From Aliiglaciecola sp. CAU 1673 (GTDB taxonomy: Bacteria > Pseudomonadota > Gammaproteobacteria > Enterobacterales > Alteromonadaceae): a stretch of DNA of 64,000 nt. The translations under genes were made by a program, and so were the position numbers. Below, one piece after another: positions 1 to 64,000 of this stretch; position 1 is the first letter of the stretch, and each line of letters opens with the position of its first letter. The notes under the pieces are model-generated. The model was not told the origin of the DNA, did not search any database, and was given only the letters and a program-made list of their open reading frames with translations. The stretch spans positions 186,001 through 250,000 of the forward strand of contig NZ_JARHUG010000005.1 in the NCBI RefSeq assembly GCF_029223185.1, given 5' to 3'.

Positions 1-674
1 TCCTGCTCAACTTCCTTAAGCAGTTGTTTTCCGGCCTTGGCAAATGCGTCTACGTCGAACGGCAGGTTGTAGTTAGCTGCGATAAAGGTGGCTGCTGGCG
101 ACAGGTCATTCAGGATGACGCGCCGAGCACCCCATTTAGGTACTAACTTACCTTGCTTCTTCCATTCGGTTTCCAATTCATGCCGATAGGATGATGGTGC
201 CGATCCGCACCACTGGGCAGCTACACCGGTCATGCCAGAGCCACCAAAGCCGTCGAGCACGATGTCACCTGGCTCCGTGTAATGCAGGATGGACGGGACG
301 ATCGCGAGGTGCGGCACCTTGGTGTGATACGAATGCGCCTTGTAAAGCTGATCTGTCTTGCCGACCGAGACGTCGATGGTCTGCGGCTCGCGGCTGTACT
401 TCACGCTGGGGTCGTAAGGCTTGCCGTAGTGACGCACGAAGTCTTCAAGGAAGGGGTTCGGGCATGCGGTGTAGTAAGGTGGGTCCGACATCGCGAGAAT
501 CGCCTCGTCTGTACCCTGCGGAAATCCCTCGATCTTGCGGAACGCCGGATCTTTCAGCTTCTCGGCCAGCAGCTTGGTGAAGTGCTCGCGTCGGGCTTGC
601 TCGCTGGGAAATGTCTGGCCAAGGCATTCGACCGGGCCTGTCTTGGCAGCGTGGTTTTGGAAAAGATCACTCAT
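1..674 (-). CDS. pglX: BREX-3 type DNA adenine methylase, copy 1 (partial, runs off left edge)
   Basis: This is the first 224 residues of a COG1743-type adenine-specific DNA methylase whose 3' end lies outside the window. The methylase would modify host DNA so that BREX can tell it from phage DNA. By eye, 69 of its first 75 residues match the methylase encoded just upstream (674-3469), including the DPPYYTACPNPF catalytic motif near residue 64. The SAM-binding motif reads FGGSG near residue 143 rather than FSGTG. Its ATG overlaps the TAA of the upstream paralogue (TAATG), so the two are probably translationally coupled. The frame is open throughout. After about residue 155 the two proteins diverge strongly. 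It could be a second specificity or a duplicate undergoing replacement; the missing C-terminus prevents a decision. Confidence 0.85.
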   Translation of the reverse strand, partial: MSDLFQNHAAKTGPVECLGQTFPSEQARREHFTKLLAEKLKDPAFRKIEGFPQGTDEAILAMSDPPYYTACPNPFLEDFVRHYGKPYDPSVKYSREPQTIDVSVGKTDQLYKAHSYHTKVPHLAIVPSILHYTEPGDIVLDGFGGSGMTGVAAQWCGSAPSSYRHELETEWKKQGKLVPKWGARRVILNDLSPAATFIAANYNLPFDVDAFAKAGKQLLKEVEQ

Positions 675-3469
675 TAAACTTCTTCCGTTCTGGTCAGCGC
701 GAGGTCATAGAGGGTGAGTAGCTTCTCGTCCTCTTGCAGCGCTTCATCGGGCACCTTCTTCGCGATATCGATGATCGTCTGGTAATCCTTGGCGGCCCAT
801 GCCGCGTGGAAGCCTGCACGAAGCGCCTCCAGTCGGAACTCCTTCAGACGCCGGCCAGTAAAGGCACGGTATTGGTCAAACTCCTTGAGCAGCGCCTTCT
901 CGCGCTTCTTCTCCAAGTCCTGTGCTTTGTTCGGGTCGGGCACGTACCAGCGATCCTTGGCCTTGGCCACCAGTGCAGGGCTGTTCTTGTCCAGCCCGCG
1001 AAGATCCTTGTAGTTGGTCGAGAGATAACTATGAATCTGGCTCGGAACCTCACCCGTGCCGTCGTACTCGATAAAGTTATCTTCGAGTAAGGCGGAAAGC
1101 TCTGGCTTTGATTCGTGCTTTTTCCAACCTGCACCCAACTGGCTGATGAAATCAGTATGAATCTCCTGATATGTTGAAGGTCGCCGCTTCAAGAAATCTG
1201 CCAACCAATCAATTGCGCTGCGCTCATCGGAAACGAACATTTCCATCTGAGGCGCGACTGCGACTTGCATCCTTTTCTTGTCATATTCAGAAACCTGATC
1301 AGGCAGAAAAATCATCCCATCCCGCTCAACAAAGCGCTGCAACAGGCCTGCCTGAAATTCATGCGTGGACATGGGAACCGGGACATTGTGCCGAATAAAC
1401 CACGCAACCATTCGATCGAAGATAATCCTCGGATCTCGCTCAGCTATGAACTCCAAACTGCCATTTCGTACCTTTACGGTTGGTAGATAACTCAAATGGG
1501 TTCGAACAAAGTCCCAAACTGAGTCCTCTGTCCCGCCGGAGGATGCAAATCTATTCTCAAGTCCACCATTAGGTTTATATGCAGAAATAACAAGATCTTG
1601 CTTGACTGCAATGGTTGAAATGTAGGCGTTGATACTTCCCTGCTTCTTATCGAGCGCCGAGACATTAGCAACAATGAACCCGGCCTCAGATATGGCAGTT
1701 TGAATATTATTCCAAACCGAAGCCTTCGTATTAGAGAACTCCACAGTCATCCAACGACCTGGCTTCAGAATGCGATAGGCCTCCTTGAAACAAGTCGTCA
1801 TTATTTGACGGTACTCGTTGGCACCTTTTCCCTGAATGTCGTTTTCAATGGCTTCTGTCTTATTGTTCGTGCGCACCTTTAGCCATGCTTCCCAGAGGAA
1901 GCTCATTTCCGAATAATTGATATTTGCGCCGAAAGGCGGATCAATAAAAACATAGTCCAAAGAGTTGGAATCAATATCCAAGACTGATGTCGATGACGTA
2001 CCAATCGCAACGTTCTCAATCTTTCCTACATTGACAAATGCCGAAGATGACCTCGAAGAAATCTGCGGAAATATAGGGACTTCGCTGTGAATTGAGGGGC
2101 AATAGAGTGTTCCCGTTCTTTCCTTTCCTACCCAGCCGCCCCGATTCTGTCCTTTAAGCGCAGCGAAATAATTCGACATAAGCGGCGCACAGAGTTGAGT
2201 TGACTTGTACATCATGGATGTGAACAAAAACTTCAGCTCTGGCGAATCGGCTCGACTCCAGCACGCCGCTAGCGTCCATAAATTTCTTTTGTAGAAGAAA
2301 TGGTGGACATGCGTAATCCCGTGGGAAAACTTAGGCTGCCTAGTGTTAAAACCGTCTGGCAACTCGTCTGTTGGAACCCAATAGGGAATATCTTTCTCTT
2401 CTATCTTTTCGAGTAACTCGAAATCGCCCAGGTCTGGTTTCTTGTTATACCGTCGCCCATTAAAAGTGTAATTAATTAGCACCGGGATCTGTTTCGCATG
2501 TTTGATGGTCTGACCGATTAATCGGTCGTGTTTCGTGATCCAGACTCGCTCAAGCGCTTTCTTATTTAGATTCTTTGAGCAATGAGGACAATCAAATCGC
2601 TCTCTGACCTCGCCAGCATCCGAGTCAACTGCTACATTCCAAAAGACTATCTCCCCTGCACACTCCGGGCAGTTAAAAACATCCGACCAAAGAGCGTAAT
2701 TAATCTGCCCCTTCGATATACCATCCGTATGAGAAGTCTCATAAAGCCAGGCGCACTCTGCTCTTACATCGTCATATATCTTCTTAACCTTTGCTTCGAA
2801 TGCAATTGGGTCTGACCCGGAATTGAAGTTGTGCGCAAGAAATGTTGCAGCTGGCGCGAGATCATTTAGGATCGCTTTGCGAGCGCCAATTTTTGAAAAT
2901 TTCTCCCACTTTGTTTCGCCCTGTTCGTTCCGGGTCTCTCCAAAAATATCCCCGTTACCATCTACCCTGTAGCCGAGGGATTGAACTGCGGATTGGTCAC
3001 CACACAGCTGGGCAGCAACCCCAGCCATCCCGGTTCCAGAGAAGCCATCAAATACGAGATCGCCAGGGTTTGTGTAATGAAGGATGTACCGCATTACAGC
3101 TTTTGGCGGAACCTTGGTGTGATAGCTGTGAGCGTTACATATCGGGTCATTTCGACCTTCGCTAACATCGGCTGCAAACGGCTCTTTGCTGTACGGAACA
3201 GACGAGTCATAAGGCTTGCCATAGTGCCGGACAAAGTCCCCGATAAACGGATTTGGACACGCCGTGTAGTACGGCGGATCAGATAGAGCCAGAATTGCCT
3301 CATCTGTACCCTGGGGAAAGCCTTCGATCTTCCGGAACGCAGGGTCCTTGAGTTTCTCAGCAAGCAGCTTCAGGTAGTGCTCGCGGCGAGCCTCATCGCT
3401 AGGGAAGGTTTGCCCGAGGCATTCAACCGGGCCGGATTTGGCCGCGTGGTTCTGGAAAAGATCACTCAT
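674..3469 (-). CDS. pglX: BREX-3 type DNA adenine methylase, copy 2 (COG1743, Zn-ribbon)
   Basis: The 931-residue protein has the layout of the large Zn-ribbon adenine methylases used as PglX in BREX type 3. DPPY lies at residues 64-67, a SAM-binding FSGTG at 143-147, a Zn ribbon with cysteines at about 267, 270, 294 and 297, and a second DPPF at 510-513. The expected role is N6-adenine methylation of the BREX recognition site for self-marking. It lies downstream of brxC on the same strand and is followed by a second methylase gene overlapping its stop. Base composition is uneven: the ends (674-1130 and 3000-3469) are GC-rich like brxC, while the middle (about 1500-2900) is clearly AT-rich, which suggests recombination of the central, probably specificity-determining, part. 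Methylase identity is firm; the BREX-3 assignment rests on the neighbours. Confidence 0.88.
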   Translation of the reverse strand: MSDLFQNHAAKSGPVECLGQTFPSDEARREHYLKLLAEKLKDPAFRKIEGFPQGTDEAILALSDPPYYTACPNPFIGDFVRHYGKPYDSSVPYSKEPFAADVSEGRNDPICNAHSYHTKVPPKAVMRYILHYTNPGDLVFDGFSGTGMAGVAAQLCGDQSAVQSLGYRVDGNGDIFGETRNEQGETKWEKFSKIGARKAILNDLAPAATFLAHNFNSGSDPIAFEAKVKKIYDDVRAECAWLYETSHTDGISKGQINYALWSDVFNCPECAGEIVFWNVAVDSDAGEVRERFDCPHCSKNLNKKALERVWITKHDRLIGQTIKHAKQIPVLINYTFNGRRYNKKPDLGDFELLEKIEEKDIPYWVPTDELPDGFNTRQPKFSHGITHVHHFFYKRNLWTLAACWSRADSPELKFLFTSMMYKSTQLCAPLMSNYFAALKGQNRGGWVGKERTGTLYCPSIHSEVPIFPQISSRSSSAFVNVGKIENVAIGTSSTSVLDIDSNSLDYVFIDPPFGANINYSEMSFLWEAWLKVRTNNKTEAIENDIQGKGANEYRQIMTTCFKEAYRILKPGRWMTVEFSNTKASVWNNIQTAISEAGFIVANVSALDKKQGSINAYISTIAVKQDLVISAYKPNGGLENRFASSGGTEDSVWDFVRTHLSYLPTVKVRNGSLEFIAERDPRIIFDRMVAWFIRHNVPVPMSTHEFQAGLLQRFVERDGMIFLPDQVSEYDKKRMQVAVAPQMEMFVSDERSAIDWLADFLKRRPSTYQEIHTDFISQLGAGWKKHESKPELSALLEDNFIEYDGTGEVPSQIHSYLSTNYKDLRGLDKNSPALVAKAKDRWYVPDPNKAQDLEKKREKALLKEFDQYRAFTGRRLKEFRLEALRAGFHAAWAAKDYQTIIDIAKKVPDEALQEDEKLLTLYDLALTRTEEV

Positions 3470-3539
3470 CAGTCGTTCCTCAAATTCTTGTTGTCATCGC
3501 CTTCTCGCCAGCGCCGACTCTTGGTTCTCATCCACCACG

Positions 3540-6500
3540 TCACTCGATCACGAAGCGCAGCTTGGTGGCATCCTTGCCCTTGCAGCGCTCGTTCATGAAG
3601 GTGTCGAAGCGCTTGCGCAGATCATCCGGCGTGGCCGGCGAGCCGCCTTGCAGCAGTGCCTGCTTGATCTCGTCGCCCTTGACCGCGATCTTCTCCAGCC
3701 CCGACAGCGCCTCCTGCACTGCATTGGTGAACTCGGTGGTCATCGGGTCCGGCAGCTTGCGTGAAGTCAGGAAGGCGTCGATCAGCTTCTTGGATGCAGG
3801 TGGCAACAGGCCCAGGCTGTCCTGCGTGAACGGGTCTTCCAGGTTCTCCAGCAGTGTCTGCTGCCAGTTGGCCAGCAGTTCATCCAGATCGTCATCCAGC
3901 TTGTGCAGGCGGTTGGCGGCCGGGATCAGCTCCAACTGCTCGGCAGAGGGGCGGAATTGGCAGTGCGGGCAGACGGCGGCCGTGACCAGGGTCGGCTCAT
4001 CCAGCGAGGAACAGCTCTTCAAGCCGTTGAGCGATTCCTCGAACGCGGTGAGCTGACTGGTGGGCATCAGCGACACGCCGGCCAACACACGCAGTGCCAG
4101 CAGGCGGTCATCCTTGCGCAGGGCGTTGCGGGTCTTGTCCTCGGCCACGCCCAGCCGCGCCTTGCTGTGGCTGGCGATGTAGGCGGTGATGTAGTCCTTC
4201 TTGAGCTGGTTGAGCGTCTGCCGGTATTCGGCGGCGTGCTCGGCTGTGCGGTCCTGGCTCAGTTTGTCCTGCAGGGCCTTGCGGGCTGCTTCGGCCTGCT
4301 TCACCCAGGGGTGCTCGGCAGGCAGCACCATTTCGGCCTGCGAGAGGTAGGACGCCGTACTGCCCAGTTCCACCACCAGTTCGAGAAGGCGTTCGACGGC
4401 GGCCAGGATCTCCAGATTCTTCTTCTGGCCGTCCAGGTCTTCCTGCGTGACACGCAGGTTCTTGAGCTTGCCGACGGTGTTGTACGGTGTCAGCGACTCG
4501 GTGAACTTTTTCAGCGAATCCAGCCGTGCGTGCCAGTCTTTGGCTTCTTCCTCGCGCAGCAGGTTCTGGCCCCAGAAGCCGAGCTTGCCTTGCTGCAGGT
4601 CGGAGCCAGCCTTGAGCACGCGCGGCACCAGTGCGCTGACTTTCTCCTGCAGTTTGATGACTGGCTCGGTATCGCCTTGGCTGGCCTTCTGGGCCAGGCC
4701 AGACGGCAGATCGAACAACTCGAACAGGGCACGCAGCACCGCGAGGTTGATCTCCTTGGGTGCCTCGACGTGCTTGAACTGCTTGAGCTCTTCCAGCGAA
4801 CGCTCTGCGAGCTGCACCAGCTTGCCGGAGTCGATCTTGTCGCCGGTGATCGACAGCACAATGTCGCCAGAGTAGACGAGGCCGCCGAGCACGGTGACCA
4901 ACAGGTCGGGCTCCAGCCGGTACTTGATAGGCGCGAAATACTCGACGTCCGATGTGCCCGACAGCAGTTCGCTGCGGTTGAGCACCTGGCCGTGGCCCTT
5001 GGCCTTGAGGCGGTTCAGCACTTCCTGCGCGTAGCGGGAATTGGCGGGGTCGACGCGGTCACCATCGAGCAGTTCCAGCGCATCGAGGATGGCAGCGGCA
5101 TCCTTGGTTCGGGTGCCGCCAGCCAGCGCGCGCAGCGCATTGCCCACCAGTTGCTTGCGGTTGGCTTCGGTGACCAGCACCGAGAAGGTGGGGTACTCGG
5201 GCGAGATGTCGGCAAAGCGCTGACCCAGTGCCAGGCCGGAGACGATGTTCACCACGTCGCGGAAGTTGATGCGCTCGTCCGGGCCCAGTCGCGCACGGTC
5301 GCGCAGGGACACGCCCTTGGACCAGTCCTGCAGCGTCTTGGTCTTGCCCTGGTAGGTGACCTCGAACGCGGTCATCTGCTTTTCCTGCAGCCACTTGCTC
5401 ATGGCGCGCAGCGAGTCCTGGGCCTTGGACAGGTAGATGGCTTTCGCGCCGCCGCTGGCGGTGGACGCCAGATCCAGTGCCGCCGCGTATTGCGACAGAT
5501 AGCGCTTGTAGTCCTCGTCCGGCGACTTCAGGCGGAAGAACACTTCGTCCGCCAGGTTGTTGTCGCTGAACTTCGGCTTGTCGAAGGGCTGGATAAAGTA
5601 GATGTAGAAGTCGCGCTCGGGCTGGGCCGTGGGGCGGTCATTGGGGGCGCCAAAGAACAGGTAGCCCATGCGCTCGACGCGGCGTTCCTGCCACTCGATC
5701 TGGTATTGCCAAATCTGGAAGCCGGGGTAACGCAGGTCGTCGCTGCACTCCATCAGTGCCTTGATGGCGCTGTAGTAGGCGCGGTCCAGCGCATCGTCGG
5801 ACAGGGCTTCGGCACGCTTTTCGATCTGCGCGTCGTAGTCGATGTCCTTCTTGAGGTCCAGGTAGTACTGCTCGGTGTCCGGCGCCTTGGATATGAACTG
5901 GCCGTTGACGGTCTTCAGCACTTCCCGCATGACGGTCTGGACCATCGACAGCAGGTTCTCGGCCGGATCGCCGGGCATGTCCTCCACGCCCGGCTGGAAC
6001 AGGCACAATGCGTCGCGCAGCTCGGCGGCCGTGGGGCCGATGGGCACATGGATGTCGCCGCCGGTGGTCAGACGGTGGACGGCCAACGCATTGATGACGC
6101 GCAGCGCCATGGCTTTGTAGGCCGGGCGCGTGAAGGCCTGCTGCACGCGGGACTCCAGCACTTCGGACACGCGCATGACCTCCTTGATGTTCGGGTCGGC
6201 GCGCAGGACCGAGTTGGCCTTGACGGTGTTCCAGAAGCTCTCGTAGCTGATGAACAGCGGTTTGTCGGCAGGCACCTCCTGGTCGAGGATGGCCAACATG
6301 GCGGCCTCGATGGTTTTGAGTGCGCCGCGCTTCTCGGTGAAGTGGATCTGCTCGAAGGTCTTCAGGTAGTCCGGGTGAACCGGGAACAGCCGCACGTACT
6401 CGTCCATGCGCTCGTTCATAGAGCCGTAAAACTTGGCGAACGGCGTGAGGTATTCGCGGATCTTGTTCTGCTGGTCAGCCGTCTTCTTGAGCAGGCGCGC

Positions 6501-7280
6501 GGAGACGACGAAGCTGACGTCCTGACGGTCGATCAGGATCTGGGTGAAGCGCTCGTTGACTCGCCGCATGCTGTCGGCGACGTGCTGGAAGCGCACGCTG
6601 TCGAAGATGGCTTCCTGCACACCAGCCACGAAGCGGAACTTCAGGTGCTTGGTGACTTCGCCGATCTGACGCAGGATCGCCAAGTCCTGCACCAGCTCGT
6701 GATCGCGGCGGGACTGCAGATATTCCAGGAACTCATCGACAACCAGAAGCAAGCCCTGGTCGGGGAATTTTTCCGCAAACGCAGCCATCATCTCTTCGAA
6801 CGAGTCCTTGTTGTTGAGCTCCTTGTCGGCGGTCGGGAAGGTGTAGTCGACGCCGAGCTTTTCCAGGAATCGCTCAAGCTGCAGGGTGATGATCTGGCGC
6901 AACGGCATCTGCAGGCCGCCCACCTCAATACGCAGGACCTTGAAACGACCAGCGATCGGGGCAACCGCCTCAGCAACTTTCGGATGACGTATCATAGATG
7001 CATAGGTGGCGTCTTCAGCCACCAGCGACAGCACCGACATCAAGTGCGATTTACCCGTGCCGTAGTTGCCGACGATCAGCACGCCCTTGTGATCGACCGA
7101 GTCCTCAAAACTGAGCTGGGGAACCATAAGCTTGGAGATCCGCTCGGCCATGTCGTCGGAGATGACATAGGTCGCGACGAGCTTCTTGGCCTCGTCCGGG
7201 TGCCCAGCATCGAGCAGCTGAATGACTGACTCGATCTGCTCGAACTGGATCAGATCTCCGTATTTCATGTTCTTTGCCAT
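3540..7280 (-). CDS. brxC: BREX ATP-binding protein BrxC
   Basis: This is a 1246-residue P-loop ATPase of the BrxC/PglY kind, the large cytoplasmic motor-like component found in all BREX types. The Walker A motif GNYGTGKS is at residues 71-78 and the Walker B stretch LLLVVDE at about 177-183. A single CPHC pair sits near the C-terminus. The size matches the roughly 1200-residue family norm. It lies between brxF (35 nt upstream) and the methylase pair (70 nt downstream) on the same strand, the order known for BREX type 3. The coding sequence is strongly GC-rich compared with the host core genes near 50%, pointing to acquisition from a high-GC donor. The long antisense frame here is a composition artefact. 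Confidence 0.9.
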   Translation of the reverse strand: MAKNMKYGDLIQFEQIESVIQLLDAGHPDEAKKLVATYVISDDMAERISKLMVPQLSFEDSVDHKGVLIVGNYGTGKSHLMSVLSLVAEDATYASMIRHPKVAEAVAPIAGRFKVLRIEVGGLQMPLRQIITLQLERFLEKLGVDYTFPTADKELNNKDSFEEMMAAFAEKFPDQGLLLVVDEFLEYLQSRRDHELVQDLAILRQIGEVTKHLKFRFVAGVQEAIFDSVRFQHVADSMRRVNERFTQILIDRQDVSFVVSARLLKKTADQQNKIREYLTPFAKFYGSMNERMDEYVRLFPVHPDYLKTFEQIHFTEKRGALKTIEAAMLAILDQEVPADKPLFISYESFWNTVKANSVLRADPNIKEVMRVSEVLESRVQQAFTRPAYKAMALRVINALAVHRLTTGGDIHVPIGPTAAELRDALCLFQPGVEDMPGDPAENLLSMVQTVMREVLKTVNGQFISKAPDTEQYYLDLKKDIDYDAQIEKRAEALSDDALDRAYYSAIKALMECSDDLRYPGFQIWQYQIEWQERRVERMGYLFFGAPNDRPTAQPERDFYIYFIQPFDKPKFSDNNLADEVFFRLKSPDEDYKRYLSQYAAALDLASTASGGAKAIYLSKAQDSLRAMSKWLQEKQMTAFEVTYQGKTKTLQDWSKGVSLRDRARLGPDERINFRDVVNIVSGLALGQRFADISPEYPTFSVLVTEANRKQLVGNALRALAGGTRTKDAAAILDALELLDGDRVDPANSRYAQEVLNRLKAKGHGQVLNRSELLSGTSDVEYFAPIKYRLEPDLLVTVLGGLVYSGDIVLSITGDKIDSGKLVQLAERSLEELKQFKHVEAPKEINLAVLRALFELFDLPSGLAQKASQGDTEPVIKLQEKVSALVPRVLKAGSDLQQGKLGFWGQNLLREEEAKDWHARLDSLKKFTESLTPYNTVGKLKNLRVTQEDLDGQKKNLEILAAVERLLELVVELGSTASYLSQAEMVLPAEHPWVKQAEAARKALQDKLSQDRTAEHAAEYRQTLNQLKKDYITAYIASHSKARLGVAEDKTRNALRKDDRLLALRVLAGVSLMPTSQLTAFEESLNGLKSCSSLDEPTLVTAAVCPHCQFRPSAEQLELIPAANRLHKLDDDLDELLANWQQTLLENLEDPFTQDSLGLLPPASKKLIDAFLTSRKLPDPMTTEFTNAVQEALSGLEKIAVKGDEIKQALLQGGSPATPDDLRKRFDTFMNERCKGKDATKLRFVIE

Positions 7281-7314
7281 ATGGTTCTCTCTTCCCTTAT
7301 TTTAAATTTTTACG

Positions 7315-7782
7315 TCAAATTTCGAGTACAACCAAGCCATCGCGGCTGTAGTCTCGATGTTCTGGGTGGCTAATGTCGGCGTATACTAAGCGGTCACTAT
7401 GCAGCTCGCCCGGCCATACGGCCACGACACGTTTGGAGTGAGCCAACCGCTTGACGAGGTCAAGCGGGTTGATCTGTAAGCTCGGCTCAAACAGCAGTTC
7501 GAGGTTGTCGAGAAGTAGCGGAGCGTCGGTGCGTTCCTTGTCTGCGATTTCGCGCAGCAGCTCGCCTGCCGATAAGCTGCGCTTCTTCATCGGCATGGCA
7601 GCCAAACGGCGGCCTAGCTCCAGGCCAACGTTGAGCGGCTCGATGCTGAGCTTGGCACCCAATTGTCGGAGCAGCTGGGTCTTGCCGCTGCGGCTGGGGC
7701 CCACCAACAGCATCAGCTTACTATTGAGGTCACCGATTTCACGTGTCATTTGTTCAACTTTCGCAAGCACCTCTATTTCCAC
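7315..7782 (-). CDS. brxF: BREX-3 P-loop protein BrxF
   Basis: This small P-loop protein (155 residues from a GTG at 7782, or 144 from the ATG at 7749) matches BrxF, a component restricted to BREX type 3 and so the best type marker here. The Walker A motif GPSRSGKT lies at residues 28-35 and a Walker B-like LLLDN at 89-93. Its start overlaps the end of brxR by 10 nt if GTG is used, suggesting translational coupling. It probably works with BrxC in sensing or inhibiting phage DNA; the mechanism is not established. The family call comes from size, P-loop position and neighbours rather than from a search. Confidence 0.8.
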   Translation of the reverse strand: MEIEVLAKVEQMTREIGDLNSKLMLLVGPSRSGKTQLLRQLGAKLSIEPLNVGLELGRRLAAMPMKKRSLSAGELLREIADKERTDAPLLLDNLELLFEPSLQINPLDLVKRLAHSKRVVAVWPGELHSDRLVYADISHPEHRDYSRDGLVVLEI

Positions 7783-8666
7783 CCATTTTCATCAGCAAAG
7801 TGGTAACCAGGTGCTATCTCCAGGTTCTGCGCACCATAAAGCGTCGGAGTATTCTCAAGCCAAAGCTGATATTCCTCTCCCCTCAACAAGGCTTTGTTGG
7901 AGCAATCAACATTCCAGCGCCGAAGCAAATACCCCGCCATTGCAGCCCGCACATTCAACTCAAGCATGCCATTGGTCATTGAGTAGTCCAACTCTATTGC
8001 TTTGGGATGTCTAATATTGTAAGGATGGGGAACCAGTCGCAGTGGCATCATACGCATCCATTGATGATCATCAAGCTTGTCTTCCCCATGATTGACTTCA
8101 GCTTCTAAAATGCTGGCTTTAGATATACGAGTAATGACAAAGTCTCGAAAGCTAGAGGATTTGCGGTCAAATGCGCGAACATGCCAGCGAAGGCCATTAT
8201 CCACAATGCTATGAGGCACAATCTCTCTTGCCCCAGATCCGCTGCTTAGAGATGTGTAAATAATGCTGACAGCTTTCTTGTTAATGGTGGCTTGCACCAA
8301 GCGAGCAACAATAAAAATGTCCGGCACATTAAGTTGGCTAGGTGCTTCAACAGGAAAATCGATATCCGCTATGGCATCCAATCCATCAGAGATCTGATTA
8401 GCAAGTTTTGCCAGTGTTTTCTTGGCATCGTGCTCGACTAAAGGTTTGAACTGCGCAGTTTGGTAATAACACTTATCACGAGAATCATATTCCATATTGC
8501 TAGGACACAGCTCTTTATAGAGCGTGATATCCCGCGAAGCTGAAGAAAGGCCTTGGCTGAAGTAGTTAACGACTTCCGCCCTTGTGACGTATCCAACAAA
8601 GAGAAGCTTGAAGTCGATGTAGGCAAGCCTTTGCTTTTGGGAAAAGCTTAAGTCCTTCCAGTCCAT
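7773..8666 (-). CDS. brxR: WYL-domain regulator of the BREX locus (BrxR/CapW type)
   Basis: The 297-residue protein has an N-terminal winged-helix region (about residues 1-75), a middle WYL domain (about 120-200, with the ligand-type strand REIVPHSIVDNGLRWHVRAF) and a C-terminal domain. This is the architecture of BrxR/CapW transcriptional repressors that sit first in many BREX and CBASS loci and bind as dimers to an inverted repeat near their own promoter. An AGGGGA ribosome-binding site precedes the ATG, and a perfect GTATCA-TTT-TGATAC dyad lies 36 bp upstream. It is the first gene of the brxR-brxF-brxC-pglX-pglX run. The likely job is to repress the defence operon until infection. Confidence 0.85.
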   Translation of the reverse strand: MDWKDLSFSQKQRLAYIDFKLLFVGYVTRAEVVNYFSQGLSSASRDITLYKELCPSNMEYDSRDKCYYQTAQFKPLVEHDAKKTLAKLANQISDGLDAIADIDFPVEAPSQLNVPDIFIVARLVQATINKKAVSIIYTSLSSGSGAREIVPHSIVDNGLRWHVRAFDRKSSSFRDFVITRISKASILEAEVNHGEDKLDDHQWMRMMPLRLVPHPYNIRHPKAIELDYSMTNGMLELNVRAAMAGYLLRRWNVDCSNKALLRGEEYQLWLENTPTLYGAQNLEIAPGYHFADENGWK

Positions 8667-8702
8667 ACATGTCCCCTGCTGGTTTCTTAGTGGACTGAGT
8701 CT

Positions 8703-8717
8703 GTATCATTTTGATAC
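8703..8717. promoter_or_regulatory. Candidate BrxR operator (perfect dyad)
   Basis: A 15-bp perfect inverted repeat, GTATCATTTTGATAC (6-bp arms, 3-bp spacer), lies 36 bp upstream of the brxR start codon within the only non-coding gap before the BREX operon. BrxR/CapW proteins are known to bind inverted repeats in such positions. Binding by this BrxR is inferred from position only. Confidence 0.6.
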
Positions 8718-8742
8718 GGGCATCAACATTTTTATCTTGTTG

Positions 8743-8943
8743 TTATTTAACCCTTTCCAACAAATCGCCCACTTCACACTCAAACAAATCGCACAATTTA
8801 TCGATGGCTTCGAGATCGATGCGTTGGGCGGTTTCTTTGTAGAGCAGGGTGACGGTATTGCGGTTTAGGCCGGTTTCTCTGGCCACATCCATGATCTTCA
8901 TTTTCCGTTCGCCCATCAGTCGAGCTAAGTGACACCTTATCAC
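8743..8943 (-). CDS. Small XRE/Cro-type helix-turn-helix regulator
   Basis: A 66-residue protein beginning VIRCHLARLMGERKMKI (GTG start at 8943, with an AGAGG ribosome-binding site about 8 nt upstream), followed by a helix-turn-helix centred on ARETGLNRNTVTLLY. The reading frame continues further upstream, but that extension has no site and crosses the repeated operator region, so the GTG is preferred. The family resembles the short Cro-like regulators next to integrases and BREX loci. It is divergent from the excisionase-integrase operon and upstream of brxR on the same strand, so it may control either. The two long direct repeats in the divergent gap are probable targets. Confidence 0.75.
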   Translation of the reverse strand: MIRCHLARLMGERKMKIMDVARETGLNRNTVTLLYKETAQRIDLEAIDKLCDLFECEVGDLLERVK

Positions 8944-8960
8944 GCCGTTTAACCTCTTAA

Positions 8961-9040
8961 ATGACACAATGTCATCCAAAATGGCAAAAAGCCATTGACA
9001 AGTGCATTTTTTGATGCAAAATGTCATTCAGGATGGCAAA
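8961..9040. promoter_or_regulatory. Divergent control region with two long direct repeats
   Basis: Two 21-bp direct repeats lie at 8969-8989 and 9020-9040; 18 of 21 positions agree, and both start AATGTCAT and end ATGGCAAA. They are 51 bp apart, about five helical turns. Nested within the first copy is an AATGGC-AAAAA-GCCATT inverted repeat (8980-8996), and TGACA-CAA-TGTCA lies at 8962-8974. The region separates the small HTH gene from the excisionase gene and is probably a switch controlling both directions. Confidence 0.55.
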
Positions 9041-9097
9041 TTGGTTTACTGAATGAATATTTGCCGCCTAGCTTAACATGCAGTAGAGGTGAACGCG

Positions 9098-9337
9098 ATG
9101 CAAACCACGTCAAATTATGTCACGACCGCTGAGCTGGCCAAGCTCATCAAATACGACTGCCGCACGATTCGCGAGCAACTAAAAGACTCCGTGCTAATTG
9201 AAGGGATCCACTATATCCGGCCCTTTGGCGGGCGCAAGATCTTGTATGACTGGGAAGCTATCCAAAAGGATATGCGTAAGTTTTCTCAGCAGGCCATGGC
9301 CATTCCCATGAGTAAGGGAGGGCTTTGCCATGGGTAG
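9098..9337 (+). CDS. Excisionase-like HTH protein
   Basis: A 79-residue protein with an N-terminal winged helix-turn-helix of the MerR/excisionase kind (TTAELAKLIKYDCRTIREQL) followed by a short wing with a GGRKILYDW strand. Proteins of this size directly ahead of a tyrosine integrase act as recombination directionality factors. The ATG at 9098 has an AGAGGTG ribosome-binding site 7-8 nt upstream; a GTG three codons earlier would lie inside that site. The stop overlaps the integrase start by 8 nt, so the pair is coupled. Confidence 0.8.
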   Translation: MQTTSNYVTTAELAKLIKYDCRTIREQLKDSVLIEGIHYIRPFGGRKILYDWEAIQKDMRKFSQQAMAIPMSKGGLCHG

Positions 9338-10493
9338 TATCAATGCACGCAAGTACGGCAAGTTGTATCTGGACTTTCGTTACCGTAATCAGCGCTGCCG
9401 CGAGCAGACAGACTTGCGCGATACACCGGCTAACCGCAAGAAGTTGCAGGGGGTACTGGAGAAAATCGAGGCGGAGATTCTGCTGGGTAGCTTTGACTAT
9501 GCCCGTACTTTTCCCAACAGCAGTATGCTGGCCAAGGTGATTCCAGTGGATAAGGCCATTGCCGAGCAGGCAGCCAGCGCGCCGCTTTTTGCCGACTTTG
9601 CACAAACCTGGTTCACCGAGATGGAGGTGCAGTGGCGACGCAGCTACCGGGCAACGGTGTGCAATGTGGTGTTTAACCGCCTGGTGCCGTACTTTGGTGA
9701 GATGCGGGTAAATGACATCAGTAAGGCGCAGTTACTGCATTTTCGTACTGAGCTGGCAAAAACTCGCAAACAAAACGGTGAGGTGTTTTCCGCCACCCAC
9801 GTGAACCGGCATATGAAAATGCTGCGCATGATCTTAAATGAGGCGGCCGATCGCTATGATTTCACCACACCATACCGTGGCATCAAGCCCCTTAAGATCC
9901 CACGCACCGATATCCACCCGCTGACGCCGGAGGAAATCAGCCTGATCCTGGACAATGTGCGTGTGGATTTTCGCGACTATTTCACGGTGCGCATCTTCAC
10001 CGGTATGCGTACCGGCGAGATCGACGGGCTGAAATGGCGCTATGTGAATTTCACACGCCGGGTTATTTCGGTGCGCGAAACCTTGGTGTCCGGTCATGAG
10101 GAGTACACCAAAAACGATTTCTCCCAACGGGATATCCAAATGAGCGACGTGGTGTATGCCGCCATGCGGCGCATGCAGGCGCGCACCGGCCACCTTAGCT
10201 ATGTGTTTTGCCATGCCGACGGCCGGCCGCTGGATCATAACCAGGTTACCAAAACTATTTGGTATCCGCTGCTACGGCGCTTAGGCATTCGCAAGCGGGT
10301 GCCCTATCAAATGCGCCATACGGCGGCCACCTTGTGGCTGGCCAGCGGCGAGAATCCGGAGTGGATTGCCCAGCAGATGGGCCATGCCAATACCGAGATG
10401 TTGTTTCGCACCTACAGCCGCTACGTGCCCAACCTTACCCGGCAAGACGGCAGTGCCGCAGACAATCTGTTTAGCCAGATAGTCTCGGCTTAA
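9330..10493 (+). CDS. Phage-type tyrosine integrase
   Basis: The 387-residue integrase begins with an Arm-type DNA-binding domain (residues 1-60, DUF3596-like) and a SAM-like core-binding domain (about 85-180). The catalytic domain shows the first Arg in FTGMRTGEIDGLKW, HTAATLW preceded by Arg in MRHT, the GHANTEMLF box, and a Tyr in RTYSRY. The full RHRY-type set suggests activity. It follows the excisionase with an 8-nt overlap and precedes the HD and KfrA-like genes on the same strand. Because it is not beside the tRNA-Arg fragment at 27660, it probably belongs to a separate element nested in, or at the origin of, the larger island; no attachment site for it was found. Confidence 0.9.
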   Translation: MGSINARKYGKLYLDFRYRNQRCREQTDLRDTPANRKKLQGVLEKIEAEILLGSFDYARTFPNSSMLAKVIPVDKAIAEQAASAPLFADFAQTWFTEMEVQWRRSYRATVCNVVFNRLVPYFGEMRVNDISKAQLLHFRTELAKTRKQNGEVFSATHVNRHMKMLRMILNEAADRYDFTTPYRGIKPLKIPRTDIHPLTPEEISLILDNVRVDFRDYFTVRIFTGMRTGEIDGLKWRYVNFTRRVISVRETLVSGHEEYTKNDFSQRDIQMSDVVYAAMRRMQARTGHLSYVFCHADGRPLDHNQVTKTIWYPLLRRLGIRKRVPYQMRHTAATLWLASGENPEWIAQQMGHANTEMLFRTYSRYVPNLTRQDGSAADNLFSQIVSA

Positions 10494-10541
10494 CCCAACC
10501 CGTTTCCCCCCTTTCAACTCCAGCAGCATTAGGAGGCCGTT

Positions 10542-11471
10542 ATGAACGCCTTACCAATCGATTCCCTGCAACCTTTGCTTGTCGATGTGCCCAACTACCA
10601 CCGTTTTATGGGCCGTTACTTTCTAACCGGACTCGTCACCAAAGCCGACTCACAGGGTCAGCCCTGTTGGGCGTTGAACCTGTCTGACGGCTCCGGTGAC
10701 TTTAAGGTGTACTGCAATAATCCAGACCTGATGGCGCATCGTTTGCAGCCCCATTCGATGATTTTGGTGGAGGCTGCCCTTCGCCAAAACCAGGGTACGG
10801 CTTACTACCGCTGCAAGAACCTGCTACCCACCACCGATGAAACCACCCTGGGGATGGATCTGTCGGTGTTACCGCGCTCTTTCTGCTCCAATCCAGAAAC
10901 CTTTGATGCGCTAATAGTACTGGCCAGCAGGCTGCAGCATCCCTTGCTTCGCCGCTTCCTGCGCCAGGTGCTATTGCAACAATGGGTAGGCCTGCGCTTT
11001 TTACAATGCCCGGCCAGCCTGCGTCATCATCACGCCTATCGCGGTGGGCTGTTACAACATTCGGTGGAGATTGCCTGGGATGTGGCCGGTGTTCAGGAGC
11101 TTTCAACCCTGGAGCGGGATATCGCCGTAGTCGCAGCGCTTTTACATGATATTGGCAAAACCCTGACCTTGACCCCGGATATGACCCGCACGGCCATTGG
11201 CGAGTTGGTGGATCACAGTCAACTGACCCTGGAAATCTGCGCTGAACCGCTTCGAGCGCTGGAACAAGAAGCCCCCAAGATTGCCCATCAGCTGCGCCAT
11301 GCCTGGACCTGCTATTCGCCCAACGCCCGCTTTGGCTACAAGCCACAAACCCGTGTAGCGCGGCATGTGCAGCGGGCAGATAGACTTAGCGCCAAAACCC
11401 CAAGCAATGTGGCGAGCCTGCCGATTTTCGATGATGTCACCGACATCATGCGTGAACGCGCAGCCAACTAA
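10542..11471 (+). CDS. OB-fold plus HD-domain phosphohydrolase/nuclease (YhaM/TraI-like)
   Basis: This 309-residue protein pairs an N-terminal OB-fold-like region (about residues 20-105) with an HD domain. The HD signature is complete: an early His in the HHHAYRGGLLQHS stretch and ALLHDIGK around residue 200. That arrangement resembles the YhaM 3'-5' exoribonuclease and the HD proteins of conjugative elements. The AGGAGG ribosome-binding site is canonical. It lies 48 nt after the integrase and 33 nt ahead of the KfrA-like gene, so it is probably expressed with the mobility genes. Whether it acts on RNA, DNA or a nucleotide signal cannot be told. Confidence 0.75.
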   Translation: MNALPIDSLQPLLVDVPNYHRFMGRYFLTGLVTKADSQGQPCWALNLSDGSGDFKVYCNNPDLMAHRLQPHSMILVEAALRQNQGTAYYRCKNLLPTTDETTLGMDLSVLPRSFCSNPETFDALIVLASRLQHPLLRRFLRQVLLQQWVGLRFLQCPASLRHHHAYRGGLLQHSVEIAWDVAGVQELSTLERDIAVVAALLHDIGKTLTLTPDMTRTAIGELVDHSQLTLEICAEPLRALEQEAPKIAHQLRHAWTCYSPNARFGYKPQTRVARHVQRADRLSAKTPSNVASLPIFDDVTDIMRERAAN

Positions 11472-11504
11472 TTAAATTAATGCAATTAATCAAAGGAGCA
11501 GGCT

Positions 11505-12086
11505 ATGGCCCGACATCCTGATGTAGCGGAAAAAGCCATTATCCAAGCGGGATTAGAGCTGGAAGGGTTGGGCAAAACGCCAAACCCTGGCGCCATTCGT
11601 GCCCATCTTGGCTATCGCGGCGGGCTGCTACGCATCAAAGCCATCTGGGAGGCCTTCAATGCCAAGCGCCAACAGGAATTGCTGCCCAAAACACACCAGG
11701 AGTTAGGTTTTGATGCCCTACCCGACGACTACGCCGGGCAAGCCTCACAGCTTATGTCGCGTGTAAGCGAAGCCTTGGAGCAGTTGGCCATAGAGGCCTA
11801 CAGCAAAAGCCAGCAACTCTTCGAGAAGCGCATCAAGGCCATGGACAAGGCCCATCAGGAAAAGCTGAGCTACTTGCAGGAATGCGAGCAAGCAGCGGAT
11901 CAGTCCATCACCCGCCTGGAATCGGAATTGGCCGATACCCAGCAAGAGCTTCAGCAACTCGCCGACCAGAACGCCAAGCTGCTGATTGAAAACTCGGAAC
12001 TACGAGGCCGGCTTTCAGTATATGAAAACAGAAACCCCAAACACAAAACCGCGCCACAGCCCCAGGAGATAAAACAGAATGCATAG
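11505..12086 (+). CDS. KfrA-like DNA-binding coiled-coil protein
   Basis: A 193-residue protein. The first 65 residues look like the KfrA N-terminal DNA-binding domain found on plasmids (a helix-turn-helix-like run with GLGKTPNPGAIRAHLGY). Residues about 85-170 form a long glutamate/glutamine/leucine-rich coiled coil. The tail is polar. An AAAGGAG ribosome-binding site precedes the ATG. KfrA-type proteins aid plasmid or element maintenance and local repression. It overlaps the next gene by 8 nt. Confidence 0.7.
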   Translation: MARHPDVAEKAIIQAGLELEGLGKTPNPGAIRAHLGYRGGLLRIKAIWEAFNAKRQQELLPKTHQELGFDALPDDYAGQASQLMSRVSEALEQLAIEAYSKSQQLFEKRIKAMDKAHQEKLSYLQECEQAADQSITRLESELADTQQELQQLADQNAKLLIENSELRGRLSVYENRNPKHKTAPQPQEIKQNA

Positions 12087-12588
12087 CGATATTTGCGATT
12101 TTACGGCCCTGGCCGGCAAGACCTTGCTCAAGCAATTGGACAGGGAATTTCAGTACCAGATGGAGCTCACCGATGGCAATTGGGTGCTATGGTATGACAC
12201 CCACTTCAAGGGGCATTGCCTGGAGCCGGCCACCGATGTCAAAGCCCAAGCCATTTTGCAGTTCTTTGGTAGCTGTGCCTGCCCGTTTAGCATGCTGCGT
12301 TTGGGCCGTTCATTGTCGCCCCGCAACAACCAACACGGACCCATCCAATCCAATATGATGGCCATTCGCTACCTACTCAGCGGCTTTGAGTGCATCGCCA
12401 ACAACCTCTTTGACTACAAAATCAGTACCGGCATGAGAGCGTTTATGACCCAACTCGAATTTCGCCTCGCCGGCGAGCTGCTGATGACCTACCAAAAAGA
12501 ACTCGCCACCATGCAAATCTGCCCGGAGATACTGGCATTAGCAACCGGTGGCGTGTTGATGTCAGAAGATATGTTCAGTAGGCACTGA
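12079..12588 (+). CDS. Hypothetical protein of the integrase operon
   Basis: A 169-residue protein I do not recognise. It starts inside the last codons of the KfrA-like gene (8-nt overlap) and closes the excisionase-integrase-HD-KfrA run. It is predicted cytoplasmic, mostly helical, with an aromatic N-terminal part (WVLWYDTHF) and no signal peptide or clear membrane helix. Codon use matches its upstream neighbours, and the coupling supports a real gene with a role in the same mobility module. Confidence 0.65.
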   Translation: MHSDICDFTALAGKTLLKQLDREFQYQMELTDGNWVLWYDTHFKGHCLEPATDVKAQAILQFFGSCACPFSMLRLGRSLSPRNNQHGPIQSNMMAIRYLLSGFECIANNLFDYKISTGMRAFMTQLEFRLAGELLMTYQKELATMQICPEILALATGGVLMSEDMFSRH

Positions 12589-12798
12589 GCCATATCCAGA
12601 CCTTCAGGCGATCCCCATAAATGGTTCACACAAAAATTAATTTTTGAAAAGGATCATAGCTGGATCTAATTTCTACCGATCTCTTCAAAAAGATCCTGAA
12701 TAAAAGGGATCGCCATCTCACGAGCTAGTGAAAGTATTTGAGTGCTCCAAACTTTGCATCTACGCTGAGCTTAAACAGAACACTTGGAGAATATAAGC
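12589..12798. other. Intergenic region with a possible gene remnant
   Basis: No full gene is seen here. On the minus strand a short open stretch of about 33 codons (ending with a TAG at 12666-12668) reads like a protein C-terminus containing AREMAIPFIQDLFEE. It has no start codon with a ribosome-binding site. It may be the tail of a deleted gene, and it marks the border between the GC-balanced integrase operon and the AT-rich cargo to the right. Confidence 0.2.
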
Positions 12799-13545
12799 AT
12801 GTGTCTAACTGATGATTTTTTTAACGGGTATGAGGAGCGCTATAGAAAATGGAGCGAAGACGGTCTTTCTATTAGTGAAGCGTGTTCACGCCTGAGTCTC
12901 TGTGACACCACAACTTATCCTATTGCCACAGAAGTAGCAGAGTTCATCTACAGAAACTGGACACTCAGTGAAGTAGACCAATTACCCGACGAGATAAAAT
13001 CAATTTTATTTGAAATCCTTAAACCTTATAAAATAAAAAATAGCGACTACTTGGAATCGATTAATTCAACAGAAAACTTGTCAAGACCAATAATATTAGT
13101 TGAGGATATATCCACAATAGATCTGCTGGCTGATGCAGTATGCGAAGGGAATGACAAGGAAATTTATCAAAAATGTTTAAGCATACTATATTTAAAGGAC
13201 AGGCGTATTTTTGAAGCTGTAGCAAGAGAAATAACTAGCTCCTCTAGAGATAGAGTTTTCCTAGGCTATTGCGAGAAAGACATTTTAAACGGAAAAGATA
13301 GGCCAGCTGACGCCGAAAGTCGCGACCCAATTAAACTACTGATAGGAAAGCCACTCTACACATACGGAAAACTATCCAATCAGGATAAAATAAAAAATAT
13401 TGAGAAATTCTTTGATAGAGTTTTCGAGAAGGAAAATATTAGTTTTAATCAAACTTCTTTCTCTAACTCATTGCAAAAGAAGCTGGAAATAACAGGAAAA
13501 ATGACAAAAAAACAAGCACAGGAGTTACTGGAAGGGCTTCTGTAA
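12799..13545 (+). CDS. Hypothetical AT-rich cargo protein
   Basis: A 248-residue protein not recognised as any family. The ATG at 12799 has a GGAGA site 8 nt upstream; a TTG five codons earlier would overlap that site. It is acidic, mostly helical and soluble, with a lysine-rich C-terminus ending KKQAQELLEGLL. AT content is much higher than in the integrase operon, which marks it as a separate acquisition. It stands alone between that operon and a small membrane ORF on the other strand. A function in defence is possible from the location but unsupported by sequence. Confidence 0.6.
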   Translation: MCLTDDFFNGYEERYRKWSEDGLSISEACSRLSLCDTTTYPIATEVAEFIYRNWTLSEVDQLPDEIKSILFEILKPYKIKNSDYLESINSTENLSRPIILVEDISTIDLLADAVCEGNDKEIYQKCLSILYLKDRRIFEAVAREITSSSRDRVFLGYCEKDILNGKDRPADAESRDPIKLLIGKPLYTYGKLSNQDKIKNIEKFFDRVFEKENISFNQTSFSNSLQKKLEITGKMTKKQAQELLEGLL

Positions 13546-13597
13546 TTAGAAATCCATCACTCACGTAAAGTCACAGGTGTTCTTTTTGCCTTGATTC

Positions 13598-13638
13598 CCC
13601 ATCATATTAGCGCTCTCCCCAAGCACTAATATGATGGG
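13598..13638. repeat. Perfect 13-bp inverted repeat and 14-bp direct repeat
   Basis: CCCATCATATTAG (13598-13610) is repeated inverted at 13626-13638 with a 15-nt loop. The loop contains CTCTCCCCAAGCAC (13613-13626), which recurs at 13663-13676, 50 bp away. The hairpin lies just after the 12799-13545 gene and overlaps the end of the small minus-strand ORF. It has no T-run, so it is not a typical terminator. Confidence 0.6.
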
Positions 13639-13810
13639 CGTAGCTGAGGACTATTGCTATCCCTCTCCCCAAGCACAAGAACGTGAGAAGCAACCAAACC
13701 AACACCAGCAATGATCGATCTGTGATGGTGAAGCCAGTGTATAAAAGCGCCACAGCATAGAGTGCTACGTAACTGACGAGTCCAACACAAAGACCTTTAA
13801 GGGTTTGCAT
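13607..13810 (-). CDS. Small predicted membrane protein
   Basis: A 67-residue product with two hydrophobic stretches (about residues 7-27 and 33-58) and little else, suggesting a two-helix inner-membrane protein. An AAGGAGT ribosome-binding site lies about 11 nt before the ATG. Its last codons fall within a perfect inverted repeat, so the C-terminus may be altered by that element. It could be a small toxin or an accessory subunit, but could also be fortuitous. Confidence 0.4.
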   Translation of the reverse strand: MQTLKGLCVGLVSYVALYAVALLYTGFTITDRSLLVLVWLLLTFLCLGRGIAIVLSYAHHISAWGER

Positions 13811-13969
13811 AACTGCTTATACTCCTTGACGTATTGCCACGACTTGCATTCGCCCGACCGACCCACTAGGCCAAATCACTATATCAGAAAGACACGGAGT
13901 TACTACGGCCCGAGACCCGGAGAAGCTCGCAACAATGTTACCCAGCTCTTGGGGTAAGGCTTTGATAGA

Positions 13970-14064
13970 CCAGCATCCCAGCGCCAGAGGATAAACGCGA
14001 GGTTGGGTACTTGTTCCGAATCGAGGGTTCTTTCGGAAGGGGCGGCTGGCTGCCACCAACAATA
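13970..14064 (+). repeat. 95-bp structured repeat, copy A
   Basis: This stretch aligns without gaps to 15206-15300 with 10 differences in 95 positions. In this copy the internal stem CCCAGCGCC/GAGGTTGGG is partly degraded, while TTCCGA/TCGGAA and the outer CCAGC/GCTGG pairing are kept. No coding sense is seen; the minus-strand frame through it is a by-product. Confidence 0.75.
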
Positions 14065-14439
14065 CCTAATGGTTTAAGGGAAAGTAACCGCCCCAAGAAG
14101 CTCGATGTTGAACTTTGAAGGACTTTGAGAATTTTTTTCATTTTCTTAAAAAATAATTTCACATCCACCCAAGAGAAAAATAACACACTAAAAACAACGA
14201 AATTGTTTCAAAAAGGTTTTTCTCGCAAATATCATTTTCAATTAAAATCAATATTTTGGGGTTTCCGGCAGTTGACAAGAAACAAAAAACGAATAATCTA
14301 ATCAGCGGCGGTGGCCATCTGCGGGCGCAGAAAACCCACATAACAAACACTCTGCTAGCCATGATACGACATATTTAATTGTCAGTCTTGCAGCTACCAG
14401 CGCCCACTAGACTAATGACTAATTAACACAGGTGTTTAT
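14065..14439. other. AT-rich intergenic region upstream of the 14440 gene
   Basis: No gene is supported. A TTGACA hexamer at 14272-14277 with a weak TAATCT 16 nt downstream could be a promoter for the gene at 14440. A TCTGC-GGGC-GCAGA hairpin lies at 14318-14331. The rest is AT-rich without clear repeats. Confidence 0.25.
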
Positions 14440-15177
14440 ATGTTAGCTTTCTCACCAGCCTTAATCTTGTCACCTTCAATAATTGACCAGAAAATCATCT
14501 CTCCATTAAGAAATCAAGCAGCTTGGAAACTTAATAATTGGCGAAATGAATTTGCTAAAGCAATCGGGTTTGATTCTTTCAATGCAATGAATAAGCGTAA
14601 GCTTGTATTGATAGAATCAGGGAGCATAATGAAAAGTCTCCAGCAGAACATAAATGTTGAAGATCTGAATTATGTTTTTGCGGACTTAACAACCTGTTAT
14701 GTGCCACGAGGACAGGATTGGAGCCTGTATTTTGGCATTTGGAAAGATGACTTTCAGTTATTACCTCACCTGTACGAAGACCATGGCAGAGGACTTTGGC
14801 ATCCCAATATCCGTTACCTTGAGCTTGGTCAGCGCAGTCTAACCAAGGAAGATGTCGCAGAGCTCAGAGCATTCGTAAGCGAATCGCTTGAGGAAGGCTC
14901 TGCAGACTCTTTGGAGTATTTGCCGGATGAACTTTTGAATAAAGCCAAAGAATTTGGATCTGAGCGGAAGTTGATTGGTGAATGGTTTCACAGCCATATT
15001 GACCATGTGCATCCCCTGCTTTCCTGTAAGTCGCATGGTCAACTGCTTGCGACTATCTGTGATGTTTTGGGAGAAGAAGCTGAGCAATGGCTAGCATCTT
15101 GGGGCTGCAGCCTATCTGACCTCATCTCCTACATTTATGAGCATGAAGACTCCGAACTGTACTCAGAAGCAGGTTAA
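14440..15177 (+). CDS. Hypothetical protein between two repeat copies
   Basis: A 245-residue protein of unknown family. It has a short hydrophobic N-terminus (MLAFSPALILSPS) that is too weak for a confident signal peptide, then a mixed region with YFGIWKDDFQLLPHLYEDHG and an acidic C-terminus. An AGGTG site precedes the ATG. It is flanked on both sides by copies of the same 95-bp structured repeat in the same orientation, so the gene plus one repeat forms a unit of about 1.24 kb that looks like a cassette. Confidence 0.6.
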   Translation: MLAFSPALILSPSIIDQKIISPLRNQAAWKLNNWRNEFAKAIGFDSFNAMNKRKLVLIESGSIMKSLQQNINVEDLNYVFADLTTCYVPRGQDWSLYFGIWKDDFQLLPHLYEDHGRGLWHPNIRYLELGQRSLTKEDVAELRAFVSESLEEGSADSLEYLPDELLNKAKEFGSERKLIGEWFHSHIDHVHPLLSCKSHGQLLATICDVLGEEAEQWLASWGCSLSDLISYIYEHEDSELYSEAG

Positions 15178-15205
15178 CTGCCCAGGTGGCGTGATGAGTA
15201 TGACG

Positions 15206-15300
15206 CCAGCATCCCAGCCCCAGAGGATAAACGCGGGGCTGGGTACTTCTTCCGAATAGAGGGTTCTCTCGGAAGGGACGGCTGGCTGCCAGTGACAATA
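15206..15300 (+). repeat. 95-bp structured repeat, copy B
   Basis: This second copy folds better than copy A. An outer CCAGC (15206-15210)/GCTGG (15281-15285) stem encloses two hairpins: CCCAGCCCC (15213-15221)/GGGGCTGGG (15235-15243), and CTTCCGA (15249-15255)/TCGGAAG (15269-15275). The core GTTRRRY and RYYYAAC boxes of integron attC sites are absent from its ends. Confidence 0.75.
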
Positions 15301-15572
15301 GGCAATATCTACTATAGTCGCAAGTGACCATACCGCTCGACATAGCTGAAACGACTTCTAGAAAAACTAATTTCATTCTCAATGAAAATTATTTTTCTCC
15401 AACCAACGCAAATATTCCCCATTAAAAACAATGCAATCATTTTCTTAGATAAAACTTTAAGAAAAAACCCCGATGAAACAGATTAAAAACCACTTGAAGA
15501 AAGTAAAAAAACATACGAGTGTTCTAGGGAGCAGGAAGCAAAACACACTATTACCATCGGGGGAAAATAGTT
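15301..15572. other. AT-rich gap, no gene seen
   Basis: Strongly AT-rich sequence between the repeat and the next ORF. Apart from a GGGGGAA ribosome-binding site at its right end I see no promoter, repeat or gene that I can support. Confidence 0.3.
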
Positions 15573-16202
15573 ATGCATGGAACAAATACACCAACTGTCA
15601 CTGCGGAAATTCGCGTATTGAACAATTATGTCTTCGCAGACTATTTAATCAGAGTATTTCCGGATTCCGTTAACCATAAGACCAGGAAGTACTACATCGG
15701 CTTGCAAGATGGCGCATCTTTTATTCGTGGGCATGTCCGATTTGGTGAAAATGGTATAAACCGAGAATTACCAGTGTCCTGCAATCGGAAAATCTCATGG
15801 ATGGATGGTTCTCATAATATACGGATTCGCTCCATCAGTGATTGGGTACATGAAATAGAAATAGCCGGAACGTGTCAGAACACTATCTGTATATCCATTG
15901 AAGTCAGCTTTCAAATGGATGTTCACAACGATCTATCTGTGTACCTAACTCCACCTTTACACTTGGCCTATTCTAAGAAGGCATTTGTCGCATCCGATAA
16001 ACCCAGAGAATTGACACAATGCATCCCCCTGGCTGCAAAGTTGTCTTATTCAAAGGATTTGGCATTCCTCAGCACTAACTTTCTGAGCGAATTTAAGAAA
16101 AGAAGAAAGATATTTATTTTTAGTGATACACACCCCAGCAATTATGTGAAATTTCGACTTTTAAAGCGTGAATCGGCTCACCACTCTCCATATAGGCACT
16201 GA
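15573..16202 (+). CDS. Hypothetical cargo protein
   Basis: A 209-residue protein I do not recognise, with alternating strand-like segments (EIRVLNNYVFADYLIRVFPDS, then HNIRIRSISDWVHEIEIAG), suggesting a beta-rich fold; no signal peptide. A GGGGGAA site precedes the ATG. Its last 25 bp overlap convergently with the gene on the opposite strand. Base composition is AT-rich like the two genes before it. Confidence 0.55.
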   Translation: MHGTNTPTVTAEIRVLNNYVFADYLIRVFPDSVNHKTRKYYIGLQDGASFIRGHVRFGENGINRELPVSCNRKISWMDGSHNIRIRSISDWVHEIEIAGTCQNTICISIEVSFQMDVHNDLSVYLTPPLHLAYSKKAFVASDKPRELTQCIPLAAKLSYSKDLAFLSTNFLSEFKKRRKIFIFSDTHPSNYVKFRLLKRESAHHSPYRH

Positions 16203-16798
16203 TACAAGGTAGCGGGGACAGGCTCGGGATCGAATTCAATGTCTTCCCACCTGGGATCATCATCTGGCACCTCATCACCTCCCCAAGCCTTTGTGCCGGG
16301 AACAATCTGTTCAAGGGGCAGTGCTGTGGCATCCTTGAAACCCTGTACCTGCAATAATCTGCACAGCCCTTCTTTATACCCTTGCCATTCAGATGATGGT
16401 TCCTCAGTGCTAATTGCATCCAGGTACCCTGTGTCCCCTCTTGGGTGCCAATGGTTAAAGTGGCAAAGATAAAAATCCGCCACCCGGCTAACACTTATTG
16501 ATAGCACCGTGAAAGGATGTCGCCATTCCCTTATCAGGGCGATTTTCTCGGCGTTGCTTAGCGCAACCCACATATCCATATCCCTTGTATTTCGGTGTGT
16601 AAAAGCAAGATCGTAGATAGGCGGGCCACGCCTATGGCTTGATCCTCGGTAATACAAAGGTAACTGGATATTGCTCAGTTGGAGCACATGGGTCAGTCGT
16701 CTGAGCATGTTGTTGGCATCAAATTGCTCAGTGTCCGGCTCGCTAATAAAACCGGTTGGATAAACATTTCTGATCCTTTCTTTTAGGTAGGTGTCCAA
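16178..16798 (-). CDS. Hypothetical protein facing the merR promoter
   Basis: A 206-residue protein of unknown family. The C-terminal half is acidic (WGGDEVPDDDPRWEDIEFDPE) and the middle has a His-rich segment (CHFNHWHPRGDTGYLD). It is probably cytoplasmic. Its 3' end overlaps the preceding plus-strand gene by 25 bp. Its 5' end is about 110 bp from the MerR start, so the pair shares a divergent control region, which would fit an immunity or partner function but does not show it. Confidence 0.55.
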   Translation of the reverse strand: MDTYLKERIRNVYPTGFISEPDTEQFDANNMLRRLTHVLQLSNIQLPLYYRGSSHRRGPPIYDLAFTHRNTRDMDMWVALSNAEKIALIREWRHPFTVLSISVSRVADFYLCHFNHWHPRGDTGYLDAISTEEPSSEWQGYKEGLCRLLQVQGFKDATALPLEQIVPGTKAWGGDEVPDDDPRWEDIEFDPEPVPATLYQCLYGEW

Positions 16799-16845
16799 GG
16801 TCTACTTATCCTTTCGTGGTTCACTGTTGGCAGTAAGCACTTCTG

Positions 16846-16906
16846 TATTTGACAAATCCCACATGGATTTATATAACACTATTGGTGTTTTATATTATGT
16901 CAAATA
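16846..16906 (+). promoter_or_regulatory. merR promoter with nested dyads
   Basis: A consensus -35 TTGACA (16849-16854) is followed after exactly 17 bp by TATAAC (16872-16877). The -35 lies in TATTTGACA (16846-16854), which recurs inverted as TGTCAAATA (16898-16906), just before the merR ATG. Within them is AACAC-TATTG-GTGTT (16875-16889) overlapping the -10 and start site. The layout suits autorepression. Confidence 0.7.
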
Positions 16907-16909
16907 AGC

Positions 16910-17320
16910 ATGACCGACTACAACCTCGATGAACTTGAGCAGCTAACCGGCCTGGCGCGGCGCACTATCCGCTACTACATCCAAAAAGGCTTGGTGGAGG
17001 CCCCCTTTGGTGCCAGGAAAACGCCCCGCTACACCGCACGCCATGTAGAGCAATTGCTGCAAGTAAGAAAGTACAAGGAAGCCGGTCTTAATCTGGCGCG
17101 GATTGCGGCCTTGCTGGGTAAGGATGAGGAAGGGTCTGCATCATCTGATGATATGGATATAGGCGATGTCAGGGTGATTACCCGCATGCAAATTGCCAGC
17201 GGCATCACATTGGATATCGACCCTAGAAAGAATCAGCTCAGCGATGAGGCGGTGCGCGGTTTAGCCAGCATCATTGGTGATTACCTCAATCAGCAACAAG
17301 GAAACCAAGATGAGCATTAA
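16910..17320 (+). CDS. MerR-family transcriptional regulator
   Basis: A 136-residue regulator with the MerR N-terminal winged helix (LEQLTGLARRTIRYYIQKGL, then a wing with TPRYTARHVEQL and EAGLNLARIAALL). The C-terminal portion is short and lacks the cysteines of metal sensors. It is encoded in one transcript with the VIT-VWA gene, whose ATG at 17310 lies inside its last codons (11-nt overlap), so the two proteins probably act together. A strong promoter with nested dyads lies directly upstream. Confidence 0.85.
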   Translation: MTDYNLDELEQLTGLARRTIRYYIQKGLVEAPFGARKTPRYTARHVEQLLQVRKYKEAGLNLARIAALLGKDEEGSASSDDMDIGDVRVITRMQIASGITLDIDPRKNQLSDEAVRGLASIIGDYLNQQQGNQDEH

Positions 17321-19307
17321 TCCTTTATCTGCCAGCATTGATGTCGAAATAAAGGGCATATTGGCCATCACCCGCTATCGCTTGCACTATGACAACCAGC
17401 AAAGCACTCCCATCGAGGCCATTTACCATTTCACCCTGCCGCGCATGGCGACGGTGCTTGCTTGCGAAGCCTGGGTTGATGGCCACCATTTTTGCGCCAA
17501 GCTGATGCAGCGCAATCAGGCCGCCAAAGAATACGAAGAGGCCATGTTCGATAACAAGCGCACTGTGCTGATTGAGTCCCTGCGCGATGGGGTATATGCC
17601 ATCAATATTGGCAACCTGGATGCCGGGGAGAGTATCGAGATAGAGCTTCGTATTGCGCAGGTGTTAAGCAGCTACCATGGTGGCCGCCAGCTGACCTATC
17701 GCCTACCGACCAATATTGCCCCGCGCTATGGCCAAAGTGGGAATGACATCGACCCCGAGTACCATTTACTGGCTGAGTATCCTTTTTTGGCTAGGGTGAT
17801 CAGTGATGAGCCTCTGAAGTTCACCTCTTCTTCCCACCCAATACAGGCAGACGGTGAAGACAAGCTGTGCTTTAGCGGGTTTATGGACCGGGATATCTTC
17901 TTCACCCTGGAAGTAGATGCCAAGCAGCGCTGCTTTAGCGGCGAATACGCCGGGCAACACTATCTACTGGGATACCTTAGCCCAAGCGAGCAACAGTCAG
18001 CGCAAGCGTCCCAGCATAATTTGCATATGGTGCTGGATCGTTCCGGCTCCATGTCGGGAGCCAGCATAGCCCTGTGCCGGCAAGCTATGAAAACCCTACT
18101 TGGCACCTTAGCGCAAAACACCAAGGTTAACCTGACGGCCTTTGGCAGCCACCATGAAACTCTGTTTGGCTGTGCACAAACGCTGGAAGGCGAGGCCGGC
18201 AAGCGCTTACGCCAATATATTGAACGCATGAACGCGGATATGGGCGGTACCGAAATCTGTGCAGCTCTGCTAAGTGCCCTGAAATCACTGCCGGTGCAGA
18301 CTGATGAGATAAATCATCTACTACTCATCACCGATGGACAAACCAATCTCACGGAAGAAGACTTTGCCGCCATCCAGTTGCTGTGCCAGCAGCGTAACTG
18401 CATCCTGCATGCCATTGGTGTTGGCTACGGGGTCAATGAATACCTGCTGCATCGGCTTACCGACCAAAGCGGCGGTGTCTTGCGTGTGGTCAATCCCAAT
18501 GGCGAGTTGAGTCACGCCATCATGGATATAGCCCATGCCATGAGCCATGTAAGTGATGTCAGCTCATTGCATATAGAACCGGCGCCAGCCTGGCACACCA
18601 TACCCCGTAAGACCTACAGCAACTTGCCGCAATTGATGATGGCCAAGCTGAGTGGCGAGGCTAGCCATATGCAAAGTGCCGATGGCAACCCGGTAGCAAT
18701 GGAAAGACTAAAAGGCGATTGGGCTAAAGCGCTGGTGCAATTGGGTGCCTTGCGGCAAATAGTGGAACTGGAGCACAGTGCAGGCACCAATTTGGCCGAG
18801 CAGTTGGGCATTCTATGCCAATACACCAGCCTGATAATGGTGGACAACTCAGGAGCGCAGGTTGAAGGCGAAGCACAAATAACGGTTGTGCCGCAGATGC
18901 TTAATATTGCGAGCGTCAGTTGCATACAGCTGTGCGAGTCAAATGTGAGTTACTACGACATCCCCGCCTTTTTACGGGTAGAGCGGCCTGAGCAAAGCAC
19001 ACCCGAACAGCGACTGCTAGACCAAATTGATGGCCGCTTTTTCTTAAAGCGCGGCATCGATGAGGAACTGCTGAGGGACCTTGGGTTCGAAGAGGCCGAT
19101 ATCAAATCACTAACTGAACTCGCCAAACACCATAAAGTGCCATTGTGGGCGATGGTCGTTGGCTACCTTGATCAATACACCACTCATCATGGCCTGACGG
19201 TCACTGAGCGGTTACAGCGGCGGTTAGCCCGCTGGCAAAAGGATATTCCCCAGCAGGCCATGTTGGATATCAAGCAGCAATTAATAGCAAAGCCGTCAGC
19301 AGCATAG
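17310..19307 (+). CDS. VIT and VWA domain protein
   Basis: A 665-residue protein starting at the ATG 17310 (AAGGAAA site upstream). The VIT domain spans about residues 5-130, with EAIYHFTLPRMATV and the GNLDAGESIEIEL strand. A von Willebrand A domain follows at about 235-410 with a complete metal-binding site: DRSGS at 243-247, the GGTE threonine, and ITDGQ. The C-terminal 200 residues are helical. No signal peptide is present, so it should be cytoplasmic, unlike many secreted VIT-VWA proteins. It is coupled to merR. Bacterial VWA proteins of this kind often serve as metal-dependent protein scaffolds in regulated conflict or chaperone systems; no MoxR ATPase or obvious effector lies next to it. 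Confidence 0.88.
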   Translation: MSINPLSASIDVEIKGILAITRYRLHYDNQQSTPIEAIYHFTLPRMATVLACEAWVDGHHFCAKLMQRNQAAKEYEEAMFDNKRTVLIESLRDGVYAINIGNLDAGESIEIELRIAQVLSSYHGGRQLTYRLPTNIAPRYGQSGNDIDPEYHLLAEYPFLARVISDEPLKFTSSSHPIQADGEDKLCFSGFMDRDIFFTLEVDAKQRCFSGEYAGQHYLLGYLSPSEQQSAQASQHNLHMVLDRSGSMSGASIALCRQAMKTLLGTLAQNTKVNLTAFGSHHETLFGCAQTLEGEAGKRLRQYIERMNADMGGTEICAALLSALKSLPVQTDEINHLLLITDGQTNLTEEDFAAIQLLCQQRNCILHAIGVGYGVNEYLLHRLTDQSGGVLRVVNPNGELSHAIMDIAHAMSHVSDVSSLHIEPAPAWHTIPRKTYSNLPQLMMAKLSGEASHMQSADGNPVAMERLKGDWAKALVQLGALRQIVELEHSAGTNLAEQLGILCQYTSLIMVDNSGAQVEGEAQITVVPQMLNIASVSCIQLCESNVSYYDIPAFLRVERPEQSTPEQRLLDQIDGRFFLKRGIDEELLRDLGFEEADIKSLTELAKHHKVPLWAMVVGYLDQYTTHHGLTVTERLQRRLARWQKDIPQQAMLDIKQQLIAKPSAA

Positions 19308-19595
19308 GGGTTTTGTACTTTGCAGGGAGCAAGCCAACTTAGGAAACACATCCTTGCCAACGAGACGCCTTATAGAGGCGTCACGCTTCCCTGATTGGAT
19401 AAATCTGGCCATTTGCTGATTCAACTTTTCTTGCATACTGGCAAGGCTTGGATGCATCACCAACACCATGTCCACCGAGTGGATGATATTGGGTGAGACA
19501 AAGAACTCGTAACCACAATATTGGGGATGAAACATCTCCGCGCGTGCATCTTCGGTCCCGGATATAAGGAAGTCACAGCACCCCTTGGCCAACAT
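19296..19595 (-). pseudogene. 3' fragment of a periplasmic solute-binding (SBP_bac_3-like) gene
   Basis: The 99-codon frame reads like the C-terminal third of a family 3 solute-binding protein: a KGCCDFLISG segment, then VDMVLVMHPSLASMQEKLN and an IQSGKRDASIRRLVGK helix. The N-terminal two-thirds and the signal peptide are missing; coding similarity stops at about 19595, where the hipAB control region begins. The most likely history is truncation by insertion or deletion of the neighbouring module. It overlaps the end of the VIT-VWA gene by 12 bp. Confidence 0.55.
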
Positions 19596-19712
19596 CTATG
19601 TCATGGTGGATTGGTTGCTGGCATCTTGTGCTAAGTGGCATTTATGTCAGAAAAGACGATGGGAAAATATCACCAGTGGCGATGGAGATGAAGCCCCCCT
19701 TCGCTGCGGAAC

Positions 19713-19847
19713 CAAACTACCGGAAAATGATTCATCCGAAACAAAATTCGGTAGTTTGTTACCCATTAAAATCCAACAGCTCACAAAAACGGTAGACTAC
19801 TACCGTTTTTTTATCTATCTTATCCAAAATACAGTAACAAACTACCG
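19713..19847. promoter_or_regulatory. hipAB operator cluster: five CTACCG/CGGTAG half-sites
   Basis: The hexamer CTACCG occurs at 19717-19722, 19800-19805 and 19842-19847, and its complement CGGTAG at 19749-19754 and 19790-19795. The longest pairing is CGGTAGTTTGTTAC (19749-19762) with GTAACAAACTACCG (19834-19847). CGGTAG-ACTA-CTACCG (19790-19805), flanked by AAA/TTT and a T-run, also forms a hairpin. The last site abuts the hipA ribosome-binding site. HipB-type antitoxins bind inverted repeats in multiple copies, so this is probably the autoregulatory operator. Confidence 0.75.
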
Positions 19848-19855
19848 CAGGATTA

Positions 19856-21187
19856 ATGAAAAGGGCCACTCTACAGTTATTTAACAGGGGACAATGGTGG
19901 GATGCTGCTGAATTGCTTTTCGACAAGGAGCAAATGGCAGCACCTGTCACCTTGGCATACTTTCCTGACTACATGGCGAACTGTCTGAGTTATGAGGCCA
20001 TAGATAGTTGGGCATGCTCCGTCAATGCGCCGGTCAGCATTATCCCCGTTGAATATCCAAACTGGCCGGCACTATTGGACGACCTTCTGCCCGTCGGAAA
20101 ATCCAAAGAGTGGTGGCTCAAGCATCTGAACTTAAGCAGGAGTAATGAATTTTCACAAAACTACGCCCTACTCATCCACGCTTGCATGGCACCGGTGGGT
20201 AACCTTCGCATTAAAGAGGCTGCCACCCAACCCACTTTCAAGAGTGATAAACGTTTTTCGTTGCAAGACGTTGTCACCTTGCAGCACGACTTTCTGGAAT
20301 ACGCCAATGAGCACGGTGCGGCCGTAGGCGGGGCGACTGGCGCAGGTGGTGTAGCGCCAAAATTGTTATTGATGGTAGAAGAAGAGGAAGTCTATATCGA
20401 TGGTGATTTTGCAGGGAAACCTTTAACTGCCACACCCTATTTGACCAAGTTTGCGCGCAATACGCGCAGCAAACGGGACAACGACATTCTGCGCGCCGAA
20501 GGGATCTTTTACCAAGCATTAGCGAAGATCCTGGCAGGGACCAATATCGAATCCATAGATGTCAGTCGCATGATGACCTTCGATCACGATGGGCAGGTAA
20601 GTCTTTGGCTACCACGTTTTGACATCGAGATAATCAATACTCTGGCCAGTCGTCTTGGCCTGGAAAGCGTTTACTCCATTATTAATGCTGAGCCAGGCAG
20701 TTACCAAGACCACTTTTTTGTGATGGAAGCGGTATGGCAAAAAATCAGTCGTTGCACCCCAATGACTTCAGCAGAGTTTGCAAAGCAATATGTAGCTCGA
20801 GATTTCCTTAACCAAGTCTTTGGCAACTCGGATAACCACGGCCGTAATATTTCCTTTTTAAAACAAGAAGGGAAGATCAGGTTTGCCCCTATCTACGACT
20901 TCGCCCCAATGAAAGCCGACCCAGAGATGGTAACCAGACTATTCAAGTGGGGACGTGGGTGTGAATCCTCCGGAACGGTCAGATTTAACAAGGTAGCCCA
21001 AGAGCTGGCCACTTTTTGTGAACCGGAGGAGCTAATGTCATACCTCAACATGCTGGCAGTAAAACTCCTCCCCCTCAAAGCATTGCTCAACGAATTAGGT
21101 TGCCCAATGGATATTCTCGAGTTCCCAGCTATTGGCTTTGATTATATTGCGCAAAAGCTAGATAACATGGGGGTACAACATGGCTAA
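19856..21187 (+). CDS. hipA: HipA-family Ser/Thr kinase toxin
   Basis: A 443-residue HipA-like kinase. The glycine-rich ATP loop with AGGVAPKLLL lies at about 160-172; the catalytic GNSDNHGRN is at 323-331, with Asp326 as the probable base, and IYDFAPM at 346-352 supplies the metal-binding Asp348. HipA kinases block growth by phosphorylating an aminoacyl-tRNA synthetase or a similar target. The gene has an AGG site 6 nt before the ATG and overlaps the following antitoxin gene by 8 nt. The order toxin-then-antitoxin is the reverse of the classical hipBA. Confidence 0.85.
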   Translation: MKRATLQLFNRGQWWDAAELLFDKEQMAAPVTLAYFPDYMANCLSYEAIDSWACSVNAPVSIIPVEYPNWPALLDDLLPVGKSKEWWLKHLNLSRSNEFSQNYALLIHACMAPVGNLRIKEAATQPTFKSDKRFSLQDVVTLQHDFLEYANEHGAAVGGATGAGGVAPKLLLMVEEEEVYIDGDFAGKPLTATPYLTKFARNTRSKRDNDILRAEGIFYQALAKILAGTNIESIDVSRMMTFDHDGQVSLWLPRFDIEIINTLASRLGLESVYSIINAEPGSYQDHFFVMEAVWQKISRCTPMTSAEFAKQYVARDFLNQVFGNSDNHGRNISFLKQEGKIRFAPIYDFAPMKADPEMVTRLFKWGRGCESSGTVRFNKVAQELATFCEPEELMSYLNMLAVKLLPLKALLNELGCPMDILEFPAIGFDYIAQKLDNMGVQHG

Positions 21188-21458
21188 CCTTTCTGTCGCC
21201 GAGCGAAAAGCTATCATGCAAGCCATTGAAAAGCAGTTGGCGCAAGATGAGTTATCCATCGGTGAAGCCATCAAGGCCATACGCACCGAGTTGTACGGCA
21301 TGACGCAAACCCAGTATGCACGCTTTATTAAAGTGTCCGACAAAACCCTGCGCGATGTGGAAAAAGGCAATACCGACGCGCGCTTGTCGGTTATCAATAA
21401 ACTCTTAGCCCCTGGCGGCTTTACCCTAAGCGCCAAGTGTGTGAAAACCTCGCTATGA
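21180..21458 (+). CDS. hipB: HipB-like XRE antitoxin
   Basis: A 92-residue protein with a central XRE helix-turn-helix (TQTQYARFIKVSDKTLRDVEKG) and a C-terminal strand (GGFTLSAKC) of the kind HipB uses to complete its dimer. It overlaps hipA by 8 nt and presumably neutralises it and binds the CTACCG sites upstream. The extended N-terminal 30 residues before the HTH are longer than in E. coli HipB. Confidence 0.82.
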   Translation: MANLSVAERKAIMQAIEKQLAQDELSIGEAIKAIRTELYGMTQTQYARFIKVSDKTLRDVEKGNTDARLSVINKLLAPGGFTLSAKCVKTSL

Positions 21459-21539
21459 TTCGCATGCGTGGTTGCAAGAGCCTGATTTCAGTTGCATAGA
21501 ATCCACTTACTCTATCTCAACTGACATACTTTAAGCCTC

Positions 21540-22085
21540 TTACAATTTGTTCAGAGGTTGGAATTGCTGCGCCAAAGCTCGGTATTGACGCTCCAAGGTT
21601 TTTTTGTCCATCCGGCAATGCCTATAAACCCGCTCCAAAGGCTTTTTATCTGACTTTCCACCAAGTAATGCGGCAAGATCATGAGGTGCAACTCTGTTTG
21701 CTAAATCAAAATAGTGGCCGGCGAAATGCCTGTGATGAAGCTGCCGACTGATCAGTTGCAAGGCGTAACAGATGGCCTCTGTCTCAATGACTTTATTCGG
21801 GAGATCATGGAACAGCAACACCGGTAATCTTTCGGGTAGGGGGCAAAAGGCGTCCGTCAGGGCTTGCCAGCCACTATAGATTCCAGCTTTGTCTTCGCTT
21901 TTCACCGCCCAGGGTATTTCTGCTGTTTTCATGCCTAATCCATTGGCATGCAATTGCTTTACATTGCAGCGGTACTTGAAGCTATTGGTTAACTCGAACA
22001 GAGGTTTTGCCAGCGGGTGGATAAAGCTGGCGGCATGGATATCCTTGGCCGCCAGCCAGGTAATTTCGGGGAGTTTTTGGCTCAT
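21540..22085 (-). CDS. Hypothetical protein, VKSEDK family copy 1
   Basis: A 181-residue protein from the ATG at 22085 (GAGGGA site 8 nt upstream; the frame's earlier ATG has none). It shares the segment VKSEDK, a following Tyr/Trp pair, and a LP...QLIS helix with the 175-residue protein at 26887-27414, at the same relative position, so the two are probably homologous. The C-terminus is basic and looks DNA-binding. The strand-helix-strand order around VKSEDK recalls the N-terminal fold of ParB-like proteins, but this is only a pattern resemblance. Confidence 0.6.
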   Translation of the reverse strand: MSQKLPEITWLAAKDIHAASFIHPLAKPLFELTNSFKYRCNVKQLHANGLGMKTAEIPWAVKSEDKAGIYSGWQALTDAFCPLPERLPVLLFHDLPNKVIETEAICYALQLISRQLHHRHFAGHYFDLANRVAPHDLAALLGGKSDKKPLERVYRHCRMDKKTLERQYRALAQQFQPLNKL

Positions 22086-22265
22086 ATCGTGGTCCCTCAC
22101 GCGGTGGTTGATGGGCCAGATATTTGCACATAAATCCCCAAAACGACCGGAAGCGACTAACAAAAAAGAGCCTACAGCCCTTGTAAATCGATACTTTCCG
22201 TTGAATTTAGTGGCAAATATTGTCGAAAGAATATTGGGATTTCGTTAGAGCGAAGGCCCCCTCAT

Positions 22266-22308
22266 TTACGCCATGGCGTAACTTCCTTAATATTACGCCA
22301 CAACGTAA
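22266..22308. promoter_or_regulatory. Two TTACG-type palindromes upstream of an XRE gene
   Basis: TTACGCCATGGCGTAA (22266-22281) is a perfect 16-bp palindrome. TTACGCCACAACGTAA (22293-22308) is a diverged second copy, centres 27 bp apart. They end 20 bp before the start of the XRE gene at 22329 and are probably its own operators. Confidence 0.7.
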
Positions 22309-22328
22309 ATTCGATGTAAGGCACAAAG

Positions 22329-22574
22329 ATGAATATTACCCGCCCCGATCAACTCGGCAATGCCATCAGAGTGCACCGAAAAAAGATAGGTGTAACCCAA
22401 AAACAAGTGTCCGAGCGTGTCAGCATGCGCATTGCCACGGTTTCAGATTTTGAAAACAACACCGAGTCATCGAAGCTGGAGACGCTGTTCAAAATCTTGG
22501 CAGCACTTGATTTGCAACTTGAAGTCAAACGCCGTGGTGACAGTCGAGATCAGGCATGGGATGAGAGCTGGTAG
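22329..22574 (+). CDS. Orphan HipB-like XRE regulator
   Basis: An 81-residue XRE protein (LGNAIRVHRKKIGVTQKQVSERV, then ATVSDFENN) with a HipB-type C-terminal strand (LDLQLEVKRRG). No hipA-like toxin follows it; the next gene converges from the right. It may regulate only itself, the divergent VKSEDK gene, or the recombinase operon. Two palindromes lie directly upstream. Confidence 0.8.
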   Translation: MNITRPDQLGNAIRVHRKKIGVTQKQVSERVSMRIATVSDFENNTESSKLETLFKILAALDLQLEVKRRGDSRDQAWDESW

Positions 22575-22615
22575 ACCTCAATATTTTTAATAAGTAATGA
22601 GTGGGTTTAATGACG

Positions 22616-25447
22616 TTAAGGGTGCACAAATGACGAGTCTGAAACAGCAAGATACGTTAGTAGATGATTTGGCTCGGGGCTTTCATCCATCCCTGCATGA
22701 AAGATTGCATTGGTGTGAAGTAAGTACTGCAATGCTTGGCTAGCGTACTTACTTCCTCTGATTTTGGTAGTCCTCAGCACCTGCTGCCATTCTGGGTGTA
22801 AAAAATAAAGGCGCCCTAAGCCACATGGATAGTGGGTATAGCGATCAACGGTCTTCTGGCAAAACCTGATTTTCAAACTCTCCCTTACACGCCACATTGA
22901 GCGATGTTGCTCAACATTTCCAACATCAACTTCCAGCAACCATAAGTCAGGATGGACCAGCCTATCCATTATTTTAAGGAATTTATGTAGATGTGTTGGT
23001 TCAATAAATTTTATGTAAGCGTGGCTAGCCAAGACATTGTTCAACACGTATCCCATGCACCAGGTAAGCTCAGTTCTACGCTTGATAAAGTGATATTCAA
23101 AAGCGCTTTGCATGCTGCTAAGAACAGCAACTTCCGCTTTGCTTGCTGGGCCCGGTGGACAAAGTGCATTTGAGTTTGCGGGAAAAAGTCGGCTTTGTTT
23201 CTTTTTTGTGATGAACATGCTTTTGATGGATGAGGCCATCTCTATCCATCTATCGACCAGCCTTGGGTCGGTCGGTACCCTTTTACAAATTTCTTGAATT
23301 GGATGTCCTTTATCTCTCAACTGCAAGACTTTAATGCAAAGCTCAATATCTATGGATTCAGTGCTGGTTGCGACAGGCTTTACGCCTAGTCTACGTCTGT
23401 CCTTCTCGGCACTGTTAATGATGGCGGTGTTTAGTTTTGCTCTGATGTAAGGCATCACATCGTCTATATTGAGACAGTTATTCTTATCTACCAAAGCTCG
23501 GAGAGGGCGAATCTTTCGCTCGGAAATCACGCACAAGTTTTGCCAAAAATTTAGTGATTTGTGGATATCAGCGTTATCCACATATTGGTGGAGTAGCACG
23601 TCTACAGCATGTGAGTATGAGGCTAATGTCACGTCCGGCGTGAGGTGCCCCATCATTCCAGAGACCTCCCAAAGCCGATTGCTCGAGTGCTTCCCTCCAA
23701 TCATTTTACGCATTGTTTTCGCATGACTCAGGTCATACGGAGTAAGTGTCCGAATAAGCTTCTCGCTGCCAAACAGCGTAAGCATCAGGTTGGTTGAGAA
23801 ACTGTGACGAAGCTGATGCAGGGGAGCCTCAATAAATAAACAGGCTTTAATGCTGGGTGAGAAAAGATCATTGATATCCTGCTCTGCATAAGGAATCTGC
23901 TCCAACTGACTTTTGCTAAAAAGCAGTGCCCCCTTGTTGTTATCGCAGAACAACATTCTGCGTTTCAGATATTCATTGAAAAGTTGTTTTTCAGTTGAGG
24001 CAAGCAAAAGTCCCAAGTCGATGCGTCTGCGGGAAGTCGTCGTTTTGTTCTTGCCATATTGGTTTGAACAAACGAATAACCAGTCCCCCGTAGGCTCAAT
24101 GTCACAGAGCCTCAGTTTGTAGAGCTCCTTTGGCCGAAGCCCTGTTCTCATCGCGAGTATGAGGAGGAGGTCGACACCGCGCCGAATCATACAAGGCTCT
24201 CTTGAAAGTATTTGCTGAATATCGGCACGGGTCTGCTGGAATATTCTTTCAGGTACCACTAAAGAGCGAACGTACTTCCGCTTTTTTATCAGCTCTGACT
24301 CAAAATCCGCAGGAGGCGCCATATTAAAACGCAAAACTGCAAATTCGATTAGATCATGCAACCTCAGTACCTTTTGAATAGTCAGGTTCTTAATATTGCT
24401 TTTGATGTCGTTTTGCAGAGCCTCAACTTCATCCGAGTCCAGTTCTAGCAACGACAAATTGATGGTTTTGCGTAGCCACACCTCCCCTATCTCTTGCATG
24501 TATTTCTTCGGCGTTGCAGTACTTTTCCAACGTTTGGATATGAGTTTGTCTATCATGCGACTCGCGAGGATTCTCACCGACACTGGGGAATCAACGCCCA
24601 AAAGGGCTTCCAAGCGTTCTGCAATTTTTTGTTGCCAGTTATTGTCTTGGGTTATTGTGGGGTCAGTGATTAGAGCTTTGTTGATGTGAGAAATCCAAGC
24701 ACTTGCCTCGTCCATGCTTCCCCAGTCAATGCTCTCCTGGCTATCATTAAACCCGAGCAAAAAGTTTTGACCAGTGTGCTTGGTACTGAATGCATTTGTG
24801 CGGAATGCTTGTTTGGTTTTTAGCCCCAGATAATATTGAAAGCACTGCAGTGGCATTGACGCTGCATGTTTTGCTCCACGCGCATAACTAACTAGAAAAG
24901 TGGGAAGGTTTTTGTTCCGTGCCAAAAGCATTGCCGCTGCGGCCTTACAAAAACGCTCAAAACTTGGAAGTTTCTTTAGCCCTGTGCGCCCCCATAAATC
25001 TGTAATAAGTTGCCATAAATCCTGCTCTTGGATTAGATCTTGTTCGGCTGCTGGCTCTTGATGACGCAAATAAGCGCTTATGGCACAAAGTGTTAGTTTG
25101 TCCGGGAAGAATCTGAGCAAAGTAACACGTTCACCATTTTGGTTATGATTCAGTGCAGCCCAACCGGCTCGAAACTCCAACTCAACATGGAGCCAACTAT
25201 CGCTCTGCAGCAAGGGGCGTTTTGCCGTGCGCAGCTGATTAATCAAAGCTGTGACCCCCTCCTTATGACACAGGCCACCATGAATGGCTGCAAAAACAGC
25301 AACCAATGCCGCGCGATCATGTCTGTTGCAAATGTAACTGGGAGTTGTTGAACCAAGATCAGCGATTAAGACGGCATAAAAATCTGATAACAGGCGTGCA
25401 TCACGCTCCATATCTGACGTTATTGCATGGGGAATAGCCTTTGCCAA
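22616..25447 (-). CDS. Very large tyrosine recombinase (943 aa)
   Basis: A tyrosine recombinase with an unusually long N-terminal region of about 390 residues and a C-terminal extension of about 320 residues around the catalytic core. The core has Arg438 (RTGLRPKELY), H544-Q-L-R547, G600-H601 and Tyr611 (TLASYSH), so the full catalytic set is present. The TTG start at 25447 directly follows the TGA of the upstream recombinase gene (1-nt gap), indicating coupling; an ATG 12 codons later is the alternative. It is the last gene of a three-gene operon beside the tRNA-Arg fragment, and is the best candidate for the enzyme that moved this island. Confidence 0.82.
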   Translation of the reverse strand: MAKAIPHAITSDMERDARLLSDFYAVLIADLGSTTPSYICNRHDRAALVAVFAAIHGGLCHKEGVTALINQLRTAKRPLLQSDSWLHVELEFRAGWAALNHNQNGERVTLLRFFPDKLTLCAISAYLRHQEPAAEQDLIQEQDLWQLITDLWGRTGLKKLPSFERFCKAAAAMLLARNKNLPTFLVSYARGAKHAASMPLQCFQYYLGLKTKQAFRTNAFSTKHTGQNFLLGFNDSQESIDWGSMDEASAWISHINKALITDPTITQDNNWQQKIAERLEALLGVDSPVSVRILASRMIDKLISKRWKSTATPKKYMQEIGEVWLRKTINLSLLELDSDEVEALQNDIKSNIKNLTIQKVLRLHDLIEFAVLRFNMAPPADFESELIKKRKYVRSLVVPERIFQQTRADIQQILSREPCMIRRGVDLLLILAMRTGLRPKELYKLRLCDIEPTGDWLFVCSNQYGKNKTTTSRRRIDLGLLLASTEKQLFNEYLKRRMLFCDNNKGALLFSKSQLEQIPYAEQDINDLFSPSIKACLFIEAPLHQLRHSFSTNLMLTLFGSEKLIRTLTPYDLSHAKTMRKMIGGKHSSNRLWEVSGMMGHLTPDVTLASYSHAVDVLLHQYVDNADIHKSLNFWQNLCVISERKIRPLRALVDKNNCLNIDDVMPYIRAKLNTAIINSAEKDRRRLGVKPVATSTESIDIELCIKVLQLRDKGHPIQEICKRVPTDPRLVDRWIEMASSIKSMFITKKKQSRLFPANSNALCPPGPASKAEVAVLSSMQSAFEYHFIKRRTELTWCMGYVLNNVLASHAYIKFIEPTHLHKFLKIMDRLVHPDLWLLEVDVGNVEQHRSMWRVRESLKIRFCQKTVDRYTHYPCGLGRLYFLHPEWQQVLRTTKIRGSKYASQALQYLLHTNAIFHAGMDESPEPNHLLTYLAVSDSSFVHP

Positions 25448-25448
25448 T

Positions 25449-26861
25449 TCACTTACCTTTCAGTGGGTTGGCAAGCAAAGGTATCCCCAACTCATCGACA
25501 GTTTGCTTCTCGATGAAGTGGGCAATATTTATTAGAGCAGCCCTTGAAACACTGCTAAATTGCCCGTGTGAACTATCCAGCTTCGATTCATGATTCATAA
25601 AATGATCGATTATGTCTGGAGGATACTTTGCGTTTTCCAGCTTCGTTCTTAGGAGATGCCGGTTCCAGTTCAGGGGCATGGGGTAGTAGTGAACAAAGAG
25701 TTCACGTAAACGCTGAAGGTCGTTATTGGCAGAGCTATTTCTTTCCCCCAAAAATGTAAACAAGTCAGCATTCCCGCTTAGTTTCGCCTTGATAACCTGG
25801 TATTGCTCGGGCTCTCTAAATCGAAGGTATCGACTCAGCACTTCCAGAAAATCTAAGTATTGCTTAAGTTGCGTTTGTCCTTTTGGGGGCAAGTATACAT
25901 GGCGTCTGGACGCATCCCCCTTGTCTTTTATTGCCACAAAACCGGTTGATAAGTCGAAGTTGGTGATTGGCCCGAAAAATTTGTTGGTAGGCCGCAGTCC
26001 AGTCAGCAGCATCAGTATTAACAAACAATAGGCACAAAAATAATCGTGTAGAAGGTCCAAGTGACGTGGCGCGCGCTTTGCGCGGCCAACAATTTTTGCC
26101 GTATCACGGTAAAAGTTGCTGACTTGAGTATCAATGGGAACGCGATTACTACCCCAAAATAGTTTCGCCTCTATCTCCGGCAAAGATGGTTCTTCTATCC
26201 CTGTTCCCTTGTATAAACATTGCCAATACTGCCGCAGCTTTTCGAGTAATACGTTGTTGCTCAGACGGGTATAGTAGATTCCGGCGTGATAACCGATAGG
26301 CTTTCCAGATATTGCTGCATAAACGACTTCAGATATACCAAACTGCACACACCAAACATGAAAATGATGTCGGATTCTGGCTAGCGATAACCTCGTGTTG
26401 TAGGACCTATTTATCTTCGAAAGGTACCTTTGTAGCGATTCTTCTGTTGGCTGACACTCCCTTTCCAACCTCCGCAATTTCTGCAAAGAGCCGGTAACTT
26501 CAATTGCTATCAACGTCGCTCCCTGGGAAAAAGAGTCATGCGTGAAAGAGCTTATTGTTGAGAGAGTTTTTTGGTTCTGAAGCTGCCAACTTGAGAAAAA
26601 AACTCCATGCCCTTGCAGCGGTAGTGCAGGGGAACTCCGCTTAAAATCAATTGCCGGATCAAGTAACTGTTCAATGCTTCGACCGGTCAAAAGTGAAGAT
26701 AAAAGTAGGGCATGTTCAGTTCTGGAAATATCTTCAGAGCAAACCTGTATTAACTTACAAATGTCGTATGTGGTCAGCAGTTCATAGTCACCATAAAGCC
26801 GTTTTTGTCTTCTGGCCATATGATGTTTACTGACAGATGTACGACCTTGTTCAGGGGACAA
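25449..26861 (-). CDS. Tyrosine recombinase-like protein lacking the nucleophile
   Basis: A 470-residue protein with recombinase features: Arg290 in LLTGLRPTN, H402-L-L-R405, and H424 in FMNHESK. In the place of the catalytic tyrosine there is Phe435 (HGQFSSVS), and no other tyrosine occurs after residue 413. It therefore seems unable to cleave DNA by itself and may serve as a structural partner of the 943-residue enzyme. The start is uncertain: a TTG at 26861 has an AGGG site, while the ATG at 26819 has none. It lies 25 bp after the small VKSEDK gene and 1 bp ahead of the large recombinase. Confidence 0.75.
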   Translation of the reverse strand: MSPEQGRTSVSKHHMARRQKRLYGDYELLTTYDICKLIQVCSEDISRTEHALLLSSLLTGRSIEQLLDPAIDFKRSSPALPLQGHGVFFSSWQLQNQKTLSTISSFTHDSFSQGATLIAIEVTGSLQKLRRLERECQPTEESLQRYLSKINRSYNTRLSLARIRHHFHVWCVQFGISEVVYAAISGKPIGYHAGIYYTRLSNNVLLEKLRQYWQCLYKGTGIEEPSLPEIEAKLFWGSNRVPIDTQVSNFYRDTAKIVGRAKRAPRHLDLLHDYFCAYCLLILMLLTGLRPTNKFFGPITNFDLSTGFVAIKDKGDASRRHVYLPPKGQTQLKQYLDFLEVLSRYLRFREPEQYQVIKAKLSGNADLFTFLGERNSSANNDLQRLRELFVHYYPMPLNWNRHLLRTKLENAKYPPDIIDHFMNHESKLDSSHGQFSSVSRAALINIAHFIEKQTVDELGIPLLANPLKGK

Positions 26862-26886
26862 TTTACCCTAATGCTCCATAAATTTT

Positions 26887-27414
26887 TCAGGCTTTCTGGG
26901 CTAGATTTTTAATGTGTGTTTCAACCTGAGACCGGGTTCTCTCTGTAAAGTGGCAGCACAAAGATCTAGCCGAACGCCCCTCAAGATCAGCCGAAAGTTT
27001 CTTGGCAAACTTCGTTGAGATTTTTTCGAAAAGTTCTTCAACATGCGCCAATACGGTAGTGTTGCTCAATGACAATGAGACCAATTGCGTGGCGTATCCC
27101 CATGCAATTCGGTCTACTGTTCCCATCGAAATATATCCAGGTATCTCACAGAGGATGGCATCAAATTGCTCCCGCTTTGTCCTTCTTTGGGGGAGCAATG
27201 GCAACCAATTAGCGAACACTTCGTAGCGAGACTTGTCTTCGCTCTTCACTACCATAGGCAGCACAAACGCCCCATCATCAATCAGATCGGTCAGGGTCAA
27301 TTTATCGAGTAGGAAGCGCAATTCCTGAGTGAAAAGGAATGCATCTCTTGCCTCTGAGGAGATAACAATATCCGCCGCATTGACGTTTATTATCCCCACC
27401 GGTTTCCATTCCAT
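26887..27414 (-). CDS. Hypothetical protein, VKSEDK family copy 2 (recombinase operon)
   Basis: A 175-residue protein from the ATG at 27414 (AGAGG site just upstream; the GTG two codons earlier overlaps the site). It contains VLPMVVKSEDK followed by a Tyr and a NW pair, then a long helical half with basic C-terminus. It is the first gene of the operon with the two recombinases, suggesting an accessory DNA-binding factor. The strand order before VKSEDK (helix LTLTDLIDDG, then the strand) resembles ParB-like N-terminal folds; not proven. Confidence 0.65.
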   Translation of the reverse strand: MEWKPVGIINVNAADIVISSEARDAFLFTQELRFLLDKLTLTDLIDDGAFVLPMVVKSEDKSRYEVFANWLPLLPQRRTKREQFDAILCEIPGYISMGTVDRIAWGYATQLVSLSLSNTTVLAHVEELFEKISTKFAKKLSADLEGRSARSLCCHFTERTRSQVETHIKNLAQKA

Positions 27415-27460
27415 ATTCACCTCTTGCGCACTTTACAACCGCCCTTAACTACCCAAAGAA

Positions 27461-27562
27461 TCACGCTTCTTTAGCGTCGCCACGCTCAGTTAATGTAGAT
27501 TTTTCTGCATTATTTTGTGACCATTTCTGTGACCATGCCAAAGTGAAAGTTGCTTGCTGGCG
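27461..27562 (-). pseudogene. Possible remnant of an integrase C-terminus
   Basis: A 33-codon open stretch without start ends with a TGA at 27461-27463 and contains WSQKWSQNNAEKS. Such polar WSQN-type tails are typical of the ends of tRNA-targeting phage integrases. The rest of the gene is absent, and only 97 bp separate it from the tRNA fragment. This could be a scar of an earlier integrase, or chance. Confidence 0.3.
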
Positions 27563-27659
27563 TTAACTGGCCTCATAACACAAAGACTATATGCTGTTGA
27601 TTTATCTATCAATATCATTTAACGACGAAATGAGTAAATTGAAAACTTTTAGAAGGGGC

Positions 27660-27706
27660 GCCCTCCGGAGGCCAAGTTATAGGTTCGATCCCTATCGAGA
27701 GCGCCA
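27660..27706 (+). mobile_element. Island attachment site: 3' half of tRNA-Arg(CCG)
   Basis: The segment starts in the anticodon stem, contains the anticodon loop CTCCGGA (anticodon CCG, arginine), the T arm ATAGG-TTCGATC-CCTAT and the acceptor strand ending in CCA at 27706. The 5' half of the tRNA is absent: anticodon-stem pairing is lost before position 29 (27660). This is what a tRNA-targeting integration leaves at the distal end. The intact tRNA should therefore lie at the left end of the island, outside the window, in the same orientation. Confidence 0.8.
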
Positions 27707-27960
27707 TTAAGACTAATCTATCCCCTGACTGTTAGGACTATTCCTGGCCCGTTTCTCTATCCAGAGATTTTGCCCATCTCACTCTCGAATCTAAGTTTAT
27801 CTTTTCCTTTTAGCAGCCCGTTACTGGCCGATGTGCAGCAATAGCTCTGCGCTGGGCATGGTATGTTGGCATATTCGCAAGTCATATGACCCGCGGCACT
27901 TCTTTTCATGACCCCAAGGCGGATAGCCTGATAACTGACATTACTATCCGGGGGAACATT
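27707..27960. other. Intergenic region at the chromosome side of the island end
   Basis: No gene is supported here. The CPBP protease frame extends back to an ATG at 27886, but a GGGGGAA ribosome-binding site places the start at 27961. I see no convincing promoter or terminator. Confidence 0.3.
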
Positions 27961-28710
27961 ATGAAAGATGCCGCTGATACGCGAAAACTTACCTATATTT
28001 ATTTGGCTGCTACCTTGCTGGCCATCACCCTAACCACCCAGTTAGGGTCGCTCTTTAATATTATCCCTATCGTTTTGTTGGGCGTGATCAGTCCGTTGTT
28101 GCTGGCCATTGCTTTTAGCTTTTACGAAGGTCGCTGGGCGGCAGTAAAGTCCTTTTTGGGTCATCCTCAAGGTTTCCAGTTTAATGTGCTGGCGTTTTGC
28201 CTGGCGCTGTTTTTACCCTTTGCCTTAATGATATTCAGTATCGCCCTGGATACCGGAAAATGGGTATTGCCAGCGTTTTCCATCATGCCGGGGAAACTGC
28301 CTATTTTATTGATATTAATGACGGGCGAGGAATATGGCTGGCGTCGGTATGCTTTTGCACGCTTGTCATCCCACTATAGTTTTATGATGTCGGCACTGTT
28401 AGTGTCTGTTATATGGCTTTTCTGGCACTATCCAGGCCATCTTGTTGGCATGGGAACGCCCGATGAACTGTCATTTGGCTTGTTTGCCTTGATGTTAGTC
28501 CCCGCCAGTTTGTTGATAGCCTACCTTTATCATTGGACCAAAAATGTCTACCTGGTTATTTTGGCTCATGTGTCTTCTAATATGGCCTTTAATACCTTGC
28601 CCTTTCTGCCAGAGATCACCGGCAATAACACCGCTTTTCTTATCTACAGCGGACTATTATGGTTACTGGCATTACCCTTATTGTTGAATAAAAAGCTTTG
28701 GTGTAGATGA
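27961..28710 (+). CDS. CPBP-family intramembrane glutamic endopeptidase
   Basis: A 249-residue integral membrane protein with about eight hydrophobic helices. The CPBP/Abi motifs are present: EEYGWRRYAF (EExxxR), a FWHYPGH segment, and HVSSN. The catalytic glutamate and histidines are therefore kept. The start is chosen at the ATG preceded by GGGGGAA. It is one base from the sensor kinase gene that follows, so the three genes form an operon; the protease may process a membrane signal for the kinase or serve in peptide processing. The substrate is unknown. Confidence 0.82.
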   Translation: MKDAADTRKLTYIYLAATLLAITLTTQLGSLFNIIPIVLLGVISPLLLAIAFSFYEGRWAAVKSFLGHPQGFQFNVLAFCLALFLPFALMIFSIALDTGKWVLPAFSIMPGKLPILLILMTGEEYGWRRYAFARLSSHYSFMMSALLVSVIWLFWHYPGHLVGMGTPDELSFGLFALMLVPASLLIAYLYHWTKNVYLVILAHVSSNMAFNTLPFLPEITGNNTAFLIYSGLLWLLALPLLLNKKLWCR

Positions 28711-28711
28711 T

Positions 28712-29872
28712 ATGACGGACGCTTTGCCTGTTGTTTCCCGCTGGGTGAAGCTTTGCATCCTTGGCTTAATCCTTGGCGGCGGATATTTTGTCGCCATGGG
28801 GCTCAAAGGGAGCGGCCAGTGGTGGCTGGCAACAACCTGGTTGTTGTTAACCTTGCTCAGTACACTGATGACAGGCTCCTATGTCAGTAAGGGCCATCAA
28901 GCAATATGGGCATTGCTTCTTGTGCTTGTCACCTTAATGACGGTCCAGATTCATCAGCATCTGACCATGCTTTATCTGGTGGTGTGTTTACTGGCGATTG
29001 AAACCCAGCCAAAACCGACAGCCATGTTTTGGGTTAGCCTAAGCATAGCGAGTGTGTTTGGCACCGAATTGTTTTATTCACCTTCGCCTTCAAGTGTTCA
29101 GGATGCCATCGTCAACGGTTTACTGGTGTTGTTTATCAGTGGTTTTGCTTTTCTGAGGAGCGAGGCGGAACAGGGTAGACAAAAGAACCGTCAGTTGCTG
29201 GATGAATTGGAAGATAAAAACCTGCAACTGGCATCCTTTATTGCCGAGCATGAGCGGCAATCTAGGCTGCAAGAAAGACAACATTTATCTCGTGAATTAC
29301 ATGACACTTTGGGTCACAGACTGACCACGTCTATTGTGCAACTTGAAGCCGCCGAAAAATACCTGGATCTCGAACCACAAAGAGTAAAGAGCATTCTGCC
29401 GACTGTGCGAAGTGTTCTAAAAGACGGCTTGGCTGAAACCCGCAATATCGTGCGCCTACTGGACCAGGATAAATTCGGTAGGCAGTCACTTGAGGACCTA
29501 GTCAGGCCGATGGTCAGTGCGTTTAAATCGGCCACAGGCCTGACTATTGATTTGCAACTCACTTGCGACAGCTCATGCATGTCCGATCAACGCAAAGTCC
29601 ATGTGCTTCGTATAGTGCAAGAGGCGATGACCAATATTAGCCGTCACGCCAATGCCACTTCGGCTAACATCAACATTAGCTCTGTCAAAGCCGGGAGCGC
29701 CATCGAGGTTTTGGTGGAAGACAATGGTGTGCGTCTAGATAATTTCCAGGGGCAACCTTTACCCTGCGTGAAATCCATCGAAAGTCGGGTCGCTGAACTG
29801 AATGGTGAACTGACTTTTACCCGGGAAGACGGCGTCACCAGGCTTAGAGTCTTAGTCCCAGCGGGGATATGA
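28712..29872 (+). CDS. DesK/NarX-type sensor histidine kinase
   Basis: A 386-residue kinase with four to five N-terminal membrane helices (residues about 10-150) and no large periplasmic loop, a coiled coil, a HisKA_3 domain with the phosphorylated His in SRELHDTLGHRLT (about residue 196), and a HATPase domain with EAMTNISRHA and VEDNGV. The extra-membrane sensing part is nearly absent, suggesting membrane-state sensing. It pairs with the response regulator 10 nt downstream. Confidence 0.88.
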   Translation: MTDALPVVSRWVKLCILGLILGGGYFVAMGLKGSGQWWLATTWLLLTLLSTLMTGSYVSKGHQAIWALLLVLVTLMTVQIHQHLTMLYLVVCLLAIETQPKPTAMFWVSLSIASVFGTELFYSPSPSSVQDAIVNGLLVLFISGFAFLRSEAEQGRQKNRQLLDELEDKNLQLASFIAEHERQSRLQERQHLSRELHDTLGHRLTTSIVQLEAAEKYLDLEPQRVKSILPTVRSVLKDGLAETRNIVRLLDQDKFGRQSLEDLVRPMVSAFKSATGLTIDLQLTCDSSCMSDQRKVHVLRIVQEAMTNISRHANATSANINISSVKAGSAIEVLVEDNGVRLDNFQGQPLPCVKSIESRVAELNGELTFTREDGVTRLRVLVPAGI

Positions 29873-29882
29873 GGAAAAGAGA

Positions 29883-30527
29883 GTGTCAATTAAGGTGATG
29901 TTGGTGGATGACCAGCAATTGATGCGTGATGGCATTAAAATGTTGCTGGATCTGGAGACGGATATTGAGCTGATTGCAGAGGCTGGTGATGGGCATGAAG
30001 CAGTCAGACTCTACCAGGAGTGCGCACCCGATGTGGTATTGATGGATATTGAGATGCCAGGCATGAATGGGATTGATGCGACACGCCAGATTAAGACCCT
30101 GGATGCGGGCGCGAAGGTGATGGTATTGACTACCTTTGGCCAGCAGGAATATCTCAGCAATGCCCTATTGGCCGGTGCCCAGGGCTTTTTGTTAAAGGCC
30201 GTATCGGCAGAAGAGTTGTCACAGTCAATTCGCAAAATCAGTCAGGGAAAGGCCGTTTTGGATAGCCAGTCGACTGAAATGCTGATGGAGAGCTATCGGG
30301 CCTTGTCTGAGAACAATGAAACCAATGTGAAGCCGTTTCTGACAGTCAGGGAAGAGCAAATTCTGAAACTATTGGCGAAGAATACAAGTAATCGCGATAT
30401 TGCCGATAAACTGGCACTAGCCAAGGGCACAGTAAAGAATTACGTTACACAAATCCTGGAAAAACTGCAGGCGCCGGATCGTTATCAGGCTGTGCGCGTC
30501 GCCAAAGAACAGAAGCTGATCGATTAA
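29883..30527 (+). CDS. NarL/FixJ-type response regulator
   Basis: A 214-residue regulator with a receiver domain (acidic DD at 10-11, phosphorylated Asp in DVVLMDIEMPG, Lys in FLLKAVS) and a C-terminal LuxR-type HTH (LTVREEQILKLLAKNTSNRDIADKL). The GTG start has an AGGAAAAG site. It is presumably phosphorylated by the adjacent kinase and probably controls the operon and unknown targets. Confidence 0.9.
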   Translation: MSIKVMLVDDQQLMRDGIKMLLDLETDIELIAEAGDGHEAVRLYQECAPDVVLMDIEMPGMNGIDATRQIKTLDAGAKVMVLTTFGQQEYLSNALLAGAQGFLLKAVSAEELSQSIRKISQGKAVLDSQSTEMLMESYRALSENNETNVKPFLTVREEQILKLLAKNTSNRDIADKLALAKGTVKNYVTQILEKLQAPDRYQAVRVAKEQKLID

Positions 30528-30755
30528 GTATGGTTTCGGCGCTTCCTAATCAAAACAACAGATTAGCACAGTATTCAAAGGGCTTTTACGCCTGATGGGT
30601 TTTTCCGAGAAAAGCGAGAACACATTTTCAGCTTCAGCATTGCCATCATAGTGACCTTTACCCTGGAACTAACATAAAGTCTTAATTTGTTCTGCAACAG
30701 TGGCCTGAGCCCTACTGCCTTGTAGGGGAACTACCCGATTCATTGTCTTCAACAT

Positions 30756-30785
30756 AAAAAAACCCGCATCAGCGGGCTTTTCTTA
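30756..30785. terminator. Bidirectional intrinsic terminator
   Basis: CCCGC-ATCA-GCGGG at 30763-30776, with an A-run on the left and a T-rich run on the right, lies between two convergent genes and would work in both directions. The preceding 230 bp contain no gene. Confidence 0.8.
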
Positions 30786-30824
30786 GTCTTTTGGCGGCTG
30801 CCGACTATGGTAAAGCTAATTCAG

Positions 30825-31970
30825 TTACCTTGGCGCCTCAGCCACGATCGGCTGCATCTGACTGTCGTAACGCTTGCGTTCTGCCTGACCATTTTGCTGG
30901 TAGCTGAATTCAAGGGCTGCCGCCCCACCAAGCATGGGACTTTCCTGAAGTTGTCCGTTTTGCCCAAGTGATTTCAGCCAGGCAAAGGCCGTCCCAGTGG
31001 GGTTATACTGAAAATTCAAATGACTGAGCAATTCGCCCTGCTCGTTATAGGTCTTGTGATCGGTCTGGTTACCGTGGCTATCATAGCTCATGGCATGCTC
31101 ATAAACGCCCCAGCTGAAGGTTACTTGCTTACCATGGCGGTCGAAACCGCGAAGACCAATCTTGTTGCCTCTGGCGTCATACAGGTGCTCACCCAAATGC
31201 ACCATTGGGTCATTTCCCTCCACCGGATTACCGTCTTTGTCATACACCTGCCAGCGGATAAAGTTGCCAGCCAAATCATAGGTAATGCGGTCGATACCTG
31301 CTCCGCTGTCATTGTTGGTAGGCTGGCCATTGATCCCAAGATTACGCATAAAAGCCAGCTTGCCGTCCTTGTCGTACTCCAACTCTATCTCATGGAATTG
31401 AAAGTCCGGTCGAATAGTCTTTTGCTCACCATCCAGGCCAAAGCGCTTCTCTCTAATCAGGCGATCACCGGCTACCTGCCACTCGTATCTGTGCACGCCC
31501 CACTCGCTTTCACTGGGCTTGCCGTCTTTGTCAAAAAACGCCAAAGCAGTGCGTTGCCCTTCTTGGTTGAGTTTGTATTCAGCCCGGAAAACCTTACCAT
31601 GGGTTTCGATTTGGTTACCGTTGGCATCAAAGTAAGTATGTACTTCCTTACCTGGTGAATAGGCGATCTTGACCATAGGCGCAAACCAGATAAAGCTGTC
31701 CCATACCTGATTGTTGCGGATCAACTTATCGCCCAATTGATAGGCAATCTGCGTCACCCGACCTTTGTCGTCGTACTGAAATTCGTAATGGGCAACGTTA
31801 GGGTTGTTAGTCTCCGCCATGGCATGAATTCCACGATAGCTGGCGTAGGGGGTTTCTCTAAACATCAGATGGCCAAAATATTGCTCCTTGGCCATGACAC
31901 CGATACTAATTAGCGTACTTGATAGCAATCCAGCGGCTAGTAGGCTTTTTCTGATAAAATGTCTGTTCAT
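30825..31970 (-). CDS. Secreted YD-repeat-like protein
   Basis: A 381-residue exported protein from the ATG at 31970 (GGAGAGC site). Residues 1-27 form a signal peptide (hydrophobic LLAAGLLSSTLISIGVM, then AKE). The mature part has repeated segments such as YEFQYDDKGRVTQIAY, HTYFDANGNQIE, YDLAGNFIRWQVYDKDGNP and DSHGNQTDHKTY, each built on a Y/F-D-x-x-G-N/R unit, like the YD/RHS repeats that form beta shells. No toxin domain is attached. It is probably periplasmic or outer-membrane associated, role unknown. Confidence 0.75.
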   Translation of the reverse strand: MNRHFIRKSLLAAGLLSSTLISIGVMAKEQYFGHLMFRETPYASYRGIHAMAETNNPNVAHYEFQYDDKGRVTQIAYQLGDKLIRNNQVWDSFIWFAPMVKIAYSPGKEVHTYFDANGNQIETHGKVFRAEYKLNQEGQRTALAFFDKDGKPSESEWGVHRYEWQVAGDRLIREKRFGLDGEQKTIRPDFQFHEIELEYDKDGKLAFMRNLGINGQPTNNDSGAGIDRITYDLAGNFIRWQVYDKDGNPVEGNDPMVHLGEHLYDARGNKIGLRGFDRHGKQVTFSWGVYEHAMSYDSHGNQTDHKTYNEQGELLSHLNFQYNPTGTAFAWLKSLGQNGQLQESPMLGGAAALEFSYQQNGQAERKRYDSQMQPIVAEAPR

Positions 31971-32156
31971 TCTGCTCTCCGGCATTGTTACAAAAGCAGC
32001 TCCAGACTATTTCCGTGCTTGACGGCGTTTGTAAATATGGGTGGAGAATTACGGCTACGAGCACCAGCAACAAGAATATGGGTAAATCTTTATGGAGTTT
32101 TACAGGTTGATGCAGCTACTGCCTTATAAGGCCACAAACACTGTTGGACATTTTTG

Positions 32157-33338
32157 ATGAATCAGACTCTGCTGGGCGTTATCTATCTGATCGCTTTTAG
32201 CCACGCGGCGATGCTGGCATTCGTGCTTTGGCGACGCACCCAAGCCAGCGAGCCAGGCCGTGTATTGTCATTGGTGATGATGGTGGTGGCCTATAAACTA
32301 TTTGAAGCGGGCATGCTGTATACCGGACTTTACCACGCAGTGCCGCATCTGCTGGATTTGCTGCCTGGCGAAGTGCTGTTGATTGGTCCACTGATTTATT
32401 TTTATGCCCTTCAATGCGGCGGCAATCAAACCCAAGCTCGGCTACCCCGATGGCTGCACTTTTCTCCGGCTATGGCCTTATGGCTCTATCAGCTACCTGG
32501 CATATTTCGCAATGCAGAAGCAAAAGTTGCAATGTGGGATGGCGTTCTGGACTCTTCTGGCACGGTCAGCCTGCCTTGGATGATTGTGGGCCTGTTATTT
32601 CTGATCAAAATTCACCTTGCCAGTTATCTTTGGGCCAGTTGGTGCGAGCTCAAAACCTTACGTCAGGCTGCGCAGCAGTTGCGAGCCGATGCCACCCCCA
32701 TATTCACCACCCAACTTGCAATGTTGGTAATGACGTTTCTAGGTCTGGAAGTGCTGTGGGTAGTACTGTTCTGTGCCCAACAGTTTTTTGCTGTGGGCAC
32801 TTTAGCCATGGTCAGTGATATCTGGCTTTTGTTGTTGTCCTTGGTGTTACTGACACTTGGGTATATTGCTTTGCAACACCCTCACTTTGTATTCACCCGT
32901 GAAGAGCGAGTGCTGTTGCAGTCGCAGAAACAGCAAAGCAATCAATCTGACTCCAATATTAAATACTTCCATTCCAGCTTATCAGAAACGGCCGCAAACG
33001 AAATTGCCAAGCAAATTGAAAATTGTCTGGGGGAACATAAATTGTATCTTAATGACAAGCTTACCCTGAGTGATTTGGCAGCTGTGCTGGAGCTGAGAAG
33101 TCACATCTTGTCGCAGGTAATAAACCAACAGATGCATTCCAATTTCTACAAACTCATCAATGGCTATCGAGTGCAACATGCCATCGGCTTAATAGAAGAC
33201 AAAAAATTGAGTTGGTCATTGGAACGTATTGCTTTGGAATCAGGTTTCAGTAACCGCGTAACCTTTAGCAAAGCGTTTAAGGAAATCACCGGCGGCACTG
33301 CATCGGATTATAAGAAGCAGGTGCGGGAGGCAAGCTAA
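32157..33338 (+). CDS. Membrane-bound AraC-family regulator
   Basis: A 393-residue protein with about seven N-terminal membrane helices (to residue about 240) and a C-terminal AraC-type DNA-binding domain with two HTH motifs (LSDLAAVLELRSHILSQVIN and the ERIALESGFSNRVTFSKAFKE signature). Such membrane AraC proteins are common in marine gammaproteobacteria and Bacteroidetes. The ATG at 32157 is preferred over the TTG before it. It is divergent from the YD-repeat gene and may control it. Confidence 0.85.
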   Translation: MNQTLLGVIYLIAFSHAAMLAFVLWRRTQASEPGRVLSLVMMVVAYKLFEAGMLYTGLYHAVPHLLDLLPGEVLLIGPLIYFYALQCGGNQTQARLPRWLHFSPAMALWLYQLPGIFRNAEAKVAMWDGVLDSSGTVSLPWMIVGLLFLIKIHLASYLWASWCELKTLRQAAQQLRADATPIFTTQLAMLVMTFLGLEVLWVVLFCAQQFFAVGTLAMVSDIWLLLLSLVLLTLGYIALQHPHFVFTREERVLLQSQKQQSNQSDSNIKYFHSSLSETAANEIAKQIENCLGEHKLYLNDKLTLSDLAAVLELRSHILSQVINQQMHSNFYKLINGYRVQHAIGLIEDKKLSWSLERIALESGFSNRVTFSKAFKEITGGTASDYKKQVREAS

Positions 33339-33360
33339 TTTATAGCGAACCAGCCCGATA

Positions 33361-33395
33361 TTGGCTGCCTTTCCCACTATTGAGAAGGCAGCCAA
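33361..33395. terminator. Convergent-gene terminator hairpin
   Basis: TTGGCTGCCTT (33361-33371) pairs with AAGGCAGCCAA (33385-33395) around a 13-nt loop, between the converging AraC gene and DASS transporter gene. A T-rich run follows on the plus side; on the minus side the T-run is weak. Confidence 0.6.
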
Positions 33396-33404
33396 ATCCT
33401 TATT

Positions 33405-34910
33405 TTAAGCGCCGAATATTCTGGGCGCCAGCCACAGGGAAGCCGCAGTTACCAAGACAATGCTCAGTAAGTTCAAGATAAATCCCGCTTTTGCCATCTG
33501 CCCAATGGTGATGTGACCAGATGAAAACACAATAGCGTTGGGCGGTGTCGCTACCGGTAACATAAAGGCACAACTGGCAGCCAATGCCACCGGCACCGTC
33601 AGACTCATCGGCATACCGCCGATTTCAAGGGCGATAGCTGCTACAACGGGCAAAAAGGTAGCCGCAGTTGCCAGATTGCTGGTCATTTCAGTTAGAAAGA
33701 TCACCATGGCAGTCGCACTCAATACCAGCACCAACACGCCAAAACTGTTTAAATGGACCAGACTTTGCCCCAGCCATTGTGCCAAACCGGTGCTGGAAAC
33801 TGCGGCAGCCAGGCTTAATCCCCCGCCAAACAGGAGCAAAATCCCCCAGGGGATATCCCGCATATCATCCCAGTTCATCAGGGTGTCCGAGACCGTATTG
33901 CCATCCCGGACGACAAACAAAGAGACGGCCGCCAGCATGGCAATACCCGCATCTGAAAGCCCGTCCAGTTGCAGCCACTGTTCCAGAAGCGGACGCATCA
34001 TCCAGGCCAGCGCTACCAATGAAAAAATAACGCCTACACGCCATTCAGCCGGACTGACCGCCCCCAATGCACTACGCTGCTGCATCAGTTTAACCTTGGC
34101 TTCCTGGGGTGTTTTGAAATTCACCGGGTAGATCCAGCAAGTCAACAACCACCAAGTAAGCGGCAGCAGGATGACTGCCAGAGGCACACCAAGGGCCATC
34201 CATTGGGCGAAACCAATCTCCATGCCAAAGGTTTCGCTCATAAAGCCGGCCAAAAAGGCATTAGGTGGTGTCCCCACCAGGGTTGTCATGCCACCAATCG
34301 TCGCTGCATATGCGATGCCAAGCAGCAAAGACAATTGAAAATGCTTACGCGCCTTCGGGGTAGCTTGCTCTTCACTCAGATCCAAGGTGGATATGATGGA
34401 CAAGGCAATGGGCAGCAGCATCATCGTAGTAGAGGTGTTGGTCATCCACATACTGAGTAAGGCACTGACCAGCATAAAACCCAATACAATCGAGCGTGCG
34501 CCTTGACTGACAAAGGATAAAATCAAATACGCGATACGCCTGTGCAAACCGCTTTTTTGCATTGCCGCAGCTAATACAAAACCACCCAGAAACAAGTAGA
34601 TAGTTGGATTGGCGTAGGGGGCAGCGGCTGATTTCATGTCCACAATGCCCAAGGGCGCAAAGCACACCAAAGGAATTAAGGCGGTAACCGCTACGGGTAT
34701 GGCTTCAAAAGACCACCAAATGGCCATCCAAATGCCAATGGCGGCCGTTGCCCAACCTGCCTGCCCCAATGCTTCCGGCGCCGGTATGCACAGCATAAGC
34801 AAGGCGATCAAGGGTCCTGCAATCAAAGACCAAGGCCTGTAAGTTGCATTGACCTCTGTATCTTGCCCTTTCCCGGAGGTGAATTGTTGACTCACTTCTG
34901 CCACCCTCAT
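33405..34910 (-). CDS. DASS-family (SLC13) sodium/carboxylate symporter
   Basis: A 501-residue inner-membrane transporter with about twelve helices. The SLC13/DASS signatures are MTNTSTTMMLLP (sodium and substrate SNT-type loop) and its repeat EMTSNLATAATFLP near the C-terminus, with TPPNA segments after each. Substrates of the family are di- and tricarboxylates or sulfate; here carboxylate is favoured because a DctB/DctD-type pair lies close by. Its ATG overlaps the end of the hydrolase gene (ATGA), so they are translated together. Confidence 0.88.
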   Translation of the reverse strand: MRVAEVSQQFTSGKGQDTEVNATYRPWSLIAGPLIALLMLCIPAPEALGQAGWATAAIGIWMAIWWSFEAIPVAVTALIPLVCFAPLGIVDMKSAAAPYANPTIYLFLGGFVLAAAMQKSGLHRRIAYLILSFVSQGARSIVLGFMLVSALLSMWMTNTSTTMMLLPIALSIISTLDLSEEQATPKARKHFQLSLLLGIAYAATIGGMTTLVGTPPNAFLAGFMSETFGMEIGFAQWMALGVPLAVILLPLTWWLLTCWIYPVNFKTPQEAKVKLMQQRSALGAVSPAEWRVGVIFSLVALAWMMRPLLEQWLQLDGLSDAGIAMLAAVSLFVVRDGNTVSDTLMNWDDMRDIPWGILLLFGGGLSLAAAVSSTGLAQWLGQSLVHLNSFGVLVLVLSATAMVIFLTEMTSNLATAATFLPVVAAIALEIGGMPMSLTVPVALAASCAFMLPVATPPNAIVFSSGHITIGQMAKAGFILNLLSIVLVTAASLWLAPRIFGA

Positions 34911-35815
34911 TGCTCCTGAAATTGCGGGAAAAGATATGGCAAAGCTCGGGGAGTCACTGCACCACTGTCATGGCCAACACCATGAACTATATCCAGTTTC
35001 CATATCAGTGATGCCTCGTGCTCGGTGGCCCAATTGACACTGCGCGCGTAGAAGGAAAGACCACGTGCAAACACGTTAAGCCCCTGTTTCTGCGCTTGCT
35101 CGCTGTTACTGAGCGCTTTGGTGCGTGGGGCCAAATCCTGATCTGCCAATAAAAATGTCAGCGGTTGCTGCATCCACGCTTTGATCTCATCCATCTTGAC
35201 GCTTGTCAGTTTTAAGCCAAAAGGATAGGCCTCTGTCAGGTCAGGCATAGTAAAGAACGCCGCATTAGCTGACACTGCATGACTTACAGGTGCATTTGGC
35301 CTGGCCAACATATACAAATGTACGAAGCCGCCGCCTGCAGAGTGACCATAAATGGCAAAGTACTTTTGGTTAGAGCCGAAGCGCTTTACAAAATCGTTAA
35401 AGACCAGCTCTGGCGCAGAAAAGAACTGCTTTCCCTGTGGCTGCTCTGTGCCGTTTTCATCCAGCAAGCCACCCAGGTTATACTGATACTCACCCGGGCA
35501 GTTGTGTCTGTCACAGCCGATGGAAAGCACAATAAAACCTATTTCCAGGGCCAGTTCATGCCAGTGATCCCGATAATCCCGGACATTTCGCTTGGCGCCT
35601 GGGATAACCAATAACACCGGCGTCTCGGCATCGCTGCCTTTGGGCACAGTGAAGGCGATTTCTAATACTTTGTCGGCCCATCCGTTGTAGGTGTAGCTGC
35701 CCTTTTCCAAATTCTGCCAAGGCAGACTTTGGTTTGGCATCGTCGATTGCGCCATCAGACAGCTGGCAAATAGCAGAGAGAGTCCGGTCGCGCCTTTGAT
35801 TATGTAGTGCAACAT
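34907..35815 (-). CDS. Exported alpha/beta hydrolase (esterase)
   Basis: A 302-residue serine hydrolase with a signal peptide (residues 1-22, LSLLFASCLMAQ). The nucleophile elbow GHSAGG is near residue 160, LLVIPGAKRN forms the oxyanion loop, DQD near 227 and VHGVGHD near 285 complete the probable triad. The fold resembles feruloyl-esterase and LpqC-like hydrolases. It is coupled to the DASS gene and follows a TonB receptor, so it probably releases a carboxylate from an ester imported to the periplasm. A lipoprotein anchor at Cys19 is possible. Confidence 0.8.
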   Translation of the reverse strand: MLHYIIKGATGLSLLFASCLMAQSTMPNQSLPWQNLEKGSYTYNGWADKVLEIAFTVPKGSDAETPVLLVIPGAKRNVRDYRDHWHELALEIGFIVLSIGCDRHNCPGEYQYNLGGLLDENGTEQPQGKQFFSAPELVFNDFVKRFGSNQKYFAIYGHSAGGGFVHLYMLARPNAPVSHAVSANAAFFTMPDLTEAYPFGLKLTSVKMDEIKAWMQQPLTFLLADQDLAPRTKALSNSEQAQKQGLNVFARGLSFYARSVNWATEHEASLIWKLDIVHGVGHDSGAVTPRALPYLFPQFQEQ

Positions 35816-35830
35816 TACAATTTCCCGTGG

Positions 35831-35853
35831 AAAAGGGCGGGATTGACCCGCCC
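35831..35853 (-). terminator. Terminator/attenuator between TonB receptor and hydrolase
   Basis: On the minus strand GGGCGGG-TCAAT-CCCGCCC followed by TTTT sits 14 nt past the receptor stop and only about 15 nt ahead of the hydrolase start. It looks like an intrinsic terminator, but no room is left for another promoter, so partial read-through is likely. Confidence 0.7.
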
Positions 35854-35866
35854 ATGGAACTTAAGA

Positions 35867-38800
35867 TTAGAAACTGGCTTTCACGTCCAGATAGAAATAC
35901 CGGCCATAATCCTGATGGGCATCCTCAAAATAGCCGAACGAAGAGGCGGCCAATGGCGCCCGCTCATCGGTCAGATTTTTAATACCCAGGCGCAGGCGGG
36001 TGTCTGCATCAGCAATCTGGGTATGATAGTCAAAGGTCGCATCCACCGTGGTCATGGCGGGGATCACATAGCGGCTGCCGTCATCCAGGGTCAACGCACT
36101 CTGATAAAACTCTCCGATGCGGTATCCGGACAGGGAAGCACCAAAGTCGCCATGCCGCCAACTGACCCGCAAACTATGTTTTTCCTCTTGGTTACCATCA
36201 CGACCAACCAAATCTGCGAAGCCGGCTACCGGGAAACTTTCCGGCAACACAGCATCCTGCTGCGCTTTTACAAGAAGGGCAGCATCGCCTCCCGCTTCCT
36301 GCTCAAATTTATCCAGGAAAGAGACGTTGTAATCCAGCTTGAAGCGACCGACGTCGGTATCCACATCGTAGTAAACCGCGATGTCATGCCCTTGTACTGT
36401 TCGCTTATCTAGGTTGGCATAGCGGTCATCCACAAAACGGATATTGCCAGCCGGGCAGATACCGGCATTTTCATAGAACACCGCATCGTCGGCAGCCACT
36501 GCTTCGCGACTGATGGCCGGATTGAAATTAGTGGAAGCACAATTATTGAGGCCTTGCTCTAATCGGGCGACCAAATCCAGCAAAGTATGGTTTTCCTCAC
36601 CCAACAAGCCGATGGTGTTCTTTTTCTTGATTGACCAGAAGTCCACAGTAATGGCCAAGCCATCCAACGGCTCCCACACAAAACCGATGGAGGTATTGTC
36701 AGACTCTTCGGGCTGCAGGTATTCACTGCCCTGGGCGATACGTTGAATAGAATCCCTGCAATCCAGTGAGTTCTGCTCCGGATCGCCACCATTTTGTGCC
36801 GCATACAAGCAGACATAATCGGTATTGGTCCCTTGCCTGGCGACGATTTCTTCATTGATGGTCACTAAATTGGGGGCCCGGAAAGCCTCTGACCAGGAAC
36901 CTCGCACCAACAAGGACTCCAACGGACGCCATCCAAAAGCCACCTTGCCGACAGTGGTGTCTCCCACGTCGGAGAAATCTTCATAGCGCAGGGCTAACTG
37001 CACATCCAGATTCTCCAGTACAGGCACCTGCAATTCAGCAAACAAGGAAGATACATCCCGTTCACCGCTGTTGTCGGGGGTGGGACTGGAGTTCACCACA
37101 TCGGAAACAAAGGGATAGGTGTCACCATCTTGATCTACAAACTGGATAGTGCCGTCCAAACGCGGGTCCCGGTCATCCAGGAAAGATTCTTCACGGTATT
37201 CAAAGCCAGTGACAAACCCAATCCAACCGGCAGGCAGTTCAAACAAATAGGGCGTCGACGCCTTGATATCAAATGTTTTGAGCTCTGATTCACTGAGTCG
37301 ACTGACATCAATCAAAGCACGCTCGATATTGCTGTTTACGCCACCGCTGAACGGATTGTAAGCAGCAGATGTGGTGTCATTAAGCGCTTCCTGCATCAGG
37401 ATATTGGAAACCCTGTTGCGGGTAATATCGTCTTTTTTGTCTTTTGACCAGGATACGGCTGTTTCCCAATCCCAATCCCCACTCTGACCACGCAGCCCTT
37501 GCAGGACTCGCCAGGTTTGACCGTCGTTGTCGACGATACGTGGCAGCTCGGCAAATCGATAATTATCGATTTCCAGCGCTAATCCACTGCAGGGAACATC
37601 ATCACCAATCAGGCTGTCTGGCAGGCGGTTCGGTGAGCCACAAGGCCCGAGCGGGTTGTAATAGTTGTCCGCCGCCACAATCAGCTTGGAGGTGGAAAAG
37701 GATGAAGTGGGATGGCGGATTAAACTGGTATCAGAACGATAGGCAAGGATCTCGGTGAAGGCTTCCCAACCGTTGTCGAACGTATGGTTGATATTCATAA
37801 ACAGATTCATGCGCTGCAACTCTGAAGTGAGATCGCGGTTCTCATTCAGATTGAAGCGATAGGTGCCCTGACCGTCGGGAGCCGCACACAATCCATTGCC
37901 AATCTCATACACACAGCGGGGGTCGCCAACCGGATAAGTCTCAAATTCTCCACTGCCATCGACCAGGCCATTCTGGCGCAAACTGTTGCCACTGGTCACT
38001 CTGTCCACAATATCGAACTGACCGAATAAGGAGTTGGCGCTGCTGCCGTCAAATTCCGGGTGGCCATACCAAGGCGAGTCAGTAGCTACGCGGTCAGTCA
38101 AATCGGAATTAGACCATCGTGGATCATCTTGGGAATTAACACGGTCACGCTGGTAGTAATTAAACATCAAGCCAACATTGGTGCGACCCTCGTTGAAATT
38201 TTTACCCCATTGCATCGACAGAGTCTGGTCATCCCGGGGTAAATGCTCAAACTCAGTCCATTTAAGATGAACATTGAAGCCTTCAAAATCATCCGGTGTA
38301 ACCGTATTAACCACCCCGGCCACTGCATCTGCACCATATATGGCTGAAGCGCCGTCACGCAGGACTTCCACGCGCTTAATCCCATACACAGGAATTATTT
38401 GCGAGTTGACTGTGTTCACAGGTACAAAACTGCCTCCAACCTCTTCTGTTTGGTAAGCTGCAGCATTTACCAAACGACGGCCATTTAGCAGCACCAGGGT
38501 GTTGCCAGTGCCCAAATTGCGTAAATTGAAGGCGCCTATATCACCTCTGGCCGAGTTGACACCACCACTGATATTGCCCGCTTCATTGAAAAAGTTTTGT
38601 CCATTCTCAGGGATAAGCTGCAGTAACTCATCGCCCGAATCTATGCCCATACTTTCAATTTCTTCCCCATCAAGCAGGGACATAGCCAAAGCTTCACTGA
38701 TTTCTGCGCCTTTAATCTGCGAGCCCACGATGGCGATCTTCTCCACTTCCGGCTCTGCAGATTGCGCTTGTGCAACCACCGGGGAAGCCAGCACGGAAGC

Positions 38801-38872
38801 CAAGGTAAGAAGATGCAGAGGCTTGCGGCTTAGGTAACGTTGTCTGATGATCTGAGTTATTGGATTTATCAT
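35867..38872 (-). CDS. TonB-dependent outer-membrane receptor
   Basis: A 1001-residue receptor with a signal peptide (residues 1-37, ending VAQAQS), a TonB box-like segment (EKIAIVGSQI), a plug domain (about 55-190, with LRDGASAIYGADAVAGVVN) and a beta barrel that ends with an aromatic residue (LDVKASF). It should import a molecule too large for porins. A sigma-54 promoter lies 110 bp upstream. Its downstream neighbours are a periplasmic hydrolase and a carboxylate symporter, which suggests a polymeric or esterified carboxylate as ligand. Confidence 0.92.
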   Translation of the reverse strand: MINPITQIIRQRYLSRKPLHLLTLASVLASPVVAQAQSAEPEVEKIAIVGSQIKGAEISEALAMSLLDGEEIESMGIDSGDELLQLIPENGQNFFNEAGNISGGVNSARGDIGAFNLRNLGTGNTLVLLNGRRLVNAAAYQTEEVGGSFVPVNTVNSQIIPVYGIKRVEVLRDGASAIYGADAVAGVVNTVTPDDFEGFNVHLKWTEFEHLPRDDQTLSMQWGKNFNEGRTNVGLMFNYYQRDRVNSQDDPRWSNSDLTDRVATDSPWYGHPEFDGSSANSLFGQFDIVDRVTSGNSLRQNGLVDGSGEFETYPVGDPRCVYEIGNGLCAAPDGQGTYRFNLNENRDLTSELQRMNLFMNINHTFDNGWEAFTEILAYRSDTSLIRHPTSSFSTSKLIVAADNYYNPLGPCGSPNRLPDSLIGDDVPCSGLALEIDNYRFAELPRIVDNDGQTWRVLQGLRGQSGDWDWETAVSWSKDKKDDITRNRVSNILMQEALNDTTSAAYNPFSGGVNSNIERALIDVSRLSESELKTFDIKASTPYLFELPAGWIGFVTGFEYREESFLDDRDPRLDGTIQFVDQDGDTYPFVSDVVNSSPTPDNSGERDVSSLFAELQVPVLENLDVQLALRYEDFSDVGDTTVGKVAFGWRPLESLLVRGSWSEAFRAPNLVTINEEIVARQGTNTDYVCLYAAQNGGDPEQNSLDCRDSIQRIAQGSEYLQPEESDNTSIGFVWEPLDGLAITVDFWSIKKKNTIGLLGEENHTLLDLVARLEQGLNNCASTNFNPAISREAVAADDAVFYENAGICPAGNIRFVDDRYANLDKRTVQGHDIAVYYDVDTDVGRFKLDYNVSFLDKFEQEAGGDAALLVKAQQDAVLPESFPVAGFADLVGRDGNQEEKHSLRVSWRHGDFGASLSGYRIGEFYQSALTLDDGSRYVIPAMTTVDATFDYHTQIADADTRLRLGIKNLTDERAPLAASSFGYFEDAHQDYGRYFYLDVKASF

Positions 38873-38981
38873 TGTGGTACCTGATAGGTGCTTTATTGTT
38901 GTTAATACGTGACTTATCTAGCGTGACTTGACCGCAATAAAGCGGCCAAATATGGCACAAATGTTCACATCATTAACGTAA

Positions 38982-38999
38982 TTGCAACATACCTGCCAA
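38982..38999 (-). promoter_or_regulatory. Sigma-54 promoter of the TonB receptor operon
   Basis: On the minus strand TTGGCAGGTATGTTGCAA matches the -24/-12 consensus: GG and GC are exactly 10 nt apart, and the flanks TTGGCA and TTGCA agree. It lies 110 bp upstream of the receptor start and downstream of an NtrC-class activator gene, as expected for RpoN-dependent control. Confidence 0.82.
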
Positions 39000-39072
39000 C
39001 TTACCATTTAAAAATAAATTTCATTTAAATCAGATAGTTGAGAAATTAACGAGAAAAATATAAGACGGGAGC

Positions 39073-39121
39073 GGGTGGAAACCCACCCATTTACTGATTT
39101 CAGCGGGGGAGTTTCCACTCC
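39073..39121. promoter_or_regulatory. Two dyads, candidate enhancer sites (or terminators)
   Basis: GGGTGG-AAAC-CCACCC (39073-39088) and GGAGT-TTCC-ACTCC (39108-39121) share GTGGAAACYC in opposite orientation and have centres 34 bp apart. They lie about 80-120 bp upstream of the sigma-54 promoter, the usual place for activator binding. The second, followed by TTTTT, could instead be a plus-strand terminator; a weak minus-strand terminator for the activator gene is also possible. Confidence 0.45.
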
Positions 39122-39146
39122 TTTTTAACTAAACGCCACAATCCTG

Positions 39147-40499
39147 TTACTGCACTACTTTGAAATCATCTTTGACCAAACCGTATTTGCGCATTTTGTC
39201 ATACAACGTTTTACGCGGCAGGCCAAGCTGTTGCTGCACATCCACCAGGCGTCCCTCATGCTCCTGTAAAGCGCTCTGCAATACGGAACGTTCAAAGTAA
39301 GCGACTTTTTCCGCGAGAGTCATTCCTGTTGCCTGACCATCGTCAACCACTGGCTCTGACTGTACCGATTCGCCTCCCATCAACACAAATCGCTCTGCAG
39401 TATTGCGAAGCTCTCTGATATTGCCTGGCCAATTGTGGGACTCCAGCTTATACAACTGCTCAGAGTCAAGCTTAGGCACATCGGTGCCAAAGCGACTACT
39501 GGCAATTGCAGTAAAATGCTGGAACAACAGGGAAATATCTTCCTTGCGCTCTCTCAACGGCGGAATTTCAACATTGATAACATTGAGACGGTAATAGAGG
39601 TCTTCCCGGAACTGGCCGGCTTCAACCAGTTCTTTTAAGTCAACCTTGGCTGCAGCCACAAAGCGTATGTCGAGATCAACGGCCTTATTGGTCCCCAGAG
39701 GCTCTATTTTGCGCTCTTCCAACACCCGTAGCAGTTTTATCTGCAGCGGCATCGGCATACTTTCAATTTCATCCAGAAAGAAAGTGCCACCATTGGCATG
39801 CTCTATTTTTCCCACCCGGCGCTTCTGTGCACTGGTGAACGCACCTGCTTCAAAACCGAAAAGTTCACTTTCGATCATCGTCTCCGGGATGGCACCGCAG
39901 TTAATGGCGACAAAATTTTCATTGGCCCGCTTGCTGTTGTAATGCAGGTAGCGGGCGACCAGATCTTTACCGGAGCCGGTTTCCCCTTTGATCAGAACAT
40001 CTGCAGGAATATCCTTGATGCGGGCAAGCACTTGACGTAACGCTTTGATCTTCGGATTGTTGCCCAGTATGCGCGGGCCGGCGGTTCCCTGAGCCGATAA
40101 TTCTTCTTTCAATTGGCGATTTTCCAACACCAACTTGCGTTTGTCTGAAGCTCGTCTGAGCACATCCAGCAAATGTTCATTGGAAAACGGCTTTTCCAAA
40201 AAGTCATAGGCGCCAATGCGCATCGCCTCGACGGCGGTGGATATATCACCATGTCCGGTAAGCATGATGACCGGCAGTTCGGGGTCTTGCTTCAAAGCCT
40301 CACGCAGAAAGGCAATGCCATCCATGCCTGGCATATTGATGTCGGTGACCACGATGCCAGGCCAGTCTGGGGTTAATGTTTTAAAGGCATCAGAGGCTGA
40401 ATTGAACACCTGACTTTCAAAGCCCTCAATGCTCAGCAACTGCTGGAGGGCATTTAAAATAATGGACTCATCATCGATTAATATGACGGGTAAACTCAT
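39147..40499 (-). CDS. dctD: NtrC-class sigma-54 activator (DctD-like)
   Basis: A 450-residue response regulator: receiver (Asp in VVTDINMPGMDG, Lys in FLEKPF), a sigma-54-interacting AAA+ domain (Walker A GETGSGKD, GTFFLDEIESMP as Walker B) and a Fis-type HTH at the C-terminus (LVDVQQQLGLPRKTLYDKMRKYGL). The loop that contacts sigma-54 reads GAFTSA rather than the usual GAFTGA. It lies 3 bp after the kinase gene and beside a sigma-54 promoter, so its target is probably the TonB receptor operon. Confidence 0.88.
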   Translation of the reverse strand: MSLPVILIDDESIILNALQQLLSIEGFESQVFNSASDAFKTLTPDWPGIVVTDINMPGMDGIAFLREALKQDPELPVIMLTGHGDISTAVEAMRIGAYDFLEKPFSNEHLLDVLRRASDKRKLVLENRQLKEELSAQGTAGPRILGNNPKIKALRQVLARIKDIPADVLIKGETGSGKDLVARYLHYNSKRANENFVAINCGAIPETMIESELFGFEAGAFTSAQKRRVGKIEHANGGTFFLDEIESMPMPLQIKLLRVLEERKIEPLGTNKAVDLDIRFVAAAKVDLKELVEAGQFREDLYYRLNVINVEIPPLRERKEDISLLFQHFTAIASSRFGTDVPKLDSEQLYKLESHNWPGNIRELRNTAERFVLMGGESVQSEPVVDDGQATGMTLAEKVAYFERSVLQSALQEHEGRLVDVQQQLGLPRKTLYDKMRKYGLVKDDFKVVQ

Positions 40500-40501
40500 C
40501 T

Positions 40502-42421
40502 TTAATCCTGGGTTGTATTTCTGATCAGACTGACAACAAACTTGGCACCGCCTTGCGACAGATTCTCAGCAATAATTTCTCCACCGAAGGATTCCACAAT
40601 ACGCTTTGAGATAGTGAGTCCCAACCCGAGCCCCTGGCCTTTGGTGGTGTAAAATGGCTCGAAGACCCTCTCCAGTTCTTCATCGGAAAACCCCGGCCCA
40701 TTATCCTCCACACTCAACAAGACTTTGCCACTGTGTTCAAGAACATCGATCTTGATACGCGGATGGGGGACATTCGACGTCGCCTGCAACGCATTGTTAA
40801 GCAGGTTGATAATGACTTGTTCCAGGGGCACGGCATCGGCCATCACTTGCACTTGTTCGCCATTGCCAACCAGAACCACTTGAGCACCCGTTCTCTGAAT
40901 TTTGTTGTCCAGTATGGCCAGGGAAGCCGACAACGTTTCCGCTAATGATACCGGCCCCAGCTTACCGGCTGATTTGCGGGCGAAAAGCTTATATTGGCCG
41001 ATGATCTTTGCCATCATTTTATTGAGCTTGAGAATTTCCTGAGCATTGCTCTCGATGCTGCGCAAATCTTCACGCTTTGCCAACAAGGGCAGATTTTCAG
41101 TATAAATGCGCATGGCCGCGAGAGGCTGATTCAGCTCATGATTGATGCTTGCAGACATCTCCCCCAACATGGCTAATTTACCCGCTTGAATCAGTTCGTT
41201 TTGAGTCCGCTTTAGTGTCAACTCAGTTTGCTTATACTTCTCGATAATCTCGATCAACTGCGCATTCGATTGCCGCAACTCCATGGTTCGTCCCTCAACC
41301 AACTGCTCGAGCTGCTCATTGATAGCAGCCAGCGCCCTACGAGCATCGGCGGTTTTTCGCCATGAGAAACTGATCAAATAGACCAGCGAGAAAAAAAGCG
41401 TGAAAAGCACCAGTGACCACAACACATACTGAGTAGTCATCCCCGCGGGGGCCAACGCAAATAGCCGCCAACCAATGGGGCTCATATCCTGGTGGACTTG
41501 CCGGTAGCTGCCCTGAGATGCCTGATGGGAGATATTGAGATACCTTGATTCTAATACCTGCTGAATATCGATGGCCTCCGTCAACGGCAATATGGATATC
41601 CCGCCATATTGCATTTGACTGCGCAACTGTCGCTCGACAGAGGTATCTAATTCCGCCAGTGTTTTGTAATTCCAGTCTGGTTGCGAGCTGAAGAACACCA
41701 CACCATAAATATCGGTTAGTAAGAAATCAAAATCGCTTTGCGGCCAATCATTCTCTAATGCAGAGAGTGCAACCTTTATCACCAGCACGCCACGGACCTC
41801 TCCGTTAACATAGACTGGGTTTGAAAAGTAATAGCCTCTTCGTCCCGACACGGTACCCAAGGCGAAGTAGCTGCCTGGATTGCCGGACATGGCTTCTTGG
41901 AAATAAGGTCGGAATCCATAATTGCTACCGACAAAACTATCCGCTGCATCCCAATTGCTTGAGGCCAATGTCACCCCGTCTTGATTGAGTAAATAAACCG
42001 CATCTGTCAGCAGAGAGGCGTTGTATCGGCTGAGAAGTTTATTTGCAGTATCAATGGTTGTTGGCGTTTGCCATAAAAGCGCGCTTTCGATAGCAGGATG
42101 CAAGGTTAAGACTTTCGGCAGAGTGCGAAATTTATCAAGCTCGATTTCAAGCTTGGAACTCAACTCTGAGAGGGCTTTGGTCGCGCTGTCCTCTATCAGC
42201 TTTTCAGCTTGGCGATGAGCCAATGCCCCAACAGCCGTGGCTAGAATGAGGTAAATGAAACTAAAGACAAGCCAATGGGGCAGATTCTGATGCCATCGCC
42301 CCGGCATACGGCTGGATGCCGTCAACCACTCTTTCATTGAAACCGTCAGTGAAAGTCGAAATCTCGACAGGTGAGACGAAGATACGGGATGTTGACTTGC
42401 CAATCTACAACTTCGATTCAA
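40502..42421 (-). CDS. dctB: DctB-like sensor histidine kinase
   Basis: A 639-residue kinase with two membrane helices (about 49-70 and 305-330) around a large periplasmic double-PDC-type sensor, as in DctB, a coiled coil, the phosphorylated His in SINHELNQPLAAM, and a HATPase domain (NLLNNALQATS, VEDNGPGF, GLGLGLTISKRIV). The 28 residues before MKEWL may be extra; an internal ATG at 42337 is an alternative start. The upstream solute-binding gene ends 6 bp before it, so the three genes form one operon. Confidence 0.88.
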   Translation of the reverse strand: MNRSCRLASQHPVSSSHLSRFRLSLTVSMKEWLTASSRMPGRWHQNLPHWLVFSFIYLILATAVGALAHRQAEKLIEDSATKALSELSSKLEIELDKFRTLPKVLTLHPAIESALLWQTPTTIDTANKLLSRYNASLLTDAVYLLNQDGVTLASSNWDAADSFVGSNYGFRPYFQEAMSGNPGSYFALGTVSGRRGYYFSNPVYVNGEVRGVLVIKVALSALENDWPQSDFDFLLTDIYGVVFFSSQPDWNYKTLAELDTSVERQLRSQMQYGGISILPLTEAIDIQQVLESRYLNISHQASQGSYRQVHQDMSPIGWRLFALAPAGMTTQYVLWSLVLFTLFFSLVYLISFSWRKTADARRALAAINEQLEQLVEGRTMELRQSNAQLIEIIEKYKQTELTLKRTQNELIQAGKLAMLGEMSASINHELNQPLAAMRIYTENLPLLAKREDLRSIESNAQEILKLNKMMAKIIGQYKLFARKSAGKLGPVSLAETLSASLAILDNKIQRTGAQVVLVGNGEQVQVMADAVPLEQVIINLLNNALQATSNVPHPRIKIDVLEHSGKVLLSVEDNGPGFSDEELERVFEPFYTTKGQGLGLGLTISKRIVESFGGEIIAENLSQGGAKFVVSLIRNTTQD

Positions 42422-42427
42422 TCTGGC

Positions 42428-43204
42428 TTATTTCTCTGCAGGAATCCCCTGCGAAGAAGGAATCTCTTCAATACCATATTTGGCCAGTATTTCTGGTAAC
42501 TTGCCGTTAATACGCAAGGTCTGAATAGCGGCACCAAAGTCATTGATGCGTTTATTGAATTCGGATTTTTTGGAGAGGGACATATAACTGCTGACCGGAT
42601 AAAATTCCTGATAGGCGACTTTTTCCAGCTGGTCATCCACGCCCATGGAACGCAACACAAAGTCGAAGGTTTCATCTACGCTGATCACCAAGTCGACGCG
42701 GCCACGCAATAATAATTGTAACTGCTGCGTTTCAGTCATTAGCGGTACTTTGCGCAATTTGTGGTCTTGGTTAAAGCGCGGGAAGTACACGCCACCTCTG
42801 GTATGGGCAATGGAGTGATCATATAAGTCTTCATAGGCGCTGACAGTGAACGGCTTACTGTTTAACTTATAAAAACTGTAGGAGGAGCGCAGGCTGTAAT
42901 AAGGTGGCTCAACAAAGTTGAGAAATTCTGCTCGCGCTTCGGTTTTGATAAGCCCCATCATCAAATCCAGCTCGCTGTCAGCCATTAGTAGCAGGCAGCG
43001 GTTGAACGGACAGGTCACCATCTCAAGCTGGATATCCATCTGCTTTGCAATCGCTTCAAGAATTTCTCTGTCCATGCCACTGGCTGAACCATTTTCATGC
43101 ACCACGCTAAATGGCGGCGAATGGAAATACGCCACTCGCAATAGTTCCTGCGCATTTGGCAAAGCGCAAAAAAACAGGCTCAAACAAAAAACAACAATCC
43201 GCAT
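42428..43204 (-). CDS. Periplasmic solute-binding protein, family 3 type
   Basis: A 258-residue exported protein (signal peptide to about residue 19, SLFFCALPNAQ) with the two-lobed family 3 fold: LLRVAYFHSPPFS at the mature N-terminus, GMDREILEAIAKQM, then DLMMGLIKTEAR. No ABC permease or ATPase is nearby; it is the first gene of the operon with the DctB-like kinase and DctD-like activator. It is probably an accessory ligand sensor, not a transporter component. Confidence 0.8.
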   Translation of the reverse strand: MRIVVFCLSLFFCALPNAQELLRVAYFHSPPFSVVHENGSASGMDREILEAIAKQMDIQLEMVTCPFNRCLLLMADSELDLMMGLIKTEARAEFLNFVEPPYYSLRSSYSFYKLNSKPFTVSAYEDLYDHSIAHTRGGVYFPRFNQDHKLRKVPLMTETQQLQLLLRGRVDLVISVDETFDFVLRSMGVDDQLEKVAYQEFYPVSSYMSLSKKSEFNKRINDFGAAIQTLRINGKLPEILAKYGIEEIPSSQGIPAEK

Positions 43205-43267
43205 GAAGTCACTGCAACAGGAAGGTCACGCCTTCATCATAGCAGTGACAGCACGCCTTGGACTAGA

Positions 43268-44143
43268 TCAGTTCGTGGCCTGATAGATTTCCAGTTCATC
43301 AATTTCGATAAAGTTGGCGTCACCAAAATTACTGTGGATCTGCAACCGCAGCACCTTAAGCTCGATGGCCGAAGTCAGACTACCAGTTTGGTCAGGCGAC
43401 TTGGCCAATCGGAAATACTCATGATTGGCAAAACTTTCGCCGTCCAACGAGGCCTGAATAGTGATTTCCTGAGGACCACGTCCCAACTCGCTGGCTTTTT
43501 CGTTGAGAATGACCCGCAGCCCAGAGACTTTAACCTTCTGACCGAAATCCACCTGTATGTAGGGGGTCACGCCAGATTCCTTGCGTACCAGCCAAAGTCC
43601 TCGATTCACTTTATCGCCGGCATCGGCGTTAACTTGCTCGGACCAGGTGTGGCCATCAAAAGCAGCGGCCGCCACATCACCTGAGTAATGGCTATTGGCG
43701 CTGTAACTGGATGCGGTCAGCCCATTGGTGTTGATTAGGGCCACATTCCCCAATGCGCCTGTTTCGATGAGTTTTCCGCCTTCCTCACCAATGCCGGTGC
43801 CGTTTCCAAAGCCGTCTTCGCGACGTACCGCCACATAATCAACCTGACAATTTTTATCGGTAGCGGTTTCATAGCCAATCCGCACGGTTTGGTTGGTGTT
43901 TCTGGCCAGCATCAGGAAATCCAGCCACTTGTCGGTATAGGCCTGCTCGAGACTGAATTCCAGTGGCCAGTCGCCATCGGGGCACTGCAATCGATTATCT
44001 TCGTCCTGATCCACATCCAGCCTGACCATACCGCTTTTGGCTACGGCAAGGTCGGTAATTTTACCTCTGTACTCCTGGGGTTCGGCGCCGGCCGCTAAGG
44101 TAATGGCCAAAGTTAAACCGGCCGCAATGGGACGCATCTGCAT
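43268..44143 (-). CDS. Secreted F5/8 type C (discoidin-like) protein
   Basis: A 291-residue exported protein: signal peptide (residues 1-20, ending AGA), a short N-terminal region with two cysteines, and a C-terminal discoidin-like jelly roll at about 125-288 (AAAFDGHTWSEQ, TPYIQVDFGQKVKVSGLRVILNE, EITIQASLDGESF). Such domains bind carbohydrate or membranes. It precedes the solute-binding gene by 63 bp on the same strand and could belong to the same system. Confidence 0.72.
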   Translation of the reverse strand: MQMRPIAAGLTLAITLAAGAEPQEYRGKITDLAVAKSGMVRLDVDQDEDNRLQCPDGDWPLEFSLEQAYTDKWLDFLMLARNTNQTVRIGYETATDKNCQVDYVAVRREDGFGNGTGIGEEGGKLIETGALGNVALINTNGLTASSYSANSHYSGDVAAAAFDGHTWSEQVNADAGDKVNRGLWLVRKESGVTPYIQVDFGQKVKVSGLRVILNEKASELGRGPQEITIQASLDGESFANHEYFRLAKSPDQTGSLTSAIELKVLRLQIHSNFGDANFIEIDELEIYQATN

Positions 44144-44266
44144 GCTCGAATTCCTGTTTTATGCAATAAAGCAATGGCACAGCAAATTTCGTTCCCAAAT
44201 TGACGTCAAGATAATGGCATCGTCGGACTGTTCCACATCAAGCTACCTCATCGCGCCCGGGAGACA

Positions 44267-45658
44267 CTATAAGGCCGCTTCGCGAAGCTCGGGACCCTCT
44301 TCCAGCAAACGGCGAATCACAGCCAGCCCCTTAACCAGTTCAGTATTATTTGCAGGTCGACTCAAACAAAGACGAATGGCAGGCTCCGGCGGCCTCGGAC
44401 CTACCCGGTACTCGTCACTGTTACGCACCAAAGCGCCGGCCTTTGCAGCCTTTTCCACAAATTCATGTCCTAGCCAGCCATCGGGCAGCGGCAAATACAG
44501 ATTAAAGCTACTGTCGATGTCATCTGTCGCTGCTAAAAACGTTCCTAAATATTCTTGGGCCAGCCGGTGTCGGGCCTGCATTTCCATGGCCAGCCAGTTA
44601 TCCAAAGCCTTCACTTCGCCTTCTTCAAACCAGGTGCAAAACCATTCGAGAGGCAGAGGAGCTCCCGTCCAGCTCGAGGCTCGCAGGGACAGGCGCAAGG
44701 TGTCGAAAAGACATTCTGGCACGACCACAAAGCCCAGGCGCATGGCACCGCTAAAACGCTTGGAAAAACTGCTTACATAAAGCGTGATGTCCGGCGCCAG
44801 TTGTTGCAGGCTCGGCGGTTTTTGCGAGCGGGCGACGAACTGCACATCATCTTCAAGGATCATCACCTTGTGCTGGCGACAAAGGGCAACGATTTGCTCC
44901 CGCCTTGCCAGCGGCATCTGACGGCAGGTTGGATTCTGATGGTTGGGGGTCAGGTACAACAACTTGGGGCTATGATAGGCCAAAATATGCGCCAGCTTAT
45001 CGGGTACCATACCTTGCTCATCCATTTCCACCGGGTGCACTTTCACACCACGATTCTGTGCCGCCGCCAGAATACCGGGGAAAACCAGGGCATCGGTAAC
45101 GACCGCATCCCCTTCTCTGCACAAGGCATTCAGACTTACGCTGATGCCGTGTTGCCCGCCTTGGGTGAATAAGAAGTTACAGCCTGCCATCACCACAGGC
45201 TCGCCATCAAGCCAGTGCGCAAATCGCAAGCGATGCTCTTGATGCCCGAGCTCTGGTGCGTAATCAATGATCCGTGCCAACCGATCGTGATCCTGTGCCA
45301 GGCCCTGCATGGCCCTTTGCAACATTTCCAGCTGTGGCCCGGGCGGCGCAAAAGCAGCCATCATATCCACGGCATCCGCATTTGCTGCCGGTGCGCGAAA
45401 GCCTGAATGCGGTTTTCCGGTGTTCTTTACATAGGTACCGCTGCCGACCCTGGCTTCCAATAATCCCTGACGCTCCGCTTCCAGATAGCCGCGCGTGACG
45501 GTACCAATGGTGACATTCAAGGCATCCGCCAGACGTCGCTGTGGTGGCAGCTTCTCTCCAGGTTTGAGACTGCCGGTTTTAATAGCTTCGGCAATAGCCG
45601 ATGCCAACGCCTTGTATTTGGCCCGTGTGTTGTCGAGAGTCGGAGTCCAGATTGTCAT
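44267..45658 (-). CDS. MocR/PdxR-type regulator (GntR plus aminotransferase fold)
   Basis: A 463-residue protein from the ATG at 45658. Residues 1-75 are a GntR winged helix (KLPPQRRLADALNVTIGTVTRGYLEAERQGL); the rest is a class I aminotransferase-like domain with the probable PLP lysine in SSFSKRFSGAMRLGFVV. The longer frame upstream crosses the dyad and is not used. It is divergent from a LysE exporter and probably controls it in response to PLP or an amino acid. Confidence 0.88.
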   Translation of the reverse strand: MTIWTPTLDNTRAKYKALASAIAEAIKTGSLKPGEKLPPQRRLADALNVTIGTVTRGYLEAERQGLLEARVGSGTYVKNTGKPHSGFRAPAANADAVDMMAAFAPPGPQLEMLQRAMQGLAQDHDRLARIIDYAPELGHQEHRLRFAHWLDGEPVVMAGCNFLFTQGGQHGISVSLNALCREGDAVVTDALVFPGILAAAQNRGVKVHPVEMDEQGMVPDKLAHILAYHSPKLLYLTPNHQNPTCRQMPLARREQIVALCRQHKVMILEDDVQFVARSQKPPSLQQLAPDITLYVSSFSKRFSGAMRLGFVVVPECLFDTLRLSLRASSWTGAPLPLEWFCTWFEEGEVKALDNWLAMEMQARHRLAQEYLGTFLAATDDIDSSFNLYLPLPDGWLGHEFVEKAAKAGALVRNSDEYRVGPRPPEPAIRLCLSRPANNTELVKGLAVIRRLLEEGPELREAAL

Positions 45659-45714
45659 GGTGACAATAAAAATATTGAGCCGGAAGAAATTTAAAATATG
45701 ATATTTGTCACCAT
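45656..45714. promoter_or_regulatory. MocR operator: 10-bp inverted repeat
   Basis: ATGGTGACAA (from 45657) pairs with TTGTCACCAT (45705-45714), 38 nt between arms, filling the gap between the regulator and the LysE gene. The left arm includes the regulator start codon. MocR proteins commonly bind paired sites in such divergent gaps. Confidence 0.6.
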
Positions 45715-45768
45715 TCAATATAGCAATGAATAAATATTGTATGGGTACATTTAACAAATGGAGTCCCG

Positions 45769-46371
45769 ATGCAAAGCCTTAGCAGCGTACTGCTTCCCTT
45801 AACGCTCTTTACCCTGACAGCGGTATCCACACCGGGGCCTAACAATACCCTGCTCAGCGCAAATGGTGCCCGTTTCGGTATGCGCGCCAGTCTCCCCTTC
45901 GTATTGGGCATTCGCCTGGGCAACTTTCTGATGGTGTGTTTACTGGCACTTGGTTTGGGCGGCTTGCTTATCAGCTTCCCCCAGATCCAATGGATACTTA
46001 AGCTGGTAGCCATCGCCTATTTGTTATTTCTGGCCTGTAAAATTGCCACCTTGCCCCCTCCCGGCGTTGTTACCGCAGAAGCCGTTCCCCTGGGATTCTG
46101 GCAAGGTGCCAGTTTTCAATTTATTAACCCCAAAGCCTGGATGACTGGCATGACCTGTTTGTCGGCCTTTACCTTATCCGGTGAAGGCTATGTGTGGTCG
46201 GTAGTACAGGTGATCCTGGTGTGGGCTCTTATCGGATTGCTTGGCAGCCTGTTGTGGGTACAAAGCGGTGTGTTAATGGCCAGATTGCTTAAAACCTCCC
46301 GCCATTGGCGTATTTACAACTGTGGCTTGGCCGGGGCAACCCTGGCCAGCATTATATTGGTGATCAAATGA
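45769..46371 (+). CDS. LysE/RhtB-family amino-acid exporter
   Basis: A 200-residue inner-membrane protein with about six helices and the LysE hallmark STPGPNN near residue 22. The TGGAG site lies before the ATG. It should export an amino acid or derivative. It is divergent from the MocR regulator and overlaps the GNAT gene (ATGA), suggesting co-expression with an acetyltransferase. Confidence 0.87.
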   Translation: MQSLSSVLLPLTLFTLTAVSTPGPNNTLLSANGARFGMRASLPFVLGIRLGNFLMVCLLALGLGGLLISFPQIQWILKLVAIAYLLFLACKIATLPPPGVVTAEAVPLGFWQGASFQFINPKAWMTGMTCLSAFTLSGEGYVWSVVQVILVWALIGLLGSLLWVQSGVLMARLLKTSRHWRIYNCGLAGATLASIILVIK

Positions 46372-46817
46372 TGGAAAGCTATAAAGGACAATATCTGCTA
46401 ACGGATGACAAAAACCGGTTGGATTTGGATGCCATACATCAGGCTCTGAGCAATAGCTATTGGTCACCCGGCATTCCCAAATCCCTGGTAGCCAAAGCAA
46501 TCCAGCACTCCATGTGCTTCGGCGTCTTTTTCGAAGGAAAACAGGTCGGTTTTGCCAGGATGATTACCGACAGAGCGTCTTTTGCCTACCTTGCCGATGT
46601 CTATGTATTGCAGGAGCACAGCGGACAGGGTGTGGGCAAGGCCCTGATGGATTTCCTGCTGGGCCATCCCGAATTGCAGGGGCTAAGGCGGATTATGCTC
46701 TGTACCCGTGATGCCCACGGGCTTTACTCACAGTTTGGTTTCAGCGAAGTTCCCAACCCCGAAATCATGATGCAAATACACTCCCCGAATATTTACCAGA
46801 CGGGGTCACCTGCCTAG
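46368..46817 (+). CDS. GNAT-family N-acetyltransferase
   Basis: A 149-residue acetyltransferase with the acetyl-CoA loop QEHSGQGVGKALM (Q/RxxGxG/A form) and the YSQFGFSEV motif near the end. It starts at the ATG overlapping the LysE stop (ATG 46368 or 46371). Its stop overlaps convergently by 4 nt with the MFS gene. It may acetylate the compound exported by LysE. Confidence 0.85.
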   Translation: MMESYKGQYLLTDDKNRLDLDAIHQALSNSYWSPGIPKSLVAKAIQHSMCFGVFFEGKQVGFARMITDRASFAYLADVYVLQEHSGQGVGKALMDFLLGHPELQGLRRIMLCTRDAHGLYSQFGFSEVPNPEIMMQIHSPNIYQTGSPA

Positions 46818-48001
46818 GGAGAAGGTACCGGCTTGCGGTGTTTCGGCCAGAATGTCCTGATAAGGAGCACACAAACGAGAGAGCTGAACATCAGCCAGGC
46901 AAAGGGCAAGGCACTGTCACTATGGGCCAGCGCCAATATGGGGCCAACCAGTGCTCCGCTGCCAAAACGCAGAGTACCAATCACGGCCGTGGCCGTTCCG
47001 GAATGACTGGGAAAAGCCACCAGAATCTGGGCATCGGCGCTGACCGCAATCAAACTTAACGAGGCCATCAGCGGCATGATGCTGATGACCGTTGCCACCA
47101 GACCCATATCCAGCAGATTGGCGCCAAGCAAGGCCGCGGCAGACAGCAAGCCCAGCACCAATCCCAATCTGAGGATACGTTCACTGCCAAGGCGTGGCAC
47201 CCATCTGGCATTAAACAGGTTGGCCGCCATCAGTGCGGCCACATTAATACCAAACAGAATCCCGAACAGCCCCTCAGATACCCCGAAATAGGACAAGTAC
47301 ACCAGCGGAATGGCAGTCAGGTAACCGAAAAAGGCAAAAGACGCAAACATAGAAGTCAGGATATGGGGCTGTGCTTTGCGACAACCCAATACCTCTAAGT
47401 AGCTTGCAAAAAAAGTTCGCAGCCAACTGGCTGTGCGCTCTCTGGTAGGTACCTCCGGCAAGTAGTGCCAAGACAACAGCATCACTGCCAGGGCATATAG
47501 GGCCAGGGTAACAAAAATCATACGCCAATGGCTTACTGCCATCACCAGGCTGCCCAATGCAGGCGCCAGCAAAGGTGCCACCATCATGATCATGGATACA
47601 TAAGACATGCCTTTAGCCGTATGCTCCTGATACATGTGGCGGATAATGCCAGGCACTGTCACCGCAGCAGCACCACCGGCCAACGCCTGCAATACCCGGC
47701 ACACCCACAGCAGTTGGATATCCTCAACCCAAATCACCAATAGATTGGTAAGCGCAAACCCGAGGAGTCCCCCCAAGGCTAACTTACGACGCCCCAGAAT
47801 ATCGGCCAAAGGGCCGAAAAAAAGCATAGATAAAGCGAAGCCCAGTAGGTAAGCACTTAGTGAAATCTGCACCCACTGCATGCTACTGCCAAGATCCTCC
47901 GCTATCACCGAAAACGCCGGCAAATACATATCGATAGCCAGGGGGGTAACCGCCGTGATAGAGGCGAGTAACAGTAAGATCCAGTTAAAACGGTGCAACA
48001 T
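46814..48001 (-). CDS. Bcr/CflA-family drug-efflux MFS transporter
   Basis: A 395-residue transporter with twelve helices. Motif A of DHA1 exporters is seen in FFGPLADILGRRKLALGG, and DMYLPAF in the first helix is typical of Bcr/CflA. It should be a proton-driven multidrug exporter. It is monocistronic on the minus strand; the 60 bp to hemY hold no recognisable terminator. Confidence 0.88.
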   Translation of the reverse strand: MLHRFNWILLLLASITAVTPLAIDMYLPAFSVIAEDLGSSMQWVQISLSAYLLGFALSMLFFGPLADILGRRKLALGGLLGFALTNLLVIWVEDIQLLWVCRVLQALAGGAAAVTVPGIIRHMYQEHTAKGMSYVSMIMMVAPLLAPALGSLVMAVSHWRMIFVTLALYALAVMLLSWHYLPEVPTRERTASWLRTFFASYLEVLGCRKAQPHILTSMFASFAFFGYLTAIPLVYLSYFGVSEGLFGILFGINVAALMAANLFNARWVPRLGSERILRLGLVLGLLSAAALLGANLLDMGLVATVISIMPLMASLSLIAVSADAQILVAFPSHSGTATAVIGTLRFGSGALVGPILALAHSDSALPFAWLMFSSLVCVLLIRTFWPKHRKPVPSP

Positions 48002-48061
48002 GGGGAGCCATGAATATCAGTTGGTTTGCCGGCTACCCTGAGGGCAGCCGGTCACAATATG

Positions 48062-49222
48062 TCAGCCTTGCAGACTCTGTTTATACAGCGCCAGCGCCTG
48101 GCGGTTATCATGTTGGGCCTCTTTAATGGCAGCCAACAACAGCAGATCCTCATGCCGGCTATCCAACTCGATGGCTTTGGATAAGGCCCGCTCAGCCAGG
48201 CCGAGGTCGCCGCAATTATAAGCCAGATGACCCAGTGTGGAGACCAGCTCCAGGTTGTTTTCATCGCGCTTGAGCCATTCCTCGAGCTTACGCATGGCCT
48301 TGATGGGATTAGCCAATTTCAGACGCTTGAAGAGCGGAAGCAACAAAGGATGAGGACCCTGTTTTTGCCCGTCCACCAGTACCTGTTCGGCATCCTGATA
48401 CATGCCCTGCTCCATCAGTTGTTCCGCATAAGCGGCCTGATGGGCAGGATCCTGACGCTGGGCCCGTGGTAGGTTATGCCAGTTGAGCTTAAGCTGATTA
48501 GCGCCTTCTTTGCTGGCGATATCGGCAAAAATCCCCTGGGCAGCCTGGCGCATCAACGCATCATACTTTTCCAGTCCCAGAGTTTTCTTCCATCCCTTTA
48601 GGCGATCCTGTAATTCGGACCAGCGGCCAGTGGCCGCCAACGCCTTGGCCCACAGCTGTGCTACCCGTGGATGGCCCTGATGCTTTTCAGACAATCCTTC
48701 CAGCAGGGTTAGCGCCTCTTTGGCTCTGTCCTGTTGAAGATGTAGTTTGATCAGGTGCAGTTTGGCCGCCAGCTCACTGGCAGGGAAGGCTGCCGCGCGC
48801 GTCCAAAGCTCCATCGCTTTGTCCCACTGCTTGCGCTTTGTCGCTGCTTGGGCAGAGGCGAGTAAATCCACACCACCGAAAGACTCGCTGTCCAATTTGC
48901 TCAGCTGTTTTTCTGCTTCCTGGTAGTTAGTCTCTTCCAGCGCCAGTAAACCTTGAGTGAAAGCTTTGCGATGGCGGCGTTCCGTCCAGCTGCCAAACCA
49001 ATTGCGGGAACCGGAGAAGAGGGCAAACAGGCGCTTAATTAACCATTCCAGCAGCAGGTATGCCACCAGCAATAAAAACAGGTTCAGCATGGCTGACATC
49101 AGGCTGATTTGCAGGCTGACATTTTCCAACACCACCAGCACATAGCCGTCCAGATTCACCAGATAGTGGCCGCTCAGCAAGCCAGCCACCAGCAGCAATG
49201 ACAAGAGGATCAGACGAATCAT
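48062..49222 (-). CDS. hemY: HemY, TPR protein of the heme-synthesis operon
   Basis: A 386-residue inner-membrane protein with two N-terminal helices (residues 1-22 and 40-62) and a cytoplasmic series of TPR-like repeats from about residue 85. The E. coli HemY counterpart is 398 residues and belongs to the same operon. It overlaps the hemD-hemX stop (ATGA). Its role as a scaffold for heme enzymes is assumed from the family. Confidence 0.9.
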   Translation of the reverse strand: MIRLILLSLLLVAGLLSGHYLVNLDGYVLVVLENVSLQISLMSAMLNLFLLLVAYLLLEWLIKRLFALFSGSRNWFGSWTERRHRKAFTQGLLALEETNYQEAEKQLSKLDSESFGGVDLLASAQAATKRKQWDKAMELWTRAAAFPASELAAKLHLIKLHLQQDRAKEALTLLEGLSEKHQGHPRVAQLWAKALAATGRWSELQDRLKGWKKTLGLEKYDALMRQAAQGIFADIASKEGANQLKLNWHNLPRAQRQDPAHQAAYAEQLMEQGMYQDAEQVLVDGQKQGPHPLLLPLFKRLKLANPIKAMRKLEEWLKRDENNLELVSTLGHLAYNCGDLGLAERALSKAIELDSRHEDLLLLAAIKEAQHDNRQALALYKQSLQG

Positions 49223-51075
49223 AGCTGCACACCTTCAAGGCGATGTGCCAGTCTGTCCTGCAGCGCCTGCGCCGACAGCAAACGCTGTGGATACTGGCGC
49301 GCAATCGCCATGGCCATCAGTTCTTCCAGACTTTGATTAACGGCGGCTATGGCAGCCTGATTACTATCAAAGTACTGCGCAATCAGATTTTTAGCGTCAG
49401 CCAAAGCTTGCTGATAGAGATCTTCTTGCTCAAGTAATACCGCTTGCTGAGCCATTTGCAGTTGATGACGAAGACGGGCCTTGATTAGCCATTGCTGCTG
49501 ATTATCCAATAGCGGCTTAATCTCGCCGGTTTGAAACACTTTAATATCGAACAGCGCATGCCAACTTTGCTTGAGATTACTCCACCAGTCATCCACGGAA
49601 TTGCTTAATCCAGCCTCGGAGCGGGCCGAGTCCACATCGGGCAGCACGATAATATCCAACGGCAAATCATCGGTTGACGCGGCCAGGCTACCCAAGCGCA
49701 GGGCGATATCGGTCAGGGGCGCACCACCAATCTGCGACAAGCCTTGAATATCTTCAGCCAATAACTGGCGAACGGGCAACAGGCTGGGATCGCGCATTTC
49801 CTGCAGACGCACATCGGCATCTTTAAGCATGCGAATAGCAGTATCCACATCATGTTCCAGCCACAGCTTGCGACCGGCCATACGCACCAGATAATCGGCT
49901 TCAGCCAATACCCAATCATTGGGTCGACGTCCTGACATTTGATCCAGCATTTGAGCATTATCTGCTACCCGCACTTCCAATTGCTCGAGCTCAGATAAAA
50001 GCGGAAAAGCCTTTTGTGCTTGTTCAGCCTCGTATGCGCTGAAGGCATCGGCCAACTGCTGCTCGACGTTGCGTTTTTGCAATGCGGCACTGGCAATCAG
50101 CTTCTGTTCGACTTCAGTAGGCAGGGATTGCAACGTGTTTTGCTGTGAAGAGAGGGTCATCCAGCCCCAATAGCCGGCGGCTGCAACGGCGCCTAACAGC
50201 ACAAAAAGAACCAGGATGAAAAACCACAACAAGCCGTTGCCCTTGGCCGGGGTGGGCGTCTTTTTGACCTCAGCGTCAGGCTTTTTGGCTACACTGGGGG
50301 AAGGTGTTTGTTGTTGTGCCGTTTCGGCCATCGCCTGTTTCTCCATAAATTGCTTCGTAGCCTCAATTAGCGCGTCATCACTGGCGCCATTGCTGATACT
50401 AATGCGCTTAATTTGCTTGTCTTTGGCAAGCTTTGCCAAGCGTTCACTAACCACAATCCAGTGCTGTTGCCGTAACCATTGTGGATCAAATTTGCTGAAT
50501 GCAGCATCCAGTAACTCACCACTGGTCACCATAATGCATTGGATCTCAGACTCTTGCCAGGGCCTGCTTGCCTGTGGCGGTGACACCGGCACCCGGCGAT
50601 AAAGACAGATGCTGACCACCTCACAACCGCGTTTGGTCAGCTTCTCCTCAATAAGCGGTCTGCCACCCTCACCTTTAATCAAAAGTACATAGCCACTGTT
50701 GACCCGTTTCAGCGCATCCAGGGCCAACAGGCCCTCAGAGTCCTGACGTTCAGGTACTTGTGCTTTGATACCTGCCTTAGCCAGTGCCTGAGCGGTGCTG
50801 CTACCCACAGCAAAATACTGTAGATCTTTGCGCAGGCCATTATTACCCAAAGCTTCCAAAGCCAGGCGCACAGCTTCGGTACTGACAAAGATCACCGGAC
50901 TGCCTTCCGGCGCTGCCTTTAAGTCAGCAGCCAACTGTGTTTGTTGTTCGGCAACGGCTTCAATCTGCAGCAGAGCCAGTCCCACGACGTTTAACCCGGC
51001 AGCACTAAAAGCCCTTTCGCTTGCTGGCAACTTGCCCTTGGGACGCAGCAACAAAAAGCCAGGCTTATTCGGCAT
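49219..51075 (-). CDS. hemD: HemD-HemX fusion (uroporphyrinogen-III synthase plus HemX)
   Basis: A 618-residue fusion from the ATG at 51075. Residues about 1-240 are uroporphyrinogen-III synthase ([36 protein letters not shown]), which closes the tetrapyrrole ring. A basic, proline-rich linker leads to a membrane helix ([16 protein letters not shown]) and a periplasmic HemX domain with coiled-coil and a [16 protein letters not shown] helix. In E. coli these are two genes. The start overlaps hemC by 11 nt. Confidence 0.88.
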
Positions 51076-52009
51076 AGAGTGCTTCCAAAAGCTGTTTAGC
51101 GCCTTTGCCCAAAAGCCCCTCAGCCAGTTGAATACCCAAGGTCTCTGCATCTTTCACCAAGCCACGGGCTTCGCCGCGGATGACCTTGGTGCCGTCCACG
51201 GCGCCGACCAGGCCCCGCAACCAAATCTCTTCGCCAATCAGCTCAGCATAGCTGCCGATGGGCACCTGACAACCGCCCTGCAAGCGCTGATTCATGGCGC
51301 GTTCGGCTTTTACCCTGATGGCGGTCGCCTGGTGATTCAAAGGCACCAATAATGCAATCAATTCATGATCATCATCACGACATTCGATACCTACAGCCCC
51401 TTGGCCTACGGCCGGCAAAGACTGCGCAGGTTCAATAAAGGCGCGAATACGCTCTGGCATACCCAAACGAATCAAACCGGCAGCGGCCAGGATAATGGCG
51501 TCATAATCGCCGCCATCGAGCTTGGCTAAGCGGGTATTAACATTGCCGCGTAAATCCCGGATCTGCAGATCGGGGCGCAAAGCCCGCAACTGGCACTGGC
51601 GACGCAAACTGGAAGTCCCCACTACAGCCCCCTGGGGAAGGCTGTCAAAACTCTCATAGGCATTGGACACAAAGGCATCGCGGGGATCTTCACGCTCACA
51701 AATGGCATGCAGGCCAAAGCCCTCTGGAAATTCCACCGGTACATCTTTCATGGAATGCACCGCGATATCGGCCCGCCCTTCCTGCATGGCCACTTCCAAT
51801 TCCTTGATAAATAGTCCCTTACCACCAATTTTAGCCAAAGGCGTATCCAGAATTCGGTCGCCTTGGGTGCTCATGGGCACCAGTTCTACCGCCAGGCCGG
51901 GATGAGCGCTTTCCAGGGCGGATTTAACATATTCGGCCTGCCACAGGGCCAGGGCACTTTTACGGGTAGCGATTCGGACGGTTCGCCCGGCGTGGTTTTT
52001 CTGATTCAT
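51065..52009 (-). CDS. hemC: Porphobilinogen deaminase
   Basis: A 314-residue cytoplasmic enzyme that polymerises four porphobilinogens to hydroxymethylbilane. Seen are the N-terminal [14 protein letters not shown], the substrate loop HSMKDVP, TSSLRRQ and [11 protein letters not shown], and the cofactor-binding Cys in GGCQVPIG (about residue 242). The ATG at 52009 is chosen by comparison with the usual N-terminus; the frame continues upstream without support. It is the first gene of the hemC-hemDX-hemY operon. Confidence 0.95.
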
Positions 52010-52113
52010 GACATGTTTTTTCGAACTGGCACAATGGCCCTGACAACATGCTATCGATAATAACATTGCGACCGCCCTTTGGGCAGGTGAAAGGCCGCAA
52101 TGAATTTGGGGAA

Positions 52114-52512
52114 TTACTGGTAATCGGCAGAGGCCAGGGTAAATCGAAACTCTTTGCTCAACAAAAGCTTATCGCCCGACCACAGTTGCACCTGCCAATT
52201 CCCCTGCCAAGCCGGCAGCAGTCTCTTGCTTGACCAGGTGCGCCAATTAGGGCTTCTCACCGACATCGGCACTTCCGCCATCAGTTCACCCTGATAAAAC
52301 CATTTATGCACCACATCCTGACCTTGCATATCGTCCAATTGGGTAAAGAACACTACTTGTGTGATCTCATTGGGCTTTCCTATGACCTCGCCTCGCAAAT
52401 CGTCCACCGGTTCGCGCGCAACAACTGCACTGGTGAGTTGGCTGCGTAAAACATCAGCCTGGCCAGGCGCAACAAAACCAAGAATGAGTAATGCGAGTAT
52501 CAGCGCTTTCAT
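52114..52512 (-). CDS. Exported DUF2914-like protein
   Basis: A 132-residue protein with a signal peptide (residues 1-19, GFVAPGQA) and a small beta-sandwich with [26 protein letters not shown] and a C-terminal [19 protein letters not shown]. This matches the DUF2914 pattern. It probably acts in the periplasm; function unknown. Between it and hemC, 52010-52113 hold no gene. Confidence 0.75.
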
Positions 52513-52563
52513 GAGCTGCCTCTCAGAAATGATTAGGGCCAGGATATCTGGCCCTCGTAAAAG

Positions 52564-53232
52564 CTAGCCTAGTCGCTGTTGTAGCCAATGTGAAATTTCT
52601 TGAATCTCTTCCATGCAGACATTATGTTGCATGGGATATTCGCGCCAGCGCGCAGGAATGCCATTTTCCAGCAGCACGTCATGGGCCTGTTTACCCAAAG
52701 CGCAGGGGACCACTTCATCGTATAAGCCATGGGCCACCAGCACCGGCGTGGTGCGGTTGGCATCATTGAGTCTGTCTGCAAATTTTTGCGGCTCACACAT
52801 ATAGGTCGACAACGCCATAATGCCGGCCAACGGCTTGTCAAAACTCAGTCCAAGGTGATAGGCAATTACGCCTCCCTGAGAAAAGCCGGCCAGGATAATG
52901 CGTTCAGAGGAGATGCCTTTGGCCATCTCATCTTCCAACAGCTGGCGAACCAGGGCAACGGACTCCTCAACCCCTTGCACATCGGCGCGGTTATTAAAGT
53001 CAAGGGACTTAATATCGTACCAGGCACGCATTTGCATACCGTTGTTGATGGTCACCGGGCGCACCGGTGCATGGGGAAAAACAAAACGCACAGCCATCGA
53101 TGCTGGCAAGCGCAATTGCGGCACTATTGGCGCAAAGCCGTTGCCGGAATCGCCCAGACCATGTAACCAAATCACCACCGCATCCGGTGTTAGCGAGGGG
53201 TTGACCTCAACGTAGGGTAAAGCAGTACTCAT
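52564..53232 (-). CDS. Carboxylesterase/acyl-protein thioesterase-like hydrolase
   Basis: A 222-residue cytoplasmic serine hydrolase of the esterase 2 family: IWLHGLGDSGNGFAPI near the N-terminus, GFSQGG nucleophile elbow near residue 117, GLYDEVVP for the acidic residue and MQHNVCMEE for the His. It should hydrolyse short acyl esters or thioesters. It is divergent from gmk. Confidence 0.88.
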   Translation of the reverse strand: MSTALPYVEVNPSLTPDAVVIWLHGLGDSGNGFAPIVPQLRLPASMAVRFVFPHAPVRPVTINNGMQMRAWYDIKSLDFNNRADVQGVEESVALVRQLLEDEMAKGISSERIILAGFSQGGVIAYHLGLSFDKPLAGIMALSTYMCEPQKFADRLNDANRTTPVLVAHGLYDEVVPCALGKQAHDVLLENGIPARWREYPMQHNVCMEEIQEISHWLQQRLG

Positions 53233-53353
53233 CAGGTTTCCTTTCTGGTGTCCTTGTTATTATGGGTCCGGGTCAAGGCTTCCCGGCGCTTGCAGTGTGC
53301 TTAAGAAGTTATGCTAACATTGCTCTTTTGTAGCCTCACGAGTTTTTGCGTAC

Positions 53354-53983
53354 ATGGCCCACACCCTTGGCAATCTTTTTATCCTGGCTGCGCCCTCCGG
53401 TGCTGGCAAATCCAGTCTGATTAAGGCGCTGTTGGCGCGTCACCCTAAAACCGATATGCAAGTTTCTGTTTCTCACACTACCCGAGCCCCCAGGCCTGGC
53501 GAGGAAAACGCGGTGCATTATCATTTTGTAGACAAAGATCATTTCAAACAGATGATCGCCGAGGATGCCTTCTTCGAATGGGCTGAAGTCTTTGGTAACT
53601 ACTACGGCACCTCTAAGCAGGCCATTGCCAATACCCTGGAGCAAGGCGTTGACGTATTTCTGGATATCGACTGGCAGGGCGCCCGTCAGGTCAAAGCCTT
53701 GCTACCCGACACCAACACCATTTTTATCGCCCCCCCTTCCAGGGAAGAGCTGCGTCGTCGTTTACACCAACGCCAGCAGGATTCCGAAGAGGTGATTAAT
53801 CAGCGCATGGAGAAAGCCAAGGACGAAATCTCCCACTATCAGGAATTTGATTACGTCGTGGTCAATGAAGATTTTGAACAGGCCCTGGCCGAAATTGAAT
53901 CCATTGTGCTGAGCCAACGACTACGCCTGAGCCGACAAAGCAAACGCCATCAGGCATTATTTGCCGAACTTTTGCGTGATTAG
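53354..53983 (+). CDS. gmk: Guanylate kinase
   Basis: A 209-residue kinase converting GMP to GDP. P-loop [14 protein letters not shown] at 11-24, the GMP-binding [12 protein letters not shown], and the [13 protein letters not shown] region are all present. Its length equals the E. coli enzyme (207) closely. It is the first of the gmk-rpoZ-spoT run, 78 bp ahead of rpoZ. Confidence 0.97.
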
Positions 53984-54061
53984 CTCAAAGTTCGGTCTTT
54001 GCACAAACCACAAAACCCAGTAAACTATGCGACCTTTTTGTAATTGCCCACGGAGTAATAC

Positions 54062-54340
54062 ATGGCCCGCGTAACAGTAGAAGACGCAGTAGATAAGATT
54101 GGCAACCGTTTTGACCTGGTACTGGTCGCCGCTCGCCGTGCGCGCCAAATTGCCATCGAAGGCAAAGACCCCAAAGTTTCCCCTGACAATGACAAGCCAA
54201 CGGTAATCGCCCTGCGCGAAATCGAAAAGGGCCTGGTCACTGTTGACAGCATGGACGCCGATGATGCGCGCGCCCAGGAAGAGCAGGAGCGTGCCGAATT
54301 CGCTTCTGTGGCCAATATCCTTTCCGGCCACCACGAATAA
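54062..54340 (+). CDS. rpoZ: RNA polymerase omega subunit
   Basis: A 92-residue omega subunit ([19 protein letters not shown], then AARRARQI) that helps assemble RNA polymerase and forms part of the ppGpp-binding site. GGAG lies 8 nt before the ATG. The size matches the E. coli protein (91). Confidence 0.97.
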
Positions 54341-54349
54341 GCTTTTTCG

Positions 54350-54370
54350 ACGGCCGGCAAAGCTGGCCGT
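54350..54370 (+). terminator. Attenuator-like hairpin between rpoZ and spoT
   Basis: ACGGCCGGC-AAA-GCTGGCCGT forms a 9-bp stem with one G-T pair, followed by a T/C-rich rather than pure T run. It could reduce, not stop, transcription into spoT. Confidence 0.5.
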
Positions 54371-54433
54371 TGCTTCCTCTTAAAATCTCCGTATCCTAAC
54401 TTCAGTTAATCCTTTTTTTAGCGCTGAGTACTG

Positions 54434-56551
54434 GTGTATCTGTTTGAAGGCCTGAAACAGAAAGTTAGTGAATATCTGCCCCCTGAACAGGTTGCAGACA
54501 TCCAGCGTGCCTATGTGGTAGCCCATGCCGCCCATGACGGGCAGATGCGCTCAAGCGGCGATCCTTATATTACTCACCCGGTAGCAGTTGCCGGGATCCT
54601 CGCCGATATGCGCCTGGACCACGAAACCCTGATGTCTGCCCTGCTGCATGACGTAATCGAAGACACCCCGGTTTCTAAAGAAGAACTCTTAGAGAAATTT
54701 GGTGAGTCGGTCTCGGATCTGGTCGAAGGGGTGAGTAAGCTGGATAAAATCCAGTTTCGCAGCAAGAAAGAGGCGCAGGCGGAAAACTTCCGTAAGATGA
54801 TCATGGCCATGGTGCAGGATATCCGGGTCATTCTGATTAAACTTGCAGACCGCACTCATAATATGCGCACCCTCGGCTCCCTGCGTCCCGACAAGCGCCG
54901 GCGGATAGCCCGGGAAACCCTGGAAATCTATGCCCCCATTGCCCATCGTCTGGGTATCCATGACATTAAAAATGAACTGGAAGATTTAGGCTTTCAGGCC
55001 ATGTATCCGATGCGCTACCGGGCGCTCAAATCCGCCGTCAAGCAGGCCCGCGGCAACCGTAAAGAAATCATTGAAAATACCCAGCGGGAGATTGAATCCC
55101 GTCTTGAGGAATCCGGCCTTGCCGCTGAGGTCAGCGGCCGCGAAAAGCACTTGTACTCCATCTATCGCAAGATGAAAAACAAAGAGCTGATGTTCAACGA
55201 AGTAATGGACATCTACGCCTTCCGCCTGATTGTGCCGGAAATCGACCACTGCTATCGCGCCTTGGGCGCCATGCACGGACTGTACAAACCCATTGAGGGC
55301 CGCTTTAAGGACTATATCGCCATACCCCGTACCAACGGTTATCAGTCGCTGCATACTTCGTTAGTCGGTCCCCATGGTATTCCGGTGGAAATCCAGATCC
55401 GTACCCTGGAGATGGATCATATGGCCGATAAAGGGGTGGCGGCGCACTGGCTGTATAAGCAACCGGGCGAAACCAAAGGCACAACCGCCCAGGTTCGGGC
55501 GCGTAAGTGGATGCAGTCTTTGCTGGAATTGCAGCACAGCGCCAGCTCCTCGGTGGAATTTATCGAAAACGTTAAAACCGATCTTTTCCCCGAAGAAATT
55601 TACGTTTTTACACCAGATGGCCGCATTGTCGAGCTGCCCATGGGTGCCACGGCGGTGGATTTTGCCTATGCAGTACACTCGGATATCGGAAATTCTTGCG
55701 TTGGCGTGCGTGTAGACAGGCGCAATTATTCCCTCAATCGTCCCCTGGAAAATGGGCAGACGGTAGAAATCATTACCTCACCCAGAGCCAAGCCTAATGC
55801 CAGTTGGCTTAACTTTGTGGTCAGCGCCAAGGCGCGCTCCCATATTCGCCAATACCTGAAGAAACAGCGCTCCGAAGAAGCCATTAATATGGGTAACCGT
55901 CTGCTACGTCATGCCTTAGGTAACGTGAAACTGGATGACATTCCGGAAGCAGATATCGAGCGAGTGGTGCGCGAAACCAAGCACGATAACTTCTATTCGT
56001 TGCTGGCCGATATTGGTCTGGGTAATGAATTATCCGCTATTGTCGCCCGCCGTTTGCTGGGTGAATCGGATACCGATGTGTCCGATAAGCGCAAGGTTGC
56101 CATTCGCGGCACCGAGGGGCTATTGGTCAGCTATGGTCGCTGCTGCCATCCCATCCCCGGCGATGAAATTATTGCCGTACTGAGCCCGGGTAAGGGCATG
56201 GTGATCCACCAAAGCGGCTGTCGTAATATTCGCAAGCTGTCCAAGGATGAGCCGCATCGTGTACTGCCGATGAATTGGGAAGCAGACGCTCAGGGCGAGT
56301 TTAAAGCATCACTGCGGGTGGAGCTGGTAAACCGTCAGGGTACCCTGGCTAAGCTGACCGGTGCTATCAGCGCCGCGGAATCGGATATCATCAGCCTGCA
56401 AACCGAAGAAAAAGAAAGCAACATTTACTATATTGATCTGGAAGTTACGACCAGTAATCGTATTCATCTGGCCAATATCATGCGTCGCGTACGAGCCATG
56501 CCCGAAGTGCAAAAAGTGTCTCGTCACAGCCAGTCTAAACAACATCCCTGA
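54434..56551 (+). CDS. spoT: SpoT, bifunctional ppGpp synthetase/hydrolase
   Basis: A 705-residue stringent-response enzyme with a GTG start (MYLFEGL). The N-terminal HD hydrolase is intact (LLHDVIEDTPV at about 74-84), the synthetase domain has RFKDYIAIP, the RXKD form found in bifunctional SpoT rather than RelA, and NGYQSLHTS. TGS (FTPDGRIVELP) and C-terminal ACT domains follow. It lies with rpoZ, whose product is part of the ppGpp target. Confidence 0.96.
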   Translation: MYLFEGLKQKVSEYLPPEQVADIQRAYVVAHAAHDGQMRSSGDPYITHPVAVAGILADMRLDHETLMSALLHDVIEDTPVSKEELLEKFGESVSDLVEGVSKLDKIQFRSKKEAQAENFRKMIMAMVQDIRVILIKLADRTHNMRTLGSLRPDKRRRIARETLEIYAPIAHRLGIHDIKNELEDLGFQAMYPMRYRALKSAVKQARGNRKEIIENTQREIESRLEESGLAAEVSGREKHLYSIYRKMKNKELMFNEVMDIYAFRLIVPEIDHCYRALGAMHGLYKPIEGRFKDYIAIPRTNGYQSLHTSLVGPHGIPVEIQIRTLEMDHMADKGVAAHWLYKQPGETKGTTAQVRARKWMQSLLELQHSASSSVEFIENVKTDLFPEEIYVFTPDGRIVELPMGATAVDFAYAVHSDIGNSCVGVRVDRRNYSLNRPLENGQTVEIITSPRAKPNASWLNFVVSAKARSHIRQYLKKQRSEEAINMGNRLLRHALGNVKLDDIPEADIERVVRETKHDNFYSLLADIGLGNELSAIVARRLLGESDTDVSDKRKVAIRGTEGLLVSYGRCCHPIPGDEIIAVLSPGKGMVIHQSGCRNIRKLSKDEPHRVLPMNWEADAQGEFKASLRVELVNRQGTLAKLTGAISAAESDIISLQTEEKESNIYYIDLEVTTSNRIHLANIMRRVRAMPEVQKVSRHSQSKQHP

Positions 56552-56566
56552 TAAGGATTATTTATT

Positions 56567-56953
56567 ATGTCTAAGTCCGTTATTAATACTGACAGGGCCC
56601 CCAAGGCTATTGGAACTTACAGCCAAGCCGTGAAATCCGGCACCACTGTGTATTTGTCTGGCCAGATCCCACTGGTTCCGGAAACCATGGAAATGGTGTC
56701 TCAGGAGTTTTCTGCTCAGGCCGTGCAGGTATTTGAAAATCTGAAGGCAGTGTGTGAAGCAGCCGGTGGCAGCACCAACGATCTGACCAAGGTCAATATT
56801 TATATGACCGACCTCAGCAACTTCGCCAAGGTCAACGAGATCATGAGCCAGTATTTCAAGCAGCCTTACCCTGCCCGCGCCGCAATTGGAGTTAAAGAAC
56901 TGCCCAAAGGCGCCCAAATTGAAATCGACGGCATAATGGAATTACCTGAGTAA
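56567..56953 (+). CDS. ridA: RidA enamine/imine deaminase
   Basis: A 128-residue RidA (YjgF) protein that hydrolyses reactive 2-aminoacrylate and other imines. [10 protein letters not shown], the substrate-binding Arg in [11 protein letters not shown], and VEIDGIM-like [12 protein letters not shown] are seen. It lies 15 bp after spoT, a place common in marine gammaproteobacteria but not in E. coli. Confidence 0.95.
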
Positions 56954-56965
56954 AGGTATCCGTTG

Positions 56966-57733
56966 ATGACCCCCGAGCGTTATCAGCGCATCCGTAAAAT
57001 GCTGAACTTGCGCCAGCCAGACCTGACCGTCTGTATGGAGCAAGTGCATAAAACCCACAATCTGTCGGCTATTGTGCGCAGTGCCGATGCGGTGGGCATT
57101 CATCGGGTGCACCTGATCTGGGCAGAAGATGCCAAAGGCGTGTTTGAACATCATCCACGCCTGAGTGCACAGGATCAGGAAACGGCACTGGCCCCGCGAA
57201 TCCGCCGGGGCACCTCCATGGGCAGCCAAAACTGGCTGCGTCTTCGCCCGCATCTGAATACGCAGGAGGCGGTGCAGGATTTGAAATCCCAGGGGATGCA
57301 GGTGCTGGTCGCACACCTTTCTGATAAGGCCGTGGATTTTCGCGATATAGACTATACCCAACCCACCGCCGTGCTTTTCGGTCAGGAAAAATATGGCGCT
57401 ACCGAGGAAGCGGTTGCCCTGGCCGACCAGGAAATCATGATCCCGATGATGGGCATGGTACAGTCCCTGAACGTATCGGTGGCGGCGGCGTTGGTGCTTT
57501 ATGAAGCCCAGCGTCAACGTCAGGAAGCCGGGCTGTATGACCCAAACCGTCAACATCAACGCCTGGATGAGCAGGAATGCCAGCGTATGTTGTTTGAATG
57601 CGGTTATCCGGAGTTACAGGCCATGTGCCTGCGCAAAGGACTAGGTTATCCCTATATTGATGAACAAGGGCAAATCCAGGCCGACGACCAATGGTGGCAA
57701 GTGATGCGGCAGGAAGATACTGTTACCTCCTGA
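56966..57733 (+). CDS. trmH: tRNA (guanosine(18)-2'-O)-methyltransferase TrmH
   Basis: A 255-residue SPOUT methyltransferase for G18 of tRNA. Three knot motifs are present: NLSAIVRSADAVG, FGQEKYGATEEA and MVQSLNVSVAAAL. The ATG at 56966 is preferred to the TTG before it. It is 12 bp past ridA. The C-terminal 50 residues exceed the E. coli protein slightly. Confidence 0.94.
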   Translation: MTPERYQRIRKMLNLRQPDLTVCMEQVHKTHNLSAIVRSADAVGIHRVHLIWAEDAKGVFEHHPRLSAQDQETALAPRIRRGTSMGSQNWLRLRPHLNTQEAVQDLKSQGMQVLVAHLSDKAVDFRDIDYTQPTAVLFGQEKYGATEEAVALADQEIMIPMMGMVQSLNVSVAAALVLYEAQRQRQEAGLYDPNRQHQRLDEQECQRMLFECGYPELQAMCLRKGLGYPYIDEQGQIQADDQWWQVMRQEDTVTS

Positions 57734-57905
57734 TCAAATATTGCCCTTACAGAACTGATAGTCACCAGTCCTGTGAAGGGTGTCAATTTCTGTCCAATAA
57801 CCTGAACAATATCGAGCCCATGGTTCTTTTTGGTTCACTTCCATTTATTTGCTATCGATAAAAGAATGGCTAACTTTAAATCGCTCTGTGTCATCAAGGA
57901 CTTGC

Positions 57906-59789
57906 ATGAGACCCGCTGGCCAACCTTTTAAATTATTCTCGCCTTATACGCCATCCCATCTGTTAATCATTGCTTGTAGTTTACTTTTGCTGTCCTGCGG
58001 CGGAGGCAGTGCCAATCCCCAAGCCACCGCTCCCCCTCCTGTAGTTGCCCCGCCTCCGGCTAATACAGCACCGGTGGCATCAGCCGGGGAGGCGCAGACC
58101 GTAACTGAAAACACTGAGGTGCAGTTATCGGGAAGTGGTACCGACTCAGATGGCGCCATTTCTGTTTATTTATGGCAACAAGTTGACGGCATTGCCGTCA
58201 GCATAAGCAATGCCGATCAGCCTGTTGCTACGTTCAAGGCACCACCGGCACTGGAACCTTTGACACTAACCTTTGAACTGAAGGTTACCGACGACTTCGG
58301 CGACTCTCATACCGATATCACAGTCGTCAGGGTCACCCCCTATCAGAGTCTGACCTGGGAGCCTTCTTCGAATACCCGATGTACTCATGACCAGAATATC
58401 TCTCCGGTTGCACCTAATGTTGCCAATGTATTGACCAATGTAGGCGAGAGAATGTTCGAACCCTCCATTATCTTCTCTGACCAAACCTTTACTTGGTATA
58501 GCCGCCATGAAGCGGGCCCGGCCAGCATGGAATTGGAAACTCTTCAGTATGGTGGATTCTTATCTGTTGATGGTGAAGAACCCAAAACAGCCTATGACGA
58601 TGGCACCCATGGAGATCAAACACCTGGCGATGGCATCTTTACTCGCGCCTGCTTGTATGTCGGTGAAGACTTTTTGGCAGGTAAAGACTTCAGGGAAGCC
58701 AGTAATTTATGGATCATTAGCAATACTTTCAGAGGCACTGACTCCGCTGTGGAGCTGACCCCAAATGTCCGCGCCAATGACAGCGGGTTCTTTATTGCTC
58801 TCGGGGCACAATATGACATTCGTTACCAGTCCAACTGGTTACTACATTCGCCAGAATTCTGTGGTGCCTGTGAAATAGCCTGGCAGCTAGCCGGAGACGT
58901 ATTTGATTTTTTTGCAGTTACTCCGCGGGATCCTGTGGGTGGCGCCGGTTATGTGAGGGTGCATGACAACATTGAGGGAACCGGTTTTACACCACCATGC
59001 GCTAACAATGCTTATTGCTATCCCATTATCGATGGTAATGAGCATCAGAAACTGAGCGGCATTATCTGGAGCGGCTGGCCTGGCATAGAGGCAATGAACC
59101 ATGAACTAGGCCATGGCTTACTGGGTGTCGGAGCCAAAGATTTTCCCGCCGCTGGCACCGGTGCCTGGAATTCCGGTGATGGAATGCATCACGATGCCGA
59201 CATCACCGTTAATGGCGAACTCTCTGGTCCTTTCTGGGATCCTGATCGCGGCTGGCCCCACTCTGTATTGCTGGTAGACAGTCTTGGGCAGCGCTCTGAA
59301 ACCTATTTAATAAGGGATGAACAAGGCCAATTTCGACTCCGCAAAATGGACGACCAGTTTAAAGTCTGGGATGACATTTTGTTATATATGATGGGGCTGC
59401 TGACAAAAGAACAAGTAACCAAAACCTATTACAAACTGGTCAATCCCGAGTTGACCGGCTGTGTGTCGGAAGAACTTCACTTAGTTTGTACTAATGATTT
59501 AGTAACGGCAGAGCAAATTATCCCCTTTACCATCGACGATTTTACTGCACGATTCGGCACCTGGACTGCCCCTGATTTTTACCAGCCAACAGCACTGACA
59601 TTAGGTGTGCTAAATATCAGTGACAGACCACATACTAACGCCGAAATCGTCTGGTTTAGCCGCGTCTACAGAGAGTTTGCCGTTGAAACGCCATCTTCCA
59701 CATCCTGGAGCACGGGAACCGCTTGGAGCAAAGCAACACGGGGCCTCTCCAACATCAGAATTAATGCGCTAGAGATGACGCAACGATAA
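57906..59789 (+). CDS. Lipoprotein with PKD/REJ-like domain and HExxH zincin motif
   Basis: A 627-residue protein from the ATG at 57906 (AAGGA site). A lipobox LLLSCGGG gives an outer-membrane lipoprotein, followed by a proline-rich linker. An Ig-like PKD/REJ domain spans about 50-150 (VASAGEAQTVTENTEVQLSG). A C-terminal domain of about 450 residues contains NHELGHGLLG, an HExxH zinc-protease site, at about residue 400, and several Cys. It is probably a surface metalloprotease, but the third ligand is not identifiable. It interrupts the trmH-recG order. Confidence 0.72.
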   Translation: MRPAGQPFKLFSPYTPSHLLIIACSLLLLSCGGGSANPQATAPPPVVAPPPANTAPVASAGEAQTVTENTEVQLSGSGTDSDGAISVYLWQQVDGIAVSISNADQPVATFKAPPALEPLTLTFELKVTDDFGDSHTDITVVRVTPYQSLTWEPSSNTRCTHDQNISPVAPNVANVLTNVGERMFEPSIIFSDQTFTWYSRHEAGPASMELETLQYGGFLSVDGEEPKTAYDDGTHGDQTPGDGIFTRACLYVGEDFLAGKDFREASNLWIISNTFRGTDSAVELTPNVRANDSGFFIALGAQYDIRYQSNWLLHSPEFCGACEIAWQLAGDVFDFFAVTPRDPVGGAGYVRVHDNIEGTGFTPPCANNAYCYPIIDGNEHQKLSGIIWSGWPGIEAMNHELGHGLLGVGAKDFPAAGTGAWNSGDGMHHDADITVNGELSGPFWDPDRGWPHSVLLVDSLGQRSETYLIRDEQGQFRLRKMDDQFKVWDDILLYMMGLLTKEQVTKTYYKLVNPELTGCVSEELHLVCTNDLVTAEQIIPFTIDDFTARFGTWTAPDFYQPTALTLGVLNISDRPHTNAEIVWFSRVYREFAVETPSSTSWSTGTAWSKATRGLSNIRINALEMTQR

Positions 59790-59862
59790 ACTTATCGCCT
59801 TTTTTGATGGCACTCCGCATTTCTCCAAGCTGATAGAGAAATTCAGTACTAGCGCCTTGAGC

Positions 59863-60504
59863 TTAGGGGGATTGCCTGAATTGCTCGTAACGATTCTGGG
59901 CCTGACCTATATCGACCTCCATCATCGCCAGAGTGGCATTTAGCTCGGTCATTTCCAAATTCAACGACGTTACTTCTTCCAACAGAACCTTGCGCTGCTG
60001 ACTGGTGCTGGCATCAGCGATGATTAAGGCCTCTTTTTCCTTTATCAATGCCTTTACTTCCTCAAGGCGTTTAGCCGCGTCATTTTTTGCGTCTTGTAGT
60101 TTGCGGATTTCGCTAAGGTGTTGATAAGCAACGGCACCGCGCTGGAATCCCTGGACAAACAGCGGGTAGTCCGCCTGAGTACAGACCTGATTGTAGGCGC
60201 CACCGCTCTCCGCCAGTCGGTAGCCATTGTCGTAATTACAGTACTCTTTGAGGCCCTTGGCATGCCCTTTTTGATAAGCCGCCAGATCGGGGGCAATCCC
60301 ATATTCCGCGCAGGCTTTACGATGCTCTCCCACAAAGGAGGCGGGTTTTCCACTGGCACCATCTTCCATGCCAATGATTTGCCAGTCTGCGGTTTGGCAT
60401 TCTTGTTTACTCAGTGTGGCGCACCCTGACATCGTGACAACAATTGTTATCGCCAATACCGATCTGACTCCCCTTACAACCTTCATAACGCACACCTTTT
60501 TCAT
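59863..60504 (-). CDS. DUF2799-like lipoprotein
   Basis: A 213-residue lipoprotein (lipobox TMSGCATL, Cys at about 28) with a Cys-containing YCNYDNGYRLAESGG core repeated as GxxxG-type segments, and a C-terminal coiled coil (about 130-205). The pattern matches DUF2799. The second ATG (seventh codon) may be the true start. Function unknown; it is opposite in strand to its neighbours. Confidence 0.78.
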   Translation of the reverse strand: MKKVCVMKVVRGVRSVLAITIVVTMSGCATLSKQECQTADWQIIGMEDGASGKPASFVGEHRKACAEYGIAPDLAAYQKGHAKGLKEYCNYDNGYRLAESGGAYNQVCTQADYPLFVQGFQRGAVAYQHLSEIRKLQDAKNDAAKRLEEVKALIKEKEALIIADASTSQQRKVLLEEVTSLNLEMTELNATLAMMEVDIGQAQNRYEQFRQSP

Positions 60505-60632
60505 TGCTTTATGGGCGATTTGAGCACAAATAGCGGTTCGATAATATCCCCAAAGAGTATCTCGCCGAACGTGAAAGAATTTGTGCCAGCATAAGGTCTT
60601 AGAAGCTTCAGTTACTTTTTAGGGGAAGCCAT

Positions 60633-61262
60633 ATGTTGTTACGTTCACTGTCTTTTATTTGTCTGTTTTTAACGCTCAGTACCCAGGCGTTGGACAGAAG
60701 CCAAATAGCCGCCGATGCCGAGTCTGTCACACCGCTATTAAATGGCCAGATGGTGCCCGATGTGACACTGCAAAGCCCGCAGGGTAAGCCGGTTAAACTG
60801 CTTGAACTCATCGCCCAAAAACCGACCGTTATTCTTTTCTACCGGGGAGGCTGGTGTCCTTACTGTAATGCCCAACTGGCCGGTTTTCAGGAGGTCGAAA
60901 AGAAACTGATTGCGATGGGTTATCAGATCCTGGCCATATCACCAGAAACCCCTGCGCGCTTGATGGAACAGAAATTCGATACCGACTACAAGGTGACACA
61001 ACTCTCTGATGTGCAACTTGAAGCCACCCGCGAGTTTGGCATTGGCTTTTTCTTAGATGACAACACCGCGAGTCGCTACCGCGGTAAGATGGGCGAAGTG
61101 TTTGCCAGCCTACCCGGAGACGAACGCATTGTGCTGCCGGTACCTGCCGCCTATATCGTGGATACGAGCGGACTGATTCAATTTCAATATGTAAATCCTA
61201 ACTACAAAGTCAGGGTTAATCCCGAGCTGATGGTGCATGCCGCCAGAATGGCGCTCGAATGA
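60633..61262 (+). CDS. Exported peroxiredoxin-like AhpC/TSA protein
   Basis: A 209-residue thioredoxin-fold protein with a signal peptide (residues 1-19) and the GGWCPYCNAQL redox site at about 70-80, which keeps two Cys in a CxxC arrangement. It resembles the AhpC/TSA-type periplasmic redox proteins. It probably reduces peroxides or disulfides in the periplasm. It precedes recG by 59 bp. Confidence 0.85.
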   Translation: MLLRSLSFICLFLTLSTQALDRSQIAADAESVTPLLNGQMVPDVTLQSPQGKPVKLLELIAQKPTVILFYRGGWCPYCNAQLAGFQEVEKKLIAMGYQILAISPETPARLMEQKFDTDYKVTQLSDVQLEATREFGIGFFLDDNTASRYRGKMGEVFASLPGDERIVLPVPAAYIVDTSGLIQFQYVNPNYKVRVNPELMVHAARMALE

Positions 61263-61321
61263 TGGGGATTGCCCGCTTTTAGGGTATGATTGGGTCAGAG
61301 AATGATTAGTCTGAACACTCA

Positions 61322-63397
61322 ATGCAATCACTGGCCCACACCAGGGTAACGGAACTTAAAGGGGTCGGCAGCAAAGTTGCCGACAAGCTGCAGAAGCTGG
61401 GCCTGGTCACCATACAGGACCTGCTTTTCCATCTGCCCCTTCGTTATGAGGACCGCACCCGCATCTATCCGATAACTGACTTGCTACCCGGTATGCATGC
61501 CAGTATTGAGGGGCAGATCATGGGTGCCGATGTGCTGTTCGGTAAAAAACGTATGCTCACCGTGAGGGTGGCCGACGGCAGCGGCAGTATCACCCTGCGC
61601 TTTTTCCATTTCAATGCGGCGCAAAAAAACGCGCTGGAAAAGGGCCTGGCTATCCGCTGTTTTGGTGAAGTGCGCAGGGGCAAGTACGGCCTGGAAATGA
61701 TGCACCCAGAGTACCGGCTGCAAAAAGATGGCAGCGGTCAGGAAGTGCAGGATGTGTACACACCCATCTACCCCACCACTGAAGGCTTAAAGCAACTGAG
61801 TCTGCGCAGCCTGACCGAACAATCGTTGGAACGGCTCAAGCGGGGCGGCCTGGCTGAGCTATTGCCGGACGGTTTGTATAACAATCAAATCAGCCTTGCC
61901 GATGCCTTGTTGCTGGTCCATCGCCCGGGGCCTGATGTGAGTCTGGCACTGTTGGAAAAAGGCGAACATCCGGCGCAACAGCGCCTGATCCTAGAAGAGC
62001 TGCTGGCGCATCACTTAAGCGTGCTCAAGGTACGCGAAAGTGCCCAGGCCCAACCTGCACTGGCGATGCAAGCGGATGAATCGCTGCTACAACGTTTCCT
62101 CTGTAATCTGCCCTTTGCGCCTACCGGCGCGCAGCAGCGGGTCACCATGGATATCCAGCAGGATCTGGCTAAACCCAAGCCGATGATGCGCCTGGTGCAA
62201 GGCGATGTGGGCTCAGGTAAAACCCTGGTGGCGGCATTGGCGGCACTAACCGCCATCGGCAACGGCTATCAGGTGGCGATGATGGCCCCCACCGAGCTAC
62301 TGGCAGAACAACATGCCAATAACTTTCGCCAATGGCTGGCCCCCTTAGAGATAGAGGTGGGTTGGCTGGCCGGCAAGCTGAAAGGCAAAGCCAGGGAAGC
62401 ATTACTGGCGCGCTTGCAAGAGGGCGAAATTCAGATGTTGGTGGGCACTCACGCGCTATTTCAGGAACAGGTCCAGTTCAAGAAGTTGGCCCTGGTGATT
62501 ATCGATGAGCAGCACCGGTTCGGGGTGCATCAACGCCTGGCGCTGCGCGAGAAAGGCCAGCATCAGGATCTGGCGCCGCACCAATTGATTATGACGGCCA
62601 CCCCTATTCCCCGCACTTTGGCAATGACCGCCTATGCTGACCTGGATACCTCAGTTATTGACGAGCTTCCCCCTGGCCGCACACCGGTTAAAACCGTGGT
62701 TATCCCTGATAGCCGGCGCGATGAAGTGGTGGCCAGAGTGCGCCATGCCTGCGCCGAAGAGGGTCGCCAGGTGTATTGGGTCTGTACCTTGATTGAAGAA
62801 TCTGAAGTCTTGGAATGCCAGGCCGCGCAGGATACCGCCGAGGCGTTGGCAATGGCCTTACCTGAACTGCGGGTTGGGCTGGTACATGGGCGCTTAAAAG
62901 GCCCGGAGAAACAGGCGGTGATGGCGGCGTTTAAAGCCGGAGAACTGGATCTATTAGTGGCGACCACCGTAATAGAAGTGGGCGTGGATGTGCCGAATGC
63001 CAGTTTGATGATTATCGAAAACCCTGAACGACTGGGCCTGGCTCAGTTACATCAGCTACGCGGGCGGGTAGGACGGGGCTCGGTGGAAAGCCATTGTGTG
63101 CTGATGTACCAAAGCCCGCTTTCTAAAACGGCGAGTAAACGCCTTTCGGTATTACGTGAAAGCAGTGATGGTTTTTATATCGCGCAGCGCGATTTGGAAA
63201 TCCGCGGTCCAGGTGAACTGCTGGGCACCAAACAGACCGGCCTGGCCGATTTGAAAATTGCCGATCTGGTGCGCGATGCCCATCTTATTCCTCAGGTACA
63301 ACAGCTTGCCCAACATCTGTGGCAGCGCCATCCCGCCAATGCGCAGGCCGTCATCAATCGCTGGCTGGCCCATAAACAAGCATACGGTAACGCCTGA
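61322..63397 (+). CDS. recG: ATP-dependent DNA helicase RecG
   Basis: A 691-residue helicase (E. coli 693) that remodels stalled forks. The N-terminal wedge with OB-fold ([15 protein letters not shown]) is followed by Walker [28 protein letters not shown], and the motif [11 protein letters not shown]. Its TGA overlaps the rsmJ ATG. Confidence 0.96.
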
Positions 63398-64000
63398 TGC
63401 AGACCATTCCGATTGTCCCCGCCGGTTTCGAATATCTCAACCAAGCTAAACACTTGGCCGATACCTGGCAGCTTACCGTCAGCGAAAGTGCTAAAGAGGG
63501 TTTAGTCCTGTGGCTTGATGAACAAGGCCTGGCACTGAAAACGCTGGATGATGCCAAAATGGGCACCGTCAGCGTGGATTTTGCCAGCGATGCCATGACC
63601 TGGCGTCGCCAGCATGGCGGCGGTCGCGGAGAAGCCGTGGCCAAGGCCGTAGGCGTCAAAGGGCAGTATCTGCCCAAGGTACTGGATGCCACGGCAGGAT
63701 TGGGCCGTGATGCCTTTATTCTGGCCAGCCTGGGCTGTGAAGTAACCATGCTGGAACGAAGCCCGGTGGTGGCGGCACTATTGCAGGATGGCCTGGCGAG
63801 GGCAGCACAACATCCTGAGTTGGCCGATTGGCTTCCTTTGCGCATGCGCTTGCTACCCGGAGCTGCTCTGGAACGGATGCAAAACTGGCAAGAAGAGAGG
63901 CCCCAGGTGGTGTATCTGGATCCCATGTTTCCCCATCGCAAAAAATCTGCTCTGGTCAAAAAAGAGATGCGCCTGTTCCAGCAACTGCTGGGCCCGGACA
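63397..64000 (+). CDS. rsmJ: 16S rRNA m2G1516 methyltransferase RsmJ (partial, runs off right edge)
   Basis: The first 201 residues are present, starting at the ATG that overlaps the recG stop (ATGA). The SAM-binding motif [11 protein letters not shown] is at about 88-98 and the catalytic [20 protein letters not shown] segment follows, both typical of RsmJ (YhiQ). It methylates G1516 in 16S rRNA. The C-terminal ~50 residues are outside the window. Confidence 0.93.

What the first reader, a model, noticed from the sequence alone, without database searches (positions are those of the whole stretch)
1..3469. Tandem duplicated BREX-3 methylases with near-identical N-termini
Two COG1743-type methylases lie end to end with TAATG overlap. 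By eye 69 of the first 75 residues agree, then similarity falls sharply after about residue 155. BREX type 3 loci normally carry one PglX. A second copy could add a second recognition site, or be a stored alternative for switching specificity by recombination between the shared ends.
Basis: partly seen in the sequence, partly recalled or inferred. Interest (0 to 1): 0.75.

Follow-up and report, generated by a model that had tools for sequence, protein, structure and literature searches.

The report
Phage-defence operon with two specificity methylases
A bacterial anti-phage operon (BREX type 3) carries two apparently intact DNA methylases with different recognition regions where most relatives carry one, so one defence machine may read two different DNA signatures.

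Summary
Sequence left of the window shows both genes full length (A 931 aa, B 924 aa), overlapping by TAATG, agreeing at 69 of the first 75 residues and also sharing C-ends. The interpretation needs changing. A and B are not a recent tandem duplicate: their middles, with the target-recognition region, belong to two separate PglXI clades, and synonymous sites are saturated even in the shared N-end. Near-identical BREX-3 operons elsewhere carry a near-twin of A alone, or a clade relative of B alone. Across 30 single-copy loci the PglXI ends follow the BREX core (BrxC) and the middle does not, suggesting fixed docking ends around a swappable specificity module. Two PglXI in one locus are rare: 2 of 57 PglXI-bearing genomes, the window's included. 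The other case (G1267) again pairs an A-type with a B-type, with freshly homogenised ends. Best reading: two specificity subunits on one machine, giving two methylation/restriction motifs; inferred, since no methylome was available. Reversible switching is poorly supported (direct repeats only; longest identical N-end run 17 nt). A new variant of a known kind.

The parts
674..3469 (-). PglXI-A (BrxXI methyltransferase), 931 aa, A-type middle
   Evidence: dN/dS 0.053 against L016
1..674 (-). PglXI-B, first 674 nt of a 924-aa gene that runs 2,101 nt beyond the left edge (L005:3900-6674); B-type middle
3245..3469 (-). A N-terminal module, residues 1-75, core-lineage type
450..674 (-). B N-terminal module, 69/75 identical to A in protein, 78% in DNA
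2000..2809 (-). A residues 221-490: probable nested target-recognition insert with four conserved Cys (267, 270, 294, 297); lies between strand 198-202 and strand 504-509 (next to DPPF) in a low-confidence model
3029..3049 (-). A motif I (DGFSGTG, residues 141-147)
1931..1942 (-). A catalytic motif DPPF, residues 510-513
882..962 (-). C-terminal patch of A sharing exact runs of 36 and 34 nt with B (A nt 2508-2588)
3470..3539 (-). BrxC-to-A leader, most like that of two loci with a single B-type PglXI (67/74 L109, 59/75 L110)
3540..7280 (-). BrxC, 1246 aa
7315..7782 (-). BrxF, 155 aa
7773..8666 (-). WYL-domain regulator, 297 aa (BrxR-like by position, inference)
8743..9027 (-). HTH_26 (Cro/C1-type) regulator, 94 aa

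Best explanation
The locus is a complete BREX type 3 operon (WYL regulator, BrxF, BrxC, PglXI-A, PglXI-B, a Schlafen/AlbA_2 protein, a SNF2-type BrxH helicase, PglZ, BrxA) with two apparently intact PglXI methyltransferase/specificity subunits of different recognition clades. Shown: both genes are full length and keep the recognised catalytic and zinc-finger residues; their middles are of different clades; a near-twin of A, and clade relatives of B, occur singly at the same position in operons with near-identical BrxC; the ends follow the core and the middle does not. Inferred: A and B are made from one mRNA, with B translationally coupled to A; each docks on the same BrxC/PglZ core through its conserved ends; each methylates its own non-palindromic adenine motif; and the core blocks incoming DNA that lacks either mark. 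The pair arose by bringing two existing specificity types into one locus; the BrxC-PglX leader suggests A was placed in front of an older B (order not settled).
For: Full-length PglXI matches and a complete type 3 gene set. Of 224 columns conserved in >=95% of 60 other PglXI, A departs at 7 and B at 1, none in DPPY(64-67), FxGxG(143-147), the four Cys or DPPF(510-513). A evolves under constraint, dN/dS 0.053 against L016. Middle tree: A in a 23-row clade (99*), B in a 26-row clade (100*); A+L016+B as one clade rejected, nominal p 7e-35. Single-copy equivalents: L016 (BrxC 99%, PglX 96% to A, recognition region 95%, no B); L110 (BrxC 98%, BrxH 96%, PglZ 95%) and L109 (BrxC 96%, PglZ 94%) with one B-type PglX each. 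Ends follow the core in 30 single-copy loci: BrxC against N1-75 rho 0.42 (0/1000 permutations), against C831-929 rho 0.56 (0/1000), against 241-490 rho 0.09 (142/1000). TAATG overlap with GGAAG 7 nt before the B start. PglX is named the sole specificity factor in a type 1 BREX (PMC11341690, passages).
Against: No methylome, expression data or known motif for any relative. In the type 1 BREX of L. casei Zhang, which has two methylases, only pglX methylates (PMC10164179, passage). The arrangement is rare (2 of 57 genomes, one being the window's), so it could be transient. The single-copy B-type genes in the same core lineage share B's clade but not its recognition region (331-490: L051/L110 33%, L076/L109 56%); the best match to that region (72%, L079) sits on a more distant core (BrxC 70%). 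L109's BrxH is broken into fragments, so that locus may not work. B's middle has no relative above 80% identity, so selection on B was not measured. Different recognition regions do not prove different motifs. A-L016 identity (91.8% nt) is close to BrxC identity (92.9%), which fits an old A in this lineage as well as an inserted one.
Confidence: 0.6

Rival explanations
1. Transient merodiploid: the pair is a by-product of allele replacement, caught before one copy is lost by recombination between the C-terminal direct repeats.
For: Rarity, 2 of 57 genomes; very different PglXI in cores of near-identical BrxC; the 36- and 34-nt identical runs at the C-ends could loop out the body of B.
Against: Saturated synonymous sites between the N-ends (25/34 fourfold sites) show old separate histories but do not date the union; A is constrained; both copies intact.
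Confidence: 0.16
2. One active methylase and one helper: only A or B methylates, and the other regulates or only senses.
For: L. casei Zhang precedent in type 1 BREX (PMC10164179 passage).
Against: Both copies keep the catalytic residues, and members of both clades stand alone as the only PglXI of complete loci.
Confidence: 0.12
3. Two-strand marking: A and B methylate opposite strands of one asymmetric site, or work as a heterodimer on one site.
For: LlaJI uses two methylases for one asymmetric site (PMC12707154 passage); a complex employing two PglX monomers to scan both sides of the DNA was suggested in PMC11341690 (passage); both dual loci pair an A-type with a B-type.
Against: Single-PglX type 1 systems are described with asymmetric sites (PMC6326788, PMC9122589 passages); each clade occurs alone in complete loci; with 23 and 26 of 62 rows in the two clades an A+B pairing is not unlikely by chance.
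Confidence: 0.08
4. Stored alternative for switching by recombination between the shared ends.
For: Conserved ends and mosaic alleles across the family; recent end homogenisation in G1267; phase variation is said to be common in pglX genes (PMC11341690 passage).
Against: Direct repeats only, no inverted repeats of 20 nt or more in L005:3800-9600; longest N-end identity 17 nt; crossing over between direct repeats deletes one gene and cannot be reversed (inference).
Confidence: 0.04

Closest known systems
BREX type 3 (PglXI/BrxXI, BrxHII)
   Same: The six core genes; PglXI domain plan with nested Zn-finger recognition insert and C-terminal helical region (PMC12839542 section 26)
   Different: Two full-length PglXI of different clades, tandem and overlapping; of 34 other distinct complete loci, 31 have one full-length PglXI, 2 a split or internally shortened one and 1 (G1267) two
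Type 1 BREX with a second methyltransferase (L. casei Zhang)
   Same: Two methylases in one BREX cassette (PMC10164179 passage)
   Different: Type 1, not type 3; there the second enzyme is reported not to be needed for methylation. Its relation to PglX was not examined here
Type I restriction systems with several hsdS specificity genes (recalled, from no call)
   Same: One machine, more than one specificity unit, variable recognition part between conserved parts
   Different: Here specificity and catalysis are in one polypeptide; no inverted repeats found
Two-methylase systems for asymmetric sites (LlaJI; PMC12707154 passage)
   Same: Two methylases in one system
   Different: LlaJI restricts through McrB- and McrC-related proteins; no evidence here for a shared site
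G1267 BREX-3 locus (L107/L108)
   Same: Also one A-type and one B-type PglXI in one BREX-3 locus with alike ends (91% over residues 1-75)
   Different: The copies lie on either side of BrxC, and their N-ends are almost homogenised in DNA (6/39 fourfold differences)

Membership tests
BREX type 3 | BrxF P-loop protein | tested here: met
   PDLC02497, 161 bits
BREX type 3 | BrxC ATPase | tested here: met
   PDLC02482, 1849 bits, residues 5-1246
BREX type 3 | PglXI-type methylase | tested here: met
   PDLC02541, 1379 and 1286 bits; two copies instead of one
BREX type 3 | BrxHII SNF2-type helicase of ~940 aa | tested here: met
   937 aa, SNF2 and Helicase_C domains; best PADLOC model PDLC02500 is named BrxHI|BrxHII but described as BrxHI, 1452 bits, and the model described as BrxHII scores 290 bits; filed as BrxHII by the SNF2 class and length given in PMC12839542
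BREX type 3 | PglZ and BrxA | tested here: met
   PDLC02558 823 bits; PDLC02444 229 bits
BREX type 3 | Site-specific adenine methylation and phage exclusion | not testable with these tools
   needs methylome and plating tests
Recent in-place tandem duplication | The two copies are each other's closest relatives | tested here: not met
   Middle tree; one-clade test, nominal p 7e-35; saturated synonymous sites. In residues 1-75 alone A is B's nearest row (92%), but A's nearest are L038 and L026 (97%)
Phase-variable specificity cassette | Inverted repeats or dedicated invertase at the specificity genes | tested here: not met
   No inverted repeats of 20 nt or more in L005:3800-9600. The one recombinase met among the neighbours scanned with Pfam (operon genes, five ORFs at window 9089-13545) is a phage-type integrase; other genes were not scanned for invertases
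Decaying duplicate | Truncation, stops or lost catalytic residues in one copy | tested here: not met

The most novel reading that the evidence does not exclude
BREX-3 can run as a two-specificity machine. PglXI ends are lineage-matched docking modules and the middle is an exchangeable specificity cartridge, and some loci carry one cartridge of each of two ancient types that act in one mixed complex (for example reading two motifs, two strands or two half-sites at once), so the pair reads something neither reads alone.
Probability: 0.1. Interest if true: 0.8.

Novelty: new variant of a known kind. Interest (0 to 1): 0.5.

Why it matters
Type 3 is little studied: four spellings of its name were found in only 4 papers of the searched library, although PMC12839542, which writes 'Type-3 BREX', was not caught by them. 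A natural operon with two specificity subunits would show that one BREX core can serve two recognition motifs, and the end/middle split predicts where PglXI docks on its partners and where specificity can be exchanged. Both predictions can be tested in laboratory E. coli by methylome sequencing.

Tried and rejected
Rejected: (1) truncated or dead left copy; it is complete outside the window. (2) Recent duplication or recent gene conversion at the N-ends of A and B; saturated synonymous sites. The low-divergence C-terminal patch is shared by B with several alleles of both clades, so it may be an old exchange joint or a nucleotide or codon constraint; unresolved. (3) Invertible switch. (4) More dual loci: no match for A at E<=1e-50 in phage records; one locus, single-copy, from a viral-contig scan with B. 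In plasmid records one search found 11 records for B, two of them with two places (H6, H7). I opened H2 and H6: H2 (Roseomonas) is a single-copy BREX-3 locus, H6 (Aeromonas) has no annotation in that stretch and no PglXI match of 700 residues or more in one frame; the other nine, H7 included, were not opened.

Results against my reading or weak: the core lineage as one clade in the ends tree is only just not rejected (p 0.063). Groups for the one-clade tests were partly named after seeing a tree, so the p values are nominal. L051 and L076, B-type in the same core lineage, have N-ends only 75-82% identical to A or B, so end matching is a tendency, not a rule; their recognition regions are only 33% and 56% identical to B's, and the BrxH of L076's locus (L109) is broken. 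Physical linkage of ends to neighbouring genes could give part of the end/core correlation. The leader could be read in 10 other loci; one of them, L118, is B-type on a distant core (BrxC 73%) and has a short leader (43/75). The one-clade test for the G1267 pair did not finish and was not repeated. The structure model is weak (mean pLDDT 63.7, pTM 0.39) and was used only for the order of elements; no fold search was run. Limits on candidates scored per genome (2 or 4 in several searches) could hide a second copy, and many assemblies are fragmented.

Rows dropped: of the 36 complete loci, L047=L118 and L051=L110 are the same loci, leaving 34; the window's own loci, L108 (part of the G1267 locus) and L122 (same place as L023) were left out before that count. 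L034 (split PglXI) and L114 (one frame lacking about 110 residues, which that script did not count as full length) are the two kept in the 34 without a full-length copy; the L114 gene (809 aa, row L086_0) is among the 62 rows of the trees. Two exact duplicate proteins were dropped and one. 78 further fetched stretches did not show both BrxC and BrxH or PglZ, most being short.
Full report
Observation. The window is G000:C32:186001-250000. With 20 kb on the left both methylases are complete: A, window 674-3469 (-), 931 aa; B, L005:3900-6674 (-), 924 aa, of which 674 nt lie in the window. A and B overlap by TAATG, with GGAAG 7 nt before the B start. They agree at 69 of the first 75 residues, 57% overall, 27% over A residues 331-490, and 77-80% in the last ~100 columns.

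Locus. On one strand follow HTH_26, WYL, BrxF, BrxC, A, B, a 596-aa SLFN_AlbA_2/HATPase_c_4 protein, a 937-aa SNF2-type helicase, PglZ and BrxA. Gene gaps are 34 nt (BrxF-BrxC), 70 nt (BrxC-A) and 22 nt (B to the AlbA protein); 4-nt overlaps join the AlbA protein, helicase, PglZ and BrxA genes, so one transcript is likely (coordinates; inference). This is BREX type 3. PMC12839542 (section 26 read, other passages seen) describes the type 3 methylase as a Rossmann core with a ~250-residue nested recognition insert carrying a four-Cys zinc finger and a C-terminal trio of helical domains, and reports Schlafen RNases with a minimal histidine kinase and wHTH linked to BREX and BREX-related loci in at least 1017 taxa.

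Both copies look functional. Over 62 PglXI that span both ends (A, B and 60 others), 224 columns are conserved in at least 95% of the 60; A departs at 7 and B at 1, none in DPPY(64-67), FxGxG(143-147), the four Cys or DPPF(510-513); one A change (T149A) lies just after motif I. A against L016 has dN/dS 0.053. B's nearest relative in the middle is 80% identical, and selection on B was not measured. A low-confidence model of A (mean pLDDT 63.7, pTM 0.39) puts its best-modelled part (about residues 230-370) in an insert between strand 198-202 and strand 504-509, as the paper describes.

Not a recent duplicate. In a tree of A residues 76-660, A lies in a 23-row clade (support 99*) and B in a 26-row clade (100*); holding A, L016 and B together is rejected (nominal p 7e-35). 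Synonymous sites are saturated or nearly so in nearly every part, also in the N-end (25 of 34 fourfold sites differ). The exception is a patch at A nt 2508-2588 with exact runs of 36 and 34 nt; that patch also has low synonymous divergence between B and several alleles of either clade.

Each clade stands alone elsewhere. Loci whose BrxC is 92-99% identical to the window's carry very different single PglXI: L016 (Dokdonella MAG) 96% to A and without B; L017, L020, L021, L026, L027, L031, L033, L038 59-69% to A; L110 and L109 one B-type gene, 71% and 79% to B. L016 also keeps A's recognition region (95%), whereas L110 and L109 share only B's clade (33% and 56% in 331-490), and L109's BrxH is broken. 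For L016, L017, L026, L027, L031, L033, L038, L109 and L110 the BrxC, BrxH and PglZ genes, where whole, are 89-93% identical to the window's in DNA, so PglXI is a variable slot in a conserved operon. Accessory genes around the slot vary too.

Ends follow the core, the middle does not. Over 30 single-copy loci, BrxC identity correlates with PglXI residues 1-75 (rho 0.42, 0/1000 permutations) and 831-929 (rho 0.56, 0/1000), not with 241-490 (rho 0.09, 142/1000). PglZ (28 loci: 0.35, 0.51, 0.10) and BrxH (23 loci: 0.43, 0.49, -0.07) give the same pattern. The ends reject the B clade (nominal p 1e-6) and the middle rejects the core lineage (nominal p 8e-31). Even A and L016 differ in age along the gene: dS is 0.10-0.61 in 80-codon blocks up to residue 800 and 0.85-0.91 beyond. 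In G1025 two contigs share 1,252 nt at 93% from BrxC into PglX, then lose detectable DNA similarity, then match again at 77%. The simplest reading is a fixed docking frame with an exchangeable specificity part; linkage of the ends to neighbouring genes is a partial alternative.

How rare. PglXI hits at E<=1e-50 were found in 8 of 369, 2 of 295, 17 of 311, 22 of 210, 5 of 40, 1 of 1, 8 of 398 and 7 of 48 genomes, samples overlapping; 57 different genomes in all. Two, G000 (the window's own) and G1267, have two PglXI genes in one BREX locus. Several others have more than one PglXI far apart or on other contigs (for example G1025 with three). None of the 26 loci of the genome-contig scan shows two full-length PglXI, though several are cut by contig ends. 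Of 34 distinct loci spanning BrxC to BrxH or PglZ besides the window's, 31 have one full-length PglXI, 2 a split or shortened one, and 1 (G1267) two. The genus sample (5 genomes) shows BrxC only in G000, which fits horizontal arrival.

The second dual locus. G1267 has WYL, BrxF, PglXI (A-type), BrxC, a Mrr_cat protein, an AlbA_2 protein, PglXI (B-type), two further ORFs, BrxH and PglZ up to the contig end. Its two copies are each other's nearest in residues 1-75 (91%; next 81% and 78%) with 6 of 39 fourfold sites different and exact runs of 50, 46, 37, 35 and 29 nt, while 331-490 is 27% identical. So recombination between ends does occur in dual loci, recently there and long ago, if at all, in the window.

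Order of events. The BrxC-PglX leader could be read in 10 other loci. The window's matches 67/74 with L109 and 59/75 with L110, both single B-type, against 43-46 of 73-75 for seven loci with a 49-51 nt leader and a PglXI outside the B clade, and 43/75 for L118, a B-type locus with a distant core (lengths include the start codon). This suggests A was placed in front of an older B. Against it, A-L016 identity is about that of BrxC, so the order is not settled.

Mechanism. PglX is named the sole specificity factor of a type 1 BREX, and two changes in it broadened the methylated motif (PMC11341690 passages); four other genes are needed for methylation in Acinetobacter (PMC9122589 passages). Two intact PglXI of different recognition clades on one core therefore most likely give two motifs. 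The cautionary precedent is L. casei Zhang, where one of two BREX methylases is not needed for methylation (PMC10164179 passages). Switching is unlikely: the repeats found are direct (about 300 nt at 76% at each end), and crossing over at the C-ends would delete the body of B (inference).

Literature. Searches listed no paper whose title or abstract start describes two PglXI in a type 3 locus, and a search inside PMC12839542 for 'duplicat', 'two copies', 'tandem' and 'paralog' showed no passage on doubled PglXI. I read passages and one section only; no supplementary files. Passages of PMC9716671, PMC6326788, PMC12707154 and PMC9009780 were also seen. Goldfarb 2015 (PMC4337064) was not held; anything it says on pglX rearrangement was not checked.

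Noticed in passing
window 9330-10493 (+): Tyrosine integrase with arm-binding domain, divergent from the BREX operon, followed by an HD/TraI_2-like (10542-11471) and a KfrA_N-like gene (11505-12086); the BREX operon probably sits on a mobile island.
   Followed up: partly
L004:16087-17877: SLFN_AlbA_2 + HATPase_c_4 protein between PglXI-B and BrxH; a 93% relative follows a single PglXI in L017 and a 92% one (cut by the contig end) in L018, so it occurs without B.
   Followed up: partly
L020:4480-10005, L034:2494-8019, L037:5054-9996: Much the same accessory block (about 468, 714 and 447 aa ORFs) sits between BrxC and PglXI in three loci; function not examined.
   Followed up: no
L034:7955-13323: PglXI of Achromobacter pulmonis ANB-1 is split into pieces, the first and last about 2.6 kb apart.
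   Followed up: no
L109:5052-6185: In the G1070 locus with a single B-type PglXI, BrxH is reduced to fragments.
   Followed up: no
L102/L104 (G1213:C70): A PglXI remnant with both ends but without its middle and with the ends in different frames, a possible product of internal deletion.
   Followed up: partly
L119 and L084 (G1025 C88 and C1): Two short contigs of one genome share BrxC to early PglXI at 93% DNA identity and then diverge: two specificity types in near-identical surroundings.
   Followed up: partly
window 882-962: C-terminal PglXI patch (about codons 836-863) with unusually low synonymous divergence between several otherwise saturated alleles; exchange joint or nucleotide constraint.
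   Followed up: partly
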